The notes under the pieces were generated by a model. The model ran no database searches. It was not told where the DNA came from and saw only the letters and a list, made by a program, of their open reading frames with translations. A stretch of 64,000 nucleotides of DNA from Bacteroidota bacterium (GTDB lineage Bacteria > Bacteroidota > Bacteroidia > B-17B0 > Aurantibacillaceae): NCBI GenBank assembly GCA_013298715.1, contig JAAFIQ010000002.1, positions 310,001 to 374,000 of the forward strand. Reading direction: 5' to 3'. The translations under genes were made by a program, and so were the position numbers. Positions 1 to 64,000 of the stretch are shown piece by piece; the first letter of the stretch is position 1, and every line of letters begins with the position of its first letter.

Positions 1-1
1 A

Positions 2-412
2 CACAACCGCGATTTAATTGAAGCGCACCCAATGATGAAACGCATTAAATTATTGGAAGGCTCGTCTGTTAGTAATGAAATTGTATCACAAGTCAAAGAA
101 ATAGCATCTAAAAAGAAAAAAATAATGGTGTGTTTAGACTCTAACCATACACACGAGCATGTTTCAGAAGAACTTAAAAATTATGCGCCGCTAACTAGCG
201 TTGACAGCTATTGTGTGATATTTGATACAGTAGTTGAAGATATGCCAAAAGACTGGGATTGGGGCGTAAGAAGCTGGGGAGTAGGTAACAATCCTAAAAC
301 GGCAGTGTTCGAATATTTAAAAACAAACTCAAACTTTGAAATTAATAAAAGCATTGATAACAAATTATTGATTAGCGTTGCGCCAGATGGATTTTTAAAA
401 CGCATTAAATAA
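2..412 (+). CDS. CmcI-like (cephalosporin hydroxylase family) protein, 5' truncated
   Basis: The reading frame is open to the left window edge. The ten residues before the first ATG at 32 (HNRDLIEAHP) fit the family, so the gene begins outside the window and about 136 C-terminal residues are visible. The segment HPMMKRIKLLEGSS and the following CLDSNHTHEHV match the Rossmann-fold CmcI family, whose members are SAM-dependent methyltransferase or hydroxylase-like enzymes that often sit in polysaccharide or antibiotic clusters. The Asp and His residues in the second motif are those expected near the metal or cofactor site. A GT2 gene follows after 7 bp on the same strand, which favours a role in surface-glycan modification. 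The substrate cannot be read from the sequence. Confidence 0.7.
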   Translation, partial: HNRDLIEAHPMMKRIKLLEGSSVSNEIVSQVKEIASKKKKIMVCLDSNHTHEHVSEELKNYAPLTSVDSYCVIFDTVVEDMPKDWDWGVRSWGVGNNPKTAVFEYLKTNSNFEINKSIDNKLLISVAPDGFLKRIK

Positions 413-419
413 ATCCATA

Positions 420-1259
420 ATGGAAAACGAGCCGTTGGTAAGCATATGCATGCCGATATATAACGATGAGGAATATGTTGGAGAGGCGTTAGAATCTGTT
501 TTAAATCAGACATACAAAAATTTGGAAATTATTTTTTCTAACAACTGTTCTACGGATAGGTCTATAGAAATAATAAAAAGCTACAAAGACCCACGTGTTA
601 AAATTTATAGTAATGAAACAAATATTGGTGGTCACGCTAACTACTTAAAAGTTTTAACCTACCCTACTGGTAAATACATGTCTTATCTTTCTTCTGATGA
701 TAAGATTGATGTTACTGCAATTGAAAAATGTGTTAAGGTGTTGGAAGACCCTAATAACAAAGATGTTGTTTTAGTAAACACGCACATTGGTATTATTGAT
801 AATAAGAGCAAGGAAATTTACATAAAACGTTTTCCATTTGGTAAAGGCAAAATATCCTCCTATTTTGGAGTAAGGTCGAATTTTATTTACGGTTCAAATT
901 GTATTGGCGAGCCCAATGGATCTGTTTGGAGAACAGAAACATTTAAAAAATTACCAGAACCATTATTTAAAAATGCAGTTTATTGGACAGGCGATTTAGA
1001 TATGAAGTTAGAATTAATTTTGTTGGGGAATACTTATATAATACCTGAACCATTAGGTAAATTCAGAGTTTCTAGAGATTCAGGCAGTGTTGCGTCTTTG
1101 CGTTGGCAAACAGCAAAACAATTTAGGCAATATGCTCTAAACCTATATAGAGATGAAAGATATAATTTAGGATACGGGTGGGTTGTGCTTGCTAGTATAA
1201 CTTCTTTTTTACTTATGATTGCACGTAATATTTTTTACTCACTCTTCATAAAAAAATAA
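420..1259 (+). CDS. GT2 family glycosyltransferase
   Basis: A 279-residue protein with a GT-A fold start: VSICMPIYNDEEYV at about 7-20, the NNCSTD nucleotide-binding loop near 41-46 and an SSDD acidic motif at 91-94 in the DXD position. A hydrophobic stretch at about 255-275 could attach it to the inner membrane. Enzymes of this family move a sugar from a nucleotide donor to a lipid-linked or polysaccharide acceptor. It lies 7 bp after the CmcI-like gene and was probably co-transcribed with it as the tail of a glycan cluster lying mostly to the left. It ends 11 bp from the convergent porQ gene. Donor and acceptor are not predictable. Confidence 0.85.
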   Translation: MENEPLVSICMPIYNDEEYVGEALESVLNQTYKNLEIIFSNNCSTDRSIEIIKSYKDPRVKIYSNETNIGGHANYLKVLTYPTGKYMSYLSSDDKIDVTAIEKCVKVLEDPNNKDVVLVNTHIGIIDNKSKEIYIKRFPFGKGKISSYFGVRSNFIYGSNCIGEPNGSVWRTETFKKLPEPLFKNAVYWTGDLDMKLELILLGNTYIIPEPLGKFRVSRDSGSVASLRWQTAKQFRQYALNLYRDERYNLGYGWVVLASITSFLLMIARNIFYSLFIKK

Positions 1260-1270
1260 AATTACAAAAC

Positions 1271-2323
1271 TTAAAACTTCAACGTAACATTAAACACACT
1301 GGCATTGCCGCCAAAGCCCATGCGGTTGTAACCGTATGCGAAGCCAAATTTTTTAAAGTTAATTCCAAAACCAAAACTTAGGCCTGCAGCACCACGCCTA
1401 TCAGGCAATGTCATTTCTTTTTGTCGGCGGTAATTGTAAGCAACTCTAATATTAAAGTTTTTTGTTAAAACTATTTCAGTGCCTATAACAATATGGCGCA
1501 TTACACCATCTCCAAATTTTCCAAATCTAACGCCAAATTTTTGAAAACCTGTACTGTCTACTTTTTTCGTATCTGTTGATAAAGAGGTTCTTTTATCAGC
1601 AGTATCAATTGGGCTAACGTATTTCAGATTAATATTATTCAAATGGTCTGCCACCATAAATAATTTAAACGGTGCTTTTTTAACCTTATAACTCATACCA
1701 AATTGCAAATTACGTGGTAAAGTAACTTCATCGTTACCTGAATAAGATTTCCAAACAAAACCTATATTTTTAGCCAATACACTTGCAGTAAAATTAGATT
1801 TGTGATAGGTAATCCCAAAATCTAAAGCGGTAGCATAGCTTTGATAGATATCGTATTGCGAAATAATATTTTTTAAACTTACTCCAATGTTAAAACAGGT
1901 ATCTTTAAAAGGCTTAGAGTAATTTAGGTTAATACAGTAATCGCTAGCAGCTACGTCATTCGTCTTATTTCCAAATTCATCATAGCCTTTAAACAGCCCA
2001 TAATTAAAAAATTGGATTGCTCCTGCCAACGTTCCTCTTTCATTTTTTAAATTATGAGCATATGCAAAATAGCCATAATTCATATCAGAAACATAATTGC
2101 AAAAATTTAATGCAACTTGTTTATGCATATATTTGTTTAGTAGGGCTGGATTGCTATAAATTAAATTAACATCATTCCCCCAAATACTCATATTGTTGCC
2201 ACCTAAAGCTGCTGCTCTGGCGGTTGCTGGCAAATCTAGGAAACGATAGCTTCTTGTTCCGCCAAGCTGAGAAAATAAATTGGTTGAAATGTAAACTAGA
2301 AGTATAAAAAATAATTGTTTCAA
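1271..2323 (-). CDS. porQ: Type IX secretion system outer-membrane protein PorQ
   Basis: A 350-residue protein with a signal peptide (residues 1-18, ending FSQ), then GGTRSYRFLDLPATARAAALGG, the hallmark start of the PorQ branch of the PorV/FadL-like barrels, followed by alternating beta strands to a C-terminal aromatic (TLKF). In Porphyromonas gingivalis PorQ belongs to the PorU-PorV-PorQ-PorZ attachment complex, which processes T9SS cargo at the cell surface. Five T9SS cargo genes lie in the same window. The gene is last in a minus-strand run after ispE, a GHKL kinase and a LytTR regulator; the gap to the regulator is 43 bp, so co-transcription is plausible. Identity is from motif and architecture, not from an alignment. 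Confidence 0.82.
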   Translation of the reverse strand: MKQLFFILLVYISTNLFSQLGGTRSYRFLDLPATARAAALGGNNMSIWGNDVNLIYSNPALLNKYMHKQVALNFCNYVSDMNYGYFAYAHNLKNERGTLAGAIQFFNYGLFKGYDEFGNKTNDVAASDYCINLNYSKPFKDTCFNIGVSLKNIISQYDIYQSYATALDFGITYHKSNFTASVLAKNIGFVWKSYSGNDEVTLPRNLQFGMSYKVKKAPFKLFMVADHLNNINLKYVSPIDTADKRTSLSTDTKKVDSTGFQKFGVRFGKFGDGVMRHIVIGTEIVLTKNFNIRVAYNYRRQKEMTLPDRRGAAGLSFGFGINFKKFGFAYGYNRMGFGGNASVFNVTLKF

Positions 2324-2366
2324 TTTTTGCTTTTATCTTACAACGAACAATACTTAAAATTATTGC

Positions 2367-3080
2367 TTATAAACTCATTAAATCTTTAATTTTAACAGCT
2401 TGTCTCCTGCTCACTTCAACATCTCTGCCATCTTTTAACTTTAAATTTAAGCCACCGTTAAACCAGTTTTCAACAGATACAACGTAGTTTAAATTTACTA
2501 TATGTTTTCTACTTGCTCTAAAAAAATGTTTTTCGCTTAAGCGTGTTTCTAAACTGTTTAAACTTCTTAAAATAAGCGGTCGATTAGTATCGAAGTAAAC
2601 GCGTACATAATTTCCTTCGCTCTCAAATAAACGTACATCTTCTAATTTTACAAACCAACATTTTTCGCCATCCTTTATAAACACGGTGTCTTTTATGCCA
2701 AGCGGTGTATTTGTTTCTGGTTTTGATGAAACTTCCTTTTCAACTAATTTTTTTATTGTTTCAGCCAGTCTTTCAGGTTTTACTGGTTTTAATAAATAAT
2801 CAAATGCGTTTAATTCAAAAGCCTTTAGGGCATGTTCATCGTAAGCAGTAACAAACACAACTTCTACAGTTCCAGAAATCTCTTCAACCAATTCAAGTCC
2901 GGTTTTTCCTGGCATTTGAATGTCGCAAAAAATTATGTCAGGTTTTAGTTCATTTATTTTTAATTGAGCTTCAGAGGCATCGGCACATTCAGCTATAATT
3001 TCAATTTCTTTATGAGCAGCCAAAAGGGATCGCAGTTCTTGTCTAGCCAATCGTTCATCATCAATAATAATTGCCTTCAT
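2367..3080 (-). CDS. LytTR-family response regulator
   Basis: A 237-residue regulator. The receiver domain spans about 1-120, with the acidic pair IIDDE, phospho-acceptor Asp53 in FCDIQMPGKTG and the conserved Lys in LLKPVKP. The LytTR DNA-binding domain spans about 130-235 and includes the FxSEGNYV and HxVNLNYV-type strands. LytTR proteins bind paired direct repeats. The gene sits 33 bp after a LytS/YehU-type kinase, its evident partner, and 43 bp before porQ. I infer a four-gene operon with ispE. Targets are unknown; self-regulation and porQ are the first candidates because of position. Confidence 0.88.
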   Translation of the reverse strand: MKAIIIDDERLARQELRSLLAAHKEIEIIAECADASEAQLKINELKPDIIFCDIQMPGKTGLELVEEISGTVEVVFVTAYDEHALKAFELNAFDYLLKPVKPERLAETIKKLVEKEVSSKPETNTPLGIKDTVFIKDGEKCWFVKLEDVRLFESEGNYVRVYFDTNRPLILRSLNSLETRLSEKHFFRASRKHIVNLNYVVSVENWFNGGLNLKLKDGRDVEVSRRQAVKIKDLMSL

Positions 3081-3113
3081 ATTGTATTTTTTAAAGCTTA
3101 TTGCTGTATAATT

Positions 3114-4139
3114 TTATCGTAAAGGTATGTTAATATCTACAACTACCAAATCATTAATTTCGTTAATAAATATTTTCCCATCTACGCCATAAAGTAAGTC
3201 TAAACGTTGTTGCGAATTTTGAAAACCAACCCCGGTAACAGTTTTTTCTTGATTTAATTTACCAGTGTTGCTCACCTTAATTTTTAATGCATTACCTAAC
3301 TTATTGGCATTTATTTTAATGTAACTTTTGCCTGCTAGTTTAGAAACCCCGTGTTTTATAGCGTTTTCAACCTGAGCCTGAATTATAAATGGTGGGATTT
3401 TAAAATTTAAAACTTCAGGTTCTATGTTAAATTCAATATTTAAACGCTCCTCGTACCTTATTTTTTCTAAACTTAAATACTCATTCACCAATTCAATTTC
3501 GGCACTCAATAAAATTTCTTTTTGTTTGTTCATTAAAAGCGTATTTCTTAAAATGGTTGATAGTTGCGTTATTGCTTGCTTTGCTTTTTGAGGATCTTCA
3601 TCAACCAAGGCTCTGATGCTATTCATGCAATTAAAAACAAAATGCGGATTTAATTGCGCCTTTAAATTACTTAATTCAAACTCCTTGCTGGTTGCTAAAT
3701 AACGTAGCGCATTAATTTCGCTTTTTTTGTAATTCTGAAAGTATTTAAAACCAAAATAAATAATGTTCCACAAAAAAAATACAACTGAAAAATTTATTAT
3801 TTGCGAAATGGACTCAACAAAAGTTATAGATCCTTTCATAATATTAAACAATTTAGAAATTAAAACGGTGATGAAGAAAAAGATGACTGCTTTACTTAAA
3901 CTGAAAATGAAAATTGAAATAAGCTGTGTAAGAATACGTTTACTTAAAATTTCTATTTTTAAAACTAATGCGCGGTAAAAATGGGTAAGTAATATGCCAA
4001 GCGGAATAGATAAAAAATAAAGTAGAAAATCAAGAGCTGATGACTTATTAGTTAAACCAAAAAAAACAAAATTTACAAAAACATAAAAACTCCAACCAAG
4101 AAATTGGCAATACCAATAATTTTTAGATGCACTTTTCAT
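3114..4139 (-). CDS. Membrane sensor histidine kinase, LytS/YehU (His_kinase/GHKL) type
   Basis: A 341-residue protein with four predicted membrane segments (about 8-30, 37-55, 70-98 and 110-133). The His_kinase motif LNPHFVFNCMNSIRAL follows, with phospho-acceptor His166, and then a GHKL ATPase domain containing the N-box (AQVENAIKHG) and a G-box near GVGFQNSQQRL. There is no extracytoplasmic sensor domain, so it may sense something in or at the membrane. The start ATG overlaps the ispE stop by 4 bp (ATGA), indicating translational coupling. It pairs with the LytTR regulator 33 bp downstream. The signal is unknown. Confidence 0.88.
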   Translation of the reverse strand: MKSASKNYWYCQFLGWSFYVFVNFVFFGLTNKSSALDFLLYFLSIPLGILLTHFYRALVLKIEILSKRILTQLISIFIFSLSKAVIFFFITVLISKLFNIMKGSITFVESISQIINFSVVFFLWNIIYFGFKYFQNYKKSEINALRYLATSKEFELSNLKAQLNPHFVFNCMNSIRALVDEDPQKAKQAITQLSTILRNTLLMNKQKEILLSAEIELVNEYLSLEKIRYEERLNIEFNIEPEVLNFKIPPFIIQAQVENAIKHGVSKLAGKSYIKINANKLGNALKIKVSNTGKLNQEKTVTGVGFQNSQQRLDLLYGVDGKIFINEINDLVVVDINIPLR

Positions 4140-4963
4140 TGCAAGGGTTCTTGAATAAATGATAAATAATTGCTAGGAAAAAATAGGTTTGGTTTTTTCT
4201 TAAAAATGCCAAAAACTGTGCTGCCACTGCCACTTAAGGAGGCGTATAGTGCTCCTTGCTCATAAAAATAATTTTTTAGTTGTTCGGTTTCAGGTATACG
4301 CTTAAAAATAGTTTCTTCAAAATCGTTGCTAATGCGGTTTTTCCAATCTTCTACTTTTAAATTTTGTATGTCTTCAAACAAATTATAATTTGGTTTTTTG
4401 GATGTTAAGCCCTGGTAAGCCAGTTTGGTATTACTCCCGATTGCAGGAAAGGCCAGAGCAACGTAATACTGCGACAGGTTAATACGTACATCCAAAAAAT
4501 CAGTGCCTTTATTGTAGGCATAAATGGGTTTGTTTTTTATAAAAAAAGCACAATCTGCACCAAGTGTAGCAGCTAAATTTAGTTGCTCCGATTCAGTAAT
4601 TTTTAAATTGAAATAACTGATTAAGGCTTTCAAAAAAAAAGCAGCGTTAGCACTACCACCACCTAAGCCAGCACCTGTTGGCAGAACTTTGTGTAAATGT
4701 ACTTTTAGAGGCGGCAAAGCATAATTGTTTTTAAGCAATAAATAATAGGTTTTAGTTAGCAAATTATCCTGTAAATCACCTTCTATTTTAAGGCCAGAAG
4801 TAGTTAAAACAATTGCTTCTTTTTGATTTTTTTGCTCAATAAACTCTACCGCATCGCACCAATTAATGGGGTAAAAAACCGATTGTATATTATGAAAACC
4901 ATCTTGGCGTTTTTCAACCACATTTAGGCCTAAGTTTATTTTACAAGTTGAAAAAAACACCAT
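4136..4963 (-). CDS. ispE: 4-diphosphocytidyl-2-C-methyl-D-erythritol kinase
   Basis: A 275-residue GHMP kinase. It phosphorylates the 2-hydroxyl of CDP-methylerythritol in the MEP isoprenoid pathway, in the cytoplasm. The start STCKINLGLNVVEKRQDGFH is typical of IspE (catalytic Lys, then the DGFH substrate loop). The ATP loop PTGAGLGGGSANAA lies at 95-108 and a C-terminal GSGSTVFG motif follows. Length fits the family. It heads a minus-strand run and overlaps the next gene (GHKL kinase) by 4 bp. It is divergent from the lipoprotein at 5040, with 76 bp between them. Confidence 0.93.
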   Translation of the reverse strand: MVFFSTCKINLGLNVVEKRQDGFHNIQSVFYPINWCDAVEFIEQKNQKEAIVLTTSGLKIEGDLQDNLLTKTYYLLLKNNYALPPLKVHLHKVLPTGAGLGGGSANAAFFLKALISYFNLKITESEQLNLAATLGADCAFFIKNKPIYAYNKGTDFLDVRINLSQYYVALAFPAIGSNTKLAYQGLTSKKPNYNLFEDIQNLKVEDWKNRISNDFEETIFKRIPETEQLKNYFYEQGALYASLSGSGSTVFGIFKKKPNLFFPSNYLSFIQEPLQ

Positions 4964-4978
4964 TTTTTTAAGATTTTT

Positions 4979-5008
4979 TTGCAGTTCAGAAAATTTGTGC
5001 TAAATTGC
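4979..5008 (+). promoter_or_regulatory. Bacteroidota-type promoter for the lipoprotein gene at 5040
   Basis: TTG at 4979-4981 and TAAATTGC at 5001-5008 are separated by 19 bp. This resembles the -33 TTG / -7 TAnnTTTG pattern known in Bacteroidota, with one deviation in the -7 box. It predicts a leader of about 25 nt. Confidence 0.4.
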
Positions 5009-5039
5009 AACAAATTATTTCAAAAACAATTACAAGATT

Positions 5040-6116
5040 ATGAAAAAAATTATTTTTGGTTTTGGTGCGTTAGCAGCAATTACAATTTTAACTACTGGTT
5101 GCCCAAAGAAAAAACCTAACGTAGAACCTGTGCCAGATAAAGAATTTGGTACTAGCGTAGATGCAGTATATGCAACGGCTTTATTGACCGAAGTAGATGA
5201 TATAGTTGCTCATTATAGCGATGGTTGGAATATCAACACCTCAAAATATTTTGTTGGTACAAATACCTTACAAATTGCTGGTAACGCCACAACGCTTCCT
5301 GGTCCAACACCACCACCAACTTTTTCTCTAACTTACAATCCAAACGTTGTATGTTTAGACGGTAAACGCAGAAGTGGAACTATTGGAATTGATTGGTCTG
5401 CAACTCCTGGTGGAAATAATACAGATTTTTATAGAGAACCTGGTTATGTTGCAAAAGTTACTTTTAATAACTTTATGGTTGATGGTATTGCAATTAATAA
5501 CACAGGCGGAACTGCGCTTAAAATAACTAACACAACTCCATTGACTTTCAATAAAAACACAACACCTTTAACTTGGAAAATCGATGGAAGTTTATACATG
5601 GCCAAAGGATTAGACACTACTACATGGATTGGTACTGTTGACAAAACATTAACAAATTCTACAAATACTTTAATACTTGGAGGTACTCCGCAAAATACTA
5701 CTAAAATTCTTTGGTCGTTAAACTCTAGTTCTACAATTACACCTACATTTACTAATAGTACTTTAGGTGCTGTTGTAGAATACAAATTTAAAGCAGTTGG
5801 TAACATAAAAAAATCTACGGTTTCTAATGTTGGTTACAAAATTGAAACAAGTGTTAACGGCCCGGACAACAACGCTTGTGTAAGACAGTTTTATTGTTCA
5901 CCAGATAGAGCGGTGGTATCATACACACCATCTCTTCAAACATTTACCAACGTAATTAGTGAGTACCATCCATTTGTAGCTGGTGTGCTTACATGTACTA
6001 TCTCTACTGAAGATGAGCCTAGAACAATTGATTTTAAAGGTCTTTCGGATGGTTGCGATAATAGTGGTGTAATTACTATTAAAAATATTAGTTACCCAGT
6101 AGATTTTAAAAGATAA
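5040..6116 (+). CDS. Lipoprotein of unknown function
   Basis: A 358-residue protein with a lipoprotein signal peptide (lipobox LTTGC, Cys21) followed by Pro/Lys-rich residues. The mature part is rich in Thr, Asn and Gly and reads as beta strands, without any domain I recognise. The C-terminal half has several Cys residues (around residues 279, 285, 320 and 341) that could pair if the protein is surface-exposed. It stands alone: a candidate promoter just upstream and a strong terminator just downstream make it monocistronic, which suggests a fairly abundant product. The gap to ispE is divergent. No function is proposed. Confidence 0.8.
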   Translation: MKKIIFGFGALAAITILTTGCPKKKPNVEPVPDKEFGTSVDAVYATALLTEVDDIVAHYSDGWNINTSKYFVGTNTLQIAGNATTLPGPTPPPTFSLTYNPNVVCLDGKRRSGTIGIDWSATPGGNNTDFYREPGYVAKVTFNNFMVDGIAINNTGGTALKITNTTPLTFNKNTTPLTWKIDGSLYMAKGLDTTTWIGTVDKTLTNSTNTLILGGTPQNTTKILWSLNSSSTITPTFTNSTLGAVVEYKFKAVGNIKKSTVSNVGYKIETSVNGPDNNACVRQFYCSPDRAVVSYTPSLQTFTNVISEYHPFVAGVLTCTISTEDEPRTIDFKGLSDGCDNSGVITIKNISYPVDFKR

Positions 6117-6136
6117 TTAATTTGTTTTCCTTATTC

Positions 6137-6163
6137 AAAACCCGCTAATTGCGGGTTTTTTTT
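6137..6163 (+). terminator. Rho-independent terminator after the lipoprotein gene
   Basis: AAAACCCGC, loop TAATT, GCGGGTTTT, then a T tract. The stem is GC-rich and starts 20 bp after the stop at 6116. It lies immediately before the next gene, which starts at 6175 with its own signals. Confidence 0.9.
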
Positions 6164-6174
6164 ATTCTTAATAT

Positions 6175-7542
6175 TTGTTTGCAATAATTGATATAGAAAC
6201 CTGCGGTGCCAAGTACGAGTTTAAACGCGGTAGAATAACCGAAATATGCATTTTGGTGCATGATGGATTACAAGTAACCGAAAAGTTTACAAGCCTTGTA
6301 AATCCTGAATGTTACATAAGTCCGTATTTTATTAACGTATCGGGCATTACAAACGAAATGGTGGCTAACGCTCCAAAATTTCATGAAATTGCGCATAAAA
6401 TTATTGAACTTACTGAAAATAAAATTTTTGTTGCACACAATGTTGGGTTTGATTACGGTTTTATTAGAGATGAGTTCGACTCGCTTGGATACAAATACAA
6501 GCGCGAAACTTTGTGCACAGTAAGATTAAGCAGAAAATTAATTCCAGGAAAAATATCGTACAGCCTTGGTAACTTATGTAGCTCCTTGGGTATTGAAATT
6601 GAAAATAGACACCGGGCAGAAGGCGATGCTGTAGCAACATCCATCTTATTTAATAAATTATTAGAGTTAAAAGCATTAAATCCTCAATACAAAAACAAAG
6701 GTGTTGAAGAGTTAATGACCCGCCGTATTGATAAAATTAAGCAATACATTTTAAACAAATTGCCTGAGGAATGTGGCGTTTATTATTTTTTAAATAAAGA
6801 AAAAGAAATAATCTACATTGGCAAGAGCGTAAATATGTATAACCGCGCCTGCGCTCACTTTAACAGTAAGGAGAGTAAAAGTAAAAAAATGCTGAACGAT
6901 TTATACGATGTTGATTTTGTAAAAACGGGCAGCGAACTAATTGCATTATTGCTAGAGAACGAAGAAATTAAAAAACTAAAACCTAAGTATAATAGGGTGC
7001 GCAAGGCAGATGTGTTTACACATACAATTGATTGGTTTACAGATAAATTAGGAACTATTCATTTTAAAATTGAAAGCCAAGAAAATTCAAGCCAACCTTT
7101 GCAGAGTTTTATTGGCTACGCCTCTGCCAGAGAGCGCCTTGAACAGTGGATTGATGAATTTGAATTGTGTTTAAGTTATTGTCATTTAACTGGAGAAGAA
7201 GCTATTTGTTTTAACCACCAAATAAAAAAATGCCGTGGTATTTGCGCAGGAGAAGAAGAAATAGAGAGCTACAACAAACGGGCAGCTGCTATTATAAAAA
7301 ATTATTCCTTCAGCAATTCAAATTTTGTATTAATTGATAGAGGTAGAAGCAATAATGAAAAATCTATTATTGTTATTGAAAATAATAATTTTTTGGGCTA
7401 TGGTTTTCTTGATGAGAATAGCAGTTTCAGTACGTTTGAGGAGTGCAAAGATTTAATCTCGGTTAAAAATTTTTATCCTGATACAAATGATTTGATAAGA
7501 GGGTATTTAAAGAATAATAAGTTGAAAACACTTCTGTTTTAG
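6175..7542 (+). CDS. DEDDh exonuclease domain fused to UvrC-like GIY-YIG nuclease domain
   Basis: A 455-residue two-domain protein. Residues 1-170 are a DnaQ-type DEDDh 3'-5' exonuclease (FAIIDIETCG with the first Asp/Glu pair, HNVGFDYGF, and HRAEGDA as the last motif). Residues about 190-290 are a GIY-YIG endonuclease like the N-terminus of UvrC or Cho (GVYYFLN from 201, then IIYIGKS). The tail has a CFNHQIKKCRGIC segment resembling the UvrC Cys region. This fusion is known in several bacterial phyla and is presumed to act in DNA repair. Translation must begin at TTG 6175: an in-frame TAA lies at 6169-6171 and no ATG precedes the catalytic residues. The start is 12 bp after the upstream terminator. 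Confidence 0.85.
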   Translation: MFAIIDIETCGAKYEFKRGRITEICILVHDGLQVTEKFTSLVNPECYISPYFINVSGITNEMVANAPKFHEIAHKIIELTENKIFVAHNVGFDYGFIRDEFDSLGYKYKRETLCTVRLSRKLIPGKISYSLGNLCSSLGIEIENRHRAEGDAVATSILFNKLLELKALNPQYKNKGVEELMTRRIDKIKQYILNKLPEECGVYYFLNKEKEIIYIGKSVNMYNRACAHFNSKESKSKKMLNDLYDVDFVKTGSELIALLLENEEIKKLKPKYNRVRKADVFTHTIDWFTDKLGTIHFKIESQENSSQPLQSFIGYASARERLEQWIDEFELCLSYCHLTGEEAICFNHQIKKCRGICAGEEEIESYNKRAAAIIKNYSFSNSNFVLIDRGRSNNEKSIIVIENNNFLGYGFLDENSSFSTFEECKDLISVKNFYPDTNDLIRGYLKNNKLKTLLF

Positions 7543-7643
7543 ATTTTTTTTCAAAAAAAAATTTTTTCATACCTTGTTACAAGAGTGCTTCGTTTAAAAA
7601 GTATCTAGAAAATATTCAAAATAAATTTTTATAAGAAATTATA

Positions 7644-9524
7644 TTATTTCTTTTTCTTATTCATTTCAGCTTGACGTTGTTTTGCCATTTGCTCTAGGCG
7701 TGCAGCAAAGCCACCCTTCTTCTGTGGTTTTTTCATGTTTGCTTCTAGCTCCAATCTAATTTTTGAATCGCTAATAACAAATTTGAATAAATAATTTTGC
7801 AAAAATGTAACCATGTTTGCCAAAAAGTAATACCAACTCAAACCAGCTGCATAGCTATTCATTACCGATAAAAAGATTAAAGGCATTAAGTACATCATTA
7901 CCTTCATTCCTGGCATTTGATTATTTTGCTGAGGCATTAAATTACTGTTCATGTAAGTGTAAATAATAGTACTTACAAACATTAATGCAGCAAATAAACT
8001 TACGTGGTCGCCATAAATAGAATTGATAACAGGAATTTCGCCAAAGGTCCAAATACTATCATAAGTACTTAAATCATCGGCCCATAAAAAGGCTTTTTGG
8101 CGTAACTCAAAAGCAGCAGGAATAAAAGCAAATAATGCAATTAATAAAGGAAATTGCAGCAACATGGGTAAACATCCACTTAGCGGATTTACGCCAGCTT
8201 TTCGGTAAAGTGCCATTTGCTCTTGTTGTTTTTTCATTGGGTCGGCATTTTTACCAAATTTTTCGTTTAATGCATCAATTTCAGGTTTTAAAACACGCAT
8301 GCGTGCCCCACTCATATAAGTTTTATATGCAATCGGCAATAAGACAATTTTAATAATAATAGTTAAAATTAAGATTACAATACCCATGTTTAAACTACTA
8401 AGCCAATTAAACAAAGGAATTACAAGGCCTTTATTAATGTAACTAAACAAACTCCAACCGGTTGGAATAATTTTTTCTAATTCCAAATCATAGTTACCTA
8501 AAGTGTTGTAATGGTTTGGTCCGAAATAAAATTGGTACTTAAATGTTTCGCTAGGTTGGTGATTATATTTAATTCCTAATTCTGCATTGGCGGCTTTTAC
8601 TTCTGTTTTTGAATCAGCAAGCATTCCTAGTTGCACGGTGCTACCTGCTTTTTCAAATTGTGATTTGGCAATTAACGTGGCATTAAAATATTGTTGTTTA
8701 AAACATACCCATTTAATATCAGCGTCATTCAAGTCTTTTCGCTCATCTTTCATAGGGCTCATATCATCCACTTCTAAGCCAACTTGTTTGTAATGAATTG
8801 TTGCAACTTGCTTTTCTTTGCTAATGTACTTTTCTTGGCTAGGGTAGTGCATGTTCCAAAGCAATTGCAATTGATCTTCGTTGCTGGTAATTATTTTATC
8901 CATTCCAACAAAAGCAACATCGGCGTCTACAATATAATCATTTGGTTTTAGGCTGTAGGTAAATTCTATGTAGCTATTGGCGGATGTGGTTTGCAAACGC
9001 ATTTTTAGTTGTGTAGAAGTTGAATTTATTTTTGTGAAATAAAACTCATCGGTGTAAAACTTTTTTCTATCGTTAAATGCCATTAATGCAATTGCAAAGC
9101 GTGCACTGTCTCCTTCAAACAAAACGAGTGGCTCTGTTTTGCCGCTGCGGTGGTGTTCTTTTAATTCAAGTTTAGAAATAAATGCGCCCTTGTTATTAAT
9201 TGTGGCTTTTATTTTTTCATTTTCAATAACAAAAAATTCTTGTGTGCCCTTGCTTGCAGGTGCAAAATCACGGTATTGCGAAGCTAGCATTACTTGTTTT
9301 GCAGAATCACTTAAAACGGTTGTTGTTTTTAAAGTATCTTTTGCTACTTCTGCTGCGTGTTTTGCTGCTAATTCATTTGCTAAGGCTTGTTGTTTAACTT
9401 TTTCAATAGAATCTAGTGCGCGTTTATGAGCTGCTTTTTGTTCTGGAGTTGGTCCGCTGCGCCACAACCAAACACCTAAAATAATGGCTATAAGCCCTAA
9501 ACCAATTAACGATTTTTTGTCCAC
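7644..9524 (-). CDS. yidC: Membrane protein insertase YidC
   Basis: A 626-residue insertase, the size expected for gram-negative YidC. It has an N-terminal membrane anchor (LIGLGLIAIILGVWLW), a large periplasmic domain (about 60-350) and the conserved five-helix insertase region from about 365. That region includes KTYMSGARM, the cytoplasmic hairpin, NPLSGCLPMLLQFPLLIALF and a Lys-rich C-terminus. It inserts and folds inner-membrane proteins with or without SecYEG. The start codon is GTG at 9524; no in-frame ATG gives a better start. A TACATTTG box at 9548-9555 (minus strand) is a likely -7 element. The 101-bp convergent gap to the nuclease gene holds only A/T tracts. Confidence 0.95.
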   Translation of the reverse strand: MDKKSLIGLGLIAIILGVWLWRSGPTPEQKAAHKRALDSIEKVKQQALANELAAKHAAEVAKDTLKTTTVLSDSAKQVMLASQYRDFAPASKGTQEFFVIENEKIKATINNKGAFISKLELKEHHRSGKTEPLVLFEGDSARFAIALMAFNDRKKFYTDEFYFTKINSTSTQLKMRLQTTSANSYIEFTYSLKPNDYIVDADVAFVGMDKIITSNEDQLQLLWNMHYPSQEKYISKEKQVATIHYKQVGLEVDDMSPMKDERKDLNDADIKWVCFKQQYFNATLIAKSQFEKAGSTVQLGMLADSKTEVKAANAELGIKYNHQPSETFKYQFYFGPNHYNTLGNYDLELEKIIPTGWSLFSYINKGLVIPLFNWLSSLNMGIVILILTIIIKIVLLPIAYKTYMSGARMRVLKPEIDALNEKFGKNADPMKKQQEQMALYRKAGVNPLSGCLPMLLQFPLLIALFAFIPAAFELRQKAFLWADDLSTYDSIWTFGEIPVINSIYGDHVSLFAALMFVSTIIYTYMNSNLMPQQNNQMPGMKVMMYLMPLIFLSVMNSYAAGLSWYYFLANMVTFLQNYLFKFVISDSKIRLELEANMKKPQKKGGFAARLEQMAKQRQAEMNKKKK

Positions 9525-9547
9525 AATAATTTTAAATTAAGAAGGGG

Positions 9548-9555
9548 CAAATGTA
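9548..9555 (-). promoter_or_regulatory. -7 box (TACATTTG) upstream of yidC
   Basis: A perfect TAnnTTTG match on the minus strand, 23 bp before the GTG start. No clear TTG is seen at -33. Confidence 0.4.
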
Positions 9556-9613
9556 CATTTTTTTTGGTTATGTACATAGTAAGGTTTTGTTAAGTAAATT
9601 GAGAAATGATTAA

Positions 9614-11155
9614 TTAAAGCGGAATATTCCCGTGTTTTTTCTTAGGCAATTTATCCACTTTATTTTCGAGCATTTTAAAGGCTTTAATTAGTTTTAAACG
9701 TGTTTCTTCAGGTTTAATTACTTCATCTATAAATCCTCTTTCGGCAGCGCGGTAAGGGTTTGCAAACATTTCTTGGTACTCAGCTTCTTTTTCTTTCCAT
9801 TTATCAGCTTTGTTTTCAGCGGCGTTAATTTCATTTTTAAAAATAATCTCAGCGGCGCCCTTTGCGCCCATTACTGCAATTTCGGCAGTAGGCCAAGCGT
9901 AATTCATATCGGCACCAATGTGCTTACTGTTCATAACATCATAAGCACCACCATAAGCTTTACGTGTAATCACCGTAATTCTTGGTACAGTGGCTTCGCT
10001 AAATGCATAAAGTAATTTTGCGCCATTGGTTATAATTGCATTCCACTCTTGGTCGGTACCTGGTAAAAAGCCTGGTACATCTTCAAAAACTAATAAAGGA
10101 ATATTAAAGCAATCGCAAAAACGCACAAACCGTGCAGCTTTTGTACTTGAGTGAATATCTAAAACTCCTGCTAAAACGGCTGGTTGATTTGCAACAATAC
10201 CAATGCTTTTGCCAGCTAGGCGTGCAAAACCAACAACAATATTTTCTGCAAATAATTTATGAACTTCTAAAAACGAATTTTCGTCGATTACTTTTTCAAT
10301 TACTTCTCTTATATCATAAGGTTGGTTCGCGTTTTCTGGGATAATAGCGTTTAGCTCCGGTCTTAGCTCGTTTCCAGCTTCGTAAGGAAGGCTAGGGGCA
10401 TCCTCTTCGCAGTTTTGTGGTACGTAGCTTAATAAACTTTTTATATGATTTATTGCTTCTATTTCGTTAGCACAAGCAAAATGCGTTACGCCACTTTTAC
10501 TAGAGTGTGTAATAGCGCCACCAAGCTCTTCGCTCGTTACTTCTTCGTGTGTTACGGTTTTTACAACATTGGGGCCAGTAACAAACATGTAGCTGGTATT
10601 TTCTACCATTAAAATAAAATCGGTAATAGCTGGGCTATAAACTGCACCACCAGCGCAAGGCCCCATAATGGCGCTAAATTGAGGAATAACACCACTGCTT
10701 CTAACATTTCTATAAAAAATATCAGCATAGCCTCCTAAACTTACAACACCTTCTTGAATACGCGCGCCACCGCTGTCGTTTAAGCCAATTACAGGTGCGC
10801 CGTTTTTCATGGCTAAATCCATAATTTTGCAAATTTTTTCGGCATGGGTTTCAGATAATGAGCCACCAAATACAGTAAAATCTTGTGAAAAAACGTAAAC
10901 CAATCTTCCGTTAATATTGCCGTAACCAGTTACTACACCATCTCCTAAATACTTTTCTTTATCTAATCCAAAATCGTTACTCCGATGTTGCACCAACATT
11001 CCTATTTCTTCAAAACTACCTTCATCTAACAAAAAGTGAATGCGCTCGCGGGCGGTTAATTTTCCTTTTTTGTGTTGGGCATCAATTCTTTTTTGTCCGC
11101 CACCTAAAAGCGCTTCGGCTTTTTTTTGTTCAAGTAAATCTAATTTGTTTGTCAT
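9614..11155 (-). CDS. Acyl-CoA carboxylase, carboxyltransferase (beta) subunit
   Basis: A 513-residue biotin-dependent carboxyltransferase of the propionyl-CoA carboxylase beta / methylmalonyl-CoA decarboxylase alpha type. Both crotonase-like halves are present: the N half has [11 protein letters not shown] and [17 protein letters not shown], and the C half has [14 protein letters not shown] and [11 protein letters not shown], which form the two oxyanion holes. It transfers carboxyl from carboxybiotin to propionyl- or acetyl-CoA. Neither the biotin carboxylase nor the carrier subunit is adjacent. An extension to GTG 11170 is possible, but that codon overlaps a TATATTTG promoter box, so I place the start at ATG 11155 ([10 protein letters not shown]). 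Confidence 0.92.
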
Positions 11156-11169
11156 ACGTTTAAGCGCCA

Positions 11170-11177
11170 CAAATATA
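11170..11177 (-). promoter_or_regulatory. -7 box (TATATTTG) upstream of the carboxyltransferase gene
   Basis: A perfect TAnnTTTG match, 14 bp before ATG 11155 on the minus strand. It overlaps the GTG that would otherwise be a longer start and so argues against that start. Confidence 0.45.
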
Positions 11178-11260
11178 CTTATAAACCTATGTTAATTTTA
11201 ATAATATTTTTATTGTTTAAGTTAGCATAATTTACTTAATTTGTAAAAATTTTTAAAACC

Positions 11261-11611
11261 ATGGCAGAGATACACATTGTTGGGATACAATATATTGAGA
11301 TAAATAACCAAGACGGCTTAGACTTTAAATATAAACCTGAAGTACCTAAATTAAAATTAGTTGGCACCTTACTTAATTTTGATAACGATAACGAAGATGA
11401 AGAAGAGGGAGTGTTGTTTTTAACACAAAAGCAATTAAACCAAGTAATGGCTAATAAGGATATTGATTTGAAACAACAAGACGATAGGTGGTACTTGAAT
11501 AAACCATTAAGTAAAGAACAAACTAAAAAAATTGGCTTGGTGAACATTGAAACTGAATTTCTAGGTTCAGCAGGAGAAATAAAGTGCTATGAAGCTGTAA
11601 AAGTTGATTAA
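11261..11611 (+). CDS. Hypothetical acidic cytoplasmic protein
   Basis: A 116-residue protein with no signal peptide or membrane segment. An acidic run (NDNEDEEEG) lies near residues 43-51. I do not recognise a domain. It is divergent from the carboxyltransferase gene and convergent with the outer-membrane-type gene at 11650-12327, separated from it by 38 bp. The coding frame looks real from its length and sensible composition, but no function is proposed. Confidence 0.55.
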   Translation: MAEIHIVGIQYIEINNQDGLDFKYKPEVPKLKLVGTLLNFDNDNEDEEEGVLFLTQKQLNQVMANKDIDLKQQDDRWYLNKPLSKEQTKKIGLVNIETEFLGSAGEIKCYEAVKVD

Positions 11612-11649
11612 TTTTTGTTATAATTTTCAATTAAATTATTCAAAAAAAA

Positions 11650-12327
11650 TTACCAAACTGCTGGTCCAAAACGTTTTGTAATTTTAGAATTAGGAAACAA
11701 GCTGTAGTAGATATAATCAAACCAAATTAATGTTTTAAAACTGTAGGTCGGCGAATTTAAACGCTGACCTATTTTTTTGCTGTCTGTTGCCGTAAAGCGG
11801 TAGCCTAAATCGGCGCCTAAGCCCGCCCATTTAAAAATTTTAAATTGAATAGAAATGCCTGGTTCGTACAAAAAGAAAAAGTTTTTTCCTTTGCTGCCAC
11901 TCCACTGAATTTTCTTTTTTGTTTGCCACCATGCAAAGCCTGTACCCGCTTGAATGGGAACACTTAATTGCCAACGTTTGGTTTTGTAAAAAACAAAATC
12001 TACGTAATAACATAGGTAAGCAAATTTTAGTCGTTTAGGAATAGTGTCAATTCCACCAAGTTCGTTCCCTTCGTAAAAATCGGTTTTGTAATCGCTGTTC
12101 ATCCAACTTAAGCCACCGCCAATGCGCAGTTTACGTTGGTAGGCAACTCCAAGTCTAACTCCTGTAACACTTATAAGTTGATTGTTTATAAAACTGTTGC
12201 GTGATTCTAATCTGGCATCAATACTGCTTTTGTTGTTAAATACATCATGCAATGTATCTAAAAATTGGGCTTTACTTTTTAAGAATAAAGTCGAAAAAAA
12301 TAATATAAAAATTAGTTTCTTTATAAT
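11650..12327 (-). CDS. Predicted outer-membrane/secreted protein with a non-AUG start
   Basis: The usual start choice, TTG at 12252, gives 200 residues and no export signal. The same frame stays open upstream to a TAA at 12328-12330. The added 25 codons read I-I-K-K-L-I-F-I-L-F-F-S-T-L-F-L-K-S-K-A-Q, a textbook Bacteroidota signal peptide ending A-Q. The only possible initiators are ATT (12327) or ATA (12324), exactly where an ATG is expected. The mature protein alternates aromatic and polar residues like a small beta barrel and ends with a terminal Trp (GPAVW). No family was recognised. Either a rare initiation codon is used, or the original ATG has mutated, or the base is miscalled. Confidence 0.65.
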   Translation of the reverse strand: MIKKLIFILFFSTLFLKSKAQFLDTLHDVFNNKSSIDARLESRNSFINNQLISVTGVRLGVAYQRKLRIGGGLSWMNSDYKTDFYEGNELGGIDTIPKRLKFAYLCYYVDFVFYKTKRWQLSVPIQAGTGFAWWQTKKKIQWSGSKGKNFFFLYEPGISIQFKIFKWAGLGADLGYRFTATDSKKIGQRLNSPTYSFKTLIWFDYIYYSLFPNSKITKRFGPAVW

Positions 12328-12530
12328 TTAAAGTTACGTTGTAAAACTTTGGTGAATATTTTTTATCGTAAAAAATTTCAACAATGGAGTTGTGGTAATT
12401 TGGATTTTAAATCTATGAAAAATCTCACATTCATTTCCCTAATTATAAAGATGTCGTTAACTTTCATAATACACATACCTCCCATTAAAACTCATATAAT
12501 GAACTAGGTATTAATATTCGAACTAAATAG

Positions 12531-12538
12531 TAATTTTG
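12531..12538 (+). promoter_or_regulatory. -7 box (TAATTTTG) immediately upstream of recG
   Basis: A perfect TAnnTTTG element ending 5 bp before the recG ATG. With usual spacing transcription would begin at or next to the start codon, predicting a leaderless or near-leaderless mRNA. Confidence 0.45.
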
Positions 12539-12543
12539 CAAAA

Positions 12544-14637
12544 ATGCTTGATACGCCTATCGAATATGTTAAAGGAATTGGTCCTGTAAGGGCTGAGGTT
12601 TTAAAATCGGAGTTGGGAATTTATTCCGCCTCGGATTTACTAACCTATTACCCATTTAGATATGTTGATAGAACTAAATTTCATTTTATAAAAGAAATTA
12701 CAGAGGATCTACCGTTTGTGCAATTGCGCGGTGTAATTGTTTCGTTAGAAATTGTTGGGGTTAAAAACAAAAAGCGTTTAGTTGTTGCTTTTAAAGATAA
12801 TACAGGGATTATAGAGCTTGTGTGGTTTAAGGGTTACAATTACATGGCTCAAAAGTTTAAATTAGAAACCGAGTATGTTGTGTTTGGCAAGCCCAATGCT
12901 TTTGGTGGAAGACTTAATATACCACATCCAGACGTTGAGCTTTATGACCCTCAAAATGTGCTACAGTTATCAAGTTTGCAAGCGGTGTATAACAGTGGCG
13001 AAAAATTAAAATTTAAGGGGCTTGATAGTGAAGGGATAAGAAGAACAATAAAAAATTGTATTGAGCAGTTAAAAGAGATGCATGTTCCAGAAACGTTGAG
13101 TACAGAATTATTACACGATTATAAATTAGTTGGTGCATTTACTGCTCTTAAAAACATCCACACACCATCAAACAACGAGCAACTGCAAGAGGCAAGTAAG
13201 CGCATAAAGTTTGAAGAATTGTTTTATATACAACTAAAATTATTACGCTTAAACAAAAACAGAAATGGTAATAGTATTGGATTTATATTTAATAGAGTAG
13301 GAAATTATTTTAACGAATTTTATTTTAAACATTTACCCTTTCAACTTACCAACGCACAAAAAAAAGTACTTAAAGAAATTAAGCAAGATATGAGTGCCGG
13401 CAAGCAAATGAACCGTTTGGTGCAAGGCGATGTTGGAAGTGGCAAAACAATGGTAGCTTTAATGAGTATGTTGTTGGCTTTGGATAATAATTTTCAAACG
13501 TGCTTAATGGCACCTACAGAAATTTTAGCACAACAACATTTTGAAACATTTACAAATGCATTTAGTAAACTAGATATTAATTGCGCCTTACTAACAGGGA
13601 GCACACGCACCAAACAACGCCGTGAACTACTTGAAAAATTAGCCAATGGCGAAATTCATATTTTAATTGGAACACACGCATTAATTGAAGACCCAGTTGT
13701 GTTTAAAAATTTAGGATTGGTAGTTATTGATGAACAACACCGCTTTGGTGTGGCACAACGCGCAAAGCTTCATAAAAAGAACACGCAACCACCGCACATG
13801 CTAATTATGACGGCCACGCCAATACCGCGTACCTTAGCAATGACTTTGTACGGCGATTTGGATGTAAGTGTTATTGACGAGTTGCCACCAGGCCGAAAGC
13901 CCATTAAAACCTTGCATTTTACCGAAAGCCAGCGTTTGCGCGTTTTTGGTTTTATGAAAGAGCAAATAGAGCTTGGAAGGCAAGTATATGTGGTGTTTCC
14001 GCTTATTCAAGAAAGTGAAAAAATGGATTACCAAAATTTGCAACAAGGCTACGATAATATGGTGTTAGAGTTTCCGCCACCTTACCAAATAAGCATTGTG
14101 CATGGTAAATTGAGTAATCAAGAGAAAGAAAAAGAAATGCAGCGCTTTATTGGTGGGCAAACACAAATAATGGTTGCTACTACGGTGATTGAAGTAGGTG
14201 TAAATGTTCCTAATGCAAGTGTAATGGTGATAGAAAGTGCTGAGCGTTTTGGATTATCGCAACTACACCAATTGCGTGGACGTGTTGGTAGGGGAGCAGA
14301 ACAAAGTTTTTGTATTTTGCTAACATCGAGTAAAATAGGTGCAGATAGCAGATTGCGTATGAAAACTATGGTTGATACCAACGATGGTTTTGAAATAAGC
14401 GAAGTAGATTTGCAATTACGTGGTCCAGGCGATATAGAAGGCACACAGCAAAGCGGTGTTTTGGATTTAAAATTAGCCAATCTTGCTAAAGATGGAGTGC
14501 TGGTGCAACTGGCAAGAGAAGCCGCACAAACCATTTTAAACGAAGATGAAAATTTAGAATTAGACAAAAATAAAATTTATTTAGATACCTTGAATTTAAG
14601 AAACAAAAACAAACCTAATTGGAGTAGGATAGGGTAG
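12544..14637 (+). CDS. recG: ATP-dependent DNA helicase RecG
   Basis: A 697-residue monomeric SF2 helicase that remodels stalled replication forks and Holliday junctions. The N-terminal wedge/OB domain (about 1-180) includes GIGPVRAEVLKSELGI. Walker A GDVGSGKT is at 295-302, the DEQH Walker B box starts at Asp396, then TATPIPRTLAMT, and motif VI QLRGRVGRG precedes the C-terminal TRG-like region (GPGDIEGTQQSG). Length is typical. A -7 box ends only 5 bp before the ATG. Downstream, convergent with an unknown membrane gene, a 12-bp perfect palindrome lies at 14693-14704. Confidence 0.96.
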   Translation: MLDTPIEYVKGIGPVRAEVLKSELGIYSASDLLTYYPFRYVDRTKFHFIKEITEDLPFVQLRGVIVSLEIVGVKNKKRLVVAFKDNTGIIELVWFKGYNYMAQKFKLETEYVVFGKPNAFGGRLNIPHPDVELYDPQNVLQLSSLQAVYNSGEKLKFKGLDSEGIRRTIKNCIEQLKEMHVPETLSTELLHDYKLVGAFTALKNIHTPSNNEQLQEASKRIKFEELFYIQLKLLRLNKNRNGNSIGFIFNRVGNYFNEFYFKHLPFQLTNAQKKVLKEIKQDMSAGKQMNRLVQGDVGSGKTMVALMSMLLALDNNFQTCLMAPTEILAQQHFETFTNAFSKLDINCALLTGSTRTKQRRELLEKLANGEIHILIGTHALIEDPVVFKNLGLVVIDEQHRFGVAQRAKLHKKNTQPPHMLIMTATPIPRTLAMTLYGDLDVSVIDELPPGRKPIKTLHFTESQRLRVFGFMKEQIELGRQVYVVFPLIQESEKMDYQNLQQGYDNMVLEFPPPYQISIVHGKLSNQEKEKEMQRFIGGQTQIMVATTVIEVGVNVPNASVMVIESAERFGLSQLHQLRGRVGRGAEQSFCILLTSSKIGADSRLRMKTMVDTNDGFEISEVDLQLRGPGDIEGTQQSGVLDLKLANLAKDGVLVQLAREAAQTILNEDENLELDKNKIYLDTLNLRNKNKPNWSRIG

Positions 14638-14743
14638 GATATTTTTTGTTAGATTTCCTGAAAAAGATTTACTTGTCGTTAAAACTAATAAGAGCAACGT
14701 TGCTGAAAATTAAAACCGTCTCTACAATTTGTTACTAAACACC

Positions 14744-15085
14744 TTATTTATTTTCCAATTCTTTTTTTCGTTTATAAATTACTTTATAAAAATAAAATGG
14801 AGAAATCAGCCCAGGAAAAAGTAACAGTGATAATCCGCCCTTGAAAAATTTATCGAATTTATAAAAGTATAAAACACAATATACCCATAGTAATGTTGCG
14901 CCTCCAGTAAAAATTGACAAAATAATTTGTTTGGTTTTAAATTCAGAGGTCTTAAAATATTCAAAATTTAAATCAAGAGTTACCAAAAAATAAATCAAAT
15001 ATGGAAAAAAAAGAGTGTTTAGTACGAAGCAAATTAATAGAAAATTCATCAATATTGGCGAAGGTTTCAAGGCGAATTTGCTCAT
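14744..15085 (-). CDS. Small membrane protein of unknown function
   Basis: A 113-residue protein with three predicted membrane segments (about 11-35, 52-73 and 83-102) and a Lys-rich cytoplasmic C-terminus. No domain recognised. It lies 27 bp downstream of the SurA-like lipoprotein gene on the same strand and may be co-transcribed with it. Base composition is AT-rich like its neighbours. Confidence 0.5.
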   Translation of the reverse strand: MSKFALKPSPILMNFLLICFVLNTLFFPYLIYFLVTLDLNFEYFKTSEFKTKQIILSIFTGGATLLWVYCVLYFYKFDKFFKGGLSLLLFPGLISPFYFYKVIYKRKKELENK

Positions 15086-15112
15086 AATCCAAATTTCTAG
15101 TTGTTTATTATC

Positions 15113-15976
15113 TTATTTAATCACCACCCGTTTTTCCTTCATAGCAGTTTCTAAAAGTTGTTTTTTGTATTGCTGGATTAATTGTGTTTTTCTATTGTTT
15201 ACAATAATTACCTTAATGTTTTGTATTTCAAAATTTACCGGTGATAAGGTATTTCTTAATTTTTCATCTTTAATTTTTAAATAGTAATAATAAAAATCAT
15301 CATTCAACTCAATTGCTCTACCCTTTGTAAGGTTAATATCTTCACGCTGCCTCAGCATAGGTATTTCTTTTTTTAAATCTTCAGTATATAACCAGGTGCT
15401 ATCGTTAGTAAAATAATTTTCGGCAAATTGACTACACAAACTATTCAGTTGCTGCTTATCTTTTTCTGTGGTGGCATTTAGTAAACGTTTTATTTTTTCT
15501 AAGCCTGCGGCCTTTAATGGAATTTTAAAATAATTCACCTTTACAATATTATCTACTAATATAAAGTTTTCTTTGTTGTTATTGTAATAATCTTCTATTT
15601 CGGCTTTGCTAACGTTTGTATCTAAATTGGCTTCAATTAATTTGGTTTGGTAAATGTAATTTATTAATTGTTTTTTATAATCTTCAACAGCCTTATCCAC
15701 GTCCATCTCCTCTTTATTTAGTTTTTCAAGTGCCTCGTTATAAAATAAAGTTTCTGTTGTCCAATTTTCAATAGTTTTTTTAGCAAAAGTTATACTATCT
15801 TTTTTTGTAATGCCTGTTGGCGATAATTGGTTCAGGTCGTTTTCGTATAAATAAGCATTATTAATGGTTGCAATTACCTTTCCGTTTGTGGATTCCGAAT
15901 TAGTACTTTCTTCTTTACATGAAGTTATTAAGTGTAAAAAAAGAGTAAAAAGTATAATTTGAGATAAAAAGCGCAT
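15113..15976 (-). CDS. SurA-like / peptidyl-prolyl isomerase-related lipoprotein
   Basis: A 287-residue protein with a lipoprotein signal (lipobox LITSC, Cys20). The mature part resembles the SurA N-terminal chaperone core: VIATINNAYLYENDLNQL near the start, then a helical region with the pattern AEIEDYYNNNKENFIL common before PpiC domains. I see no complete parvulin domain, so it may be a membrane-tethered periplasmic chaperone rather than an active isomerase. A canonical SurA with two PpiC domains is encoded separately at 38785. It starts 32 bp after the 3' end of the SRP RNA on the same strand. Confidence 0.7.
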   Translation of the reverse strand: MRFLSQIILFTLFLHLITSCKEESTNSESTNGKVIATINNAYLYENDLNQLSPTGITKKDSITFAKKTIENWTTETLFYNEALEKLNKEEMDVDKAVEDYKKQLINYIYQTKLIEANLDTNVSKAEIEDYYNNNKENFILVDNIVKVNYFKIPLKAAGLEKIKRLLNATTEKDKQQLNSLCSQFAENYFTNDSTWLYTEDLKKEIPMLRQREDINLTKGRAIELNDDFYYYYLKIKDEKLRNTLSPVNFEIQNIKVIIVNNRKTQLIQQYKKQLLETAMKEKRVVIK

Positions 15977-16008
15977 GAAAAATTTCTAAAATAAAAGAAA
16001 TAAAAAAA

Positions 16009-16104
16009 GGGTAAGCTACTTCCATCGCACCGCTACAACCGCCTACCCTTGCTCCGTTCCCAGCCTGGGGGATTCAGCAGGAGCTGGTCGTGAAAGACTT
16101 ACCC
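16009..16104 (-). ncRNA. ffs: Bacterial signal recognition particle RNA (small type)
   Basis: On the minus strand the ends pair: GGGTAAG at 16104-16098 with CTTACCC at 16015-16009. Between them is the conserved domain IV core: CCCCCAGGCTGGGAA, then GGAGCAAGGGTAGGCGG (split here), then TAGCGGTGCGATGG on the return strand. This corresponds to the AGG-GGAA tetraloop-GCA organisation of 4.5S-type SRP RNA without an Alu domain. The RNA binds Ffh and guides inner-membrane protein targeting. A T-rich tract (16008-15998 on the minus strand) directly after the closing stem probably terminates it. A TAATTTTG -7 box lies 4 bp before the 5' end. Identification is by conserved core and stem, not a covariance model. 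Confidence 0.88.
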
Positions 16105-16108
16105 GTGG

Positions 16109-16116
16109 CAAAATTA
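16109..16116 (-). promoter_or_regulatory. -7 box (TAATTTTG) of the SRP RNA gene
   Basis: A perfect TAnnTTTG match on the minus strand, separated by four bases (CCAC) from the GGGTAAG 5' end of the RNA. This is the spacing expected between -7 box and transcription start. Confidence 0.6.
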
Positions 16117-16188
16117 ACAATTATTTTAATATCTGATAAAAAATTGCAAAATTTGTATTTCAACTATGCGTTATTTTGCGCAAACATT

Positions 16189-17154
16189 ATGGATATATCA
16201 CTTGTAATTCCTTTATACAATGAACAAGAATCGTTGCCCGAATTAAACGACTGGATAGAGCGAGTTATGGCGCAGCACAATTTCTCGTACGAACTATTAT
16301 TTATTGATGACGGCAGCAAAGACCAATCATGGCAAGTGATTGAGGAGCTTAGTAAGAAAAACAAAAATATTAAGGCAATTCGTTTCAGACGAAATTACGG
16401 AAAATCGCCAGCACTGCATGTTGGTTTTGAAGCCGCGAAAGGAAAGGTAGTTATTACCATGGATGCCGATTTGCAGGATAGCCCAGATGAAATACCCGAG
16501 CTTTATAACATGATTATAAAACAAGATTTTGATTTGGTGAGTGGTTGGAAGCAAAAGCGCTACGACAATGCGATTACTAAAAATTTACCAAGCAAATTAT
16601 ACAATTGGACCAATAGAAAAATTAGTGGCATTAAACTGCACGATATGAATTGTGGTTTAAAAGCATACAAAAATAAAGTAATAAAAAGTATAGAAGTGTA
16701 TGGCGAGATGCACCGATTTATACCAGTAATGGCAAAGGCTGCGGGCTTTGATAAAATTGGCGAAAAAGTTGTGCAACACCAAGCACGCAAGTACGGGGTA
16801 AGTAAGTTTGGCTGGAACAGATTCATCAATGGATTTTTGGATTTACTTACAATTACTTTTCTATCAAAATTTGGAAAACGCCCCATGCACTTTTTTGGAT
16901 TAGTTGGCACACTTATTTTTATTTTGGGCTTCGGCATGGCCTTTTATTTAGGTGTGTATAAAATTTATTGTTCTTTTATAGCCCACCAACCAGCGCGTTT
17001 GCTAACAGAACGTCCTTCGTTTTACATTGCATTAACGTGTATGATTTTAGGAAGCATGATGTTTTTGGCAGGGTTTATTGGGGAATTAATTTTGCGCAAT
17101 AGTTCTATAAGAAATAATTATTTAATCGATGAGCGATTGAATATTTTGGAATAG
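16189..17154 (+). CDS. GT2 glycosyltransferase with C-terminal membrane segments (DPM1/GtrB/ArnC type)
   Basis: A 321-residue protein starting MDISLVIPLYNEQESLPEL. The catalytic GT-A domain includes FIDDGSKDQSW, RRNYGKSPALHVGFEAAKG and the DADLQDSPDEI metal site. Two hydrophobic segments (about 232-260 and 275-300) follow, as in undecaprenyl- or dolichyl-phosphate sugar synthases. Such enzymes load a sugar onto a polyprenyl-phosphate carrier at the inner membrane. The frame extends upstream to ATG 16090, but that would overlap the SRP RNA and its promoter, and the family motif begins right at 16189, so that start is chosen. Confidence 0.88.
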   Translation: MDISLVIPLYNEQESLPELNDWIERVMAQHNFSYELLFIDDGSKDQSWQVIEELSKKNKNIKAIRFRRNYGKSPALHVGFEAAKGKVVITMDADLQDSPDEIPELYNMIIKQDFDLVSGWKQKRYDNAITKNLPSKLYNWTNRKISGIKLHDMNCGLKAYKNKVIKSIEVYGEMHRFIPVMAKAAGFDKIGEKVVQHQARKYGVSKFGWNRFINGFLDLLTITFLSKFGKRPMHFFGLVGTLIFILGFGMAFYLGVYKIYCSFIAHQPARLLTERPSFYIALTCMILGSMMFLAGFIGELILRNSSIRNNYLIDERLNILE

Positions 17155-17239
17155 GGGTAGGGGATAAGTGGAGTGAGAAAAATTATTAAGAGTCTAAGAT
17201 TAAATAATTTGTTAAGTTATATTATCTTTAACAATCAAG

Positions 17240-17806
17240 ATGAAAAATACACTGATTATATCAACTCTTGTGATAGGTCTATTTGGTTGTAATAACCCTA
17301 AAGCAGACGAATTCGCGGACTCAATACATGCTGACTCATCAAACACCAAAAATGCTGATAAAACAAATAATGAAACAAGTAAACGTTTTTTATTTAAAAG
17401 TTTAAATCAAGTTTCTAATCAAGGGCTTAATAGTATTTGGGTTAATAAAAAGGATAGTTCTTTTTCTTTAGCTCTTCACTTTCAATATAAAGACACCTTG
17501 TCTGTTTCTTATTCTCCAGAATGTTGGTTAAGGTATCCTTTCAAAACTTACAATAATAAAATAATAGTTTACTGGGATAATTATATTGATACAAAGTACA
17601 ATTTTGACATTGTAAAAGTTGTAAATCAACTTGATACTAAATATATTGGTAAACCTTTTATGGCCTTGGAACTCAAAAACGACACTACATTAAAGGCAAC
17701 TTATTTAATAAAAGAACTTGTAGAAAAAATAAATAATTCAAGTAAAGACCGGAAGTTTTTTCCTAACAATTTTTATGTTGTGCAAGACGGTGAATTGTAT
17801 GATTGA
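17240..17806 (+). CDS. Lipoprotein of unknown function
   Basis: A 188-residue protein with a lipoprotein signal (LIGLFGC, Cys17) followed by a polar linker rich in Asp, Ser, Asn and Lys. The mature part has no domain I recognise. It follows the GT2 gene by 85 bp on the same strand and precedes another unknown gene by 198 bp. The 198-bp gap is AT-rich and shows no convincing gene or terminator. Confidence 0.6.
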   Translation: MKNTLIISTLVIGLFGCNNPKADEFADSIHADSSNTKNADKTNNETSKRFLFKSLNQVSNQGLNSIWVNKKDSSFSLALHFQYKDTLSVSYSPECWLRYPFKTYNNKIIVYWDNYIDTKYNFDIVKVVNQLDTKYIGKPFMALELKNDTTLKATYLIKELVEKINNSSKDRKFFPNNFYVVQDGELYD

Positions 17807-18004
17807 ATGCAATAGCAGTAATTATTTGTTGTTGGTTTTATATCAAGATTTCTTCTAGAAAGATAACAATGGTTTTATTCGAGAGTTTTTCATTTTTGTA
17901 AACTTTAGTGTAATTAATTACTTTTGGTTAAAGAAGCAACAATCGTATTCAAAAAAAAATTTACATTTAAAGAAAACCTTAAGAATTAAGAAGAACTTAA
18001 ACAA

Positions 18005-18604
18005 ATGCTCAATCAAGATTCAAAAAAACGAATTGCGCGTAATCCGCTAAAACCTGAGGAGGTTGCAGAGATTGTAGCTTTTAAAAAATACAAACAACAA
18101 GTTGCACTCATTAAATTTAAAACCACAAAACATTACAAATACATGAATGCCTTTTGTATTATATCATTTTTTATTTATTGTCAGTTTATTATTTGTTTTT
18201 TTGGTCCTTGTCATTTTAGTTCAAATAAAATTATCGAAATTTCTGAAGAGTATAATAAAGACAGAACCGAGCAACAGGCAAACTCACTTTATTCATTAAA
18301 AATTTATGCACTTGGGGGTAAATTTTACGAAGCAATTATAAATGATAGAATCGATGTACCTAACGTAAATAGTTCTTTTTTAGTCGGAAAAGATTTTTTG
18401 TTTCAAAAGGAAATTAATGTAAAGTTTGATAAAGAAGGAAAAAGTTACCGTATAAAAAGTGCTGAACCATTAATGTTTTTAAGCTGTTTTGTTGGTTTTT
18501 TAATGATTGTAACTTTTTTTTATAATTTGAATCAAAATCCAAATTCACTAAACGCCATTACGTTAATGAACGCAATTACTGTTTTGTGTTTGTTGTTAAT
18601 TTGA
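18005..18604 (+). CDS. Membrane protein of unknown function
   Basis: A 199-residue protein with a basic N-terminus, one hydrophobic segment at about 49-67, a roughly 90-residue likely extracytoplasmic domain, and one or two hydrophobic segments at about 155-173 and 183-199. The protein ends within the last hydrophobic stretch. No family recognised. It is convergent with the OmpA-family gene, 10 bp apart. It may be a recently acquired or fast-evolving gene; the sequence alone does not show which. Confidence 0.5.
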   Translation: MLNQDSKKRIARNPLKPEEVAEIVAFKKYKQQVALIKFKTTKHYKYMNAFCIISFFIYCQFIICFFGPCHFSSNKIIEISEEYNKDRTEQQANSLYSLKIYALGGKFYEAIINDRIDVPNVNSSFLVGKDFLFQKEINVKFDKEGKSYRIKSAEPLMFLSCFVGFLMIVTFFYNLNQNPNSLNAITLMNAITVLCLLLI

Positions 18605-18614
18605 GTGATAGGAC

Positions 18615-19787
18615 TTACTCAACGAGCATAAATTCTACACGCCTGTTCTTTTTCCGACCTTGCTCTGTATCGTTTGTTTCAAGCGGAGAACTGCTTCCTA
18701 ATCCTTTGTAAGAAATGTTAGCTGGGTTTACACCTTTATCAATTAAATAATCGGCAACTGCCTTGGCTCTGTTGAATGAAAGCTGTTGGTTTTTTTCTTC
18801 ATCACCTAAATTATCCGTATGTCCAGTAATTTCGATTTTTAATTTTTTATCAGCCTTCATATACATTACAATAATTGCTAATTCAGCACTTTTTTTACTT
18901 TGCAAAGTAGCTTCGCCTGTTTTAAAATTTAAGTTTTTAAAAATTAAAACTTTTCCCGTTGTAAATTTTCCAATTGTATCAGGTAGCACAACAACAGCCT
19001 CTACCGAATCAGGTTTCATATTATCAAAATACGGATTGCTTCTAGTTTCAGCGGTATCAATAGGCTCAGGAATAAACTCATGCAAGCTAATATCGTCAAA
19101 ATAGTAATAGGCGTCTCTTCCTTTCTTTTTATAAATGGGTGTACTCACTTCAAAAGGAGGAAAATTTTCTGTCTTCCATAAACGGCTAATACCAAAGCTT
19201 CCAATTAATAGCGTGTTTTCGCCGCCTTTAGCTTTATAACGAACGCTTACTTTATGCCATTCTGTAATATCTAATCCTACTTCTTCTTCTAATTCAATAT
19301 TAATTGGTTTTAAGTTTGTGATAGGTTCAGAGTTTTCAATTTTAAGTGTGTTGTTTAAAAAACATACACCTAGTCTATCTACCGCAAGTGGCGAGTAATC
19401 TGAGAGGCTAATGTGTAAGGTGAGCTCATATTCCTTTCCGGGTTGTAAAGCGCCATTTAAAGTTGTTTGAATGTATTCTCTATAATAACCATGCGATACA
19501 GCAAAAATACCTGCATAGCAGTTCCCTGAGTTTGCCTCTTGCACACCCATTGCATTGCTAGGCACATTCACACGTGATATTTTTGCATCTTGCTTTTTTT
19601 TACACTTACAAAATAAATCAGGTGTGCCTCTGGTAGCTGAACTCCAAGTGTTATTTAAACCTAATGATGAGTATTCAATGGGTATAGATTTATTTTTTTC
19701 GAAACTAGAATCTGCAATTAAATTATACTGCGAAAAAATTTTTAGCGATAGGAGAAGGAAGAATAAAGTTGTTGCCGCTTGCTTCAT
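18615..19787 (-). CDS. OmpA family protein
   Basis: A 390-residue protein with a signal peptide (about 1-19, ending FSQ). The N-terminal region of about 250 residues resembles a carbohydrate-binding-like jelly roll (DSSFEKNKSIP near 23-33, then YYYFDDISLHEF). The C-terminal OmpA/MotB domain (about 275-390) contains ITGHTDNLGDEEKNQQLSFN, then RAKAVADYLIDKG and the final GRKKNRRVEF. The OmpA domain binds peptidoglycan non-covalently. It lies 9 bp after the SPOR-domain gene on the same strand; both bind peptidoglycan, so the pair probably forms an envelope-associated operon. Confidence 0.88.
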   Translation of the reverse strand: MKQAATTLFFLLLSLKIFSQYNLIADSSFEKNKSIPIEYSSLGLNNTWSSATRGTPDLFCKCKKKQDAKISRVNVPSNAMGVQEANSGNCYAGIFAVSHGYYREYIQTTLNGALQPGKEYELTLHISLSDYSPLAVDRLGVCFLNNTLKIENSEPITNLKPINIELEEEVGLDITEWHKVSVRYKAKGGENTLLIGSFGISRLWKTENFPPFEVSTPIYKKKGRDAYYYFDDISLHEFIPEPIDTAETRSNPYFDNMKPDSVEAVVVLPDTIGKFTTGKVLIFKNLNFKTGEATLQSKKSAELAIIVMYMKADKKLKIEITGHTDNLGDEEKNQQLSFNRAKAVADYLIDKGVNPANISYKGLGSSSPLETNDTEQGRKKNRRVEFMLVE

Positions 19788-19796
19788 TTAAGAAAA

Positions 19797-20717
19797 TTAT
19801 TTTACACGTATTCCGTTTTGGTAGCTCGCCACAAATCCGCTTATACCCTTGGCCACTAATTCATCACGTTTTTTTAAGGCATCTTCTTTTGTTGTAAATT
19901 TTCCAACCAACACTTTGTACATACCATCTTCGTTATTAATTTCAACTTTACCTGCATTGGCAAATTTTGCTTTTGAAGGCGAAGTTGAAAATGCACCTAA
20001 TTGTATCCTATAAACGAGGCCAGAGGTTGTTTCAAGTTTAATTTCTTTATTGGTGTTTTTAATGACAGGCTCTTTTACAACAACGGTTTCTTTAATAGCA
20101 ACAGTTTCTTTTGGTTGTTCAGCTGTTGTATTTACAGAGGTAGTAGTGGTAATTGTTTTATTTTCGCTTGTATTTGTTGCTGTAACAGAATTTGTTGAGG
20201 AGATGTTATTTGCCACTGTTTCAGTAGGTGTTGGGCTTGAATTTGTATTATTATTTGCAACAACAACAGGTGAAGAGTTGTCTAGCAAAGGTAATGTGCC
20301 TGGACCATCAGAACCTAGGGTTACATTAATAATATCTGCCTCTACTTCTTTTTTCACACCATTATCCAAATAATAAAATTTTTGTAAAAATTGTAAAGAG
20401 CCATTTGTAGCCCCAGTGTTTAAGATATAACTCAATACAAATTCTGTTTCAACTGGAATGCTTACCCAAACAATTTTCGCTCGATTATTTTCAAAGGTGA
20501 AATTACCAGTTTTGCTATCGCCCTCCGAGGCAATCATGCCAGCCGGAACATCAACTTGGTATTTACTAAAATTCGCAATTGCACCTTTAGCAATTTTTAC
20601 TTGAACAGTATAGGTAGTGTTACTATTCAGTTTGCTTCCAATGTTAGTAATCATACTCACTTGAGAGTATAATTCAAAACTAAAAATACATGTGAATAGG
20701 TAGAAGAATAGTTTCAT
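19797..20717 (-). CDS. Secreted SPOR-domain protein
   Basis: A 306-residue protein. The start at 20717 gives a signal peptide (MKLFFYLFTCIFSFELYSQ); the longer frame to 20837 buries this behind 40 residues and is rejected. After a beta-rich domain (about 25-140) comes a Thr/Asn/Ser/Val low-complexity linker (about 150-225). The C-terminal SPOR domain (about 233-306) begins YRIQLGAFS and repeats the fold at YKVLVGKFTTKEDALK. SPOR domains bind denuded peptidoglycan glycans. It is upstream of the OmpA gene by 9 bp. A TATATTTG -7 box at 20745-20752 supports the chosen start. Confidence 0.85.
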   Translation of the reverse strand: MKLFFYLFTCIFSFELYSQVSMITNIGSKLNSNTTYTVQVKIAKGAIANFSKYQVDVPAGMIASEGDSKTGNFTFENNRAKIVWVSIPVETEFVLSYILNTGATNGSLQFLQKFYYLDNGVKKEVEADIINVTLGSDGPGTLPLLDNSSPVVVANNNTNSSPTPTETVANNISSTNSVTATNTSENKTITTTTSVNTTAEQPKETVAIKETVVVKEPVIKNTNKEIKLETTSGLVYRIQLGAFSTSPSKAKFANAGKVEINNEDGMYKVLVGKFTTKEDALKKRDELVAKGISGFVASYQNGIRVK

Positions 20718-20744
20718 GATTATTTTTTTTAATAGGGCTTTGTA

Positions 20745-20752
20745 CAAATATA
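20745..20752 (-). promoter_or_regulatory. -7 box (TATATTTG) of the SPOR-OmpA operon
   Basis: A perfect match on the minus strand, 27 bp before ATG 20717. It lies inside the longer alternative reading frame and so argues against that start. Confidence 0.45.
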
Positions 20753-20863
20753 AAAATAAAAAATTATTTCTGTTTATTTCATTAATCAATTCATCTAATC
20801 CTTTCCTAGGGTTGTTTTGTATGAAGAAACGGTACAATCCTTTAATCGATTAATTATAATTAC

Positions 20864-20871
20864 TAATTTTG
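20864..20871 (+). promoter_or_regulatory. -7 box (TAATTTTG) immediately upstream of the DUF481-like gene
   Basis: A perfect match ending 4 bp before ATG 20876, the same geometry as at recG. It predicts a leaderless transcript. Confidence 0.42.
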
Positions 20872-20875
20872 AAAA

Positions 20876-21619
20876 ATGAGATGTGCTAAAATTGTTTTAT
20901 TGATTTTAACTGCTTTAAAATTTAATGCTCAGGTTATAAACATTGAAGGGAAGCGCTTTTTAAAAGATACTAACGGCTTTGTTGGTAGAGCAGATTTTAA
21001 CTTTAATGTTAATCAAAATATCAATCAAGTAATTACTTTAGGCTTTAATACACATTTGCAATACGTTTACAACAAACACAGGATAATGAGTATTAGTGAT
21101 TTATTATTTATTAAAGCCGCAAACCAAGACTTTGTGAATGCCGGCTATCAGCACATTCGTTACAATTACAAAATTAAAAAAAGACTTACATGGGAAGCAT
21201 TTGTTCAAGCCCAGTACAACCTTGCCTTGCAATTAAATAAACGCTATCTAGTTGGCACTGGGCCTAGGATAAAAGTAATAAAGCAACCGCATTTAAAAAT
21301 TTATACTGGAACGCTATACATGTATGAATATCAAGTTCAGAACAACGATTCAATAAACGAATTTAATAACCGAATTAGTGCGTATATAACATTTAATGTT
21401 GATTATGAGAAAATCGATTTTGTAAGTACAACCTATTACCAGCCGAATATGGCAGACCTTGATGATTATAGGATTGCGAACGATTCTTCTTTTGAAATAG
21501 TTATAAGCAAGAATTTTAATTTTAGAACAGGAATAAATTTGTTATTTGATACACAGCAACCGCTAAGAGTGCCTAAACTCACTTATATATACCGAAGCGG
21601 TATTAGTTTTAAGTTTTGA
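20876..21619 (+). CDS. DUF481-like outer-membrane beta-barrel protein
   Basis: A 247-residue protein with a short signal peptide (about 1-18, ending FNAQ). The mature sequence alternates hydrophobic and polar residues, with many Tyr/Asn/Gln, the segment YQHIRYNYKIKKRLTWEAFVQ typical of DUF481 proteins, and a terminal FKF characteristic of outer-membrane barrels. Function of the family is unknown. It is monocistronic: a -7 box sits just before the start and a bidirectional terminator just after the stop. Confidence 0.78.
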   Translation: MRCAKIVLLILTALKFNAQVINIEGKRFLKDTNGFVGRADFNFNVNQNINQVITLGFNTHLQYVYNKHRIMSISDLLFIKAANQDFVNAGYQHIRYNYKIKKRLTWEAFVQAQYNLALQLNKRYLVGTGPRIKVIKQPHLKIYTGTLYMYEYQVQNNDSINEFNNRISAYITFNVDYEKIDFVSTTYYQPNMADLDDYRIANDSSFEIVISKNFNFRTGINLLFDTQQPLRVPKLTYIYRSGISFKF

Positions 21620-21679
21620 ATAAACAACTTTGGTATTTTATAATTTGATTTATGGCTCTGAAATATTGCTTTCAAATAA

Positions 21680-21710
21680 AAAGCCAACTAATTTTTTAGT
21701 TGGCTTTTAA
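21680..21710. terminator. Bidirectional hairpin terminator between convergent genes
   Basis: AAAAGCCAACTA, short T-rich loop, TAGTTGGCTTTT. The stem has A and T tracts on its two sides, so it can serve both the gene ending at 21619 and the minus-strand gene ending at 21739. Confidence 0.88.
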
Positions 21711-21738
21711 AAATTAATTTTAGTTATAATTTCTAATT

Positions 21739-23028
21739 TTACGGCAAAACCAATATTGCTGCTGCACCAGCGTAAACACCCGATGAGGCAATAACAAATG
21801 TAGACCCTACTTTACCGTTAATTGCAGTAGCCGTGGCACTGGTATTACTGGTGTTGCTTAAAGTAGCTACGTTAAATAGGTTGTCAATTTGAGGAATACC
21901 TGTTGTTGGTAATGACCAAGATAAGTTTGTAGGATTTGGTATCTGTGTTAAATAATTGGCGTTTCCAGCCTTGTAAGCGGTTCTATTAATTTTATATGTA
22001 CTAGCGCTAAAGTTAGCAGATGTTGGATTCATTTGTCCGGTAAAAGGATCTATTCCACCAAGATTAACCATAAATGGATTAACGATGATTGCTGTATCTG
22101 GAATAACCGATATCTCTGCTTGTCCCATAACACCATTTGCCATTACTCTTACATAAGCATCGCCAGTAGCCAAAGCATTTACTAAACCTGTTGAAGAAAC
22201 ACTTATAGGAACAACATTTTCACCATCGCTTTCTTCTTTTTGAACAACAGAATAACTAAAAGTAACTGTGCTCGTAACATCTGTACCACTTGAATTAAAT
22301 GCTTTTGCAGTTAATTGTAAATTTTCACCTTTAAACAATTCGCCATATTTTGGTGTTAATGTAATTCGAGTTACTGGCAACGGTATTTGTGGCTGACCAA
22401 CAACCATAACAGGGATGCTAACAGTTTCTGTTTGCCCATTTATTGTAGATGTAACATTAATCACTGTATTACCAACTGCGTTAAAAGTAACTAAGCCAGT
22501 TGAAGAAACGCTTGCAATACTGTTATTGTTAGAAGAGAAAGAATAGTTTGGGGTTGTATTGCCAACAAAAACAGTTTCAAGTTGAATGGTTCCGCTATTT
22601 AAATCCCAAATTATTGCAGAAGGTAATACCGCAAACAACTGTACATTTTTTACTGGAACCACACTTATTGGAACAGAAGCTGTATAGGTAAAACCTTCAT
22701 AGTTTACTGATGCTGAAATAATCCCAGTAGTATCGCTATTAAACGAAAAATTAGACCCAGATACGCCTCCAATATTACTGCTCCATGTAATACCGCTTAC
22801 ATTAACGTTAGCTCCATTTGTGTTTACTAAATGGGCTTGAAGGTTAACTGTTTTGCCTATCTCTAATGATTGAGCACCGTTATCAATTACCAAGTGGTAC
22901 TTGCGCTCATTGGCTGGAGGGTTATTTGCTGGTGGTTCAGTTGTTTCAGTTTTTTTATCTTTTTTACAAGACGCAAATCCAATTATCAATGTTGTGATTG
23001 GAATTATTAGTTTTACCAAGGTTTTCAT
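21739..23028 (-). CDS. Lipoprotein with bacterial Ig-like (BIG2) repeats
   Basis: A 429-residue protein with a lipoprotein signal (lipobox IGFASC, Cys21) and a Lys/Thr/Pro-rich tether. Ig-like modules follow at about 45-125, 130-210 and 220-310 with BIG2-type turns (SVSSTGLVTFNAVGNTVINV, and SVSSTGLVNALATGDAYVRV later). The C-terminal 110 residues are unlike the repeats. Such proteins are usually anchored in the outer membrane and exposed, as adhesins or scaffolds. It is divergent from the TPR-kinase gene; the shared 189-bp gap holds several dyad repeats. A TAATTTTG box at 23054-23061 is its likely -7 element. Confidence 0.8.
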   Translation of the reverse strand: MKTLVKLIIPITTLIIGFASCKKDKKTETTEPPANNPPANERKYHLVIDNGAQSLEIGKTVNLQAHLVNTNGANVNVSGITWSSNIGGVSGSNFSFNSDTTGIISASVNYEGFTYTASVPISVVPVKNVQLFAVLPSAIIWDLNSGTIQLETVFVGNTTPNYSFSSNNNSIASVSSTGLVTFNAVGNTVINVTSTINGQTETVSIPVMVVGQPQIPLPVTRITLTPKYGELFKGENLQLTAKAFNSSGTDVTSTVTFSYSVVQKEESDGENVVPISVSSTGLVNALATGDAYVRVMANGVMGQAEISVIPDTAIIVNPFMVNLGGIDPFTGQMNPTSANFSASTYKINRTAYKAGNANYLTQIPNPTNLSWSLPTTGIPQIDNLFNVATLSNTSNTSATATAINGKVGSTFVIASSGVYAGAAAILVLP

Positions 23029-23053
23029 TTTTTTTTGATTTTAAATTATGAAT

Positions 23054-23061
23054 CAAAATTA
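23054..23061 (-). promoter_or_regulatory. -7 box (TAATTTTG) of the Ig-like lipoprotein gene
   Basis: A perfect TAnnTTTG on the minus strand, 25 bp before the ATG at 23028. Confidence 0.42.
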
Positions 23062-23083
23062 GATTATAAATTATCCTTTAAAG

Positions 23084-23182
23084 TAACTAGTAGTTATATT
23101 TTTGTATACCTACAAGTAGGTATTTTCAAATTTTAGTTATTTCGGTTTTAGGAGATTTCAGATAAATACTTACTGGTAGGTA
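23084..23182. repeat. Three short dyads in the divergent intergenic region (possible operators)
   Basis: TAACTA-G-TAGTTA at 23084-23096, TACCTAC-AA-GTAGGTA at 23107-23122 and TACTTAC-TG-GTAGGTA at 23167-23182 (one mismatch). The last two are related 16-bp inverted repeats whose starts are 60 bp apart. They lie between the Ig-like lipoprotein gene and the TPR-kinase gene and could bind the NarL-type regulator encoded downstream. No experimental support. Confidence 0.45.
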
Positions 23183-23217
23183 GTTTTAGAAATAATAAAT
23201 TAGGTATTTTTCCTGTC

Positions 23218-25200
23218 ATGAAATTAGTAGTATTCAGTTTGTTTCAAAAGCGGTTTCTTAAAAAAATAGTTACCGTTTTTTTGTTTTTTTTGAAGTTAAA
23301 TTTTAATGCCCAAGGTAATACGAATGAGAATTATAGTAGCGCTGACAAACAGGAGATAGATACGCTAAGTTTACAAATAGAGAATTTGGTTAGTCTCACA
23401 AATTATTATTTTGAAAAGAATCCGGATAGTATGCTTTACTTTCAAAATTTATTACTCAAAAAAATTGAGAAGGTTGAGGGCATTGAAAAACAAATTAAAG
23501 TTTATGCAAAAGTAATTAGGGAAGAGATGTTGGTTGGACATAATAATTTAAGCAAAAAACTTACTCCAGTTATAGTGCGTCTATGTAATCAAACTAAAAA
23601 TTATTCTATTTTATCTAAAGTTTATTATTATCATGGTTATTATTATCAGACACATAAAAGTAACACAGATTCTGCCGCAACTTTTTATTTAAAATCGTTA
23701 ACTCTTGCGATGCGAGAGAATGATAAAAGTATGCTTGCTAATTTAAATTCTGCTATTGGTATTCTTTACTATAATAATTCTCTTTGCGATTCAGCACTTC
23801 GATATATTAATCAATCAATCATTTATCACACTCAGTTAAAAGATAGTGTTAACTTGTTGTTAGACGAATTTAATTTAGCGGCTATATATGCTTGCAAAAC
23901 CGATTATTTTAATGCAGAAAAAGTGTTCAATCAAACTTTGTTAAAATGTAGACTTCAGAAAAATAAAATTATGGAATTAAATGCTATGTTTAATTTAGCA
24001 AATTTGAAAAACCGCTCTGGAAAACAAATTGAAGCTCAGGAAGAGGTTATTCATTTGATAGCCAAATCGAAGGAATACAATCAAAAAAATTCTATTTTAA
24101 ACGCAATTACACTTTGGGCTGCAATCAAGTTTGATTTAAAAGAGTATAAAAGTGCTATTTCAAAAGGGGAGGAGGCTTTGCAAATGTCTATTGAGCTTGC
24201 TTCGAACGAGTTTATTTCATCAAATTTGAACATACTTATTAGCGCAACAAAAGCAGACGGCGATTTTAAAAAATCGGTTTATTATTTAGAGAAAAAACAC
24301 AAATTTGATGATAGTTTGGCGACAATCAAAAATACGCGTTATTTAGAAAAATTGAAAGGCGAATATAATTTAGACTTAAAAAACAAAGAGCTTTATGAAA
24401 AAACAGTTTTGCTTGAACAGAATTTACAAAACAATAGGAATAAAAATAGCATTATTTGGCTGCTGGTTGCTTTAATTCTTATTTTATTAATTCTTTTTTA
24501 CCTCTATATAAGCAGAAAAAGGGCAAAACAATTATTAGAACAACAAACTGTTTTGCAGATAGAACAACAAAAAGAGTTTAGTTCATTTATCAATGGACAA
24601 GAATCTGAAAGAAAACGCATAGCCTCTGATTTGCACGATGGCTTGGCGCAGAATTTAGTTATGTTATCACTAAAAGTTAATAGTTTAAAAACAGAATCAA
24701 GTGTTGATAATGAGAAAAGAATAGAATTGAAAAAGGATATTGATACTTTGATTAGTGAAACACGATCTATTGCGCATAATATGATGCCAGATGTGTTGGT
24801 TGAATTAGGCTTGGCAAAAGCCTTAAAGAGCATGATTTACAAGTTAAATGAAGCACATGCTACTTTAAGAGTTAGTTTGGATCATGATGAACGAAATTTT
24901 AGATTGCATAGGGATTTAGAAATTCAAGTTTATCGCGTTATTCAGGAGTTACTAAATAATACAATAAAATATGCTAAAGCAAGTAGTTGTGAAATAAAAT
25001 TTATGAGTGAAGGAGGTAATTTGAATTTGTTAGTAAAGGATAACGGTATAGGTTTTGATTCCAGTTTAAAACAAAACTTTGGTATTGGATTAAAGAGTAT
25101 TTCAGCTCGAGTAACTAGTTTAGGAGGAACAATTATGATAAATTCAACTTTAGGGAAAGGAACTGAAACAAATATTTATTTACCTTTATCTAACGCATAA
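23218..25200 (+). CDS. TPR-domain sensor histidine kinase (HisKA_3/NarX-like)
   Basis: A 660-residue protein with an N-terminal signal or anchor (about 15-31), tetratricopeptide-type helical repeats (about 45-400), one membrane helix (NSIIWLLVALILILLILFYL, about 416-435) and a short coiled coil. The HisKA_3 motif SDLHDGLAQN has phospho-acceptor His473, and a HATPase domain (DNGIGFDSS, then GIGLKSI) ends it. The topology puts the TPR part in the periplasm. It is followed with zero spacing by a NarL-type regulator. A paralogous kinase/regulator pair lies at 49587-52131. The input signal is unknown. Confidence 0.88.
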   Translation: MKLVVFSLFQKRFLKKIVTVFLFFLKLNFNAQGNTNENYSSADKQEIDTLSLQIENLVSLTNYYFEKNPDSMLYFQNLLLKKIEKVEGIEKQIKVYAKVIREEMLVGHNNLSKKLTPVIVRLCNQTKNYSILSKVYYYHGYYYQTHKSNTDSAATFYLKSLTLAMRENDKSMLANLNSAIGILYYNNSLCDSALRYINQSIIYHTQLKDSVNLLLDEFNLAAIYACKTDYFNAEKVFNQTLLKCRLQKNKIMELNAMFNLANLKNRSGKQIEAQEEVIHLIAKSKEYNQKNSILNAITLWAAIKFDLKEYKSAISKGEEALQMSIELASNEFISSNLNILISATKADGDFKKSVYYLEKKHKFDDSLATIKNTRYLEKLKGEYNLDLKNKELYEKTVLLEQNLQNNRNKNSIIWLLVALILILLILFYLYISRKRAKQLLEQQTVLQIEQQKEFSSFINGQESERKRIASDLHDGLAQNLVMLSLKVNSLKTESSVDNEKRIELKKDIDTLISETRSIAHNMMPDVLVELGLAKALKSMIYKLNEAHATLRVSLDHDERNFRLHRDLEIQVYRVIQELLNNTIKYAKASSCEIKFMSEGGNLNLLVKDNGIGFDSSLKQNFGIGLKSISARVTSLGGTIMINSTLGKGTETNIYLPLSNA

Positions 25201-25857
25201 ATGGGCAGTGAAAATAACATAAAAATAATGTTGGTTGATGATCATGAATTGATTTTAAACGGATTAAAATTTATGTTCGATGCGGAAACCGATTTTGAAA
25301 TTATGGCAACCGCTAAAAATGGCATAGAGGCAATTGATAAACTTTACCAAAATAAGATAGATTTATTAATAACCGATATTAAAATGCCCGAGATGAATGG
25401 GTTGGAATTAACCCGATTCACACGGCAAAAATTTCCTGATATTAAAATTATTGCACTTACTTTATATAAGGATACAGAGTTTGTGAAAGCAATTATTGAA
25501 GCAGAGGCAGACGGGTATATATTGAAAAACGAAGACGCAAATGAAATTAAAACGATAATAAGGCACATTATGAATGATGGCACCTATTACTCGAGAGAAA
25601 TAGTAACCATTTTGCGAGACGAATTAAAAAGTGAAAAATCTAAATCGAGTAATTTGCCCGAACTATCGAAACGTGAAATAGAAATTATTAAGTTAATTTG
25701 CCAAGAATTATCAAGTTTAGAAATTGCAGAAAAACTGTTTATTAGTAAAGCCACTGTTGATGTTCATAGAAAAAACATTGTGCAAAAATTGGAAATTAAA
25801 AGCGTGGTTGGTCTTATAAAATATGCTTTACAAAATGAGATTGTATCGCATTTATAG
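25201..25857 (+). CDS. NarL/FixJ-family response regulator
   Basis: A 218-residue protein. The receiver domain (1-120) has phospho-acceptor Asp59 in ITDIKMPEMNG and the conserved Lys in YILKNED. The LuxR-type HTH (about 150-215) contains LSKREIEIIKLICQ and KLFISKATVDVHRKNI. The ATG directly abuts the kinase stop codon, so the two are almost certainly co-translated partners. The dyads upstream of the kinase gene are candidate binding sites. Confidence 0.9.
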   Translation: MGSENNIKIMLVDDHELILNGLKFMFDAETDFEIMATAKNGIEAIDKLYQNKIDLLITDIKMPEMNGLELTRFTRQKFPDIKIIALTLYKDTEFVKAIIEAEADGYILKNEDANEIKTIIRHIMNDGTYYSREIVTILRDELKSEKSKSSNLPELSKREIEIIKLICQELSSLEIAEKLFISKATVDVHRKNIVQKLEIKSVVGLIKYALQNEIVSHL

Positions 25858-25904
25858 TAGTTAGTGATTAAGACTCAGTTATTCAGAAATTATAAAAACC
25901 ACTA

Positions 25905-28571
25905 TTAGAACAAACCTTTCGCTTTTTCTAAGGCATTGTTCAACCCCTCAATTTTTGTGCCCCTAGCTTGTGCATAAAATGCTTGCCCTCCGCCGCCGCC
26001 ATTAATTTCTTTTGCTAATTCTCTAATCAACGTTCCAGCATTTAAATTTTTATCTTTCACCACGCTATCAGCAAATACTATAGAAATACTTGGTTTGCCT
26101 TTTAATTCTTGCGCAACAACGCAAGCTAAATTTTCAACTTCGTTTCTTAATTCAAACAATAAATTTTTAGTTTCTTCGGCACTATTAAAATTAATTTTTT
26201 CAATAATAATATTTATTCCGTTTTTATTTAGAATTTTTGTTTTTAATTCAGCTTTTATACTTGCTGATTTTTCTTTATTTAACTCATGCAACTGCCTTTG
26301 TAATTCAGTATTTTCTTCTTGCAAAGCAATAACACTTTTAACAATGTCTTTACTACCTTTTAAAGTGGTTTTTAGAGTAGTTATAAGTGTTGTTTGATTG
26401 TCAAAAAATTCTTCAGCTTTAATTGATGTTACAGCTTCTATCCTTCTAATACCAGCAGCTACAGCTCCTTCGCTTATAATTTTAAAATATCCAATTTGTC
26501 CTGTAGAATTTACATGGCAACCGCCACATAGTTCTATCGAATAATTTTTATCGAATTCAACTACACGCACTACATCGCCGTATTTTTCACCAAATAAAGC
26601 CATTGCGCCAGTTTTTTTAGCATCTTCAATTGCCATGAGTTGAATATTGCCTTTAATATTTTCTCTAATTTTTGCGTTCACTAATTTTTCTATTTGATAA
26701 ATTTCTTCTTCACTTACTTTTGAGAAGTGCGAAAAATCGAAACGCAAATGTTCATCGTTTACTAAACTTCCTTTTTGTTCAACGTGCGTACCTAATATTT
26801 GTCTTAAAGCAGCGTTCATTAAATGTGTTGCTGTGTGATTGTTGGTGGTTAAGAGGCGCTCGTTACTATTAACTTTAGCATTAAATGTGTCTGCAATTTT
26901 TTCAGGTAGTTTATCTGTAAAGTGAATTATAACTCCGTTTTCTTTTCTGGTATTGGTAATATAAATTTTTTCGTTAATGGTTTCTAAATAGCCTGTATCG
27001 CCCACTTGTCCGCCACTTTCGGCATAAAATGGGGTTTTATTTAAAACTAATTGGTACTCTTCTTTGTTTTTTGCTTTTACTTTTCTAAAACGAATAATTT
27101 TTGATTCGCAAATTAATTCATCGTAACCAACAAATTCTGTTTCTTTTTCTTGTGTATCTGTTAAAGTTTTATTTTCTTCAACATACACCCAGTCATCCGT
27201 ATCTACAGCTGTTGCAGCTCTTGAACGATTTTTTTGTTCAAGTAAGGCTTCATTAAAAACTTTTTCATCAATGCTTAAATTGTAGCCTCGTGCAATTAAA
27301 CTGGTTAAATCAACCGGAAAGCCAAATGTATCGTATAATTCAAAAACTACTCTTCCATCAATTACTGTTTTGTGTGCAGCGTTAGTATCAATACATACTT
27401 GGTCAATACGTTTTAAGCCAATTTCTAATGTTTTATAAAATGATTGTTCCTCTTCTTTTATTACTTTTTCAATTAATTGCTTTTGTGTATTAAGTTCAGG
27501 AAAAGCTCCTCCCATTTGATGCGCTAAAGTGTGCACAATTCGGTGCATAAATGGTTCTTTTAAATTTAAAGATTGATAACCATAACGAATGGCTCTTCTT
27601 AAAATCCTACGAATAACATAACCTGCACCAGTGTTGCTTGGTAACTGCCCATCTGCAATACTGAAAGATATGGTACGAATGTGATCAGCAATTACACGCA
27701 TAGCAATATTTATTAGCTGTTGCTTTTTGTGTTTTTCTTCATCGTGTGTATTGTATTTTAAGCCGCTAAGTTCTTCAATTTTTCCAATCAAAGGCATAAA
27801 TACATCCGTATCGTAATTGCTTTGTTTGCCTTGTAAAACGCGCACTAAACGTTCAAAGCCCATACCTGTATCCACGTGTTGTTTAGGTAATTTAATTAAG
27901 GAGCCATCTGCACGCCTTTCAAATTCCATAAACACATTGTTCCAAATTTCAATTACTTGTGGGTCATCATTATTTACAAGCGTGGCACCATTTACTTTTT
28001 TTCTTTCTTCGTCACTTCTTCCGTCATAATGAATTTCGCTACAAGGCCCGCAAGGCCCCATATCACCCATTTCCCAGAAGTTATCTTTTTTATTTCCGTT
28101 TAAAATTCTATCCTCATCAATAAATTGTTTCCAAGTATCATACGCTTCTTGGTCAAACCCCAAACCATCGTCTTTACTTCCTTCAAACACGGTTACGTAA
28201 AGGCGCGATTTATCAATTTTATACACTTCTGTCAATAATTCCCAAGCCCATGAGATGGCTTCTTTTTTAAAATAATCGCCAAAGCTCCAATTACCAAGCA
28301 TTTCAAACATGGTGTGGTGGTAAGTATCAACACCTACTTCTTCTAAATCATTGTGTTTTCCACTCACGCGTAAGCATTTTTGAGTATCAGCCACACGAGG
28401 GTATTTAATAGGAGAATTTCCTAAAAAAATATCTTTAAAAGGCGCCATACCACTGTTATTAAACATTAGCGTGGGATCTCCTTTTACAACCATTGGTGCG
28501 CTGGGTACAATATGATGACCTTTACTTCTAAAAAAATCTAAAAATGTTTGACGAACTTTACTTGCTTCCAT
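25905..28571 (-). CDS. alaS: Alanyl-tRNA synthetase
   Basis: An 888-residue class II synthetase charging tRNA-Ala. The start [19 protein letters not shown] at 28571 is the standard one; the frame extends 21 codons further with no family similarity. The catalytic core occupies about 1-450, and the editing domain carries the zinc-binding HTATH and CGGCH motifs. The C-terminal oligomerisation/DHHA1 part ends with [15 protein letters not shown]. Length is typical of bacteria. It is divergent from the M23 peptidase gene and convergent with the response-regulator gene at 25201. Confidence 0.96.
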
Positions 28572-28686
28572 AAAAAATAATAGGAGGTAAAAATAAGTAA
28601 AATTGAGGTTTTTGGGTGAGTAAACTTTAAACAAATCGAATTAGTTTTATTAAAGTTTTGTTATTATTTTTAGTGATTGCAAACCA

Positions 28687-29661
28687 ATGAGTAAAGCAAA
28701 ATATAGATTTAATACAAAATCGCTTACTTACGAAAAAGTAAAAATAAGCGTTAAGGAAATTGTATGGCGCGTTTTATCTTATCTTGCCACAGGCATTGTG
28801 TTTGCTACCATCACGATTATTATTGCACGTCAGTTTTTACCTTCTCCAACAGAAAAAAAGAAGAATCGCGAAATAGAAGCCTTACAGCTACAATACGATT
28901 TATTAAACTCAAAAATGGCACGTATTGAAGAAGTGCTAAAAGATGTAGAAGACCGTGATGATAATATTTACAGAACAATTTTTGAAGCAGAGCCTTTACC
29001 AAAAAGTGTACGTTTTGGTGGAAGCGGTGGAAACGACAAATATGCGGTCTTTGAAGGTTTTGATAATGAAGAATTATTAAAATATACGACCGAACGATTG
29101 GATAAAATATCAAAACGACTTTATGTACAAACTAAATCGTTTGATGAGGTAGTGCAACTAGCTAAAAGTAAAGAACAATTAATTGCCTCAATACCTGCAA
29201 TAATGCCAATTAATCAAAAAGATTTGTCTCATGCTGTTACAAGCGGCTTTGGTTGGAGAACGCATCCCATATATAAAACACAAGAGTTTCATCCAGGAAT
29301 GGATTTTTCAGCCGAGCAAGGCACACCAATCTATGCAACTGGAGATGGCGTTATAGAGCGTGCGGATAATTTAGCCCAAGGATATGGGAACCATGTTGTA
29401 ATTAACCACGGCTTTGGTTACCAAACGCTTTACGGTCACATGAGTAGAATTAAAGCAATACAAGGAAAAAAGGTGAAACGTGGAGAATTAATTGGGTATG
29501 TTGGTAGTACAGGTTTAAGCACGGCACCACATTTGCATTATGAGGTTATAAAGAACGGTGAAAAAGTAAATCCAATTAATTTTTATTACAACGATTTATC
29601 ACCGCAACAATACCAGCAATTGGTAGAAATGTCTAAACAATCAACCCAATCGTTTGACTGA
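28687..29661 (+). CDS. M23 family metallopeptidase (LytM-type), membrane-anchored
   Basis: A 324-residue protein with one N-terminal membrane helix (about 32-50), a coiled-coil stretch (about 57-95) and a C-terminal M23 domain (about 185-295). Zinc ligands are visible as H and D in FHPGMDFS and as HLH in APHLHYEV, so the enzyme should be active. It probably cleaves peptidoglycan crosslinks in the periplasm during growth or division, or regulates an amidase. Its last 8 bp overlap the start of the APC permease gene. Confidence 0.9.
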   Translation: MSKAKYRFNTKSLTYEKVKISVKEIVWRVLSYLATGIVFATITIIIARQFLPSPTEKKKNREIEALQLQYDLLNSKMARIEEVLKDVEDRDDNIYRTIFEAEPLPKSVRFGGSGGNDKYAVFEGFDNEELLKYTTERLDKISKRLYVQTKSFDEVVQLAKSKEQLIASIPAIMPINQKDLSHAVTSGFGWRTHPIYKTQEFHPGMDFSAEQGTPIYATGDGVIERADNLAQGYGNHVVINHGFGYQTLYGHMSRIKAIQGKKVKRGELIGYVGSTGLSTAPHLHYEVIKNGEKVNPINFYYNDLSPQQYQQLVEMSKQSTQSFD

Positions 29662-30967
29662 TAAGCCTCATAAAATTGAATTAAATACAGCCACCTCAAT
29701 TGTTATTGCGAATATGATTGGCGTAGGTGTTTTTACAAGTTTAGGATTTCAAGTTTTAGGAATTGAAAGTGGCTTTGCAATTATAATGCTTTGGGTAGTT
29801 GGAGGAATACTGGCACTTTGTGGCGCATTAACGTATGGCGAGATTGGGTCAGCTTTCCCTGAAAGTGGTGGAGAGTATAATTATTTGAGTAAATTGTATC
29901 ACCCATCCGTTGGTTTTTTGAGTGGTTGGGTAAGTGTTACTGTTGGCTTTGCTGCTCCAATTGCAGCAGCGGCTGTGGCTTTGGGTAATTATGTTTCAAA
30001 AATTTACCCAAGTGTAAATGCCATTTATTTGGCTTTGATCGTAATTGCACTTATAACCATTATTCATGCTATAACATTAAGAGCTGGTGCGGCATTTCAG
30101 CGGGTATTTACCTTGGTTAAGGTTATTTGTATAGTTATGTTTGTAGGTTTTGGCATGTTTCATATTCCGGTTCATACAATCAGTTTTGCCCCTAACAAAT
30201 TAGCCTGGCACGATATTTTTTCTCCTGCTTTTGCAGGCTCATTAGTTTATGTTACTTATGCTTACAGTGGTTGGAATGCGGCTGCCTATATTACCGGCGA
30301 AATGGAGAATCCAAGAAAGAATTTACCAACCGCCCTAATTTTTGGAACACTTTTGGTAACATTAATTTACACGGTATTAAACAGTATTTTTTTGTATTCA
30401 GTTCCAATTAACGAATTAAAGGGAGTTTTGGAGGTTGGCTATTTAAGCGCGAATAAAATTTTTGGTGTGCAATTGGGGCAATTTATGAGTTTGATTATTG
30501 CAGTGTTATTGGTATCAACCATAAGCGCTATGATTTTAACTGGGCCACGCGTTATTCAAAAAATGGGACAAGATGTAAAGGGTTTATCATTTTTTGGAAG
30601 GACTAATAAAAATAAAGTGCCCTATGTTGCAATTATTTTCCAATCTATAATTGCAGTAGTTTGTGTGCTAACCTCGTCCTTTGATTCGTTAATAAATTAT
30701 GTAGGGTTTACTTTAAATTTATTTACCTTATTAACGGTAGTAGGTGTTTTTATTTTACGTAAAAGGTTTAAAAATCAAAATCAAGGAGGTTATAAAACGT
30801 TGTTTTATCCAATAACCCCAATGTTATTTATAGCAATTTTGATTTGGATATTATATAACATTGTAATTAATAAACCAACAGAATCCTTAATGGGCTTAGG
30901 AACGGTGCTTGTTGGTTTAGGTGTTTATTTTGCAACTGAGGGGAAACGACACTCTAAGGGAAGCTAG
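29654..30967 (+). CDS. APC-family amino-acid permease
   Basis: A 437-residue protein with about 12 membrane segments. The first helix carries the glycine-rich TSIVIANMIGVGVFTSLGF motif of the amino acid/polyamine/organocation superfamily, and the conserved YAYSGWNAAAYITGEMENP loop lies near 200-220. Substrate is probably an amino acid, not specified further. The start is TTG at 29654, inside the M23 coding end (8-bp overlap); the next in-frame ATG lies inside the first membrane helix and would destroy it. Confidence 0.9.
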   Translation: MTDKPHKIELNTATSIVIANMIGVGVFTSLGFQVLGIESGFAIIMLWVVGGILALCGALTYGEIGSAFPESGGEYNYLSKLYHPSVGFLSGWVSVTVGFAAPIAAAAVALGNYVSKIYPSVNAIYLALIVIALITIIHAITLRAGAAFQRVFTLVKVICIVMFVGFGMFHIPVHTISFAPNKLAWHDIFSPAFAGSLVYVTYAYSGWNAAAYITGEMENPRKNLPTALIFGTLLVTLIYTVLNSIFLYSVPINELKGVLEVGYLSANKIFGVQLGQFMSLIIAVLLVSTISAMILTGPRVIQKMGQDVKGLSFFGRTNKNKVPYVAIIFQSIIAVVCVLTSSFDSLINYVGFTLNLFTLLTVVGVFILRKRFKNQNQGGYKTLFYPITPMLFIAILIWILYNIVINKPTESLMGLGTVLVGLGVYFATEGKRHSKGS

Positions 30968-30974
30968 TTAAATT

Positions 30975-30995
30975 AATCCCTTATTTTAAGGATTT
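30975..30995 (+). terminator. Possible weak hairpin after the permease gene
   Basis: AATCC-C-TTA, TTT, TAAGGATT with one bulged C, 8 bp after the stop and followed by T-rich sequence. Stem is AU-rich, so efficiency is doubtful. Confidence 0.3.
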
Positions 30996-31125
30996 ATCTT
31001 TGTTGAGTTTTTTAATATGTATTTTTCCTATATTCAACCAGTTAATGTGCCATGTTTGTGTGTTAGCGATTCTAATTTCTCAGATAAAAAGTGTACCCAA
31101 TTTTAAATAATTAAATTTTGTTTAA

Positions 31126-32856
31126 ATGATCAAATACTTAACAAACTCTAAATACGCCTTGGCGCTTATTTTTATTGCTACAATTCTACTTTATTTTAGA
31201 AGTGTTTTGTTCGATTTTTCTCCGCTTGATGAGCAATGGTTAATTGTTGAAAATAAAAATCTACTACAAAATAATTGTTTTCTAAAATCGTTTACTCAAC
31301 CATTGGGAGAGATTTATTACCGACCTCTACTAAATATAAGCTTTATTATAGATGCAAAATTAGGCGGACTCAAGCCTTGGCTTTTTCACACCACAAATTT
31401 ATTATTGCATTTGCTTTGTATATTCTCGTTATTCAAACTTTTAAAATTACTTTGTCAAAATAGTTTGTATGTATTTTTGCTTACCATAATTTTCGCAATT
31501 CACCCGTCAAATCTTCACGCCATTGCTTGGATTCCTGGTAGAAACGACTTGTTGCTTACCTTTTTTTTAATTAATGCTATTTATTGTTTATTTAAATTTA
31601 ATGAAAACAAAAATCGCAGGTTTCTATTTGCTCATTTATTATTTTTTGTTTTGGCTTTATTCACTAAGGAAAATTCCATTCTTTTTCCATTACTTTTTGT
31701 ACCAATTTTATTTTACTTAAAAGTTAATCGTAAAAATAAATTAGCCTTAGTTAGTTTATACGTATTATTTGTTGTACTTTTTCTCATGGCTAAATTTGCT
31801 GTAGTTATCGCCCTCCCAGCAAAGACTGTTACTAACTTCTACTATTTCTCACAAATACTTAAAGGCTTTTTAATTTATGTTGGCAAATTTATTTTTCCAA
31901 TAAATAATACTGTTTTTCCAACCGCAGAGAATTCAACAATATTTTACGGATTGATTGCGTTTTCTTTTATAATAATTGCTTTGTTCTATTTAAAAAAAGA
32001 TAAGCTTTTATTATTCTTTGTTTTTTTAGTAGGTAGTTTTTTAATTGTAATTTCCGCATTAGCAAAATTAGCTTTGGTTTCGAATTGTGATTTTCAGGAA
32101 CATCGCTTATATCCAGCAATTGCATTGTTTTTGCTAACAATGTCTCAAATTAAAATTAGTAATACAAAATATCTTCGTTCACTAACTTATGTGTTAGCTT
32201 TGTTTATTGTTTTCTTTTTTGTTATTTCTGAAATTAATTTAGGTTTTTATAAGACAAAACGATCATTTATTACTGAGGCTGTAAAACATAATAAAAACAA
32301 TTATATGTTGCATTTTATGAATGGAAAGCAGGAGTTTCAATCAAAAAATTATGAGCTAGCAATAGAGAACTACAATAAAGCTGTTCAATTAAATAGAAAT
32401 AATCTGGAACTATTTATGTGCAGAGGAAATGCTTATTTAGAAGTAAATAACTATGATTATGCTATTAAAGATTTTAATTATGCAATTAAAACGAGATTGG
32501 AGCAAAAATTTGTAATTACGAGATTCTTTGCAAACATTAGATTTGGTGAAGTAATTAACGCTATTAATGACTTAAGACTAATAACTAACTCTTTTGGAAA
32601 TACCTTTGCCATAAATGTTGGAAATATAGAAGTAAACGTTGCGTATGATAAAAAAATGAAACAGTTGAATGCCCAAATTCAAAGTCAACCCACAAATCCT
32701 GAATTATATTTGATGCGGGCAGAATTATTTATTGCCAAGAATAATGTAGAATTAACGTTTAATGATCTTAAAATGGCTCGAGCTTTGGCTCCAACAAATA
32801 AAAAAATCGAGAAGTATTATCAATCTTTTATTAAAGCGTATAAAATTGGAGCTTGA
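31126..32856 (+). CDS. TMTC/PMT-like multi-pass membrane protein with C-terminal TPRs
   Basis: A 576-residue protein. About 10-11 membrane segments fill residues 10-380. The first loop carries DEQWLIVENKN and YYRPLLNISF, the pattern seen in TMTC and O-mannosyltransferase-like (GT-C) proteins, and AWIPGRNDLL occurs near 135-145. The C-terminal about 180 residues hold TPRs (NYELAIENYNKAVQLNRNN and NYDYAIKDFNYAIKT). It could be a polyprenol-dependent glycosyltransferase acting on exported proteins; the donor-making GT at 34009 is close by. Specificity is inferred only. Confidence 0.72.
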   Translation: MIKYLTNSKYALALIFIATILLYFRSVLFDFSPLDEQWLIVENKNLLQNNCFLKSFTQPLGEIYYRPLLNISFIIDAKLGGLKPWLFHTTNLLLHLLCIFSLFKLLKLLCQNSLYVFLLTIIFAIHPSNLHAIAWIPGRNDLLLTFFLINAIYCLFKFNENKNRRFLFAHLLFFVLALFTKENSILFPLLFVPILFYLKVNRKNKLALVSLYVLFVVLFLMAKFAVVIALPAKTVTNFYYFSQILKGFLIYVGKFIFPINNTVFPTAENSTIFYGLIAFSFIIIALFYLKKDKLLLFFVFLVGSFLIVISALAKLALVSNCDFQEHRLYPAIALFLLTMSQIKISNTKYLRSLTYVLALFIVFFFVISEINLGFYKTKRSFITEAVKHNKNNYMLHFMNGKQEFQSKNYELAIENYNKAVQLNRNNLELFMCRGNAYLEVNNYDYAIKDFNYAIKTRLEQKFVITRFFANIRFGEVINAINDLRLITNSFGNTFAINVGNIEVNVAYDKKMKQLNAQIQSQPTNPELYLMRAELFIAKNNVELTFNDLKMARALAPTNKKIEKYYQSFIKAYKIGA

Positions 32857-32900
32857 AATTGTGATAAAGTAAAGTTGTTTTCTTCGTCGAAATAAAAATC

Positions 32901-33935
32901 CTACTCCACCCAATCTGCAATAAAAAGGTTGGTATCCCTGGTTCCACCATTTTTGCGATTACTGCTAAATATTAATTTTTTTCCATCGTAGCTAAACATA
33001 GGGAAAGCATTGAACATACTTTCGTTTGTTATCTGTTCTAAATTTTTTCCATATACGTCAATCATAAATAATTGAAAATCGTACCCTTTTTTACTGTGAT
33101 GGTTACTACTAAAAATTATTTTTTTGCCACTTGGATGAAAAAATGGTGCCCAATTAGCCTTGCCTAAATTTGTAATTTGTTTTAGGTTACTACCGTCTAT
33201 ATTACAAGTGTATATCTCCATATTAGTAGGCGCAACTAATCCTCTGCTCAATAATTCTTTGTATTCTTTTTGCTCATCTTCTGTAATTGGCCTCGATGCA
33301 CGAAAAACCAGTTGCTTACCATCCGGAGAAAAAAATGCACCACCGTCGTACCCCAAACCGCTAGTAATTTGTTTTTGATTTTTGCCATCAATGTTCATAA
33401 TCCATAATTCTAAGTCACCACTTCTATCGCTTGTGAAAACTATTTTGTCTCCCTTTGGCGATATGGTAGCCTCTGCATCATAACCTTTTGTATTGGTAAG
33501 TTGTTTAATTATTTTTCCTTTTTCGTTGGCAACAAAAATATCAAAACTATTATATACAGCCCATAAGTACTTGCCTTTAGTTTCAGGTACAGGCGGACAG
33601 CTATCGCCGCTTAAATGGGTACTTGCATACAGCACATCCTTTTTGTTTGGCATTATGTAGCTACAAGTGGTGCGACCTTTGCCATTGCTTATAAGTAGCG
33701 GCTTGTAGGTACTATCTTTAGCAGCTTTATCAATATCTAATTTAAAAATTTGGTCGCATTGCAAACCCCATTTTTTATTGTTGCTTTGAAACGATACAAA
33801 TTTATCATTTAATGAAAAGTAGGCCTCTGCATTATCGCCACCAAAGGTAAGTTGTTTTAAATTTTTTAAATGTTTTTCGTTTTGAGAAAAAATGAGTGTT
33901 GGAAGTAGCAACAGAGCTTTAAAAATAGATTTCAT
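32901..33935 (-). CDS. Secreted TolB-like (PD40) beta-propeller protein
   Basis: A 344-residue protein with a signal peptide (about 1-17, ending FSQ) and repeated PD40 blades of the TolB type: FTSDRSGDLELWIMNIDGKN, FSPDGKQLVFRASRP, FHPSGKKIIFSSNHH and FSYDGKKLIFSSNR. This makes a six- or seven-bladed periplasmic or secreted propeller. No peptidase or OmpA domain is attached. TolB-like proteins usually mediate protein-protein contacts at the envelope. No T9SS sorting domain is present. It is flanked by convergent and same-strand neighbours and looks monocistronic. Confidence 0.85.
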   Translation of the reverse strand: MKSIFKALLLLPTLIFSQNEKHLKNLKQLTFGGDNAEAYFSLNDKFVSFQSNNKKWGLQCDQIFKLDIDKAAKDSTYKPLLISNGKGRTTCSYIMPNKKDVLYASTHLSGDSCPPVPETKGKYLWAVYNSFDIFVANEKGKIIKQLTNTKGYDAEATISPKGDKIVFTSDRSGDLELWIMNIDGKNQKQITSGLGYDGGAFFSPDGKQLVFRASRPITEDEQKEYKELLSRGLVAPTNMEIYTCNIDGSNLKQITNLGKANWAPFFHPSGKKIIFSSNHHSKKGYDFQLFMIDVYGKNLEQITNESMFNAFPMFSYDGKKLIFSSNRKNGGTRDTNLFIADWVE

Positions 33936-34008
33936 ATTAAATATACTGTTATAGAACTTGAGATTAAAACTTAATTAGTATTTAAGGTATTAACAAATAA
34001 GTTAGAAA

Positions 34009-34719
34009 TTAATATTTTTTGAATCGCATTTGTAATACACCTAAAAACGCTTCTTTAAAAATTTTACTGCTCATTTTGCTTGTACCTAAAACTCTGTCTA
34101 CAAAAGTAATTGGTACCTCTACAATTCTGAATCCTTTTTTGTAGGCAGTATATTTCATTTCTATTTGAAAGGCGTAACCCATAAACTTAATTGTGTCTAA
34201 ATTAATCGTTTCTAAAACTTTTCGGCGGTAACATTTAAAGCCAGCTGTAGTATCTTTTACATTAAACCACAATATTATTCGCACATAAAGCGATGCAAAA
34301 TAGCTGAGTAAAATCCGTTTTCTATCCCAATTACTTACATTACCACCTTTTACATAGCGTGAGCCAACAGCCACATCAGCATTGCCTTCGCAGGCACTTA
34401 GTAATCGTAACAAATCGTCAGGATTATGACTAAAATCGCAATCCATTTCAAAAATATAGTCGTAATTACGTTTTAGCGCCCATTTAAAACCGTGTATGTA
34501 TGCGGTTCCTAATCCTAACTTTCCTTTTCGTTCTTCAATAAAAATTTGGTTAGTAAATTCTTGTTGAAGTTCTTTTACTTTTGCTGCAGTACCATCTGGG
34601 CTTCCATCGTCTACAATTAATAAATGAAAAGGGCGAGGCAATGAAAAAACTTTGCGAATCATTTTTTCAATGTTTTCAATTTCATTGTAAGTTGGAATTA
34701 TAACTAAACAGTTGCTCAT
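34009..34719 (-). CDS. Polyprenol-phosphate mannosyltransferase-like GT2
   Basis: A 236-residue enzyme of the dolichol-phosphate mannose synthase (DPM1) type: CLVIIPTYNEIENIEKMIRK at the start, IVDDGSPDGTA, then MDCDFSHNPDDL as the DxD site, and the family segment GYAFQIEMKYTAYKKGFRIVE (split here as GYAFQIEMKY and beyond). It lacks C-terminal membrane helices, as soluble or peripheral DPM1 enzymes do. It loads a sugar from a nucleotide donor onto a polyprenyl phosphate. The start at 34719 is chosen because the eight residues before it precede the GT motif and are not conserved. Confidence 0.9.
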   Translation of the reverse strand: MSNCLVIIPTYNEIENIEKMIRKVFSLPRPFHLLIVDDGSPDGTAAKVKELQQEFTNQIFIEERKGKLGLGTAYIHGFKWALKRNYDYIFEMDCDFSHNPDDLLRLLSACEGNADVAVGSRYVKGGNVSNWDRKRILLSYFASLYVRIILWFNVKDTTAGFKCYRRKVLETINLDTIKFMGYAFQIEMKYTAYKKGFRIVEVPITFVDRVLGTSKMSSKIFKEAFLGVLQMRFKKY

Positions 34720-34767
34720 TTTTTGAGAAACACGAATATACACATTATGATTTAATTGAAAAGTGTT

Positions 34768-34775
34768 TACATTTG
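34768..34775 (+). promoter_or_regulatory. -7 box (TACATTTG) upstream of the Nudix gene
   Basis: A perfect TAnnTTTG match 19 bp before ATG 34795. No clear -33 TTG at the proper spacing. Confidence 0.35.
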
Positions 34776-34794
34776 TTAACCTTTATAAAATAGT

Positions 34795-35205
34795 ATGCCA
34801 AATTTTAATGTACGCGTTTATGGAATTTTAATTGAGAACGATTGTGTTTTGGTTTCTGATGAAATTATTAAAGGCAAATTAATAACAAAATTTGTCGGTG
34901 GCGGATTAGAGTTTGGCGAAGGAACAAAAGCTTGTTTGATTCGCGAGTTTAAAGAGGAACTGAATGTTTTAATTAAGGTTGAGGAGCATGTTTATACAAC
35001 CGATTTTTTTGTAGAATCTGCATTTGGTAAAGACTCACAAGTTATAAGTATTTATTACAAAGTAAAGTTATTGGAAGAATTAAATCTCGAAAAAAAAATG
35101 GACGAAAATCAAACCTTACGTTGGATTAAATTAAGCGAGATAAGTGAAAATGATTTTACTTTGGTGATTGATAAGTATGTTGTAAAATTCTTATCTAAAA
35201 ATTAA
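34795..35205 (+). CDS. Nudix hydrolase
   Basis: A 136-residue protein. The Nudix box is GGGLEFGEGTKACLIREFKE followed by EL, matching G-x5-E-x7-R-E-x2-E-E-x-G-U closely, though the usual final Gly is replaced by Asn (EELNV). It hydrolyses nucleoside diphosphate derivatives; the substrate is unknown. Its stop codon and that of the convergent universal-stress gene share the TTAA at 35202-35205, leaving no room for a terminator between them. Confidence 0.88.
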   Translation: MPNFNVRVYGILIENDCVLVSDEIIKGKLITKFVGGGLEFGEGTKACLIREFKEELNVLIKVEEHVYTTDFFVESAFGKDSQVISIYYKVKLLEELNLEKKMDENQTLRWIKLSEISENDFTLVIDKYVVKFLSKN

Positions 35206-36023
35206 TAAGACAGTGGCATCTCCCTGCGCTTCATTGGATTGATGGTCAGCACAGGCACATTGCTAATATCTACCATTTTTTGACTCATGGTGCCACTAAA
35301 CATTTCGCCAAAGCTTACATCACGTTTATTCATTTGTACAATTATATCACAACCGTTCTTATTTGCATAATCAACTATGGCAACAGCTACATCTTTGGCA
35401 GGAATAGATTTGTTGGTACAATTAACGTTTTTTTCTTTTATGTATTTTTTTACCTGATTTACATAAGGTAAAATTTTATTCTCGTAGCTTGTATCACCTG
35501 GATCAAATACAGAAACCACGCGAATATCAGCCTTATAGTACTGCGCCAATTGAATCACGGCAGGTACTTTCTCCCTACTTTCGGGCGATAAATCAAATGG
35601 CATTAAAATGGATTTGCAATCAGGAGAAAATGTTGTAGAACGGATAGTTAGCACTGGGCAAGGAGCATTTTTAATAAACTTGCTTGCATTACTGCTACCA
35701 AATAAACTTCTGAACTTTACATGCGCATCAAGCCCTGCAATAATCAAACTTGCTTCTTTTTTTTCTGCGTACTTGTCGGTCTCTTCGTATATATCTCCCT
35801 TTAAAATAGAATAAGAACAAGAAAGTCCACTCTCTTTGTTAGTAGCAATTGCCAGCTCTTTTAGTTCAGCCTCTGTATGCGATGGTTTATCTTCATAAAC
35901 ATACATTAGGTGCAATTTGCAATTAGAATAGCGGGCTAAATTAAACGAGTGTTTTATAGCATTAATCGATTGTTTTGAATAATCAATCGGAATAAGTACA
36001 GTGCCATTTTCTTTAATATGCAT
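35202..36023 (-). CDS. Tandem-domain universal stress protein (UspA)
   Basis: A 273-residue protein with two USP folds (about 8-138 and 145-265). Each starts with a beta strand ending in a D (LIPIDYSKQSINAIKHSF and LMPFDLSPESREKVPAVIQ). The first has a glycine-rich loop SLFGSSNASKFIKNAPCPVL that could bind nucleotide, and the second ends FSGTMSQKMVDISNVPVLTI. It follows the Nramp-USP gene by 96 bp on the same strand, probably as the third gene of the mntR operon, which ties a stress or nucleotide-binding protein to metal uptake. Confidence 0.85.
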   Translation of the reverse strand: MHIKENGTVLIPIDYSKQSINAIKHSFNLARYSNCKLHLMYVYEDKPSHTEAELKELAIATNKESGLSCSYSILKGDIYEETDKYAEKKEASLIIAGLDAHVKFRSLFGSSNASKFIKNAPCPVLTIRSTTFSPDCKSILMPFDLSPESREKVPAVIQLAQYYKADIRVVSVFDPGDTSYENKILPYVNQVKKYIKEKNVNCTNKSIPAKDVAVAIVDYANKNGCDIIVQMNKRDVSFGEMFSGTMSQKMVDISNVPVLTINPMKRREMPLSY

Positions 36024-36119
36024 AGGCTAAGTTTTTGATTAACATAAAATTAAGCTAAAATTTCGATTAAAAACACATTAATTGGTCTTTTTATTAACTT
36101 TTAACGTGTGGAAAGGTTT

Positions 36120-37982
36120 TTATACCAATACCAATGGTACTTTTATTTTATGTCGAACTGCCTCCACAGTTGTTCCTAGTAAAATATCTTTTAAAGTTGT
36201 GTGCCCGTGTGTACCCATCACCAACATATCACACTCATTTTTTGAAACAAGTTCTGGTATAGCAACTTTTGGATTTCCGTACCCTAACTGAATCTCACAG
36301 GCAACAAAAATTTTTGATAATTGTTCTTGGTAATTTTTTAGGTTGAGTACGTCCTCTTCACGTTCTAAATCAAAAGCATTTTCGCCATAAACAACGGCAT
36401 TCGTACTTTCTAGCACATGAATTAATATAATTGTTGAGTTTTTGTTCCCAATTTGTAAGGCCTTATTAATTGCTTTATTATCGCTTTCACTAAAGTCAAC
36501 TGTTACCGCAATTTTTTTAACATCGAGTTCAGTGCTTAATTGTAAAGGTTTTAATTCGTTATGAAAACGTGTGTGTTCTATTCTTTTATCTTTTGTAATA
36601 AGCGGAACAAATATGATGTAGAGTAACATAATAAAACAAAAAATACAAATTGGAACTATTGTAAAACTTATTAATATTGGATTATCTCCTGTTGTTATTA
36701 AATTTTTAATAGTATCAAAAATCATTTTGGCATTTAAGCCAATAATAATTAATGCTGCAACCCAAGAAACAATTTTTTGCCACATTGGGATACAAAATTC
36801 GCCCATCTTTTTTTTATCGCTTACAAAATGGATTAAAGGAATGGTGGCAAAACCTAACTGCAAACTTAAAATTACTTGGCTCACAATTAATAATTTTTCC
36901 ACAGCACCTTCTCCCATATAAACAATTGCTAAAAATGCAGGTACAATGGCAATTAGGCGCGTAAGTAGTCTTCTTATCCATGGTTGTAAACGTAAATTCA
37001 AATAGCCTTCCATAACAACCTGACCTGCTAAAGTACCAGTAATGGTGCTACTTTGACCAGCTGCAATAAGGGCAAGCGCAAATAAAATTGGCGCTAAGGT
37101 GCTACCAAGCATTGGTGCTAACAGCTGGTGCGCATCAGCAATACCTGTTACATTATTATTTCCGTTTTTAAAAAAAGTAGTGGCTGCTAATATTAAAATA
37201 GCTGCATTAACAAATAAGGCAAGGTTTAATGCAACGGCACTATCAATTAAGTTAAATTTAATTGCTTTTTTTATTTCTGTTGGGGTTCTGTTAAACTTTC
37301 TAGTTTGCACAAGGGAACTGTGTAAATAAAGGTTGTGAGGCATTACAGTTGCTCCAATTATCCCAATTGCTATAAACAAAGCTTCCTCGTTTTGAATGGA
37401 TGGAATTATGCCTGTAGCAATTTCGGCAACACTTGGTTGCGCAATTAGGAGCTGAATAAAAAAAGAAACACCTATTAGGGCAACTAAACTAATAATAAAC
37501 GCTTCTAGTTTTCTAATACCTTTATTTAGCAAAAATAGTAAGATGAACGTATCCAATACCGTAATACACACACCTCCTAAAATGCTTATGGATGGAAACA
37601 ATAAATGCAAGCCTATAGCCATACCTATAACCTCGGCCAAATCGCAGGCTGCAATTGCAATTTCTGCGAGTATGTATAAAAATAAATTTACAAATTTTGG
37701 GTAGCTGTCGCGTGAGGCTTGCGCTAAATCTTTACCGCGTACAATACCTAATCTAACACAATGGCTTTGTAAAAGTAAAGCAATTAAATTACTCATTAAT
37801 AGCACCCAAATTAAACTATAACCAAACTTACTACCGCCTGCAATATCAGTGGCCCAATTGCCAGGATCCATATAGCCAACGCTAATCATATAAGCCGGAC
37901 CAAGGAATGCTAAAAATTTCCTAACGCCGGTATTTCCAGTAGTGTTTACACTTGCATTTACTTCTTCTAATGATTTATTCAT
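36120..37982 (-). CDS. mntH: Nramp-type Mn2+/Fe2+ transporter fused to a USP domain
   Basis: A 620-residue protein. The Nramp part (about 1-460) has 11-12 membrane segments, with the metal-binding DPGN of helix 1 (GYMDPGNWATDIAGG) and helix 6 MPHNLYLHSS, so metal transport should be intact. The C-terminal about 145 residues form a universal-stress domain ending VMGTHGHTTLKDILLGTTVE, a complete G-x2-G-x9-G-S/T ATP-binding signature. USP-tailed Nramp proteins occur in Bacteroidota; the tail may gate transport by ATP. It starts 1 bp after the stop of mntR, so it is co-translated with its likely regulator. Confidence 0.92.
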   Translation of the reverse strand: MNKSLEEVNASVNTTGNTGVRKFLAFLGPAYMISVGYMDPGNWATDIAGGSKFGYSLIWVLLMSNLIALLLQSHCVRLGIVRGKDLAQASRDSYPKFVNLFLYILAEIAIAACDLAEVIGMAIGLHLLFPSISILGGVCITVLDTFILLFLLNKGIRKLEAFIISLVALIGVSFFIQLLIAQPSVAEIATGIIPSIQNEEALFIAIGIIGATVMPHNLYLHSSLVQTRKFNRTPTEIKKAIKFNLIDSAVALNLALFVNAAILILAATTFFKNGNNNVTGIADAHQLLAPMLGSTLAPILFALALIAAGQSSTITGTLAGQVVMEGYLNLRLQPWIRRLLTRLIAIVPAFLAIVYMGEGAVEKLLIVSQVILSLQLGFATIPLIHFVSDKKKMGEFCIPMWQKIVSWVAALIIIGLNAKMIFDTIKNLITTGDNPILISFTIVPICIFCFIMLLYIIFVPLITKDKRIEHTRFHNELKPLQLSTELDVKKIAVTVDFSESDNKAINKALQIGNKNSTIILIHVLESTNAVVYGENAFDLEREEDVLNLKNYQEQLSKIFVACEIQLGYGNPKVAIPELVSKNECDMLVMGTHGHTTLKDILLGTTVEAVRHKIKVPLVLV

Positions 37983-37983
37983 A

Positions 37984-38646
37984 CTAATTATTTAATTTAT
38001 ATACATATATGCCATTAGCTACTGTGTTAGACATAAATATGGAGGTGCTATTATTGATGCTAATATTTAAACTTCCATCAAACGTAATTAATTCGTGTAA
38101 TTTAATTATATCGCCAATTTTAATAGAAAGTTTTGTAAGGTACTGTAAAAAGCTTGGATTATCTTGATTTACCATTGAAACCTGATATTTGCCTGGTTTT
38201 GTAATTTTACCAAGTTGTGATAAATTCTGTTTTGTTAAGACTAATTTTTCGTTTGGAATGGGATCTCCATGAGGATCAAATTTAGGTAAACCTAAAAATT
38301 TATCCAATCGGTTTATTAAATCTAAACCCTCAACATGCTCTAATTGTTCAGCAATGGCATGAACTTCGTCCCATTTATAATTTAATTTTTCAACTAAAAA
38401 AACTTCCCATAACCTGTGTTTTCTTATCAATTCTAAAGCTAACTTTTCTCCTTTAGTGCTTAGAGTTACGCCTTGGTATTTTTTGTAGCTTACAAGTTTT
38501 TTATCTGCTAATTTTTTTAGCATATCTGTAATAGATGCTGCTTTTAAATGTAAATGTTCTGATAGTGCAGTTGTAGAAACGCTCCCATCAGCTTGTAATT
38601 TAAAAATAGATTTAATATAATCTTGCTCGTTTTTAGAAATTTGCAT
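37984..38646 (-). CDS. mntR: DtxR/MntR-family metal-dependent repressor
   Basis: A 220-residue protein. The N-terminal winged helix (SKNEQDYIKSIFKLQADG, then TTALSEHLHLKAASITDMLK) is followed by the dimerisation/metal domain (EHVEGLDLINRLDKFLGLPK, then FDPHGDPIP) and a C-terminal SH3-like FeoA domain (about 150-218). It represses metal uptake when Mn2+ or Fe2+ is plentiful. The frame can begin at TTG 38652, but that TTG is part of a TATATTTG promoter box, so ATG 38646 is preferred; the transcript would be leaderless. A DtxR-type dyad at 38677-38692 suggests autoregulation of the mntR-mntH-usp operon. Confidence 0.9.
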   Translation of the reverse strand: MQISKNEQDYIKSIFKLQADGSVSTTALSEHLHLKAASITDMLKKLADKKLVSYKKYQGVTLSTKGEKLALELIRKHRLWEVFLVEKLNYKWDEVHAIAEQLEHVEGLDLINRLDKFLGLPKFDPHGDPIPNEKLVLTKQNLSQLGKITKPGKYQVSMVNQDNPSFLQYLTKLSIKIGDIIKLHELITFDGSLNISINNSTSIFMSNTVANGIYVYKLNN

Positions 38647-38649
38647 GTG

Positions 38650-38657
38650 CAAATATA
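38650..38657 (-). promoter_or_regulatory. -7 box (TATATTTG) of the mntR operon
   Basis: A perfect match ending 3 bp before ATG 38646 on the minus strand. It explains the alternative TTG start as part of the promoter. Confidence 0.5.
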
Positions 38658-38676
38658 AGCATTATCTAAATAATTT

Positions 38677-38692
38677 TTTAGGTTAGTCTAAA
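38677..38692. promoter_or_regulatory. Putative MntR/DtxR operator
   Basis: TTTAGGTTAGTCTAAA is an imperfect palindrome with one mismatched pair. It is close to the actinobacterial DtxR/IdeR consensus TTAGGTTAGCCTAACCTAA over its left half. It lies about 20-35 bp upstream of the -7 box, covering the -33 region of the mntR promoter. Confidence 0.6.
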
Positions 38693-38784
38693 TTTTTATT
38701 GACTTTAAATTAGATACTTTAAAACAAGAATTTTTTAAGAATTTTAAACAAATTAAGCGATGTTAAATGCTTATCTTTAAACCC

Positions 38785-40134
38785 ATGTTTAAAAAAATAA
38801 AGAATATACTTTTTTTAGTCTTAGCGCTATTTTTATCGCAACGTTATACCGCTCAAGTTGCAATAGATAAAGTAATTGGCGTAGTTGCTAAATATCCAAT
38901 TTTATTGAGCGATCTTCAAACTGCAATGTTGGAGCAAACAAAAAGTCAACAGCCAATCGATAAATGCAAAGCTATGGAGGCTTTAGTTTATCAAAAATTA
39001 TTATTAGCACAGGCAGATAGGGATAGCGTTACCGTTACAGACCAGGAAGTTGAAACAGAACTTTCGCGTAGAATGGCTTATTTTATTAACCAATTTGGAA
39101 GTGAAGACAAGTTAGAGGAATTTTATGGTAAACGCACCAATGTTATTAAAGATGAGTTACGGTCGGATGTGCAGGAGCAGCTTATTGCACAAAAAATGGC
39201 TAGTAAAATTACGGGCGATGGAAAAATAACACCCGCTGAGACACGTTTGTACTATAAATCTTTACCCGAAGATAGTTTGCCATTAATCAACTCAGAGGTT
39301 GAATTACAACAAATTGCCAAAATGCCACAGTTTAGTAAAGAGGCCAAATTAGATGCTAAAACAAGCTGTGAAGAATTAAGAAAGCGTGTTATTAACGGCG
39401 AGAGTATGGCAGTGCTTGCTGGACTTTACACGGAAGATGGTGGAAGCAAAATGGATAGAGGGTTGATAAAAAACATGACCAAAGGTATTATGGTTCCTGA
39501 GTTTGAAGCGACAGCATTTAGATTAAAAGAAGGAGAAATTTCAAACGTATTTGAAACCAATTATGGTTACCATTTTATACAACTCATTGCGCGAAAAGGT
39601 GAGTTGCTTGATGTAAGACACATTTTAAAGATGCCAAAAATGCAAGATGAAGACTATTATAAATGTAAAAAAGAGTTAGATACAATTGCAAAGCAGATAA
39701 GAGAAGGAAAAATTACTTTTGAAGATGCTGCAAAAAAATACAGCGATGATAAAGATACCAAACAAAACGGAGGCATATTAGTAAACCAACGCTCAGCGAA
39801 TACAAAATTTAGTAATGAAGAGTTGAGTCAAACAGACCCAAACATAATTATTACTTTAAATAATATGACAATTGGCGATATCACAAATCCGATGCAGTTT
39901 GTAAATCCGGCAGATAATAAAGGAGGATACAGAATTTTAAAATTAAAAAATAGAATTGACCCACACAAAGCAAATATGAAAGACGATTATCAATTACTGA
40001 ATAATATGGCAGCAATGGAGCATAACAAAAAATCTATAAAAGATTGGATTAAAAAACGCTCTAAAATTACTTATATTAAAATTGATAATGAATATATTTG
40101 TAATTGGGAGAATGATTGGACTTTGGCTAATTAA
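38785..40134 (+). CDS. surA: Periplasmic chaperone/peptidyl-prolyl isomerase SurA
   Basis: A 449-residue protein with a signal peptide (MFKKIKNILFLVLALFLSQR, then YTAQ), a SurA N-terminal chaperone domain (VAIDKVIGVVAKYPILLSDL onward) and two PpiC parvulin domains (about 165-265 and 272-375; GLYTEDGGSKMDRG and KKYSDDKDTKQNGG are the active-site-like loops). It assists outer-membrane protein folding. Start 38785 is chosen because it begins the signal peptide; the frame runs 6 codons further. It is 10 bp before a TPR protein gene and divergent from mntR. Confidence 0.92.
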   Translation: MFKKIKNILFLVLALFLSQRYTAQVAIDKVIGVVAKYPILLSDLQTAMLEQTKSQQPIDKCKAMEALVYQKLLLAQADRDSVTVTDQEVETELSRRMAYFINQFGSEDKLEEFYGKRTNVIKDELRSDVQEQLIAQKMASKITGDGKITPAETRLYYKSLPEDSLPLINSEVELQQIAKMPQFSKEAKLDAKTSCEELRKRVINGESMAVLAGLYTEDGGSKMDRGLIKNMTKGIMVPEFEATAFRLKEGEISNVFETNYGYHFIQLIARKGELLDVRHILKMPKMQDEDYYKCKKELDTIAKQIREGKITFEDAAKKYSDDKDTKQNGGILVNQRSANTKFSNEELSQTDPNIIITLNNMTIGDITNPMQFVNPADNKGGYRILKLKNRIDPHKANMKDDYQLLNNMAAMEHNKKSIKDWIKKRSKITYIKIDNEYICNWENDWTLAN

Positions 40135-40144
40135 AATTAACAAA

Positions 40145-41635
40145 ATGAAAAAAATAGTTTTATTTACCTTACTTGTAATATCAACTTTTGCCAACGCGCA
40201 GAGGCACGAAGAAGAGAAAAAATATGATGTAAGAGGTAGTGGTGAAAGTCCTAATGTCAACAAGTATCGTGGCCCTTATAACGATTCTGCCTTTAAAATC
40301 CCATTTAATACCTACGAACAAAAAAATTATCCAAAAGCATACGAAGAATATACAACCTATTTAAAAAAATATCCAACTGATTTCTTAGCACTATACAATC
40401 GAGCTTTATGTAGCTATAATTTAAAGGATTACAAAACTGCCATCCGCGATTTTACCGAATGCATTTTCTTAAAGAAGAAAGATGTAAATACATACTATAT
40501 GCGCGGTTTAAGCAACTTTAATTTAAAAGAATACAAGTTAGCCGAGAAAGATTTTGATACCACTTTAACTTATAATAAAAATTTTCATAAAGCATATTGC
40601 TATAAAGGCGCCTGCTTAAACGAAGATAAAAAGTACAGCGAAGGTTTAAAGTTATTGGATATTGCTGCTAGCATTACAAGTACTTTTGAACCTACGTTTT
40701 TTTACCGTAATGTTTCTAGGTATTACACCGGCGATTACGAGGGAGGGTTAAGCGATTGCGAAAAAGCGATAGCTTTACAAAAATCATATTTAACAACCTT
40801 TTGGAAAGGGTCTCATTTAATAGAATTAAAAAGGCATAAAGAAGCAGCTATTATATTTGATACAGTGATTGCTCACGAACCAAAAAATGCAAAAGCCTAT
40901 TTTAATAGAAGTCTTTGTCATTATGATAATGGAGATTATAAAACTGGTTTAAAAGATGTAACCTCTGCGATAGAGTTGTCGCCAAGCTCGCCTTCTTATT
41001 ACTATCAAAGAGGTTTGTGTAATTTCTTTTTGGGGAATTATGAAACTACAGTTACTGATTGTAACAGCGCACTTACACTAGGATATAAAGATGCAAGGGC
41101 TTATTGCTTTAGAGGCGCAAGTCATTACTATTTAAGTAAAGACGATTTGGCTTATGAAGATTTGAACAAAGCAATTGAATTAAAACCAAGTTATGAATCA
41201 AGTTACTATTACCGTGCAAAACTAAATTTCGCTAACGCTAAATACGATGCCGGGATAGCAGATTGCGATCAAGCGCTGAAATTAATTAAGACGGTTGACT
41301 CTTATAGAATTAAAGGAAACTGTTTAACCGAACTAAAAAAATACGATGAAGCAATTCAAAATTACAATTTAGGTTTAGAAATAAAAAAAGACAGTTATTT
41401 GACAACCTTAGACAGGGGCATTACTTATTATTACCAAGAAAAGGACGACCTTGCACGAAAAGATTTTGATAAAGCAATTTCACTCAATAAAACACAAGGA
41501 GAACCTTATTACTTTAGAGGCAAACTCAAAAAAATTGCTAACGACAATGCTGGCGCCTGCGCTGATTTAAAACAAGCACAAACATTAGGCTTTAAAAAGG
41601 CAAGCGATGAACTCGTTAAACTCGGCTGTAAATAA
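40145..41635 (+). CDS. Secreted TPR-repeat protein
   Basis: A 496-residue protein with a signal peptide (MKKIVLFTLLVISTFANAQ) followed by about a dozen tetratricopeptide repeats from about 60 to the end (for example NYPKAYEEYTTYLKKYPTDF and ECIFLKKKDVNTYYMRGL). The last repeat ends with GACADLKQAQTLGFKKA. TPRs form a protein-binding solenoid, here in the periplasm or on the surface. The start at 40145 begins the signal peptide; the frame extends upstream into surA and is rejected. It follows surA by 10 bp and is probably co-transcribed, hinting at a role in outer-membrane protein assembly. Confidence 0.85.
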   Translation: MKKIVLFTLLVISTFANAQRHEEEKKYDVRGSGESPNVNKYRGPYNDSAFKIPFNTYEQKNYPKAYEEYTTYLKKYPTDFLALYNRALCSYNLKDYKTAIRDFTECIFLKKKDVNTYYMRGLSNFNLKEYKLAEKDFDTTLTYNKNFHKAYCYKGACLNEDKKYSEGLKLLDIAASITSTFEPTFFYRNVSRYYTGDYEGGLSDCEKAIALQKSYLTTFWKGSHLIELKRHKEAAIIFDTVIAHEPKNAKAYFNRSLCHYDNGDYKTGLKDVTSAIELSPSSPSYYYQRGLCNFFLGNYETTVTDCNSALTLGYKDARAYCFRGASHYYLSKDDLAYEDLNKAIELKPSYESSYYYRAKLNFANAKYDAGIADCDQALKLIKTVDSYRIKGNCLTELKKYDEAIQNYNLGLEIKKDSYLTTLDRGITYYYQEKDDLARKDFDKAISLNKTQGEPYYFRGKLKKIANDNAGACADLKQAQTLGFKKASDELVKLGCK

Positions 41636-41800
41636 TTCTTCAAAAACGGTTTTTAAATTTGAAATAAAGGATTAAAGTTTTTACATATTCTAATGTTAAA
41701 ACTTCAACAAATATAAATTTTCAACCGTAATAGAAGGCTAACCAATTTACTAACCTTATTCTTTTTTATGTGCGCTTTTAATTCATTCTATCTTAAAAAA

Positions 41801-42037
41801 ATAATACCAAATCTAAATATCAAATAGTCCAATAATTTAATTAGTCATATCGATTTTTGCTTTGAAATGATTCTTTGTCAAAAACGTATCGAGACACCAA
41901 CGTAATAACAAATTAAGATAGTAAACATCAATTGTCTCGATACAATTTCGCAAGAGGCACCTTCGGCAAGCTAAGTTACCAAAGCAAAATTTATTCGACA
42001 CGACATTGGACTAAGCAGTAACTGTAATTGGTATAAT
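41801..42037. mobile_element. 237-bp imperfect palindrome, MITE-like repeat element
   Basis: The region reads as two inverted arms. Terminal ATAATACCAA (41801-41810) pairs with TTGGTATAAT (42028-42037) with one mismatch; TAGTCCAAT (41825-41833) pairs with ATTGGACTA (42005-42013); TTTTGCTTTG (41855-41864) pairs with CAAAGCAAAA (41980-41989); GTATCGAGACA (41886-41896) pairs with TGTCTCGATAC (41933-41943). The outer two blocks keep exactly equal spacing (33 bp) in both arms. It contains no ORF. The 556-bp gap 41636-42191 holds nothing else recognisable apart from a TAATTTTG box near its right end. Confidence 0.65.
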
Positions 42038-42128
42038 ACAATAATAACTTAATTACTAATTAAAGTTAGCTTCGTTCTCAAATTAAAAATGAGTACTTGG
42101 GACTATTTACAAACTTTATTTTTCGAGT

Positions 42129-42136
42129 TAATTTTG
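42129..42136 (+). promoter_or_regulatory. -7 box (TAATTTTG) upstream of the T9SS cargo gene at 42192
   Basis: A perfect match 55 bp before the ATG; no well-placed -33 TTG was found. Confidence 0.35.
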
Positions 42137-42191
42137 TTGAGAGCAAACTTTTTCTAAACTAGTATTTAATCAACATTTAAAATAAAACATC

Positions 42192-44738
42192 ATGAAAAAT
42201 AAAATTTTAAAATGTTTTTTGTTATTGATTTGTTTAAAAGCAAATTCGCAACAAAGCCAATGGCATAAATTTACTCTCAACAGTAAATTAAATTTTGTGC
42301 AAATGCAAGATAGTATTGATGATTATTTTACTCGTAATCCTGAATTTAAAGAAAGCGAAAATGAGAATGAAGGTTCAGAATTTAGTAAATACCAACAATG
42401 GAAATGGTTTTGGGAGTCTCGCTTAACAGAAGATGGAAAACTACCCTCATCGGAATTAGTACAAAACGCTTTTCTAGAAGCAAAGGCGATACAAACGGGG
42501 CAACGGGCAGTAGCACAGAGTCAATGTCCTTGGAATTATATCGATATCACATCTAATTCTGGTGGTTATTGGGGAATGGGCAGAACAACATCAATTGCCT
42601 TTGACCCAGGGAACTATCAAATTTTTTATCTTTCTTGTCCAGGCGGTGGCGTTTGGAAAACCACTAATGGTGGAGCCTCCTACACCTGTATGGATGTTGG
42701 CTTGCCTTATGGTGCCACCAGTTTTTTAAAAATAGATCCAACAAATCCAAACACATTGTACGTATCAAATGGTGATCATGATGGATGGTGGCAATACTCA
42801 ACAGGTATTTACAAGTCAATTGATGCTGGATTAACTTGGAATCCAACGGGTTTAAACACAGCAGCTGTTAATACTGCAATTTATGCGCTTGACATAAATC
42901 CAATAAATTCAAATGAGTTACTAGTTGCAACAAGTTCAGGTTTGTACAAATCAATTAACGCTGGCGTTACTTTCTCTTTAATTTCTCCTGGCAGTCATTA
43001 TGATGTAAAATATATGCCTTTTAACGGAAATACTATTTATAAAATATTTAATAGTGCAGTTCATAAATCTACAAACGGAGGAAATACCTGGAATCAACTT
43101 TTTAATTTAAATAATAACAACTGGAGAGCAAAGTTAGTAACTACAAGTCTTGATCCTAATCGTATTGCAGTTGCTTCAGAGTTACAAAATAATCCGTTGC
43201 GTTTACATGAAAGTATAAATGGAGGAGCTAATTTTGTTTTTAGATCAAATTTACCAGAAAGTTATTATTTATCCTATTCTCCACTAAATGTAAATATATT
43301 TTTTAATGGAGGAGTAAATAATTATGTTTCTAATAATCAAGGGGTAAACTGGACACAAATCTCCAAATGGGCTAATGGCGTTCCTGCTCCGCCAAACACC
43401 CCTGTTGTGCATGCTGATGTGCATGATTACGGGATATCTAACAATCCTCAACATCTTTATGTGTGTAATGACGGCGGGGTTTATAAACTAAATTTAAATA
43501 ACGGTACTTGGACAGAACTTTCTAACGGATTATTAAACCATTTAATATACAGAATTGGTAACGCCACAAATAGCAGTGTATTTATGTTATCAGGCACACA
43601 AGATAACGGAGGAAGAAAAAGAATTGGTGCTAATTCCTGGACGAATGTAAACGGCGGTGATGGTATGGAAGTAGCAATTAAACCTGGCGATACAAGTACT
43701 TATTACACAACTTATGTTAATGGGAGAATTACTAGGCATACAAATAGTGGTGCTAATCAAATTAATATAACCCAAAACATTTATAATAGTGCCGCTGTTT
43801 TCACCGCAGGCATTTCAAAGCCAGTTGGTAAATGGGTAACACCATATGATTTATTACCGCAAAATCCAAAATCTCTAATTGCGGGTTACGATACAATTTT
43901 TAAATCATGCGATCAAGGGAATACTTGGTTTCCTATTAGTGGAAATTTATCAGGCGGTTGGAAAATTGATGATTTAGAAATTAGTCCAACCGATTCGAAC
44001 AGAATTTATGCCTGTGAAGGAAATCGATTTTACAGAACAATAAACAGTGGCGCTACTTGGTCAACAACAATTTTACCAACTAGCTATAGAATTACGCGAA
44101 TAGCTGTTCATCCTACAAATTCAAATATTGTGTGGATAACCAGAGGAGGATATAATAGTAAAAATAGCAACACACCAAAAGTTTATAAAAGTGTAGATGG
44201 TGGTACAACTTGGCAGGTTTATTCAACAGGGCTTCCTGATGTGCCGCACAACACAATCATTTATCAAAATATGAGCGCAGATAGACTTTTTGTTGCGAAT
44301 GATTTAGGTGTATACTATAGAGATAGCACTATGGCTTCATGGATGCCATTCGGAACAAATTTACCTATAACTTTTTGCAACGATTTAAAAATTAGTTACT
44401 CAGCAAACAAAATAAGAGTAGCCACATTTGGACGAGGTATATACGAAGCAGACTTATGCGCCCCAATTATAACAAATGTAAGCAATGAGTTAATTGCTAA
44501 CGAAAAAGTTATTGTTTATCCAAATCCGAGCAACGGCATTTTTGTAGTGAGTAATAAAACCATCGAAAAGTTGGAATACATAAAAGTGTTTGCAATAGAT
44601 GGAAAATTAATTCCTGCCGAAGTAACCGAACTAAACAGTTTGCAAAGCCTAGTAAAAATAAATTGTGCTCCTGGAGTTTATTTAGTGGAAACTAAAGTTG
44701 GATCAAAAATAACACGCTTAAAAATCATTAATAACTAA
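42192..44738 (+). CDS. Secreted BNR/VPS10-like beta-propeller protein with T9SS type A sorting domain
   Basis: An 848-residue protein with a signal peptide (about 1-19, ending ANSQ). It contains repeated sortilin/BNR-type blades, recognisable from Asp-box-like turns such as KTTNGGASYTCMDVG, KSIDAGLTWNPTG, KSTNGGNTWNQL, RTINSGATWSTT and KSVDGGTTWQVY, probably two propellers. The last about 80 residues are a T9SS type A sorting domain (VIVYPNPSNGIFVV near its start, ending TRLKIINN). It is therefore exported by Sec, then T9SS, and attached to the surface or released. Related proteins are annotated as glycosyl hydrolases, but I cannot assign activity. A metallopeptidase gene follows after 25 bp. 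Confidence 0.87.
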   Translation: MKNKILKCFLLLICLKANSQQSQWHKFTLNSKLNFVQMQDSIDDYFTRNPEFKESENENEGSEFSKYQQWKWFWESRLTEDGKLPSSELVQNAFLEAKAIQTGQRAVAQSQCPWNYIDITSNSGGYWGMGRTTSIAFDPGNYQIFYLSCPGGGVWKTTNGGASYTCMDVGLPYGATSFLKIDPTNPNTLYVSNGDHDGWWQYSTGIYKSIDAGLTWNPTGLNTAAVNTAIYALDINPINSNELLVATSSGLYKSINAGVTFSLISPGSHYDVKYMPFNGNTIYKIFNSAVHKSTNGGNTWNQLFNLNNNNWRAKLVTTSLDPNRIAVASELQNNPLRLHESINGGANFVFRSNLPESYYLSYSPLNVNIFFNGGVNNYVSNNQGVNWTQISKWANGVPAPPNTPVVHADVHDYGISNNPQHLYVCNDGGVYKLNLNNGTWTELSNGLLNHLIYRIGNATNSSVFMLSGTQDNGGRKRIGANSWTNVNGGDGMEVAIKPGDTSTYYTTYVNGRITRHTNSGANQINITQNIYNSAAVFTAGISKPVGKWVTPYDLLPQNPKSLIAGYDTIFKSCDQGNTWFPISGNLSGGWKIDDLEISPTDSNRIYACEGNRFYRTINSGATWSTTILPTSYRITRIAVHPTNSNIVWITRGGYNSKNSNTPKVYKSVDGGTTWQVYSTGLPDVPHNTIIYQNMSADRLFVANDLGVYYRDSTMASWMPFGTNLPITFCNDLKISYSANKIRVATFGRGIYEADLCAPIITNVSNELIANEKVIVYPNPSNGIFVVSNKTIEKLEYIKVFAIDGKLIPAEVTELNSLQSLVKINCAPGVYLVETKVGSKITRLKIINN

Positions 44739-44763
44739 AAGCAATACCTGAAAACTAAATACC

Positions 44764-47061
44764 ATGAAAAAAGCAGTATCACTAATTTTGTTTATGTTAG
44801 TATTAACTACTACTAACGCCCAAAAAAAACCCGAGGATGGAACATGGGCAATGATTGAAGAAAAGTCTATTGAGGTTAATAGTAAGCGACAAATAATCCC
44901 AAAGAGTTACTTAACGTATAAACTTAATCTACCAGTTCTAAAAGAAAATTTAAGCACTGCATTGACTGAGGAAAAAGTACTTATTGATAAAAGTACTTGT
45001 ATCATTACATTACCTGTACCAAACGGCGAAATTCAGCAATTTAGGGTAGTTCAGTCGTCTATTATGGAACCCGAACTTGAAATGCAGTTTCCGAATATTA
45101 AAACATATAGTATTAAGGGAATTGATGATCCTTACGCAAATGGAAAAATAGATTATAATGAGTTTGGCTTTCACGCTATGGTGCGTTCAATTAACGGCGA
45201 TTTTTTTGTTGATCCATACTCGGTTGGGAATACCGAAAATTATATAACTTATTATTTATCAAACTTTGAAAAAGATCCTTCACAAAAAATACCTGAAGTT
45301 GGTGTTTTAACTGACGATGGACAAAAGAAAACCAACACTTCTCATAAAAAAAAAGATGGTGGCGAAGAAAAAATAAGTAGCTCAAACCCTCCGGCAACAT
45401 GCGTTGGAGCCAATTTAAGAAAGTACCGACTTGCGGTTGCTTGTACAGGCGAGTATGCAGTTGCCGCAACAGGAAATGCTAACCCAACGATAGCACAAAC
45501 GCTTTCAAAAATCGTAACAACAGTTAATAGGGTTGACGGTGTTTTTGAAACTGAAGTTGTGGTTAGATTAGTTTTGGTGGCAACCGAAACAAATGTGATT
45601 TTTACAAATGCGAGTACAGATCCTTTCTTAGGTAATACAACAGCAACGCTATTAATTAACGAAAGTCAAACCGTAATATCAAACACTATTGGTACATCAA
45701 ATTACGATATTGGTCATACTTTCAGCACTGGTGCTGGTGGATTAGCTGGCTTAGGTGTAGTTTGTATTAATTCTCAAAAAGCAAGAGGTGTAACCGGAAG
45801 TTCAAATCCTGTTGGCGACCCTTATGATATTGATTATGTAGCGCATGAAATTGGGCATCAGTTTGGGGGTAATCATACTTTTAATTCTAATACAGGGCAA
45901 TGCGGCTTTAACAATAGAAATGCTGCAACTGCTGTAGAACCTGGCAGTGGTATTACTTTAATGGCTTATGCAGGAATATGTGGAACAAATGATATTGCGA
46001 ATAATAGTATACCTTATTTTCATGCAATTAGTTATGATGAGATTGTAAATTTCACGAACATTCAAAATGGTAATTCGTGCGCGGTAACTACGACTACAGG
46101 AAACAATCCGCCTGTTGTAACAGGTTCAGGAAATTATGCTATTCTTATTTCAACTCCTTTTTTACTAACTGGCAGCGCCACTGATTCGAATAATGATGCG
46201 CTTACTTATTCATGGGAAGAGACCTCTGTTGGAGTTGTTGGTAATTGGAATGCAAACGTAAAACCTTACTTTTGTTCGTACGCTCCGGTTACCAGCCCCA
46301 ACATATGGTTTCCTTTACCAGCTTTAATCCTAGCAGGAAATTATACTGGAGTAAAAGGAGAATTTTTACCACAAACTCCTCAAACCTTACAATTTAGATT
46401 AACCGCACGCGATAATAAAATGGGTGGCGGTGGCGTTTGTTATGCCATTAATACTATTACTGTTGCTAGTGCAGGTCCGTTTAGCGTTACCGTTCCTAGT
46501 GCTTCGGGTATAATTTGGAATTCAGGTTCACAAAATTTAGTAACCTGGGATGTAAATGGAACAAATGCAGCGCCAATAGCGTGTGATAGCGTAAGAATTT
46601 TAATTTCTTTAAACGCTGGGCAAACATATTCTACATTAATTGCTTCTACACCAAATGATGGTACTCAAATTGTTACAGCCCCAACGGTAAGTAATACTAT
46701 TAATACATGCAGAATAAAAGTTGAAAGTAAAGGCAACATATTTTTTGATGGTAGTAATAATAATTTTTCAATTTCAACAATTACTGGAATTAAGTCAACT
46801 TCAGGCGATGCGAATAGTTTTTATGTTTATCCTAACCCAGCTAATTCAAAAATAAATTTAGTAGCTAGCAGTCTTCAAAGTACGGCAAAAACAGAAGTTC
46901 AAATTGTAGATCTTTTGGGAAAGGTATTATTAACGAAAGCCTTTTTAGGCCAAACCGATTTGAACGAAAGTATTGATATAACTGAGTTTACTAGAGGTAT
47001 ATATTTTATTTCAGTTGTAAATGGTAATAAACATTTTACAACTAAGTTAATTAAAGAGTGA
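44764..47061 (+). CDS. Secreted reprolysin-like (M12B-type) zinc metallopeptidase with T9SS sorting domain
   Basis: A 765-residue protein with a signal peptide (about 1-19, ending TNAQ) and a propeptide to about 205 (a Lys-rich stretch near 195-205 may be the cleavage site). The catalytic domain carries HEIGHQFGGNH (zinc ligands His361, His365 and His371, catalytic Glu362) and the Met-turn LMAYAGICG. A fibronectin/Ig-like region (about 450-670) and a type A sorting domain (FYVYPNPANSKINLV onward, ending TKLIKE) follow. It probably degrades extracellular protein. It is 25 bp after the propeller gene and likely co-transcribed. Confidence 0.92.
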   Translation: MKKAVSLILFMLVLTTTNAQKKPEDGTWAMIEEKSIEVNSKRQIIPKSYLTYKLNLPVLKENLSTALTEEKVLIDKSTCIITLPVPNGEIQQFRVVQSSIMEPELEMQFPNIKTYSIKGIDDPYANGKIDYNEFGFHAMVRSINGDFFVDPYSVGNTENYITYYLSNFEKDPSQKIPEVGVLTDDGQKKTNTSHKKKDGGEEKISSSNPPATCVGANLRKYRLAVACTGEYAVAATGNANPTIAQTLSKIVTTVNRVDGVFETEVVVRLVLVATETNVIFTNASTDPFLGNTTATLLINESQTVISNTIGTSNYDIGHTFSTGAGGLAGLGVVCINSQKARGVTGSSNPVGDPYDIDYVAHEIGHQFGGNHTFNSNTGQCGFNNRNAATAVEPGSGITLMAYAGICGTNDIANNSIPYFHAISYDEIVNFTNIQNGNSCAVTTTTGNNPPVVTGSGNYAILISTPFLLTGSATDSNNDALTYSWEETSVGVVGNWNANVKPYFCSYAPVTSPNIWFPLPALILAGNYTGVKGEFLPQTPQTLQFRLTARDNKMGGGGVCYAINTITVASAGPFSVTVPSASGIIWNSGSQNLVTWDVNGTNAAPIACDSVRILISLNAGQTYSTLIASTPNDGTQIVTAPTVSNTINTCRIKVESKGNIFFDGSNNNFSISTITGIKSTSGDANSFYVYPNPANSKINLVASSLQSTAKTEVQIVDLLGKVLLTKAFLGQTDLNESIDITEFTRGIYFISVVNGNKHFTTKLIKE

Positions 47062-47339
47062 ATTTAGTATCTAATAAATTTAAAAGTTAGTTGGAAAGTT
47101 TATTCTACAAATGAACTTATTCTAATGTTGAAGAAGTATGCTTAAGAATTTGGATTCAAACTATTAATTAGAATTTTTACATAATTCTCCCACAGTATAA
47201 AGGTTACTTTTGAATTTAACTCTGAAATAAATTCCACTAAAATGAACGGTCATTATAGAGATTTCTTTTTTTGCAATATGATTCAATTATACGCCCTCGA
47301 GCAAGTTATATAAACAATTCAAAATTAAATCAATCAGTT

Positions 47340-49514
47340 ATGAAAAAGCCAATACAAATTTTGTGTGCCGCCTTTACACTAACAAGTGGCGTTATAAATG
47401 CACAAGCAGATAAAAAAATTCAGCCTTGTATTACTTACGAAGTTATGGATCAAGTTTTTAAAGAAGACCCAGCTGCAAAACAACGCTATAAGGCGACTCA
47501 GACCATTTTAAATTCGCAAAAAGAGGAATATGAAAAAAACCTTGCGGCTAGTAAAACGTTGGCGCCTCCCGTTTATACTATCCCAGTTGTTTTCCATATT
47601 TTACATCAAGGTGGTTCTGAAAATATTAGTGATGCAACTATTAACCAAGCCTTAAAATGGTTGAATGATGATTATGCAAGAACAAGTGCAGATGCTAATA
47701 CAACTGTGCCGCCATTCAACACTTCATTTATTGATTCTGAAATAAAATTTGTACTCGCTAAGCTAGACCCAACTGGGAATTGCACAAATGGAATTATCCG
47801 CAAATATGATTCAAGAACTGTATGGAATAGGAATCCAAGTGGGGCTTTTTCGTACTTATACAATGGCATCACCTGGGATCCAACTAAATACATGAATGTA
47901 ATTGTAGTGAAAGATATTGTTGCTGCGCCTGGGCAAATAGGTATAGTTGTAGGATATACTTTCAAGCCTGGTGTTTGGCCAACTGGTTCCGTTCAAGATG
48001 CAATTGTATTCAACCATAACTTTTTAAATTCAATGGTTGATGCACGTTCGTTAAGCCATGAGGCAGGGCATTGGTTTAACTTGCCACATACTTGGGGGAA
48101 TACTAATAATCCGGGTATAGCTTGCGGTGATGATGGTATTGATGATACGCCAATCACTAAAGGTGAAGCTAGTGGTTGTCCTTCGAGCTCTGTTTCAGCA
48201 TGTACTCAAACAAATCCGGCTATGGTGGGATTAAACAACGTTCAAAACATCATGAATTATTCGGACTGCCCACGAAATTTTACAACAGGACAAACTAACG
48301 TAATGCGGGCGGCATTGGCTTCAGCAACTGGAGGTAGAAGTAATTTGTGGAGTAATGCAAATTTAATAGCTACAGGAATTAATAATACGGTAACTTGTTT
48401 ACCAATTGCAGGTTTTGCAAGTATCACTAATAAATACAAAGTTTGTAGTGGAGCTAGTTTAACTATGAGAGATGCTTCTTATAATGCGGCAATTACAAGC
48501 TATTCATGGAGCGGACCAAATAGCGTTGTGTTTGCAAACTCTAATGCGTCCATAACCAATGTTGTGTTTAATACTCCTGGAATTGTTACCATTACTTTAA
48601 CAGTTGGCAACGCCCAAGGAAATTCTGCTTCAACAAGAACTGTTGACGTGGATGGCTTAACTGCAGCTATTACTGGACCTACAATAGAAAGTTTTGAAGG
48701 AACTAATTTACCAGTCAATTGGAGCATAACCAATGGTAGTGGTGTTGGCTGGGAGCAAACAAACCTCGCATCTAAGGATGGAGCTAATAGCTATTTTGTA
48801 GATGGGCCTTTAAGTTCGGCTGGTCAATCAGATCTTCTACAAATGCCAATGATGGACATTTTAAACAACCAAGGTGGTACTTTTGAGTTTGCCTATGCTT
48901 ACGCTAGAAATTCTACAACCCATAATGATAACTTAATTATTGAGGGCAGCCTAGATTGTGGAGCTACCTGGAAAATAATTAAACAATTCAATGCAAGTAC
49001 TTTGGCATCTGGTTCAGGAGGAATTGTGCCAGTTACGAATTCTGTGTTTATTCCAACAGGTGCACAATGGAAAACATACTCCTCAAATATAGGTGGCTTT
49101 GGTATTGATATTGATTGGTTTGATTTTTCAAATTCCGCAAGAGTAATGGTTCGCTTTAATTTTATTGAAGATGCAACAAACGGCGCAGGCAATAGAATAT
49201 ACATAGATAAAGTAAATTTTGCAGGAAACTCGGTTGGTATTAATGAACTCACAAAAAGTATTGGTTTAGGACTGTTTCCTAATCCTACAAAGGGTAACTC
49301 AACAGTTAAATTCACATTAGGCGATCCTTCAAAAATCAGTATTGAAGTCGTAGATGTTTTAGGAAAAGTTGTAATTCCTGTTGAGAGTAGGATTTACCCT
49401 TCTGGCGAACATAGCTTACCAATCAATTCTAATTCAACTTTAAATAAAGGAATTTATTTTGTAAACATTAATTTGAATGGGATTAATATGTCGCGCAAAT
49501 TGATTGTTGAATAA
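47340..49514 (+). CDS. Secreted M43 (pappalysin-like) metallopeptidase with PKD domain and T9SS sorting domain
   Basis: A 724-residue protein. The signal peptide starts at ATG 47340 (MKKPIQILCAAFTLTSGVIN, cleavage after AQ); an upstream ATG at 47271 adds 23 non-signal residues and is rejected. The M43 catalytic domain (about 80-345) has HEAGHWFNLPH with ligands His240, His244 and His250, and Met-turn NIMNYSDC. A PKD domain (about 360-440), a jelly-roll/MAM-like region (about 450-630) and the sorting domain (LGLFPNPTKGNSTVKF, ending SRKLIVE) complete it. An extracellular protease, second of two in tandem. A terminator follows at 49531. Confidence 0.92.
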   Translation: MKKPIQILCAAFTLTSGVINAQADKKIQPCITYEVMDQVFKEDPAAKQRYKATQTILNSQKEEYEKNLAASKTLAPPVYTIPVVFHILHQGGSENISDATINQALKWLNDDYARTSADANTTVPPFNTSFIDSEIKFVLAKLDPTGNCTNGIIRKYDSRTVWNRNPSGAFSYLYNGITWDPTKYMNVIVVKDIVAAPGQIGIVVGYTFKPGVWPTGSVQDAIVFNHNFLNSMVDARSLSHEAGHWFNLPHTWGNTNNPGIACGDDGIDDTPITKGEASGCPSSSVSACTQTNPAMVGLNNVQNIMNYSDCPRNFTTGQTNVMRAALASATGGRSNLWSNANLIATGINNTVTCLPIAGFASITNKYKVCSGASLTMRDASYNAAITSYSWSGPNSVVFANSNASITNVVFNTPGIVTITLTVGNAQGNSASTRTVDVDGLTAAITGPTIESFEGTNLPVNWSITNGSGVGWEQTNLASKDGANSYFVDGPLSSAGQSDLLQMPMMDILNNQGGTFEFAYAYARNSTTHNDNLIIEGSLDCGATWKIIKQFNASTLASGSGGIVPVTNSVFIPTGAQWKTYSSNIGGFGIDIDWFDFSNSARVMVRFNFIEDATNGAGNRIYIDKVNFAGNSVGINELTKSIGLGLFPNPTKGNSTVKFTLGDPSKISIEVVDVLGKVVIPVESRIYPSGEHSLPINSNSTLNKGIYFVNINLNGINMSRKLIVE

Positions 49515-49530
49515 TACTGAGATATAAATA

Positions 49531-49564
49531 AAAAGTCGTTTCAAATGAAGCGGCTTTTTTTATT
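49531..49564 (+). terminator. Hairpin terminator after the M43 peptidase gene
   Basis: AAAAGTCGTTTC, loop AAAT, GAAGCGGCTTTT with one G-T pair, then a T tract; 17 bp after the stop. It may also act on the convergent regulator gene ending at 49587. Confidence 0.8.
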
Positions 49565-49586
49565 TGTAACGTTTTACTCTAACTTG

Positions 49587-50246
49587 TTATGTGCCAATAA
49601 AAGGCTCATTCTCTATTGCAAATTTAAGTAACGCATTTTGATCGCCTGGCAACTCAAGTTTTTTAATAATATTATGGCGGTGATTTTTTATTGTTTTTTC
49701 TGAAACAAACAGTTTATCAGCAATGTCCTTCGTTTTAATCTGTTTAGCTATTAATAACAAAACATCTTTTTCTGTTTTCGTAAGTAGTTTTAATTTTTTA
49801 TTGAGCTCATCATCTAAAAGAATATTATTTTTTGATTTAACAAGTAATGCTTCAATATCTTTTCCAATATATTTTTCTCCTGCGTTAATTGACGATAGAG
49901 CGCTGTCAATTTCATGTAAGGCATTTTCTTTTAAAATATAACCACTAGCGCCAATCTGCATGGCTTTGTTATATAAATCAAGTTCTTTGTGCATGGTTAA
50001 GAAAAGCACCTTAGTTTCGATTTTAGAATTAGTTATGTGCTCACAAATTTTAATGCCGTTCATACCTGGCATATCTATGTCTAAAATTGCAATATCTGGT
50101 CTAGCATCTAAAATAAGTTTTAAGGCCTCATTTCCATCTCCAACTTCACTTAGTATAACATAGGATTTATTTTTCTGTAAATAGTTTACTAGTCCAAATC
50201 TAACAAAAGGATGATCGTCTGCTATAATTAATTTAATTTTGTTCAT
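49587..50246 (-). CDS. NarL/FixJ-family response regulator
   Basis: A 219-residue protein. Receiver domain with IIADDHP, phospho-acceptor Asp56 in AILDIDMPGMNG and Lys in YILKEN; LuxR-type HTH with LTKTEKDVLLLIAKQ and KLFVSEKTIKNHRHNI. The preferred start ATG 50246 (MNKIKLIIADD) overlaps the kinase stop region by 14 bp, showing translational coupling. It lies amid five T9SS cargo genes and is paralogous to the regulator at 25201. Confidence 0.9.
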   Translation of the reverse strand: MNKIKLIIADDHPFVRFGLVNYLQKNKSYVILSEVGDGNEALKLILDARPDIAILDIDMPGMNGIKICEHITNSKIETKVLFLTMHKELDLYNKAMQIGASGYILKENALHEIDSALSSINAGEKYIGKDIEALLVKSKNNILLDDELNKKLKLLTKTEKDVLLLIAKQIKTKDIADKLFVSEKTIKNHRHNIIKKLELPGDQNALLKFAIENEPFIGT

Positions 50247-52131
50247 AGTTGTAGGTAATTTCAATTTTTGTTCCTTTGCTTGTTGATTTTATTTTTAAAT
50301 CAGCGCCAATACTTTCTGCACGCTGACTCATGGAATTAAGACCAAAAGAATTTTTTTCTTTTAAGTTTTTAAGTTTAAAACCTTTTCCATCATCCATTAT
50401 TTGTATGGTTAGAAAATTATCGTTGCAATTTGCTATAATTCTTGCGTTTTTGGCACCAGAGTGTTTTAAAATGTTGCTTAGCGATTCTTGAACAATACGG
50501 TAAAAATTTAATTTTATATTTTTATCGGTAATACTTATTGGATTAATTTCATATGTAAAATAAATTAGACAATCTTTCTTAATATCTTCTACCAATCTCG
50601 TGATAAGAACATCAAACGCTATAGATTCTATATGAATAGGGGATAGGTTTCTAACAATCATTCTTACCTCATTAAGTAATGGAGAAATTATGTCAAAAAA
50701 TTTATTTTCACTTTTTAAGTTCAAAAATAATAAACCTTGCCCAATACTGTCGTGCAAATCATTGGATATACGTTGGCGTTCTTCTTCAATATTTTTTATT
50801 AGGTATTTAGAGAATTTATTATTTTCTCTCTTTTTTAAATAGAGGTTTCTTATTAGAAAACCAGCAACCAGCAACAAAATAATAGATGTAGAAAGGATGA
50901 TACTGAAATTTCTTTCAGCCTTAATTTTTTCTTTTTCGATTGAATTTATTTTAACTAGGCTAGCGTTATTTTCAATCTCCCTAATTAAGTCTTTCTTTGC
51001 TAATTCTAAATCAATAGAATTAGCTTTGGATTCTTTCTCCAAATTTAAATACTTGGTTATATATTTGAGTGATGAATCTATTTTATTAATTTTTTGATAG
51101 GATAAGTACAACGATTCGTAATGTGTGTTAATGCTACGTTTGTTATGATATTTTTCTGCATTGGTTATTCCTTCTCTCGCATACTTAATCGAAAGCAAGT
51201 AGTTTTTATTAAAATATTCTAGTGTAGATAAGAGACCATATATATCGGGTATTACCCATTCTTCGTTTAAACTTTTACTTAAGGCTAATGCTGAATCCGT
51301 ATAAATTATAGCTGTTTTATAATTTTCTACTAAACCATAATATTCAAATTTTGCGGCATTAATGGTTGCCACTTGCGTGTAAGCACTAATTAATTTTTTT
51401 CTTATTGAATGAGGGTCAGTTATTTTTATCAAACCAATCAAAGATTTAACTTGCTCGATGGCGGCTACAAAGTCTTTTATTCTAAAATAATAGTTTACCG
51501 TATTTCCAATTACTGAAATTTTTAATTCTTTATTAGAGTTTAGTTTTGAAGAATATTTTTTACAAAGCTCATCCATTTTCTTTTTTGCTAAATCTAAATC
51601 ACCTGATCTATGCAAAAAGTGGATGATATGAAGTTTAGTTTTTATAATTGTTATCGTATCGCCTATTGATTCAGCAAGCTCTAAAGATTTATTAGTATGT
51701 TTATAGGCCTCCTCATAATTATCAACTTTGGTAAAGTCAACAGATATTTGGTAATAGATTTGTGAAATTTTAGCTTTATTTGTAGTTGTTATTAAAAGAG
51801 AATCTAATCGATTTAAATAAATGTTTACTTTTTTGCTGTTAGTTTTTAAAATGTAATAACTCAGCATTTTTTGTAAAAAGTCTATTTTTATATCATCTTT
51901 ATTACTAATACGGGCATACACTTCCGCAATTTGGTAATTTAAAAATGCCGAATCGCTGCCTCTTTGCCACTGATTATCGGCTTTGGTAATAAAGTATTTA
52001 TATAAACTATCTTTTGAAAATTTATTATAAGGTTGAAACTCGTAATCGCTAATTTTTAAATTTTGGCCATAACACAAATGGAAAGAATAAATAAATATAA
52101 TAAGGATTGTATATTTTATTCTATAGTGCAT
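50233..52131 (-). CDS. TPR-domain sensor histidine kinase (HisKA_3/NarX-like)
   Basis: A 632-residue protein with a signal peptide (about 1-22, ending CYGQ), a helical TPR region (about 35-380), one membrane helix (about 411-428), then DLHDSIGQGLLFLNLKSE with phospho-acceptor His460 and a HATPase domain ending NSFGLNSMSQRAESIGADLK (G-box) and TSKGTKIEIT. The TPR sensor is presumably periplasmic. It overlaps its regulator gene by 14 bp. A TATATTTG box ends 5 bp before the ATG, predicting a leaderless mRNA. Position within the T9SS cargo cluster makes control of that cluster worth testing. Confidence 0.88.
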   Translation of the reverse strand: MHYRIKYTILIIFIYSFHLCYGQNLKISDYEFQPYNKFSKDSLYKYFITKADNQWQRGSDSAFLNYQIAEVYARISNKDDIKIDFLQKMLSYYILKTNSKKVNIYLNRLDSLLITTTNKAKISQIYYQISVDFTKVDNYEEAYKHTNKSLELAESIGDTITIIKTKLHIIHFLHRSGDLDLAKKKMDELCKKYSSKLNSNKELKISVIGNTVNYYFRIKDFVAAIEQVKSLIGLIKITDPHSIRKKLISAYTQVATINAAKFEYYGLVENYKTAIIYTDSALALSKSLNEEWVIPDIYGLLSTLEYFNKNYLLSIKYAREGITNAEKYHNKRSINTHYESLYLSYQKINKIDSSLKYITKYLNLEKESKANSIDLELAKKDLIREIENNASLVKINSIEKEKIKAERNFSIILSTSIILLLVAGFLIRNLYLKKRENNKFSKYLIKNIEEERQRISNDLHDSIGQGLLFLNLKSENKFFDIISPLLNEVRMIVRNLSPIHIESIAFDVLITRLVEDIKKDCLIYFTYEINPISITDKNIKLNFYRIVQESLSNILKHSGAKNARIIANCNDNFLTIQIMDDGKGFKLKNLKEKNSFGLNSMSQRAESIGADLKIKSTSKGTKIEITYNYEQN

Positions 52132-52136
52132 TGTTT

Positions 52137-52144
52137 CAAATATA
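52137..52144 (-). promoter_or_regulatory. -7 box (TATATTTG) immediately upstream of the TPR-kinase gene
   Basis: A perfect match on the minus strand, 5 bp before ATG 52131. A 10-bp perfect palindrome ACCCTAGGGT at 52195-52204 lies about 50 bp further upstream and could be a regulatory site. Confidence 0.45.
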
Positions 52145-52323
52145 ATGTTTTCTAGTAAAACGAATTTAGTACTCCTTTAGAAATAATAAAATAGACCCTA
52201 GGGTTTATAAAGAACTATGCTATATTTAATTTTGTCTTCTCTAAAATTAAATTGTATTTTATAATTAATTGAACAGAGATAATGCAGTAGAACAGCGACC
52301 AATTGTATTAATCAATTTCAAAA

Positions 52324-53577
52324 TTATTCAGCCTTAATAAATTTTATTGGGGTTGGATTACCAGAAACTTTTAGAAAGTAATTGCCTGAAGGAAGTTTTG
52401 ATACGTTTATTCTGGTTTCTATTTCGGATGTTTTTCCACTTAATACCTCTTTACCCAATAAATCAATAATGCAGTATTGATGATTCAGTAAGTCTTTTCT
52501 ACTAAGTGTTATTTCATTCGTGCAAGGATTGGGGAACACGCATATTCCGCTTTTATTTGCAAACAAATCATTTATTGCCGTTAAGTTAACAGTTATCAAT
52601 TTATACGCTGTGTCAGCACAGTTATTTACATTCTTGCTTATAAGTTTAACACTGAAAGTTCCTTGCGTGGTGTATGAATGAGTAGGATTTATATTACTTG
52701 AACTGGAGTTATCTCCAAACAGCCAATTCGTACTTGTATAATTTGAAGAAAGATTAGTGAATGATGCCACATTTCCGGTAACTGTGTTCGTAAATTTTGC
52801 TTTTAAATTGTATGTATTTATTCGCCAGGCTTGAAAATTTGGTAAAACAATAGAGTCTGCTATTCGCTGAAATTTTTTTGCTGAATCAATAGGCAAGGTA
52901 GAATAAAAGTTACAACCTGTAATACTATCCTGAAAGATGCTTGAATAAAAGCTTGCAGCGGTTAGATACGATCCATATAAATTTGGATGAATATCGCCAT
53001 ATGAATTATGCAACAATATGTTTTGCCATTTAGCATAGTAAGCACGCGCGCATGCTCCAGCAGGTACTATTTGTAATTTTAATGCATCTGCCATTTTAGT
53101 AATTGAATCTTGAATAACATTTTGAACCGCAAAGTAAGTGCCGTATGAAGTTGGTGTAGGAACTCCATAAGGTATTTGATATAAATATACTTTAGCGCAT
53201 TTACTATATTTGTAAATTGAATCAAGCATTAGTTGCCCTCTTTGAATAGTTGTATTTACAGGATTGCTAACCCCAGGGGATTCACCACTACCTGGTTGCA
53301 GCACCACGATATCCCACTCATTATTTCTAAATAAACTGTAAACATTTGGGTCAATATAATGATTCAAAAATCCCTTGCCTCCTGGTGCATATACATTAAC
53401 CTTAACTTTTTTGCCTTTAGTGTTGGCCATATCTTTAAATAGCGTTGGCATATTGTTAAAATAAGTGATGCTATTTCCAATAAAAAGAATTTTAGTAGAG
53501 TCGTTCACCGAAAGAAGTTTAATAGAAACTAAACTTAGTAGAAGAAAAAAGCCAATTGTTTTTAATGATTTATTCAT
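52324..53577 (-). CDS. Secreted SGNH/GDSL-type hydrolase with PKD domain and T9SS sorting domain
   Basis: A 417-residue protein with a signal peptide (about 1-24). SGNH block I is FIGNSITYF (nucleophile Ser36), the middle block is VVLQPGSGES and block V is DIHPNLYG (Asp and His of the triad), so it should be an active esterase or acetyl hydrolase. A PKD domain (about 250-330; FTNLSSNYTSTNWLFGDNSS) and a type A sorting domain (GICVFPNPCTNEITLSRKDL, ending KFIKAE) follow. It is exported to the surface or medium. Substrate is unknown; polysaccharide deacetylation is one option. It is divergent from the redoxin-type gene. Confidence 0.87.
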   Translation of the reverse strand: MNKSLKTIGFFLLLSLVSIKLLSVNDSTKILFIGNSITYFNNMPTLFKDMANTKGKKVKVNVYAPGGKGFLNHYIDPNVYSLFRNNEWDIVVLQPGSGESPGVSNPVNTTIQRGQLMLDSIYKYSKCAKVYLYQIPYGVPTPTSYGTYFAVQNVIQDSITKMADALKLQIVPAGACARAYYAKWQNILLHNSYGDIHPNLYGSYLTAASFYSSIFQDSITGCNFYSTLPIDSAKKFQRIADSIVLPNFQAWRINTYNLKAKFTNTVTGNVASFTNLSSNYTSTNWLFGDNSSSSNINPTHSYTTQGTFSVKLISKNVNNCADTAYKLITVNLTAINDLFANKSGICVFPNPCTNEITLSRKDLLNHQYCIIDLLGKEVLSGKTSEIETRINVSKLPSGNYFLKVSGNPTPIKFIKAE

Positions 53578-53732
53578 GGTTTATTTTTAGTAAAGTTACA
53601 CTATCAAATTATTAATTGAAATAGGTACAAGGGTATAATTTTAATGGATTGTTTAAATAGTTACTAAGAGCATAAAAATCTATTTCAAATTCTTTTATAT
53701 TAAAGTTTTGCAAAATTGAGGCCTAGGCTCTA

Positions 53733-53763
53733 TTGTGTTTAGCATAGCCAGAACATAAATTTG
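53733..53763 (+). promoter_or_regulatory. Bacteroidota-type promoter (TTG-N20-TAAATTTG)
   Basis: TTG at 53733-53735 and a perfect TAAATTTG at 53756-53763, 20 bp apart, 73 bp before the thioredoxin-like T9SS cargo gene. This is the best complete promoter match found in the window. Confidence 0.55.
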
Positions 53764-53836
53764 TAATGTAATCATTTGTAAGAATGCACAACATTCTTTA
53801 ATAAATTAAAAAATTTAACCCCTAAAAACTAAAGTC

Positions 53837-55327
53837 ATGAAAAAAATCCTAACCCTCGTAGCACTCTTAATTGGGCTAAATGCAAATAGTCAACAACAAT
53901 GGAATGATGGTGATATTGCGCCAGATTTTACACTAAGCGATCAGTTTGGTGTGCAACATAATCTATACACACAACTAAATTCAGGTAAAGTTGTACTTTT
54001 AGATTTTTCCTTCCCCGCTTGTAAATACTGTTGGGATGATTGTGTAGAGGGGAATTTAAGTAATTTGAATTCAGCTTATGGTAAAGATGGCTCAAATCAA
54101 ATTAGGACCTACATGATTGATATTTTAGGAGGATATAGGTCTATTCCAAATATGAATGGTTACGATACAACCAATCAAAACATGTCGAGAGGAGATTTTA
54201 TGCACTATGCAAATTATCCTATCTTAAATCAAGGAGATGATTATGGCGATACAATGAAGGTTATTGGTGCACCAACCTATATGTTGGTTTGTCCCAATAA
54301 AAAAGCGTATTCAATTAACGATGCCATGTTGGTTTCGGAAGCACAAAATTTATGCAGTTGTACACTTACAAAAACGGTTAACAACCTCCGTATTTATCTT
54401 CCAGAGCTCACTACATGCGCTGGAATAAATCGAGTTAATGTTTTTGGAAATCTCATTAATACTGGAAGCAATAATATTACGAGCGCACGCATAAAATTAA
54501 TGCTAAATAATACCGTATTAAAATCACAAACAATTAACTATACTGGTACCAACAATACCCAAGCCACAATGAGCCTAGCAGAATTTAAGTTTGACAGTGT
54601 TTTGATTAATCAACCAATTGGGATCTATGGCAAAGGACCTTACAAGGTAATAGTAGATATGGTAAACGGAATTAATTTAACTACGCCATTCGAGAAAATA
54701 GTAAAAATTACAAGAACCCAAGCACTTACAAGTGCCAGCTCATTAAGTGTTCAACTCAGAACAGATGCATTTTCAACTCAAAATTCTTGGGTAATATACA
54801 ATTCAAAAGGTAACGTGGTTCATCAAAACCCGGCAATTACAAACAATAACACCATTACCACAGTTGTTTCTTTGGCTAATAATGAATGCTATACAATCCG
54901 ATTGAAGGATACAAAAGGTAATGGTATAGGAGTTGGAAGTTCTTTAAATTTTGGTTTTGTAAAAGTACTCACTCCTTCAAACACCATGCTGTGCAACCTT
55001 AAATACAGCGGCTTTAACTACGAGAATTTTGGGTATGATGTAATGTCTTCATTCCAAGTTGGAAGCCTTACATCCCTTTCAAATCTTGACGGTAATATCT
55101 TACCTAAACTTTCAATCTATCCAAATCCTACTAATGATAAGTTTAAGGTTGATTCAGAGCAAGAGTTAACCATAAACTTAATGGATGTAACTGGCAAAAA
55201 GGTTAAAGAATTTAGAAATGTGGATAAGACTAAATGGCTTGATATTTCTGATTTAGAGGCAGGTTGCTATTTTGCTGAAGTAAATGAAGGTGAAAATTTT
55301 CAACCTATTAAAATAATTAAAAAATAA
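53837..55327 (+). CDS. Secreted thioredoxin/redoxin-like protein with T9SS sorting domain
   Basis: A 496-residue protein with a signal peptide (MKKILTLVALLIGLNANSQ). Residues about 25-175 form an AhpC/TlpA-like redoxin domain: IAPDFTLSDQFGVQHNL, then DFSFPACKYCWDDC with a CxxC pair and a third Cys, and a cis-Pro-like GAPTYM. A beta-sandwich region (about 180-420) links to the type A sorting domain (LSIYPNPTNDKFKV, ending QPIKIIKK). It may carry out disulfide exchange or simply use the fold for binding outside the cell. The Omp28-like middle part is suggested but not certain. Confidence 0.82.
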   Translation: MKKILTLVALLIGLNANSQQQWNDGDIAPDFTLSDQFGVQHNLYTQLNSGKVVLLDFSFPACKYCWDDCVEGNLSNLNSAYGKDGSNQIRTYMIDILGGYRSIPNMNGYDTTNQNMSRGDFMHYANYPILNQGDDYGDTMKVIGAPTYMLVCPNKKAYSINDAMLVSEAQNLCSCTLTKTVNNLRIYLPELTTCAGINRVNVFGNLINTGSNNITSARIKLMLNNTVLKSQTINYTGTNNTQATMSLAEFKFDSVLINQPIGIYGKGPYKVIVDMVNGINLTTPFEKIVKITRTQALTSASSLSVQLRTDAFSTQNSWVIYNSKGNVVHQNPAITNNNTITTVVSLANNECYTIRLKDTKGNGIGVGSSLNFGFVKVLTPSNTMLCNLKYSGFNYENFGYDVMSSFQVGSLTSLSNLDGNILPKLSIYPNPTNDKFKVDSEQELTINLMDVTGKKVKEFRNVDKTKWLDISDLEAGCYFAEVNEGENFQPIKIIKK

Positions 55328-55432
55328 TTGTGTAAAAAATCTGTTTTCATTTCTGCACTGTAACTACCAAAAACAGTAAAAAAAATAGACCAATTTTGTT
55401 TTTATTTGTTATAATTTTAGGGTCTAATTTCA

Positions 55433-55486
55433 AAAAAAGGTGTTTTGCTAAAAGATATGATAATCTGATAGTAAAATGCCTTTTTT
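55433..55486. terminator. Long hairpin, probable terminator, in the 55328-55641 gap
   Basis: AAAAAAGGTGTTTT (55433-55446) pairs with AAAATGCCTTTTTT (55473-55486): 14 pairs including two G-T wobbles, 26-nt loop, with A and T tracts on the outer ends. It lies about 105 bp after the thioredoxin-like gene. The rest of this 314-bp gap is AT-rich with no gene seen. Confidence 0.45.
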
Positions 55487-55621
55487 AGTTTAAGTAAAAT
55501 GAAGCAGTAAACATAATTTTAAATTTTAGCATAATAAAGCCGGCTGCTCTTTGTATTATAACAAGATGCAGAATGAGTGTCTATCAATTATGGTAAAACT
55601 TCTATTTTAATAATTAAACTT

Positions 55622-55629
55622 TATATTTG
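55622..55629 (+). promoter_or_regulatory. -7 box (TATATTTG) of the tRNA-Arg gene
   Basis: A perfect match 12 bp before the first tRNA base, leaving a 5' leader of several nucleotides. Confidence 0.5.
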
Positions 55630-55641
55630 TAGCCTAATTTT

Positions 55642-55713
55642 GGTTTCATAGTTCAATGGATAGAATAGAAGTTTCCTAAACTTTTGATCCAGGTTCGATT
55701 CCTGGTGAGACCA
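55642..55713 (+). tRNA. tRNA-Arg (anticodon CCU)
   Basis: A cloverleaf folds fully. Acceptor GGTTTCA pairs with TGAGACC; D arm GTTC/GAAT; anticodon arm GAAGT-TTCCTAA-ACTTT with CCT at 55675-55677; T arm CCAGG-TTCGATT-CCTGG; discriminator A. The 3' CCA is not encoded. It reads AGG codons. It sits alone in the gap between the thioredoxin-like gene and the gene at 55782. Confidence 0.96.
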
Positions 55714-55781
55714 CACATTTTTGTCAATTTACTTTATTTGAAATTTTATAATTCTAAATTTATTTTAATAGTCAATTTTAC

Positions 55782-56303
55782 ATGATATCAAACAACAACA
55801 ACGACGATAACTTTTTAGAGCCAGACCCAATTGATCCTGAAAAATTATTTAATGAAGAAGAGTATTCTACCCTCATTGTTAATAGAGATGGTTTTAGTAA
55901 AAAACAAAATGATATTGCCGATTTGATTGAAACCCTTTTTGAGAAAAAATTAAGTAGGACTGAACAAGAAGATATTTTTGACGCACTTAAAGCTGCAAAC
56001 GCACAACAAATTTTAATTGATACAATTAAATCCTCGAAAAGTAACTATGAACAAACGGTTTTAACTCAAGCTTGCTGGGAATCAGGATTAGATTTTTCAG
56101 CTTACTTTTTATTTTTTGTTTCTTTAGCTTGCCAACCTGATGATTTATTGGGTATTGAGGCATTTTCAGTAATCGAAAATATTGAAACTAAAATTAATAA
56201 TGAATTAATAACTCAAGGAATAGCATTAGTATCAAACTCAAAAAGTGTAAGCACAATCATTAAAAACGATTTATTACACCATTTAGAAACAAGATTAACG
56301 TAA
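55782..56303 (+). CDS. Hypothetical protein upstream of NDH-2
   Basis: A 173-residue, mostly helical, acidic protein without signal peptide or clear membrane segment. The mid-part FSAYFLFFVSLACQP is hydrophobic but is probably a buried helix. No domain recognised. The stop shares a base with the start of the NADH dehydrogenase gene (TAATG), so the two are translationally coupled. A role with that enzyme is possible but only inferred from position. Confidence 0.7.
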   Translation: MISNNNNDDNFLEPDPIDPEKLFNEEEYSTLIVNRDGFSKKQNDIADLIETLFEKKLSRTEQEDIFDALKAANAQQILIDTIKSSKSNYEQTVLTQACWESGLDFSAYFLFFVSLACQPDDLLGIEAFSVIENIETKINNELITQGIALVSNSKSVSTIIKNDLLHHLETRLT

Positions 56304-57553
56304 TGAAGAAGGTTCTAATAATTGGTGCAGGTTTTGCAGGTCTACGTTTGGCGCGTAAGTTAAAAAATCAGCCATTTGATGTTTGGTTAATTGATAAAAA
56401 TAATTACTTCCAATTTCAACCTTTGTTTTATCAAGTGGCAACCTCTGGCCTAGAGCCAAGTTCCATTGCATTTCCACTACGTAAAGTTTTTCAAAAACAG
56501 AAAAATATTACAATCCGTTGCGCCGAGGTACTCTCAATTTCAACCGAAAAAAATAATATTAATACCACAGTTGGAGAAATTAATTACGACTACCTTGTAG
56601 TGGCAAACGGTGCTGGCACTAACTTTTTTGGGAATACCGAGATTGAGCAAAATGCTTACCCAATGAAATCGGTTAGTGAGGCATTGTACCTAAGAAATAA
56701 ATTGTTACAGAATATTGAGAATGCGTTAATTGTACAAAAAAATTTGCGCGCTCCTTATTTGAACGTTGTGCTTGTAGGTGCTGGCCCAACGGGTGTTGAG
56801 TTAAGTGGTGCAATAGCCGAAATGAAAAAAAATATTTTACCAAAAGATTATCCAGAAATTGATTTTTCGGTTATGAGTATTACTTTGGTGGAAGCAGCGC
56901 CTAAAACCCTTGCTGCCATGAGCGTTGAGGCGAGTGCAAAATCAGAAAAATATTTAAAAGATTTGGGAGTAACCGTGTTAACATCAACAAGTGTAACAAG
57001 TTATAATGGAGATGAAGTACTATTGTCTAACGGAAATAAAATTCAAACTAAAAATTTAATTTGGGCTGCAGGTGTTGTTGCAAATGGTTTAGAAGGCATA
57101 CCAAAAGAGAGTAGGGGAAGAGGCAATAGAATTGTAGTAGATGAATTTTGCAAAGTAAAATCGTACAATAACATTTTTGCAATAGGTGATGTTGCTTTGA
57201 TGAGTGTTAAGGATTATCCAAATGGCCATCCACAAGTTGCTACAGTAGCTAACGAACAAGCAGATAATGTAAAAATAAATTTATTACACTCTATAAATAA
57301 TAAACCACTTAAGCCATTTCAATACAGCAATAAAGGCAGTATGGCAACAGTTGGAAGGCATTTAGCAGTTGTAGATTTACCCTTTATTAAATTTCAAGGT
57401 TTCTTTGCATGGATGTTTTGGATGTTTTTACACTTAATGTTAATACTTGGGACAAAAAATAAACTCCTTGTTTTTATAAATTGGATGTGGAAATATTTTA
57501 CATTTGATCAAAGCTTACGATTAATAATTAAACCTTATCAACGAAAAAAATAA
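56303..57553 (+). CDS. ndh: Type II NADH dehydrogenase (NDH-2), FAD-dependent
   Basis: A 416-residue flavoprotein. Two Rossmann motifs are visible: FAD site IIGAGFAGLRLARKL near 6-20 and NADH site VLVGAGPTGVELSGAIAE near 157-174. The FAD-contacting block NNIFAIGDVA lies near 290-300. A hydrophobic/amphipathic C-terminal part (about 355-400; FAWMFWMFLHLMLILG) fits membrane attachment. It passes electrons from NADH to quinone without proton pumping. It overlaps the upstream gene by one base and is followed by the fumarylacetoacetase gene after 1 bp. Confidence 0.93.
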   Translation: MKKVLIIGAGFAGLRLARKLKNQPFDVWLIDKNNYFQFQPLFYQVATSGLEPSSIAFPLRKVFQKQKNITIRCAEVLSISTEKNNINTTVGEINYDYLVVANGAGTNFFGNTEIEQNAYPMKSVSEALYLRNKLLQNIENALIVQKNLRAPYLNVVLVGAGPTGVELSGAIAEMKKNILPKDYPEIDFSVMSITLVEAAPKTLAAMSVEASAKSEKYLKDLGVTVLTSTSVTSYNGDEVLLSNGNKIQTKNLIWAAGVVANGLEGIPKESRGRGNRIVVDEFCKVKSYNNIFAIGDVALMSVKDYPNGHPQVATVANEQADNVKINLLHSINNKPLKPFQYSNKGSMATVGRHLAVVDLPFIKFQGFFAWMFWMFLHLMLILGTKNKLLVFINWMWKYFTFDQSLRLIIKPYQRKK

Positions 57554-57554
57554 T

Positions 57555-58805
57555 ATGGTATCATCTTTAAACTCTTGGTTCACAATTCCTGAAGATTCTG
57601 ATTTTTCAATTTATAATTTGCCTTTCGGTATTTATAGTGATGAAAACGTGAAACACCACGTATGTTCTGCCATTGGCGATTATATAATTGATTTGTACGA
57701 GCTAGAAAGTGCAGATGTTTTTGACATTAACCGCTCCGTTTTTGATAAACAATTTTTAAATGATTTTATTGAATTGGGGAAACCGATTACAAATAAAGTG
57801 CGAGAAAAATTACAAAACTTATTATGCGATAGCAATTCTGTTTTAAAAACAAACGAATCCTTGTACAACCACGTGTTTAAAAAGCAAAGCGCGGTAAAAA
57901 TGCTGATGCCAGTAAAAGTAGGCGACTATACTGATTTTTATAGTAGTATAGACCATGCAACGAATGTTGGTACCATGTTTCGCGACCCAGCAAATGCATT
58001 ATTACCAAATTGGAAACACTTACCAGTAGGCTATCATGGAAGAGCTTCTAGTATTTGTGTAAGTGGCCATTCCTTTCACCGCCCTCAGGGTCAGCAAAAG
58101 CCTGCAGATGCCGATTTACCTGTTTATGGTTTAAGTAAATTATTGGACATAGAATTAGAAACTGCTTTTATAATTGGAAAATCGACCGAAATGGGTGATA
58201 GCATTACTACCGCTAATGCTCAAGAACATATTTTTGGAATGGTATTGTTTAATGATTGGAGTGCGCGCGACATTCAAACTTGGGAGTATGTTCCTTTAGG
58301 ACCATTTTTAGCAAAGAATTTTGCAAGTACTATTTCACCTTGGGTTGTAACCATTGAGGCGTTAGAACCCTTTAGGGTAAAGGGCTATGAACAAGAGCCA
58401 AAACTATTACCTTATTTGCAATATCAAGGAAATAAGAACATAGATATAAATTTAGAAGTTTACTTAACTCCACAAGGAGGAACAGAAAATAAAATTTGTA
58501 CTAGCAATTACAAGTACATGTATTACACCATGGAGCAGCAATTGGCGCATCACACTGTGAACGGCTGCAATGTAAATGTAGGAGATATGATGGCAAGTGG
58601 CACCATTAGCGGCCCGCAAGCACACGAGTATGGTAGTATGTTAGAATTAACTTGGAGAGGTACAAAGCCAATTAAACTGAACGATGGTACTGAACGCAAA
58701 TTTGTGAATGATAATGATACAATCACTATAAAAGGTTTTTGCCAAAAAGATGAAGTAAGAGTTGGCTTTGGTGAATGCACAGCGACATTATTACCAGCTA
58801 AATAG
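57555..58805 (+). CDS. fahA: Fumarylacetoacetase
   Basis: A 416-residue enzyme with an N-terminal SH3-like domain (1-115) and a C-terminal FAH catalytic domain. It splits fumarylacetoacetate to fumarate and acetoacetate, the last step of tyrosine/phenylalanine degradation. Visible are DFYSSIDHATNVGTMFRD (metal Asp and catalytic His region), YHGRASSI, the metal-binding ELETAFIIG, VLFNDWSARDIQTWEYVPLG and GTISGP. Length fits the family. Homogentisate dioxygenase is not adjacent in the window. It is last in a tight three-gene run (55782-58805). Confidence 0.95.
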   Translation: MVSSLNSWFTIPEDSDFSIYNLPFGIYSDENVKHHVCSAIGDYIIDLYELESADVFDINRSVFDKQFLNDFIELGKPITNKVREKLQNLLCDSNSVLKTNESLYNHVFKKQSAVKMLMPVKVGDYTDFYSSIDHATNVGTMFRDPANALLPNWKHLPVGYHGRASSICVSGHSFHRPQGQQKPADADLPVYGLSKLLDIELETAFIIGKSTEMGDSITTANAQEHIFGMVLFNDWSARDIQTWEYVPLGPFLAKNFASTISPWVVTIEALEPFRVKGYEQEPKLLPYLQYQGNKNIDINLEVYLTPQGGTENKICTSNYKYMYYTMEQQLAHHTVNGCNVNVGDMMASGTISGPQAHEYGSMLELTWRGTKPIKLNDGTERKFVNDNDTITIKGFCQKDEVRVGFGECTATLLPAK

Positions 58806-58853
58806 AGTTTGAATTTAAGAAGAGGCTATTATAGAGCGCTTTTTACTCATAAC

Positions 58854-59696
58854 TTATTGTTTATTAAAGTTTGTTTCTAAAAATTTAAAAATTATATCGA
58901 AATGCTTTAATGGTTCAGTGTGTTTACCATCAATTACTTTATGTTCATAGTTATAATTAAACTTATTCTGTCTTAATCTTTCTAACATCATTTCTGCCAT
59001 TACTGTTGATGGGCAAATTTCATCTTTGTTGGCTGACATGAATAAAATAGGCCCATTAATTTGTTCAATTTTAATGGATGCTTTTTGAACTGAACCTGTA
59101 TCTTTTAACATTGCTTCAAAAGCTCCTCGTAAATCGCGTTTCATTAGAAACGGAACCGACTCTTCGTTTACAGGAACAAATGGTAATTCTTTATTTTGAT
59201 AAGTCCAGCATGAGGTGGAAAAATGATTAGTATGCCCAGGAAAAACGGCATTGCTTCCAACAATACTTACCACACAGTTTATGTTTTTGTAATAGCTTCC
59301 AATAAGCAACGCTAAATCAGCGCCTCTTGAGCCCCCAACAAGTGCGATTTTTTTGCCGTTTATTTTTTTATTTTTTGTGGCAATTTCAATAGCATTATAA
59401 ACATCTTCAATTGCGATTTTATTAAGCGTATCTGGTGTACCCTTAGCCCCAAAATAACCAATCGCCAAAAATGCATATCCCTTATCAAGAAATTCATCTC
59501 TCGTTTTTTTCCAATAATCGCTTGACCATGCATTACCACCTTCAGAACCACCAAGGCCCACAACAATTGGTTGATTTTTTCCTTTACCTAGATATAAAAC
59601 ACTTTCGGTATTTATTGTTTGCAAAGTAATTTGAGAACCTGCGCTAATAGAAAAAAGAATGCTTAAAATTATAAATAGTTTATTATGGTTTTTCAT
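58854..59696 (-). CDS. Secreted alpha/beta hydrolase, BAAT / acyl-CoA thioester hydrolase C-terminal-like
   Basis: A 280-residue protein with a signal peptide (MKNHNKLFIILSILFSISAG, then SQ). The alpha/beta hydrolase fold is shown by VGLGGSEGGNAWSSDYW, nucleophile elbow GGSRGAD, acid-bearing MSANKDEICPS and a final His in GKHTEP. The BAAT C-terminal domain family resembles this order. Substrate is unknown; it acts in the periplasm or outside the cell. The start at 59696 is chosen for the signal peptide. It lies 65 bp downstream of the Crp/Fnr gene on the same strand, which may control it. Confidence 0.82.
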   Translation of the reverse strand: MKNHNKLFIILSILFSISAGSQITLQTINTESVLYLGKGKNQPIVVGLGGSEGGNAWSSDYWKKTRDEFLDKGYAFLAIGYFGAKGTPDTLNKIAIEDVYNAIEIATKNKKINGKKIALVGGSRGADLALLIGSYYKNINCVVSIVGSNAVFPGHTNHFSTSCWTYQNKELPFVPVNEESVPFLMKRDLRGAFEAMLKDTGSVQKASIKIEQINGPILFMSANKDEICPSTVMAEMMLERLRQNKFNYNYEHKVIDGKHTEPLKHFDIIFKFLETNFNKQ

Positions 59697-59761
59697 TTTA
59701 TTTTTTTGAGCTACAAAGGTCAATTATTATTTTTTAATTCTATTTGACCTATATCAAAAAA

Positions 59762-60343
59762 TTACTTTTCGGCTCTTATTCTGCTTAATGTTTCTTGAGT
59801 AATTCCTAAGTAAGAAGATACCATACCCAATGGAATGCGGTGAAAAATATCATGATATATTTCGCAAAAGTGTATGTATTTTTCTTTTGCTGTAGTAAAA
59901 CGCATAGATGTGATTCTTTCGAGGTAATGCCCAAATACTGTTCCCATTGAGAGTCGTGCATAACGTTCCATTTCTGGGAAGTTGTCGAATAGAAAAACAA
60001 GGTCTTTTACATTTAGAGAATAACATTCAGTTTCTTCAAGCGTATCAATAGAGTAAATATCCAATTTTTGCTGCATAAAGCTCCTTGGTGAGTTTACCCA
60101 CTCATTTTCGGCGCTGAAATACTCTGAAATTTCTTTACCATCTTTTATAAAATAAGTACGCATTAAACCCTTTCGAATAAAATAACTTTTAGAACATATA
60201 TTCTGTGCATTGTGAACTAATTCACCTTTCTTGAAAGTTGTTGGAATAATTCTGTTGGCAAGTTCACTTTTTAAAGTATCGCTTAGACGAATATACTTTT
60301 CAAAGTGTTGGAAAATTGACTTTGTATGTTTGTTTATTGACAA
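59762..60343 (-). CDS. Crp/Fnr-family transcriptional regulator
   Basis: A 193-residue protein with a cyclic-nucleotide-binding-like domain (about 1-125; FKKGELVHNAQNICSKSYFI, then YFSAENEWVNSPRSF) and a short C-terminal HTH (YLGITQETLSRIR, about 180-190). This is the common Bacteroidota type in which cAMP-binding residues are degenerate, so the ligand is unknown. The HTH sits at the very end, as usual for this subfamily. It probably regulates the neighbouring hydrolase gene or is autonomous. Confidence 0.88.
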   Translation of the reverse strand: MSINKHTKSIFQHFEKYIRLSDTLKSELANRIIPTTFKKGELVHNAQNICSKSYFIRKGLMRTYFIKDGKEISEYFSAENEWVNSPRSFMQQKLDIYSIDTLEETECYSLNVKDLVFLFDNFPEMERYARLSMGTVFGHYLERITSMRFTTAKEKYIHFCEIYHDIFHRIPLGMVSSYLGITQETLSRIRAEK

Positions 60344-60485
60344 ATTATTTTTTTGGCGATTGGATTAAATATACTTGCTTTTAAATAAAGGTAGTGTAAA
60401 GACCCCTCTAATTGAAATAGTTTGAAAAATATATAAAAAACGTTACTACCAATATAGTGTTGTTGTTTTTATGATTAAATCACTC

Positions 60486-60785
60486 TTAAAATCTAATAGA
60501 AAGTTGCAATTGTCCGCCGAAACCCAACTCAACAATTTTTTGAAGTGTGGAAATTCGAACTTCTTTAATGTTATTTTCAATTTTTGAAATGTAAGATTTT
60601 GTGGTACCACATTTTTCAGCAAGTTCATTTTGAGTTAATCCTCTTTCAATTCTTGCATCATGAATTAAAGCCCCTATTTTAAAGGTTTCATAACCTGCCT
60701 CTAACTTCTCACGTTTCGTAGTTCCTCGTTTACCGTAATGCAATTCTTTAAATTGCTCTAAGGTTTTAATGTTGTTTTTTTTCAT
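60486..60785 (-). CDS. higA: HigA-type antitoxin, XRE-family HTH
   Basis: A 99-residue protein with an HTH_3 domain (about 32-88; IHDARIERGLTQNELAEKCG, then TTKSYISKIENN). It overlaps the 3' end of the upstream toxin gene by 20 bp. It neutralises the toxin and is expected to bind the operator dyad at 61133-61164 and repress the pair. Toxin-first order is typical of higBA. Confidence 0.9.
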   Translation of the reverse strand: MKKNNIKTLEQFKELHYGKRGTTKREKLEAGYETFKIGALIHDARIERGLTQNELAEKCGTTKSYISKIENNIKEVRISTLQKIVELGFGGQLQLSIRF

Positions 60786-61122
60786 TGAAATATTCCTCCT
60801 TAATTTTAATTGCTTTTTCTAATTCTTGCTTTGGTGTTTTTTGAGTTTTCTTTTGAAATCCATTTGCCAAAACAACTAATTTACCTTCATCAAAAAAACA
60901 AAATATTCTATAAATATCACTTGCTAGCTGAACTCGTATTTCATATAAACTATTTATGGATTCAAGATGTTTTAAATATGTTTCTGGAATTCTATCAAGC
61001 TCCTCAATTAAGTCAAATGTCCAAATTATTTTATCTTGTACTTTTCGTTTTTGTTTAATAAAAAAGTTATTAAAATAGTCTTTATAAAATATTATAGTTC
61101 GTGTTTTTTGTTTTTTACCCAC
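60766..61122 (-). CDS. higB: HigB/Gp49-like RelE-superfamily toxin
   Basis: A 118-residue basic protein with the Gp49/HigB-like core: a helical N-half (IIWTFDLIEELDRIPETYL), the strand pair YEIRVQLASDIYRIFCFFDE and the final GFQKKTQKTPKQELEKAIKI. RelE-family toxins cleave mRNA on the ribosome. The frame starts at TTG 61128, but that codon lies in the TATATTTG promoter box; GTG 61122, 3 bp after the box, is the likely start, giving a leaderless mRNA. Confidence 0.9.
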   Translation of the reverse strand: MGKKQKTRTIIFYKDYFNNFFIKQKRKVQDKIIWTFDLIEELDRIPETYLKHLESINSLYEIRVQLASDIYRIFCFFDEGKLVVLANGFQKKTQKTPKQELEKAIKIKEEYFNEKKQH

Positions 61123-61125
61123 ACA

Positions 61126-61133
61126 CAAATATA
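61126..61133 (-). promoter_or_regulatory. -7 box (TATATTTG) of the higBA operon
   Basis: A perfect match on the minus strand, 3 bp before GTG 61122 and directly adjoining the operator dyad. Confidence 0.5.
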
Positions 61134-61164
61134 AATAAAGTTGTTCTAAAGTGCAACTTTATTT
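61133..61164. promoter_or_regulatory. Perfect 11-bp inverted repeat, probable HigA operator
   Basis: AAATAAAGTTG and CAACTTTATTT form a perfect 11-bp inverted repeat around a 10-bp spacer, directly upstream of the -7 box. Antitoxins of this family autoregulate by binding such dyads. Confidence 0.65.
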
Positions 61165-61182
61165 TGCATCAAAACTCAACAA

Positions 61183-61242
61183 GGTTGCTAACTAAACTCC
61201 AAAGCTTCCAGCTACGCCGTTTAGCAACCGTTGGCGACGGTT
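61183..61242. repeat. Structured inverted repeat between higBA and lipoprotein genes (attC-like?)
   Basis: GGTTGCTAACTAAAC (61183-61197) pairs with GTTTAGCAACC (61219-61229), leaving extra unpaired bases in one arm. A second hairpin AACCG...CGGTT (61226-61242) follows. GC content is higher than in the surroundings. The outer core GTTATAT on the minus strand (61263-61257) is next to it. The imperfect hairpin with an unpaired-base asymmetry recalls integron attC sites, but no integrase is in the window. Confidence 0.4.
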
Positions 61243-61349
61243 TCGTTACCCCGGTCATATAACAACTTTTCTTTTCTGTATCCATTTTTTATTTTCATTT
61301 TATAGCTATTAAAAATTTTAAGTAAAGACAAACTGAATAATCTCTTTGC

Positions 61350-61772
61350 TCATTTAATTTCGCCTTTATCAATCTCTAAAATATAGGTAGCCCTACCTTT
61401 TAAACAACCTTTTTTACTTGTTAAACCTTCTTTTAATTCCAATATTTCTTTCCAGTTTTTCATATCAAATGGATTTATGTTGAAATTACCCTCAACTGGG
61501 ATTATTTGCAAAGTGTCAAAAAAAGTATTGATTAATGAGTCTTTTAAACTTAGATCAAAACAGTCAAAGCTTGATTCAAATTTTGTGATAGTTTCATTTG
61601 TATGAATTGTATTTATCTCAGAATGACCATTACATTTTTTGCAATGACTTTTTAATGCAAATTTATGTTTTGTGTTATTGATAAATTTAAAATCATACAA
61701 TACTGGTGCTGGTTCTACTACGCAGCAAGTAAAAAAAATAACCATGATTATGTAAAGAAATAGCTTTACCAA
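61350..61772 (-). CDS. Small lipoprotein of unknown function
   Basis: A 140-residue protein with a lipoprotein-like signal (IIMVIFFTCC, Cys16 or Cys17). The mature part contains HCKKCNGH and other Cys residues (CFD, GCLKG) and no domain I recognise. It shares strand with, and lies between, the small lipoprotein at 61825 and the higBA operon, in a patch of short accessory genes. Confidence 0.6.
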   Translation of the reverse strand: MVKLFLYIIMVIFFTCCVVEPAPVLYDFKFINNTKHKFALKSHCKKCNGHSEINTIHTNETITKFESSFDCFDLSLKDSLINTFFDTLQIIPVEGNFNINPFDMKNWKEILELKEGLTSKKGCLKGRATYILEIDKGEIK

Positions 61773-61824
61773 TTTAATTTGTATTTGGATTTAGCTTACT
61801 TAGTAAACTAGAGTTAACTAAAAT

Positions 61825-62025
61825 CTAATTCACTATATAACATTTCTGTTCATTGAATGGATTTTGTTTATTCGAACATTTCTTTTGAGCATCTATTTTC
61901 GAATTTGCTTTCACTGAAAAAGCATCACAACTTCTAGGGTCAGGGCAATAGCAATCGTATTCTTTATGGCAAGCAAATGCAAGTATTATGAACAAAATAA
62001 ATATAGAAAAAGAAATTAATTTCAT
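61825..62025 (-). CDS. Very small Cys-rich lipoprotein
   Basis: A 66-residue protein: lipoprotein signal (lipobox LAFAC, Cys19), then about 47 mature residues with six further Cys (ECD-like CYCPDPRSC, then KKCS and KCYIVN), suggesting a disulfide-stabilised mini-domain at the cell surface. No family recognised. It is in line with the neighbouring lipoprotein gene on the same strand, 52 bp upstream of it, and 39 bp from the secA stop. Confidence 0.55.
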   Translation of the reverse strand: MKLISFSIFILFIILAFACHKEYDCYCPDPRSCDAFSVKANSKIDAQKKCSNKQNPFNEQKCYIVN

Positions 62026-62064
62026 CTTTTTTAATTACACAAAACAATAATTTTATTCTGCAAC

Positions 62065-64000
62065 CTAAACCCCAACTCCATGGCAGGCCTTGTATTTTTT
62101 ACCACTGCCACAAGGACAAGGATCGTTACGACCAATTTTTTGTTCTACACGTATGGGTTGTGCTTTCGGTTTTTGTTGAGCGTTTTGTTCTTCTACAACA
62201 TTTTCGTTGCGGCTTTCCACTAATTTTTCTTTTTTAGTTTGTGGTGCTTCTTGAGTAAACTTAGCTTGTTGTTGCTCAGGATTATTACCTGCAACGCTAC
62301 CTTTCATTAAAAACGAAATAATTTCTTTATTCGTTTTAATAATCATTTCTTTAAATAAATTAAAACTTTCTAATTTATAAATTACCAATGGGTCTTTTTG
62401 TTCTAACGATGCGTTTTGAACTGCTTGTTTTAAATCATCTAACTCGCGTAAATGCTCTTTCCAAGCATCATCAATCATTGCTAATACAACAGTTTTTTCT
62501 ATCACCAAAAATAATTCTTTACCCTTGCTATTGTAGGCCTTTTTTAAATCTGCTAAAACTACAATTCCTCTAATACCATCGGTAAATGGTGTTTCAATAT
62601 TTTTAAAACTATTATTTGGGTTTGTATACACATCACGAATGGTAGGGAAAACAATGGCACTTATTTGTTTAACTTTTTCGTTGTAGCGGGTTTGAACTGC
62701 TTCAAATAATTTTTGCGATAATGCATCTTCTTTGCCCGAGTTAAATTCTTGCTCTGTAAACGGACTTTCAATTCCGAATAAACGAATACATTCAAGTGCA
62801 AAATCATCGTGATTTTTAGAATCGTGAAATTCTTCAACCAAACTCACCGAAATTTCGTACATCATGTTGGCAATATCAATACTAATTTTATCGCCATACA
62901 ATGCATTGCGTCTGCGTTTGTAAATAACATCACGTTGCGCATTCATTACATCATCGTACTCAATTAAGCGTTTACGTGTACCAAAGTTATTTTCTTCAAC
63001 TTTCTTTTGCGCACGTTCAATACTTTTGGTAATCATGCTGTGTTGAATAACTTCACCTTCTTTCAATCCCATTCTATCCATTAAACCAGCAATACGCTCG
63101 CTACCGAATAAACGCATTAAGTTATCTTCTAAACTTACAAAGAATTGCGAACTTCCTGGATCTCCTTGACGACCAGCACGACCGCGCAACTGCCTATCTA
63201 CACGGCGACTTTCGTGACGCTCTGTACCAATAATTGCTAAACCACCAACTTCTTTTACACCACTTCCTAATTTAATATCGGTACCACGACCAGCCATGTT
63301 TGTTGCAATGGTTACTGTACCTGCTTTTCCTGCTTCGGCAACAATATCGGCTTCTTTTGCGTGTAATTTCGCATTTAATACATTGTGTTTTATACCACGC
63401 AATTTTAGTGTGCGGCTTAATAATTCCGATATCTCAACTGTTGTAGTACCTATCAAAACAGGTCTTCCTTCTTTAACTAATTTTTCAACCTCAGCAATTA
63501 CAGCATTGTATTTTTCGCGGTTGGTTTTGTAAACATAATCTTGCTCATCTTTACGCGAAATAGCTCTGTTGGTAGGAATTTCAACAACCTCTAACTTATA
63601 AATGTCATAAAACTCTTGTGCTTCAGTAGTTGCAGTTCCCGTCATACCAGCCAACTTATTGTACATACGGAAATAATTTTGTAAAGTAATTGTTGCGTAA
63701 GTTTGTGTAGCTGCTTCAATTTTTACATTTTCTTTTGCTTCAATTGCTTGGTGTAAACCATCGCTGTAGCGGCGGCCTTCCATAATACGCCCCGTTTGTT
63801 CATCTACAATTTTTACTTGCCCACCATCGATTACATACTCTTGATCTTTTTCAAAAACAGTGTATGCTTTTAATAATTGTTGTACAGTGTGTATGCGTTC
63901 ACTTTTAATGCTGAACTCGCGCATTACAACTTCTTTTGCAGCAGCTTTTTCTTCGGCGCTTACAATATTTTTTTCAATTTCGGCAACTTCGTCTCCTACG
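62065..64000 (-). CDS. secA: Protein translocase ATPase SecA, 5' truncated by the window
   Basis: The 644 C-terminal residues of SecA; the frame is open to the right edge, so Met at 63924 is internal. Visible are [26 protein letters not shown] (motif of the second nucleotide-binding fold), [12 protein letters not shown], the helical scaffold/wing region (about 300-560 of this fragment), and the C-terminal SEC-C zinc motif [17 protein letters not shown] that binds SecB and ribosomes. It drives post-translational export through SecYEG and feeds the Sec-dependent first step of T9SS cargo. The N-terminal DEAD motor and part of the cross-linking domain lie outside. Confidence 0.96.

Follow-up and report, generated by a model that had tools for sequence, protein, structure and literature searches.

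The imperfect palindrome that lies upstream of a secretion-cargo gene in this Bacteroidota genome is, with high confidence, one old copy of a MITE, a non-autonomous transposon of an IS630-type family, an identity that explains why an unannotated palindrome stands beside such a gene. Indeed, the same ends are found on non-coding units, on one complete IS630-family element and on broken IS630 copies of the same genome, which makes the element a MITE. Its movement in trans was most likely due to an IS630 transposase of this kind, as the matching ends and flanking triplets suggest, and it is from these sequence features that we infer MITE activity. Moreover, the target-site triplet shared by the MITE and its helper points, with less certainty, to a 3-bp duplication in a superfamily for which 2 bp is the textbook length.

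Within the window, that is, the whole stretch of 64,000 nucleotides that was analysed, the original prediction had described a 237-bp palindrome with terminal inverted repeats (TIRs), four inverted block pairs and no ORF. The palindrome is real, but the element proper spans 229 bp (41805-42033) between two TAA, and its TIRs are imperfect and 28 bp long (Table 1). All four block pairs were found (41801-41810/42028-42037, 41825-41833/42005-42013 and the two inner pairs of Table 1), and the first two blocks are indeed equally spaced in both arms, with a gap of 14 bases in each. The outermost pair is, however, not an exact inverse: read inward, the right end is ATTATACCAA and the left one ATAATACCAA, the sole mismatch being the middle base of the flanking triplet, which falls outside the element as now bounded. 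None of the ORFs of at least 60 aa listed for 36000-50000 overlaps the element, which, at 229 bp and without a transposase ORF of at least 60 aa, has the size expected of a MITE (below about 500 bp). The ORF before it ends at 41635 and the one after it starts at 42192; we take them, by eye, to be a TPR gene and a T9SS cargo gene, respectively; neither gene is broken, the cargo start codon is 158 bp downstream, and the putative promoter box of the cargo gene is outside the element. The element also contains a 23-bp block that includes CTTCGGCAAGCTCAG (with one mismatch in the window); some copies have this block and four are cleanly without it, and it could represent a separate small insertion or deletion.

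Table 1. Features of the MITE copy, in window coordinates.
Feature	Position	Strand	Basis or remark
MITE copy, 229 bp, non-coding, imperfect palindrome throughout	41805-42033	.	Genome matches and copy alignments
Left target-site duplication, TAA	41802-41804	.	TAA / TACCAA...TTGGTA / TAA layout; middle-base coupling over 22 units
Right target-site duplication, TAA	42034-42036	.	Element layout
Left TIR, TACCAAATCTAAATATCAAATAGTCCAA	41805-41832	+	24/28 against the N-terminal-side and 23/28 against the C-terminal-side IS end of the own genome
Right TIR, inward TACCAATTACAGTTACTGCTTAGTCCAA	42006-42033	-	18/28 against the left TIR; 20/28 against each of those two IS ends
Inner arm, TTTTGCTTTG	41855-41864	.	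Partner 41980-41989; partly within consensus pairs
Innermost left arm, GTATCGAGACA	41886-41896	.	Inverted repeat and consensus fold
Innermost right arm, TGTCTCGATAC	41933-41943	.	Inverted repeat and consensus fold
23-bp block	41959-41981	.	Missing in 4 of 11 aligned copies (L014, L016, L018, L021b)

A single copy would speak against a mobile element, as the original prediction had pointed out, and the search for further copies that it proposed showed the element to be multi-copy. With a 341-bp query, 46 places of the own genome (4.01 Mb, 46 contigs) were matched at E<=10, and 17 of these matches, including the window's copy, were long (E<=2e-33). Four of the 17 are contig-edge halves, whose triplets pair C24 with C10 (TTA) and C8 with C29 (TAA); with the halves presumably paired off in this way, the 237-bp subfamily has about 15 dispersed copies, as expected of a MITE. 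The window's copy is 81-90% identical to nine of ten other aligned copies and 77% to the tenth, whereas L009 and L010 are 99% identical to each other, so that the window's copy is an older one. A second subfamily, a near-perfect hairpin of 160 bp, comprises seven close copies (five identical, two one base off) and a diverged one, a near-identity that argues for recent movement. Two units of 217-218 bp share their arms with the 237-bp form, and the other lengths are represented by single units. Altogether, 22 units were delimited from TIR to TIR in the own genome, i.e., 21 non-coding ones of 102-233 bp and one IS. They are intergenic, have varied neighbours, and no clear gene interruption by any of them was seen in this genome; at C7:86421-86637 and C44:10786-10945, the duplicated TAA doubles as the stop codon of the neighbouring ORF, thus leaving the protein unchanged. 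At E<=1e-5, the 237-bp sequence was found in one of 60 genomes, its own; the element had no match among 72,556 plasmid and 50,697 phage records at E 1e-5, and its inner stretch no exact match in genome_contigs or viral_contigs.

Other mobile sequences were encountered in and beside these copies. Two copies of the 237-bp MITE, L012 (C12:421600-423800) and L020 (C27:5900-8100), harbour a nested element of another MITE-like family, which is about 230 bp long, has the ends GGGTTCACTCAAAA...TTTTTGAGTGAACCC and is unrelated to the first; the nested elements have 6-bp direct repeats, TAATTA and TAACTA, recognized by eye. At L039 (from C7:112009-112204 on) and L046 (from C8:63245-63404 on), a second element, an IS end in the former and an older MITE in the latter, starts right at the TTA adjoining the MITE, as if this triplet were a favoured target.

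Regarding the ends, TIRs of about 28 bp (TACCAA...TAGTCCAA) are common to several non-coding subfamilies and to IS630-family elements of the own genome, and thus link the MITE to an autonomous element. Allowing up to 3 mismatches, the TIR pattern has 59 matches in this genome against none for the reversed control; it is present in 19 of the 60 genomes (the own one counted), namely 18 from within the genus plus G041 from a different family, and the reversed control gave no match across all 60. In G041, which belongs to the same class, 27 matches were counted, indicating a rich MITE/IS population beyond the genus. Contig-edge IS630 pieces have ends that match the left TIR of the MITE copy L009 at 25 of 28 positions, while the best of 20,000 shuffles of the comparison with the N-terminal-side IS end reached 23. 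The left TIR of the window's copy agrees with the end of the complete IS on C5 at 19 of 28 positions, below the closest IS copies, which are assembly-broken or truncated. In four of five N-terminal-side IS ends, the similarity between MITE and IS reaches about 50 bp beyond the left TIR (66% over 91 columns, E 2e-5); elsewhere it is limited to the ends, plus short weak matches, and the IS does not explain the MITE interior. As the likeness is mostly at the ends, a simple derivation of the MITE from the IS by internal deletion is unsupported.

A transposase with matching ends, which the original prediction had suggested looking for, is indeed encoded in the own genome. The complete IS (C5:73179-74340, 1162 bp) has similar TIRs, is flanked by TTA on each side and contains two ORFs overlapping in the -1 frame. 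Its ORF2 matches NF033545 transpos_IS630 (E 2.9e-33, 115.6 bits for a cut-off of 100) and PF13358 DDE_3 (E 8.7e-19, 68.3 bits for a cut-off of 28.6), while ORF1, with 57 bits, and a piece on C8 stay under the cut-off of NF033545. At five contig edges, the TIR is followed by a translated IS630-like N-terminus and, at six places, by DNA of the C-terminal part, the longest of which, on C8, was translated; C8 is a truncated remnant in which E replaces the second catalytic D. We infer that the N-terminal-side and C-terminal-side ends belong to one IS. In the IS630 family, 34 residues separate the second D from the E (DD34E); the C5 copy departs from this spacing with 31 residues between D106 and E138. 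A complete relative of 1161 bp in G034 is flanked by TAA on each side and, like the C5 IS, has TTTTAAAAAAA between its ORFs. Moreover, TTTA7 or a longer run stands just ahead of ORF2 in all of eleven loci (L060, L135, L128, L148, L149, L158, L163, L182, L189, L195 and L238), mostly as TTTTAAAAAAA and with A8 in L195; its retention suggests a conserved -1 frameshift, the overlap of two ORFs itself being listed for L060, L135 and L128.

From these features, the following course of events can be proposed. A DDE transposase of the IS630 type, encoded by two overlapping ORFs and probably produced through a -1 frameshift at TTTTAAAAAAA, would bind the MITE TIRs in trans and excise the MITE, which would then be inserted at a TNA site, where repair would duplicate the triplet. 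The window's copy would have landed in this way in the gap that separates the TPR gene from the T9SS cargo gene, and the long hairpin would be a by-product of its palindromic make-up, with no sign of selection as RNA.

Target-site duplications, which the original prediction had proposed to look for, are present as TAA on both sides of the window's element. To count them over the genome, ends were paired by TIR letters only, leaving aside copies whose ends are degenerate or lost (L011, L015, L017, both L021), copies interrupted by repeats (L012, L020), contig-edge halves (the edge copy of L013, L019, L022, L023), diverged partials (L024, L025, L026, L029), unpaired TIR matches and two spurious end pairings; by eye, L011 has TTA/TTA, while L015 and both L021 are without a clear duplication. 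All 22 units carry T.A on both sides, and the two triplets are identical in 20 of them (8 TAA, 12 TTA), the other two having TAA/TGA. Positions flanking the triplet on its outer side agree in 8/22 and 12/22, the latter value arising from flank letters that are often T. The middle base thus differs among sites yet matches within each site, which is a sign of duplication, and MITE and helper have the same kind of duplication, the C5 IS being among the 20 units. Among the loci retrieved from other genomes of the genus, triplets were identical in six of eight units (at most 2 mismatches per end, length of 154-162 or 1161 bp). A search of 40 genomes of the genus for an empty site of the MITE copy C44:10786 gave none: the joined 700-bp flanks of this copy have some match in 26 of the 39 other genomes, and the sole match crossing the junction (47 letters in G034, E 2e-4) belongs to a different locus, as the neighbouring gene is absent there.

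Relatives beyond the genus were sought in genome_contigs with the ORF2 alignment A1. Among the best 80 of 446 relatives, all belong to Bacteroidota groups according to record titles, except the MAGs L184 (Alphaproteobacteria) and L212 (Bifidobacterium). A fixed end pattern was present at both ends in 30 of the 80 loci, with identical triplets in 28 (14 TAA, 12 TTA, 2 TCA) and TAA/TTA in the other two (L153, L157). In Flavobacterium sp. NK2020 (CP051546), a single chromosome, all 21 copies have an identical TNA triplet, and seven of nine loci with this end pattern outside NK2020 agree as well. Of the 50 other loci, full flanks are available for 21; when these were searched more loosely, by eye, seven showed outer ends of that kind, of which four agree (L152, L154, L199 and L216, all TTA) and three disagree (L150 and L193, TAA/TTA; L203, TTA/TAA with ends TACG), whereas the other 14 have different ends or none that could be seen. 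Triplet agreement outside NK2020 is thus just 11/16, weak evidence at most if taken alone, and the clade may be mixed in its duplication type. In six loci, L196, L197, L204 and L205 (CP058702) and L181 and L194 (Flavobacterium), the best inverted repeats, AAATAGACCAAAA... and ATATAGACCAATTT..., are of another kind, so that ends vary within the clade.

NK2020 also provides empty sites, for one IS copy. When flanks were joined with one triplet, long open frames spanning the junction appeared in some copies, notably at L188 (250 codons on one side and 266 on the other) and L170 (159 and 276), and vanished on a shift of one or two bases, while the majority of the 21 copies lie in short, uninformative frames. 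L173, a relative of the helper IS, is inserted in an ISL3 transposase gene (PF01610); its joined 300-nt site occurs whole 12 times in the NK2020 record, eight times at 100% and full length and four times at 99-100% with a one-letter length difference, the filled copy being found as two pieces. These empty sites show a true duplication and exclude the reading in which only an inner TA is the target (empty site TNA-TA-TNA). The two L173 flanks overlap by 5 letters (TATAA), and this site alone therefore leaves the duplication length unfixed. In a further NK2020 locus, L166, a copy of the clade's IS lies within a helicase/restriction-type frame or at its end.

The main alternative is that the duplication is the usual 2-bp TA, the third base agreeing by chance or through an extra A/T of the element at one end. 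The NK2020 open frames and the L173 empty site suit it as well as they do a 3-bp TAA, provided that the element has one extra base. Moreover, among the five of 16 loci elsewhere that disagree, L150, L153, L157 and L193 combine a left TAA with a right TTA, as does a copy in Gloeocapsa; this is the form expected from TA and element ends ATACC...GGTAT, one base longer. Against it, the third base agrees in 20/22 units of the own genome and 21/21 copies in NK2020 though it varies between copies, and L163 and L182 have TCA on both sides, a triplet that holds no TA. The case for 3 bp rests on this varying base that agrees in two genomes and on the two TCA/TCA copies, and we regard the 2-bp alternative as rather unlikely. 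A 3-bp triplet duplication is thus partly supported as a modest new variant, strongly in two genomes and in a mixed manner elsewhere. More broadly, we think it reasonably probable that a bacterial subgroup of IS630/Tc1-mariner elements, with two ORFs and an A7 shift site, cuts with a 3-nt stagger at TNA and drives its own hairpin MITEs. This subgroup would be one of Bacteroidota and perhaps also of cyanobacteria, to judge from one of the two single copies that carry ends of this type. ORF2 matches 575 plasmid records, every one below 60% identity, and ends were checked in three cyanobacterial ones: Gloeothece citriformis has TAA / TACCAATTCTC ... GAGAATTGGTA / TAA together with TTTTAAAAAAA, Gloeocapsa sp. 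PCC 7428 shows the TAA/TTA combination, and no ends of that type were found in the Chroococcidiopsis record.

A MITE of mobile origin could also have been domesticated, so as now to regulate or insulate the T9SS cargo gene from its upstream position. Its position 158 bp ahead of the cargo start and the identity that it still shares with nearly all aligned copies would suit such a role, but it has drifted more than young copies such as L009 and L010, its sole match within the window range is itself, and the 22 units have varied neighbours; domestication therefore appears improbable. For the cargo gene itself, 40 genomes of the genus yielded no close orthologue, the best identity besides itself being 38%.

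The original prediction had left a choice between a transposon remnant and a structured RNA; copy number, TIRs, triplet and matching IS bear out the first, and the second, for instance a regulatory leader, sRNA or attenuator of the cargo gene kept for its hairpin, is very improbable. The proposed folding of both strands did give structures stronger than chance, with -50.3 kcal/mol (z -4.4) on the plus strand and -68.4 kcal/mol (z -6.8) on the minus strand, and none of 200 shuffles was as good in either case. However, there is no Rfam match up to E 1, none of the 38 predicted pairs is compensated over 11 copies (covariation term +1.93, unfavourable), copies occur in varied places with transposon boundaries, and the region 41600-42250 has no terminator-like site and promoter-like sites at shuffle level (4 against 3.6 expected). 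With neither a curated family match nor compensatory changes, membership of a structured RNA family was rejected. Regarding the helper, PIF/Harbinger elements make TWA and the IS1031 group TNA duplications; the TWA triplet would thus suit an IS5/PIF-type transposase, an option that is nonetheless hardly credible given that the ISs with matching TIRs encode DDE_3/IS630 transposases. Three genome loci of the IS4/IS5 type (PF01609, one below the family cut-off) had no exact TWATACCAA in the stretches covered.

While the MITE as such is ordinary, its target duplication, in addition to the TIR, links it to its helper and bears on how Tc1/mariner-type transposases, with their textbook TA and 2-bp stagger, choose and cut their targets. 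If true, a 3-nt stagger would run against the rule of TA duplication in the bacterial branch of this superfamily, and a 3-bp group in a complete, many-copy host such as Flavobacterium sp. NK2020 would render its structural basis testable. In the titles and the opening lines of the abstracts retrieved, no 3-bp duplication is reported for a bacterial IS630 element; ISfinder may contain such entries.

Elements suitable for comparison are known from the same phylum as the host studied here, to which Cardinium and Porphyromonas gingivalis belong, and from fungi, in which Fot elements are found; the latter are eukaryotic and belong to another transposase clade than the helper. A comparable element is RUP of Streptococcus pneumoniae (107 bp), which has IS630-Spn1-like TIRs and IS630-Spn1 as proposed helper, and which is likewise a small, non-coding, intergenic and folded repeat with TIRs resembling an IS630-family element of the same genome (PMC2229807, PMC3049150). 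Compared by description, RUP has a TIR of 9 bp and targets that contain TA, in contrast to the TIRs of about 28 bp and TWA triplet found here (PMC2229807). MITECca01 of Cardinium (about 240 bp) is akin in being of similar size, IS-derived, lineage-specific and mostly intergenic, but its helper is ISCca4 of the IS982 family instead of an IS630 (PMC9769881). BrickBuilt of P. gingivalis is also a MITE with IS-like TIRs and differs in its IS5-like TIRs, internal minisatellite and varying duplication length (PMC4596501). Regarding the helper, ISY100/IS630 elements, of Tc1/mariner type, have a transposase of the same superfamily; the IS630 family is described as inserting into TA and duplicating these 2 bp, as in 34 of 39 products of the in vitro assay of that study (PMC2170065), whereas the elements described here have a triplet repeat in two genomes. 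Within the IS630-Tc1-mariner group, Fot elements (pogo group) have TAA duplications in 341 of 385 cases (PMC7386202).
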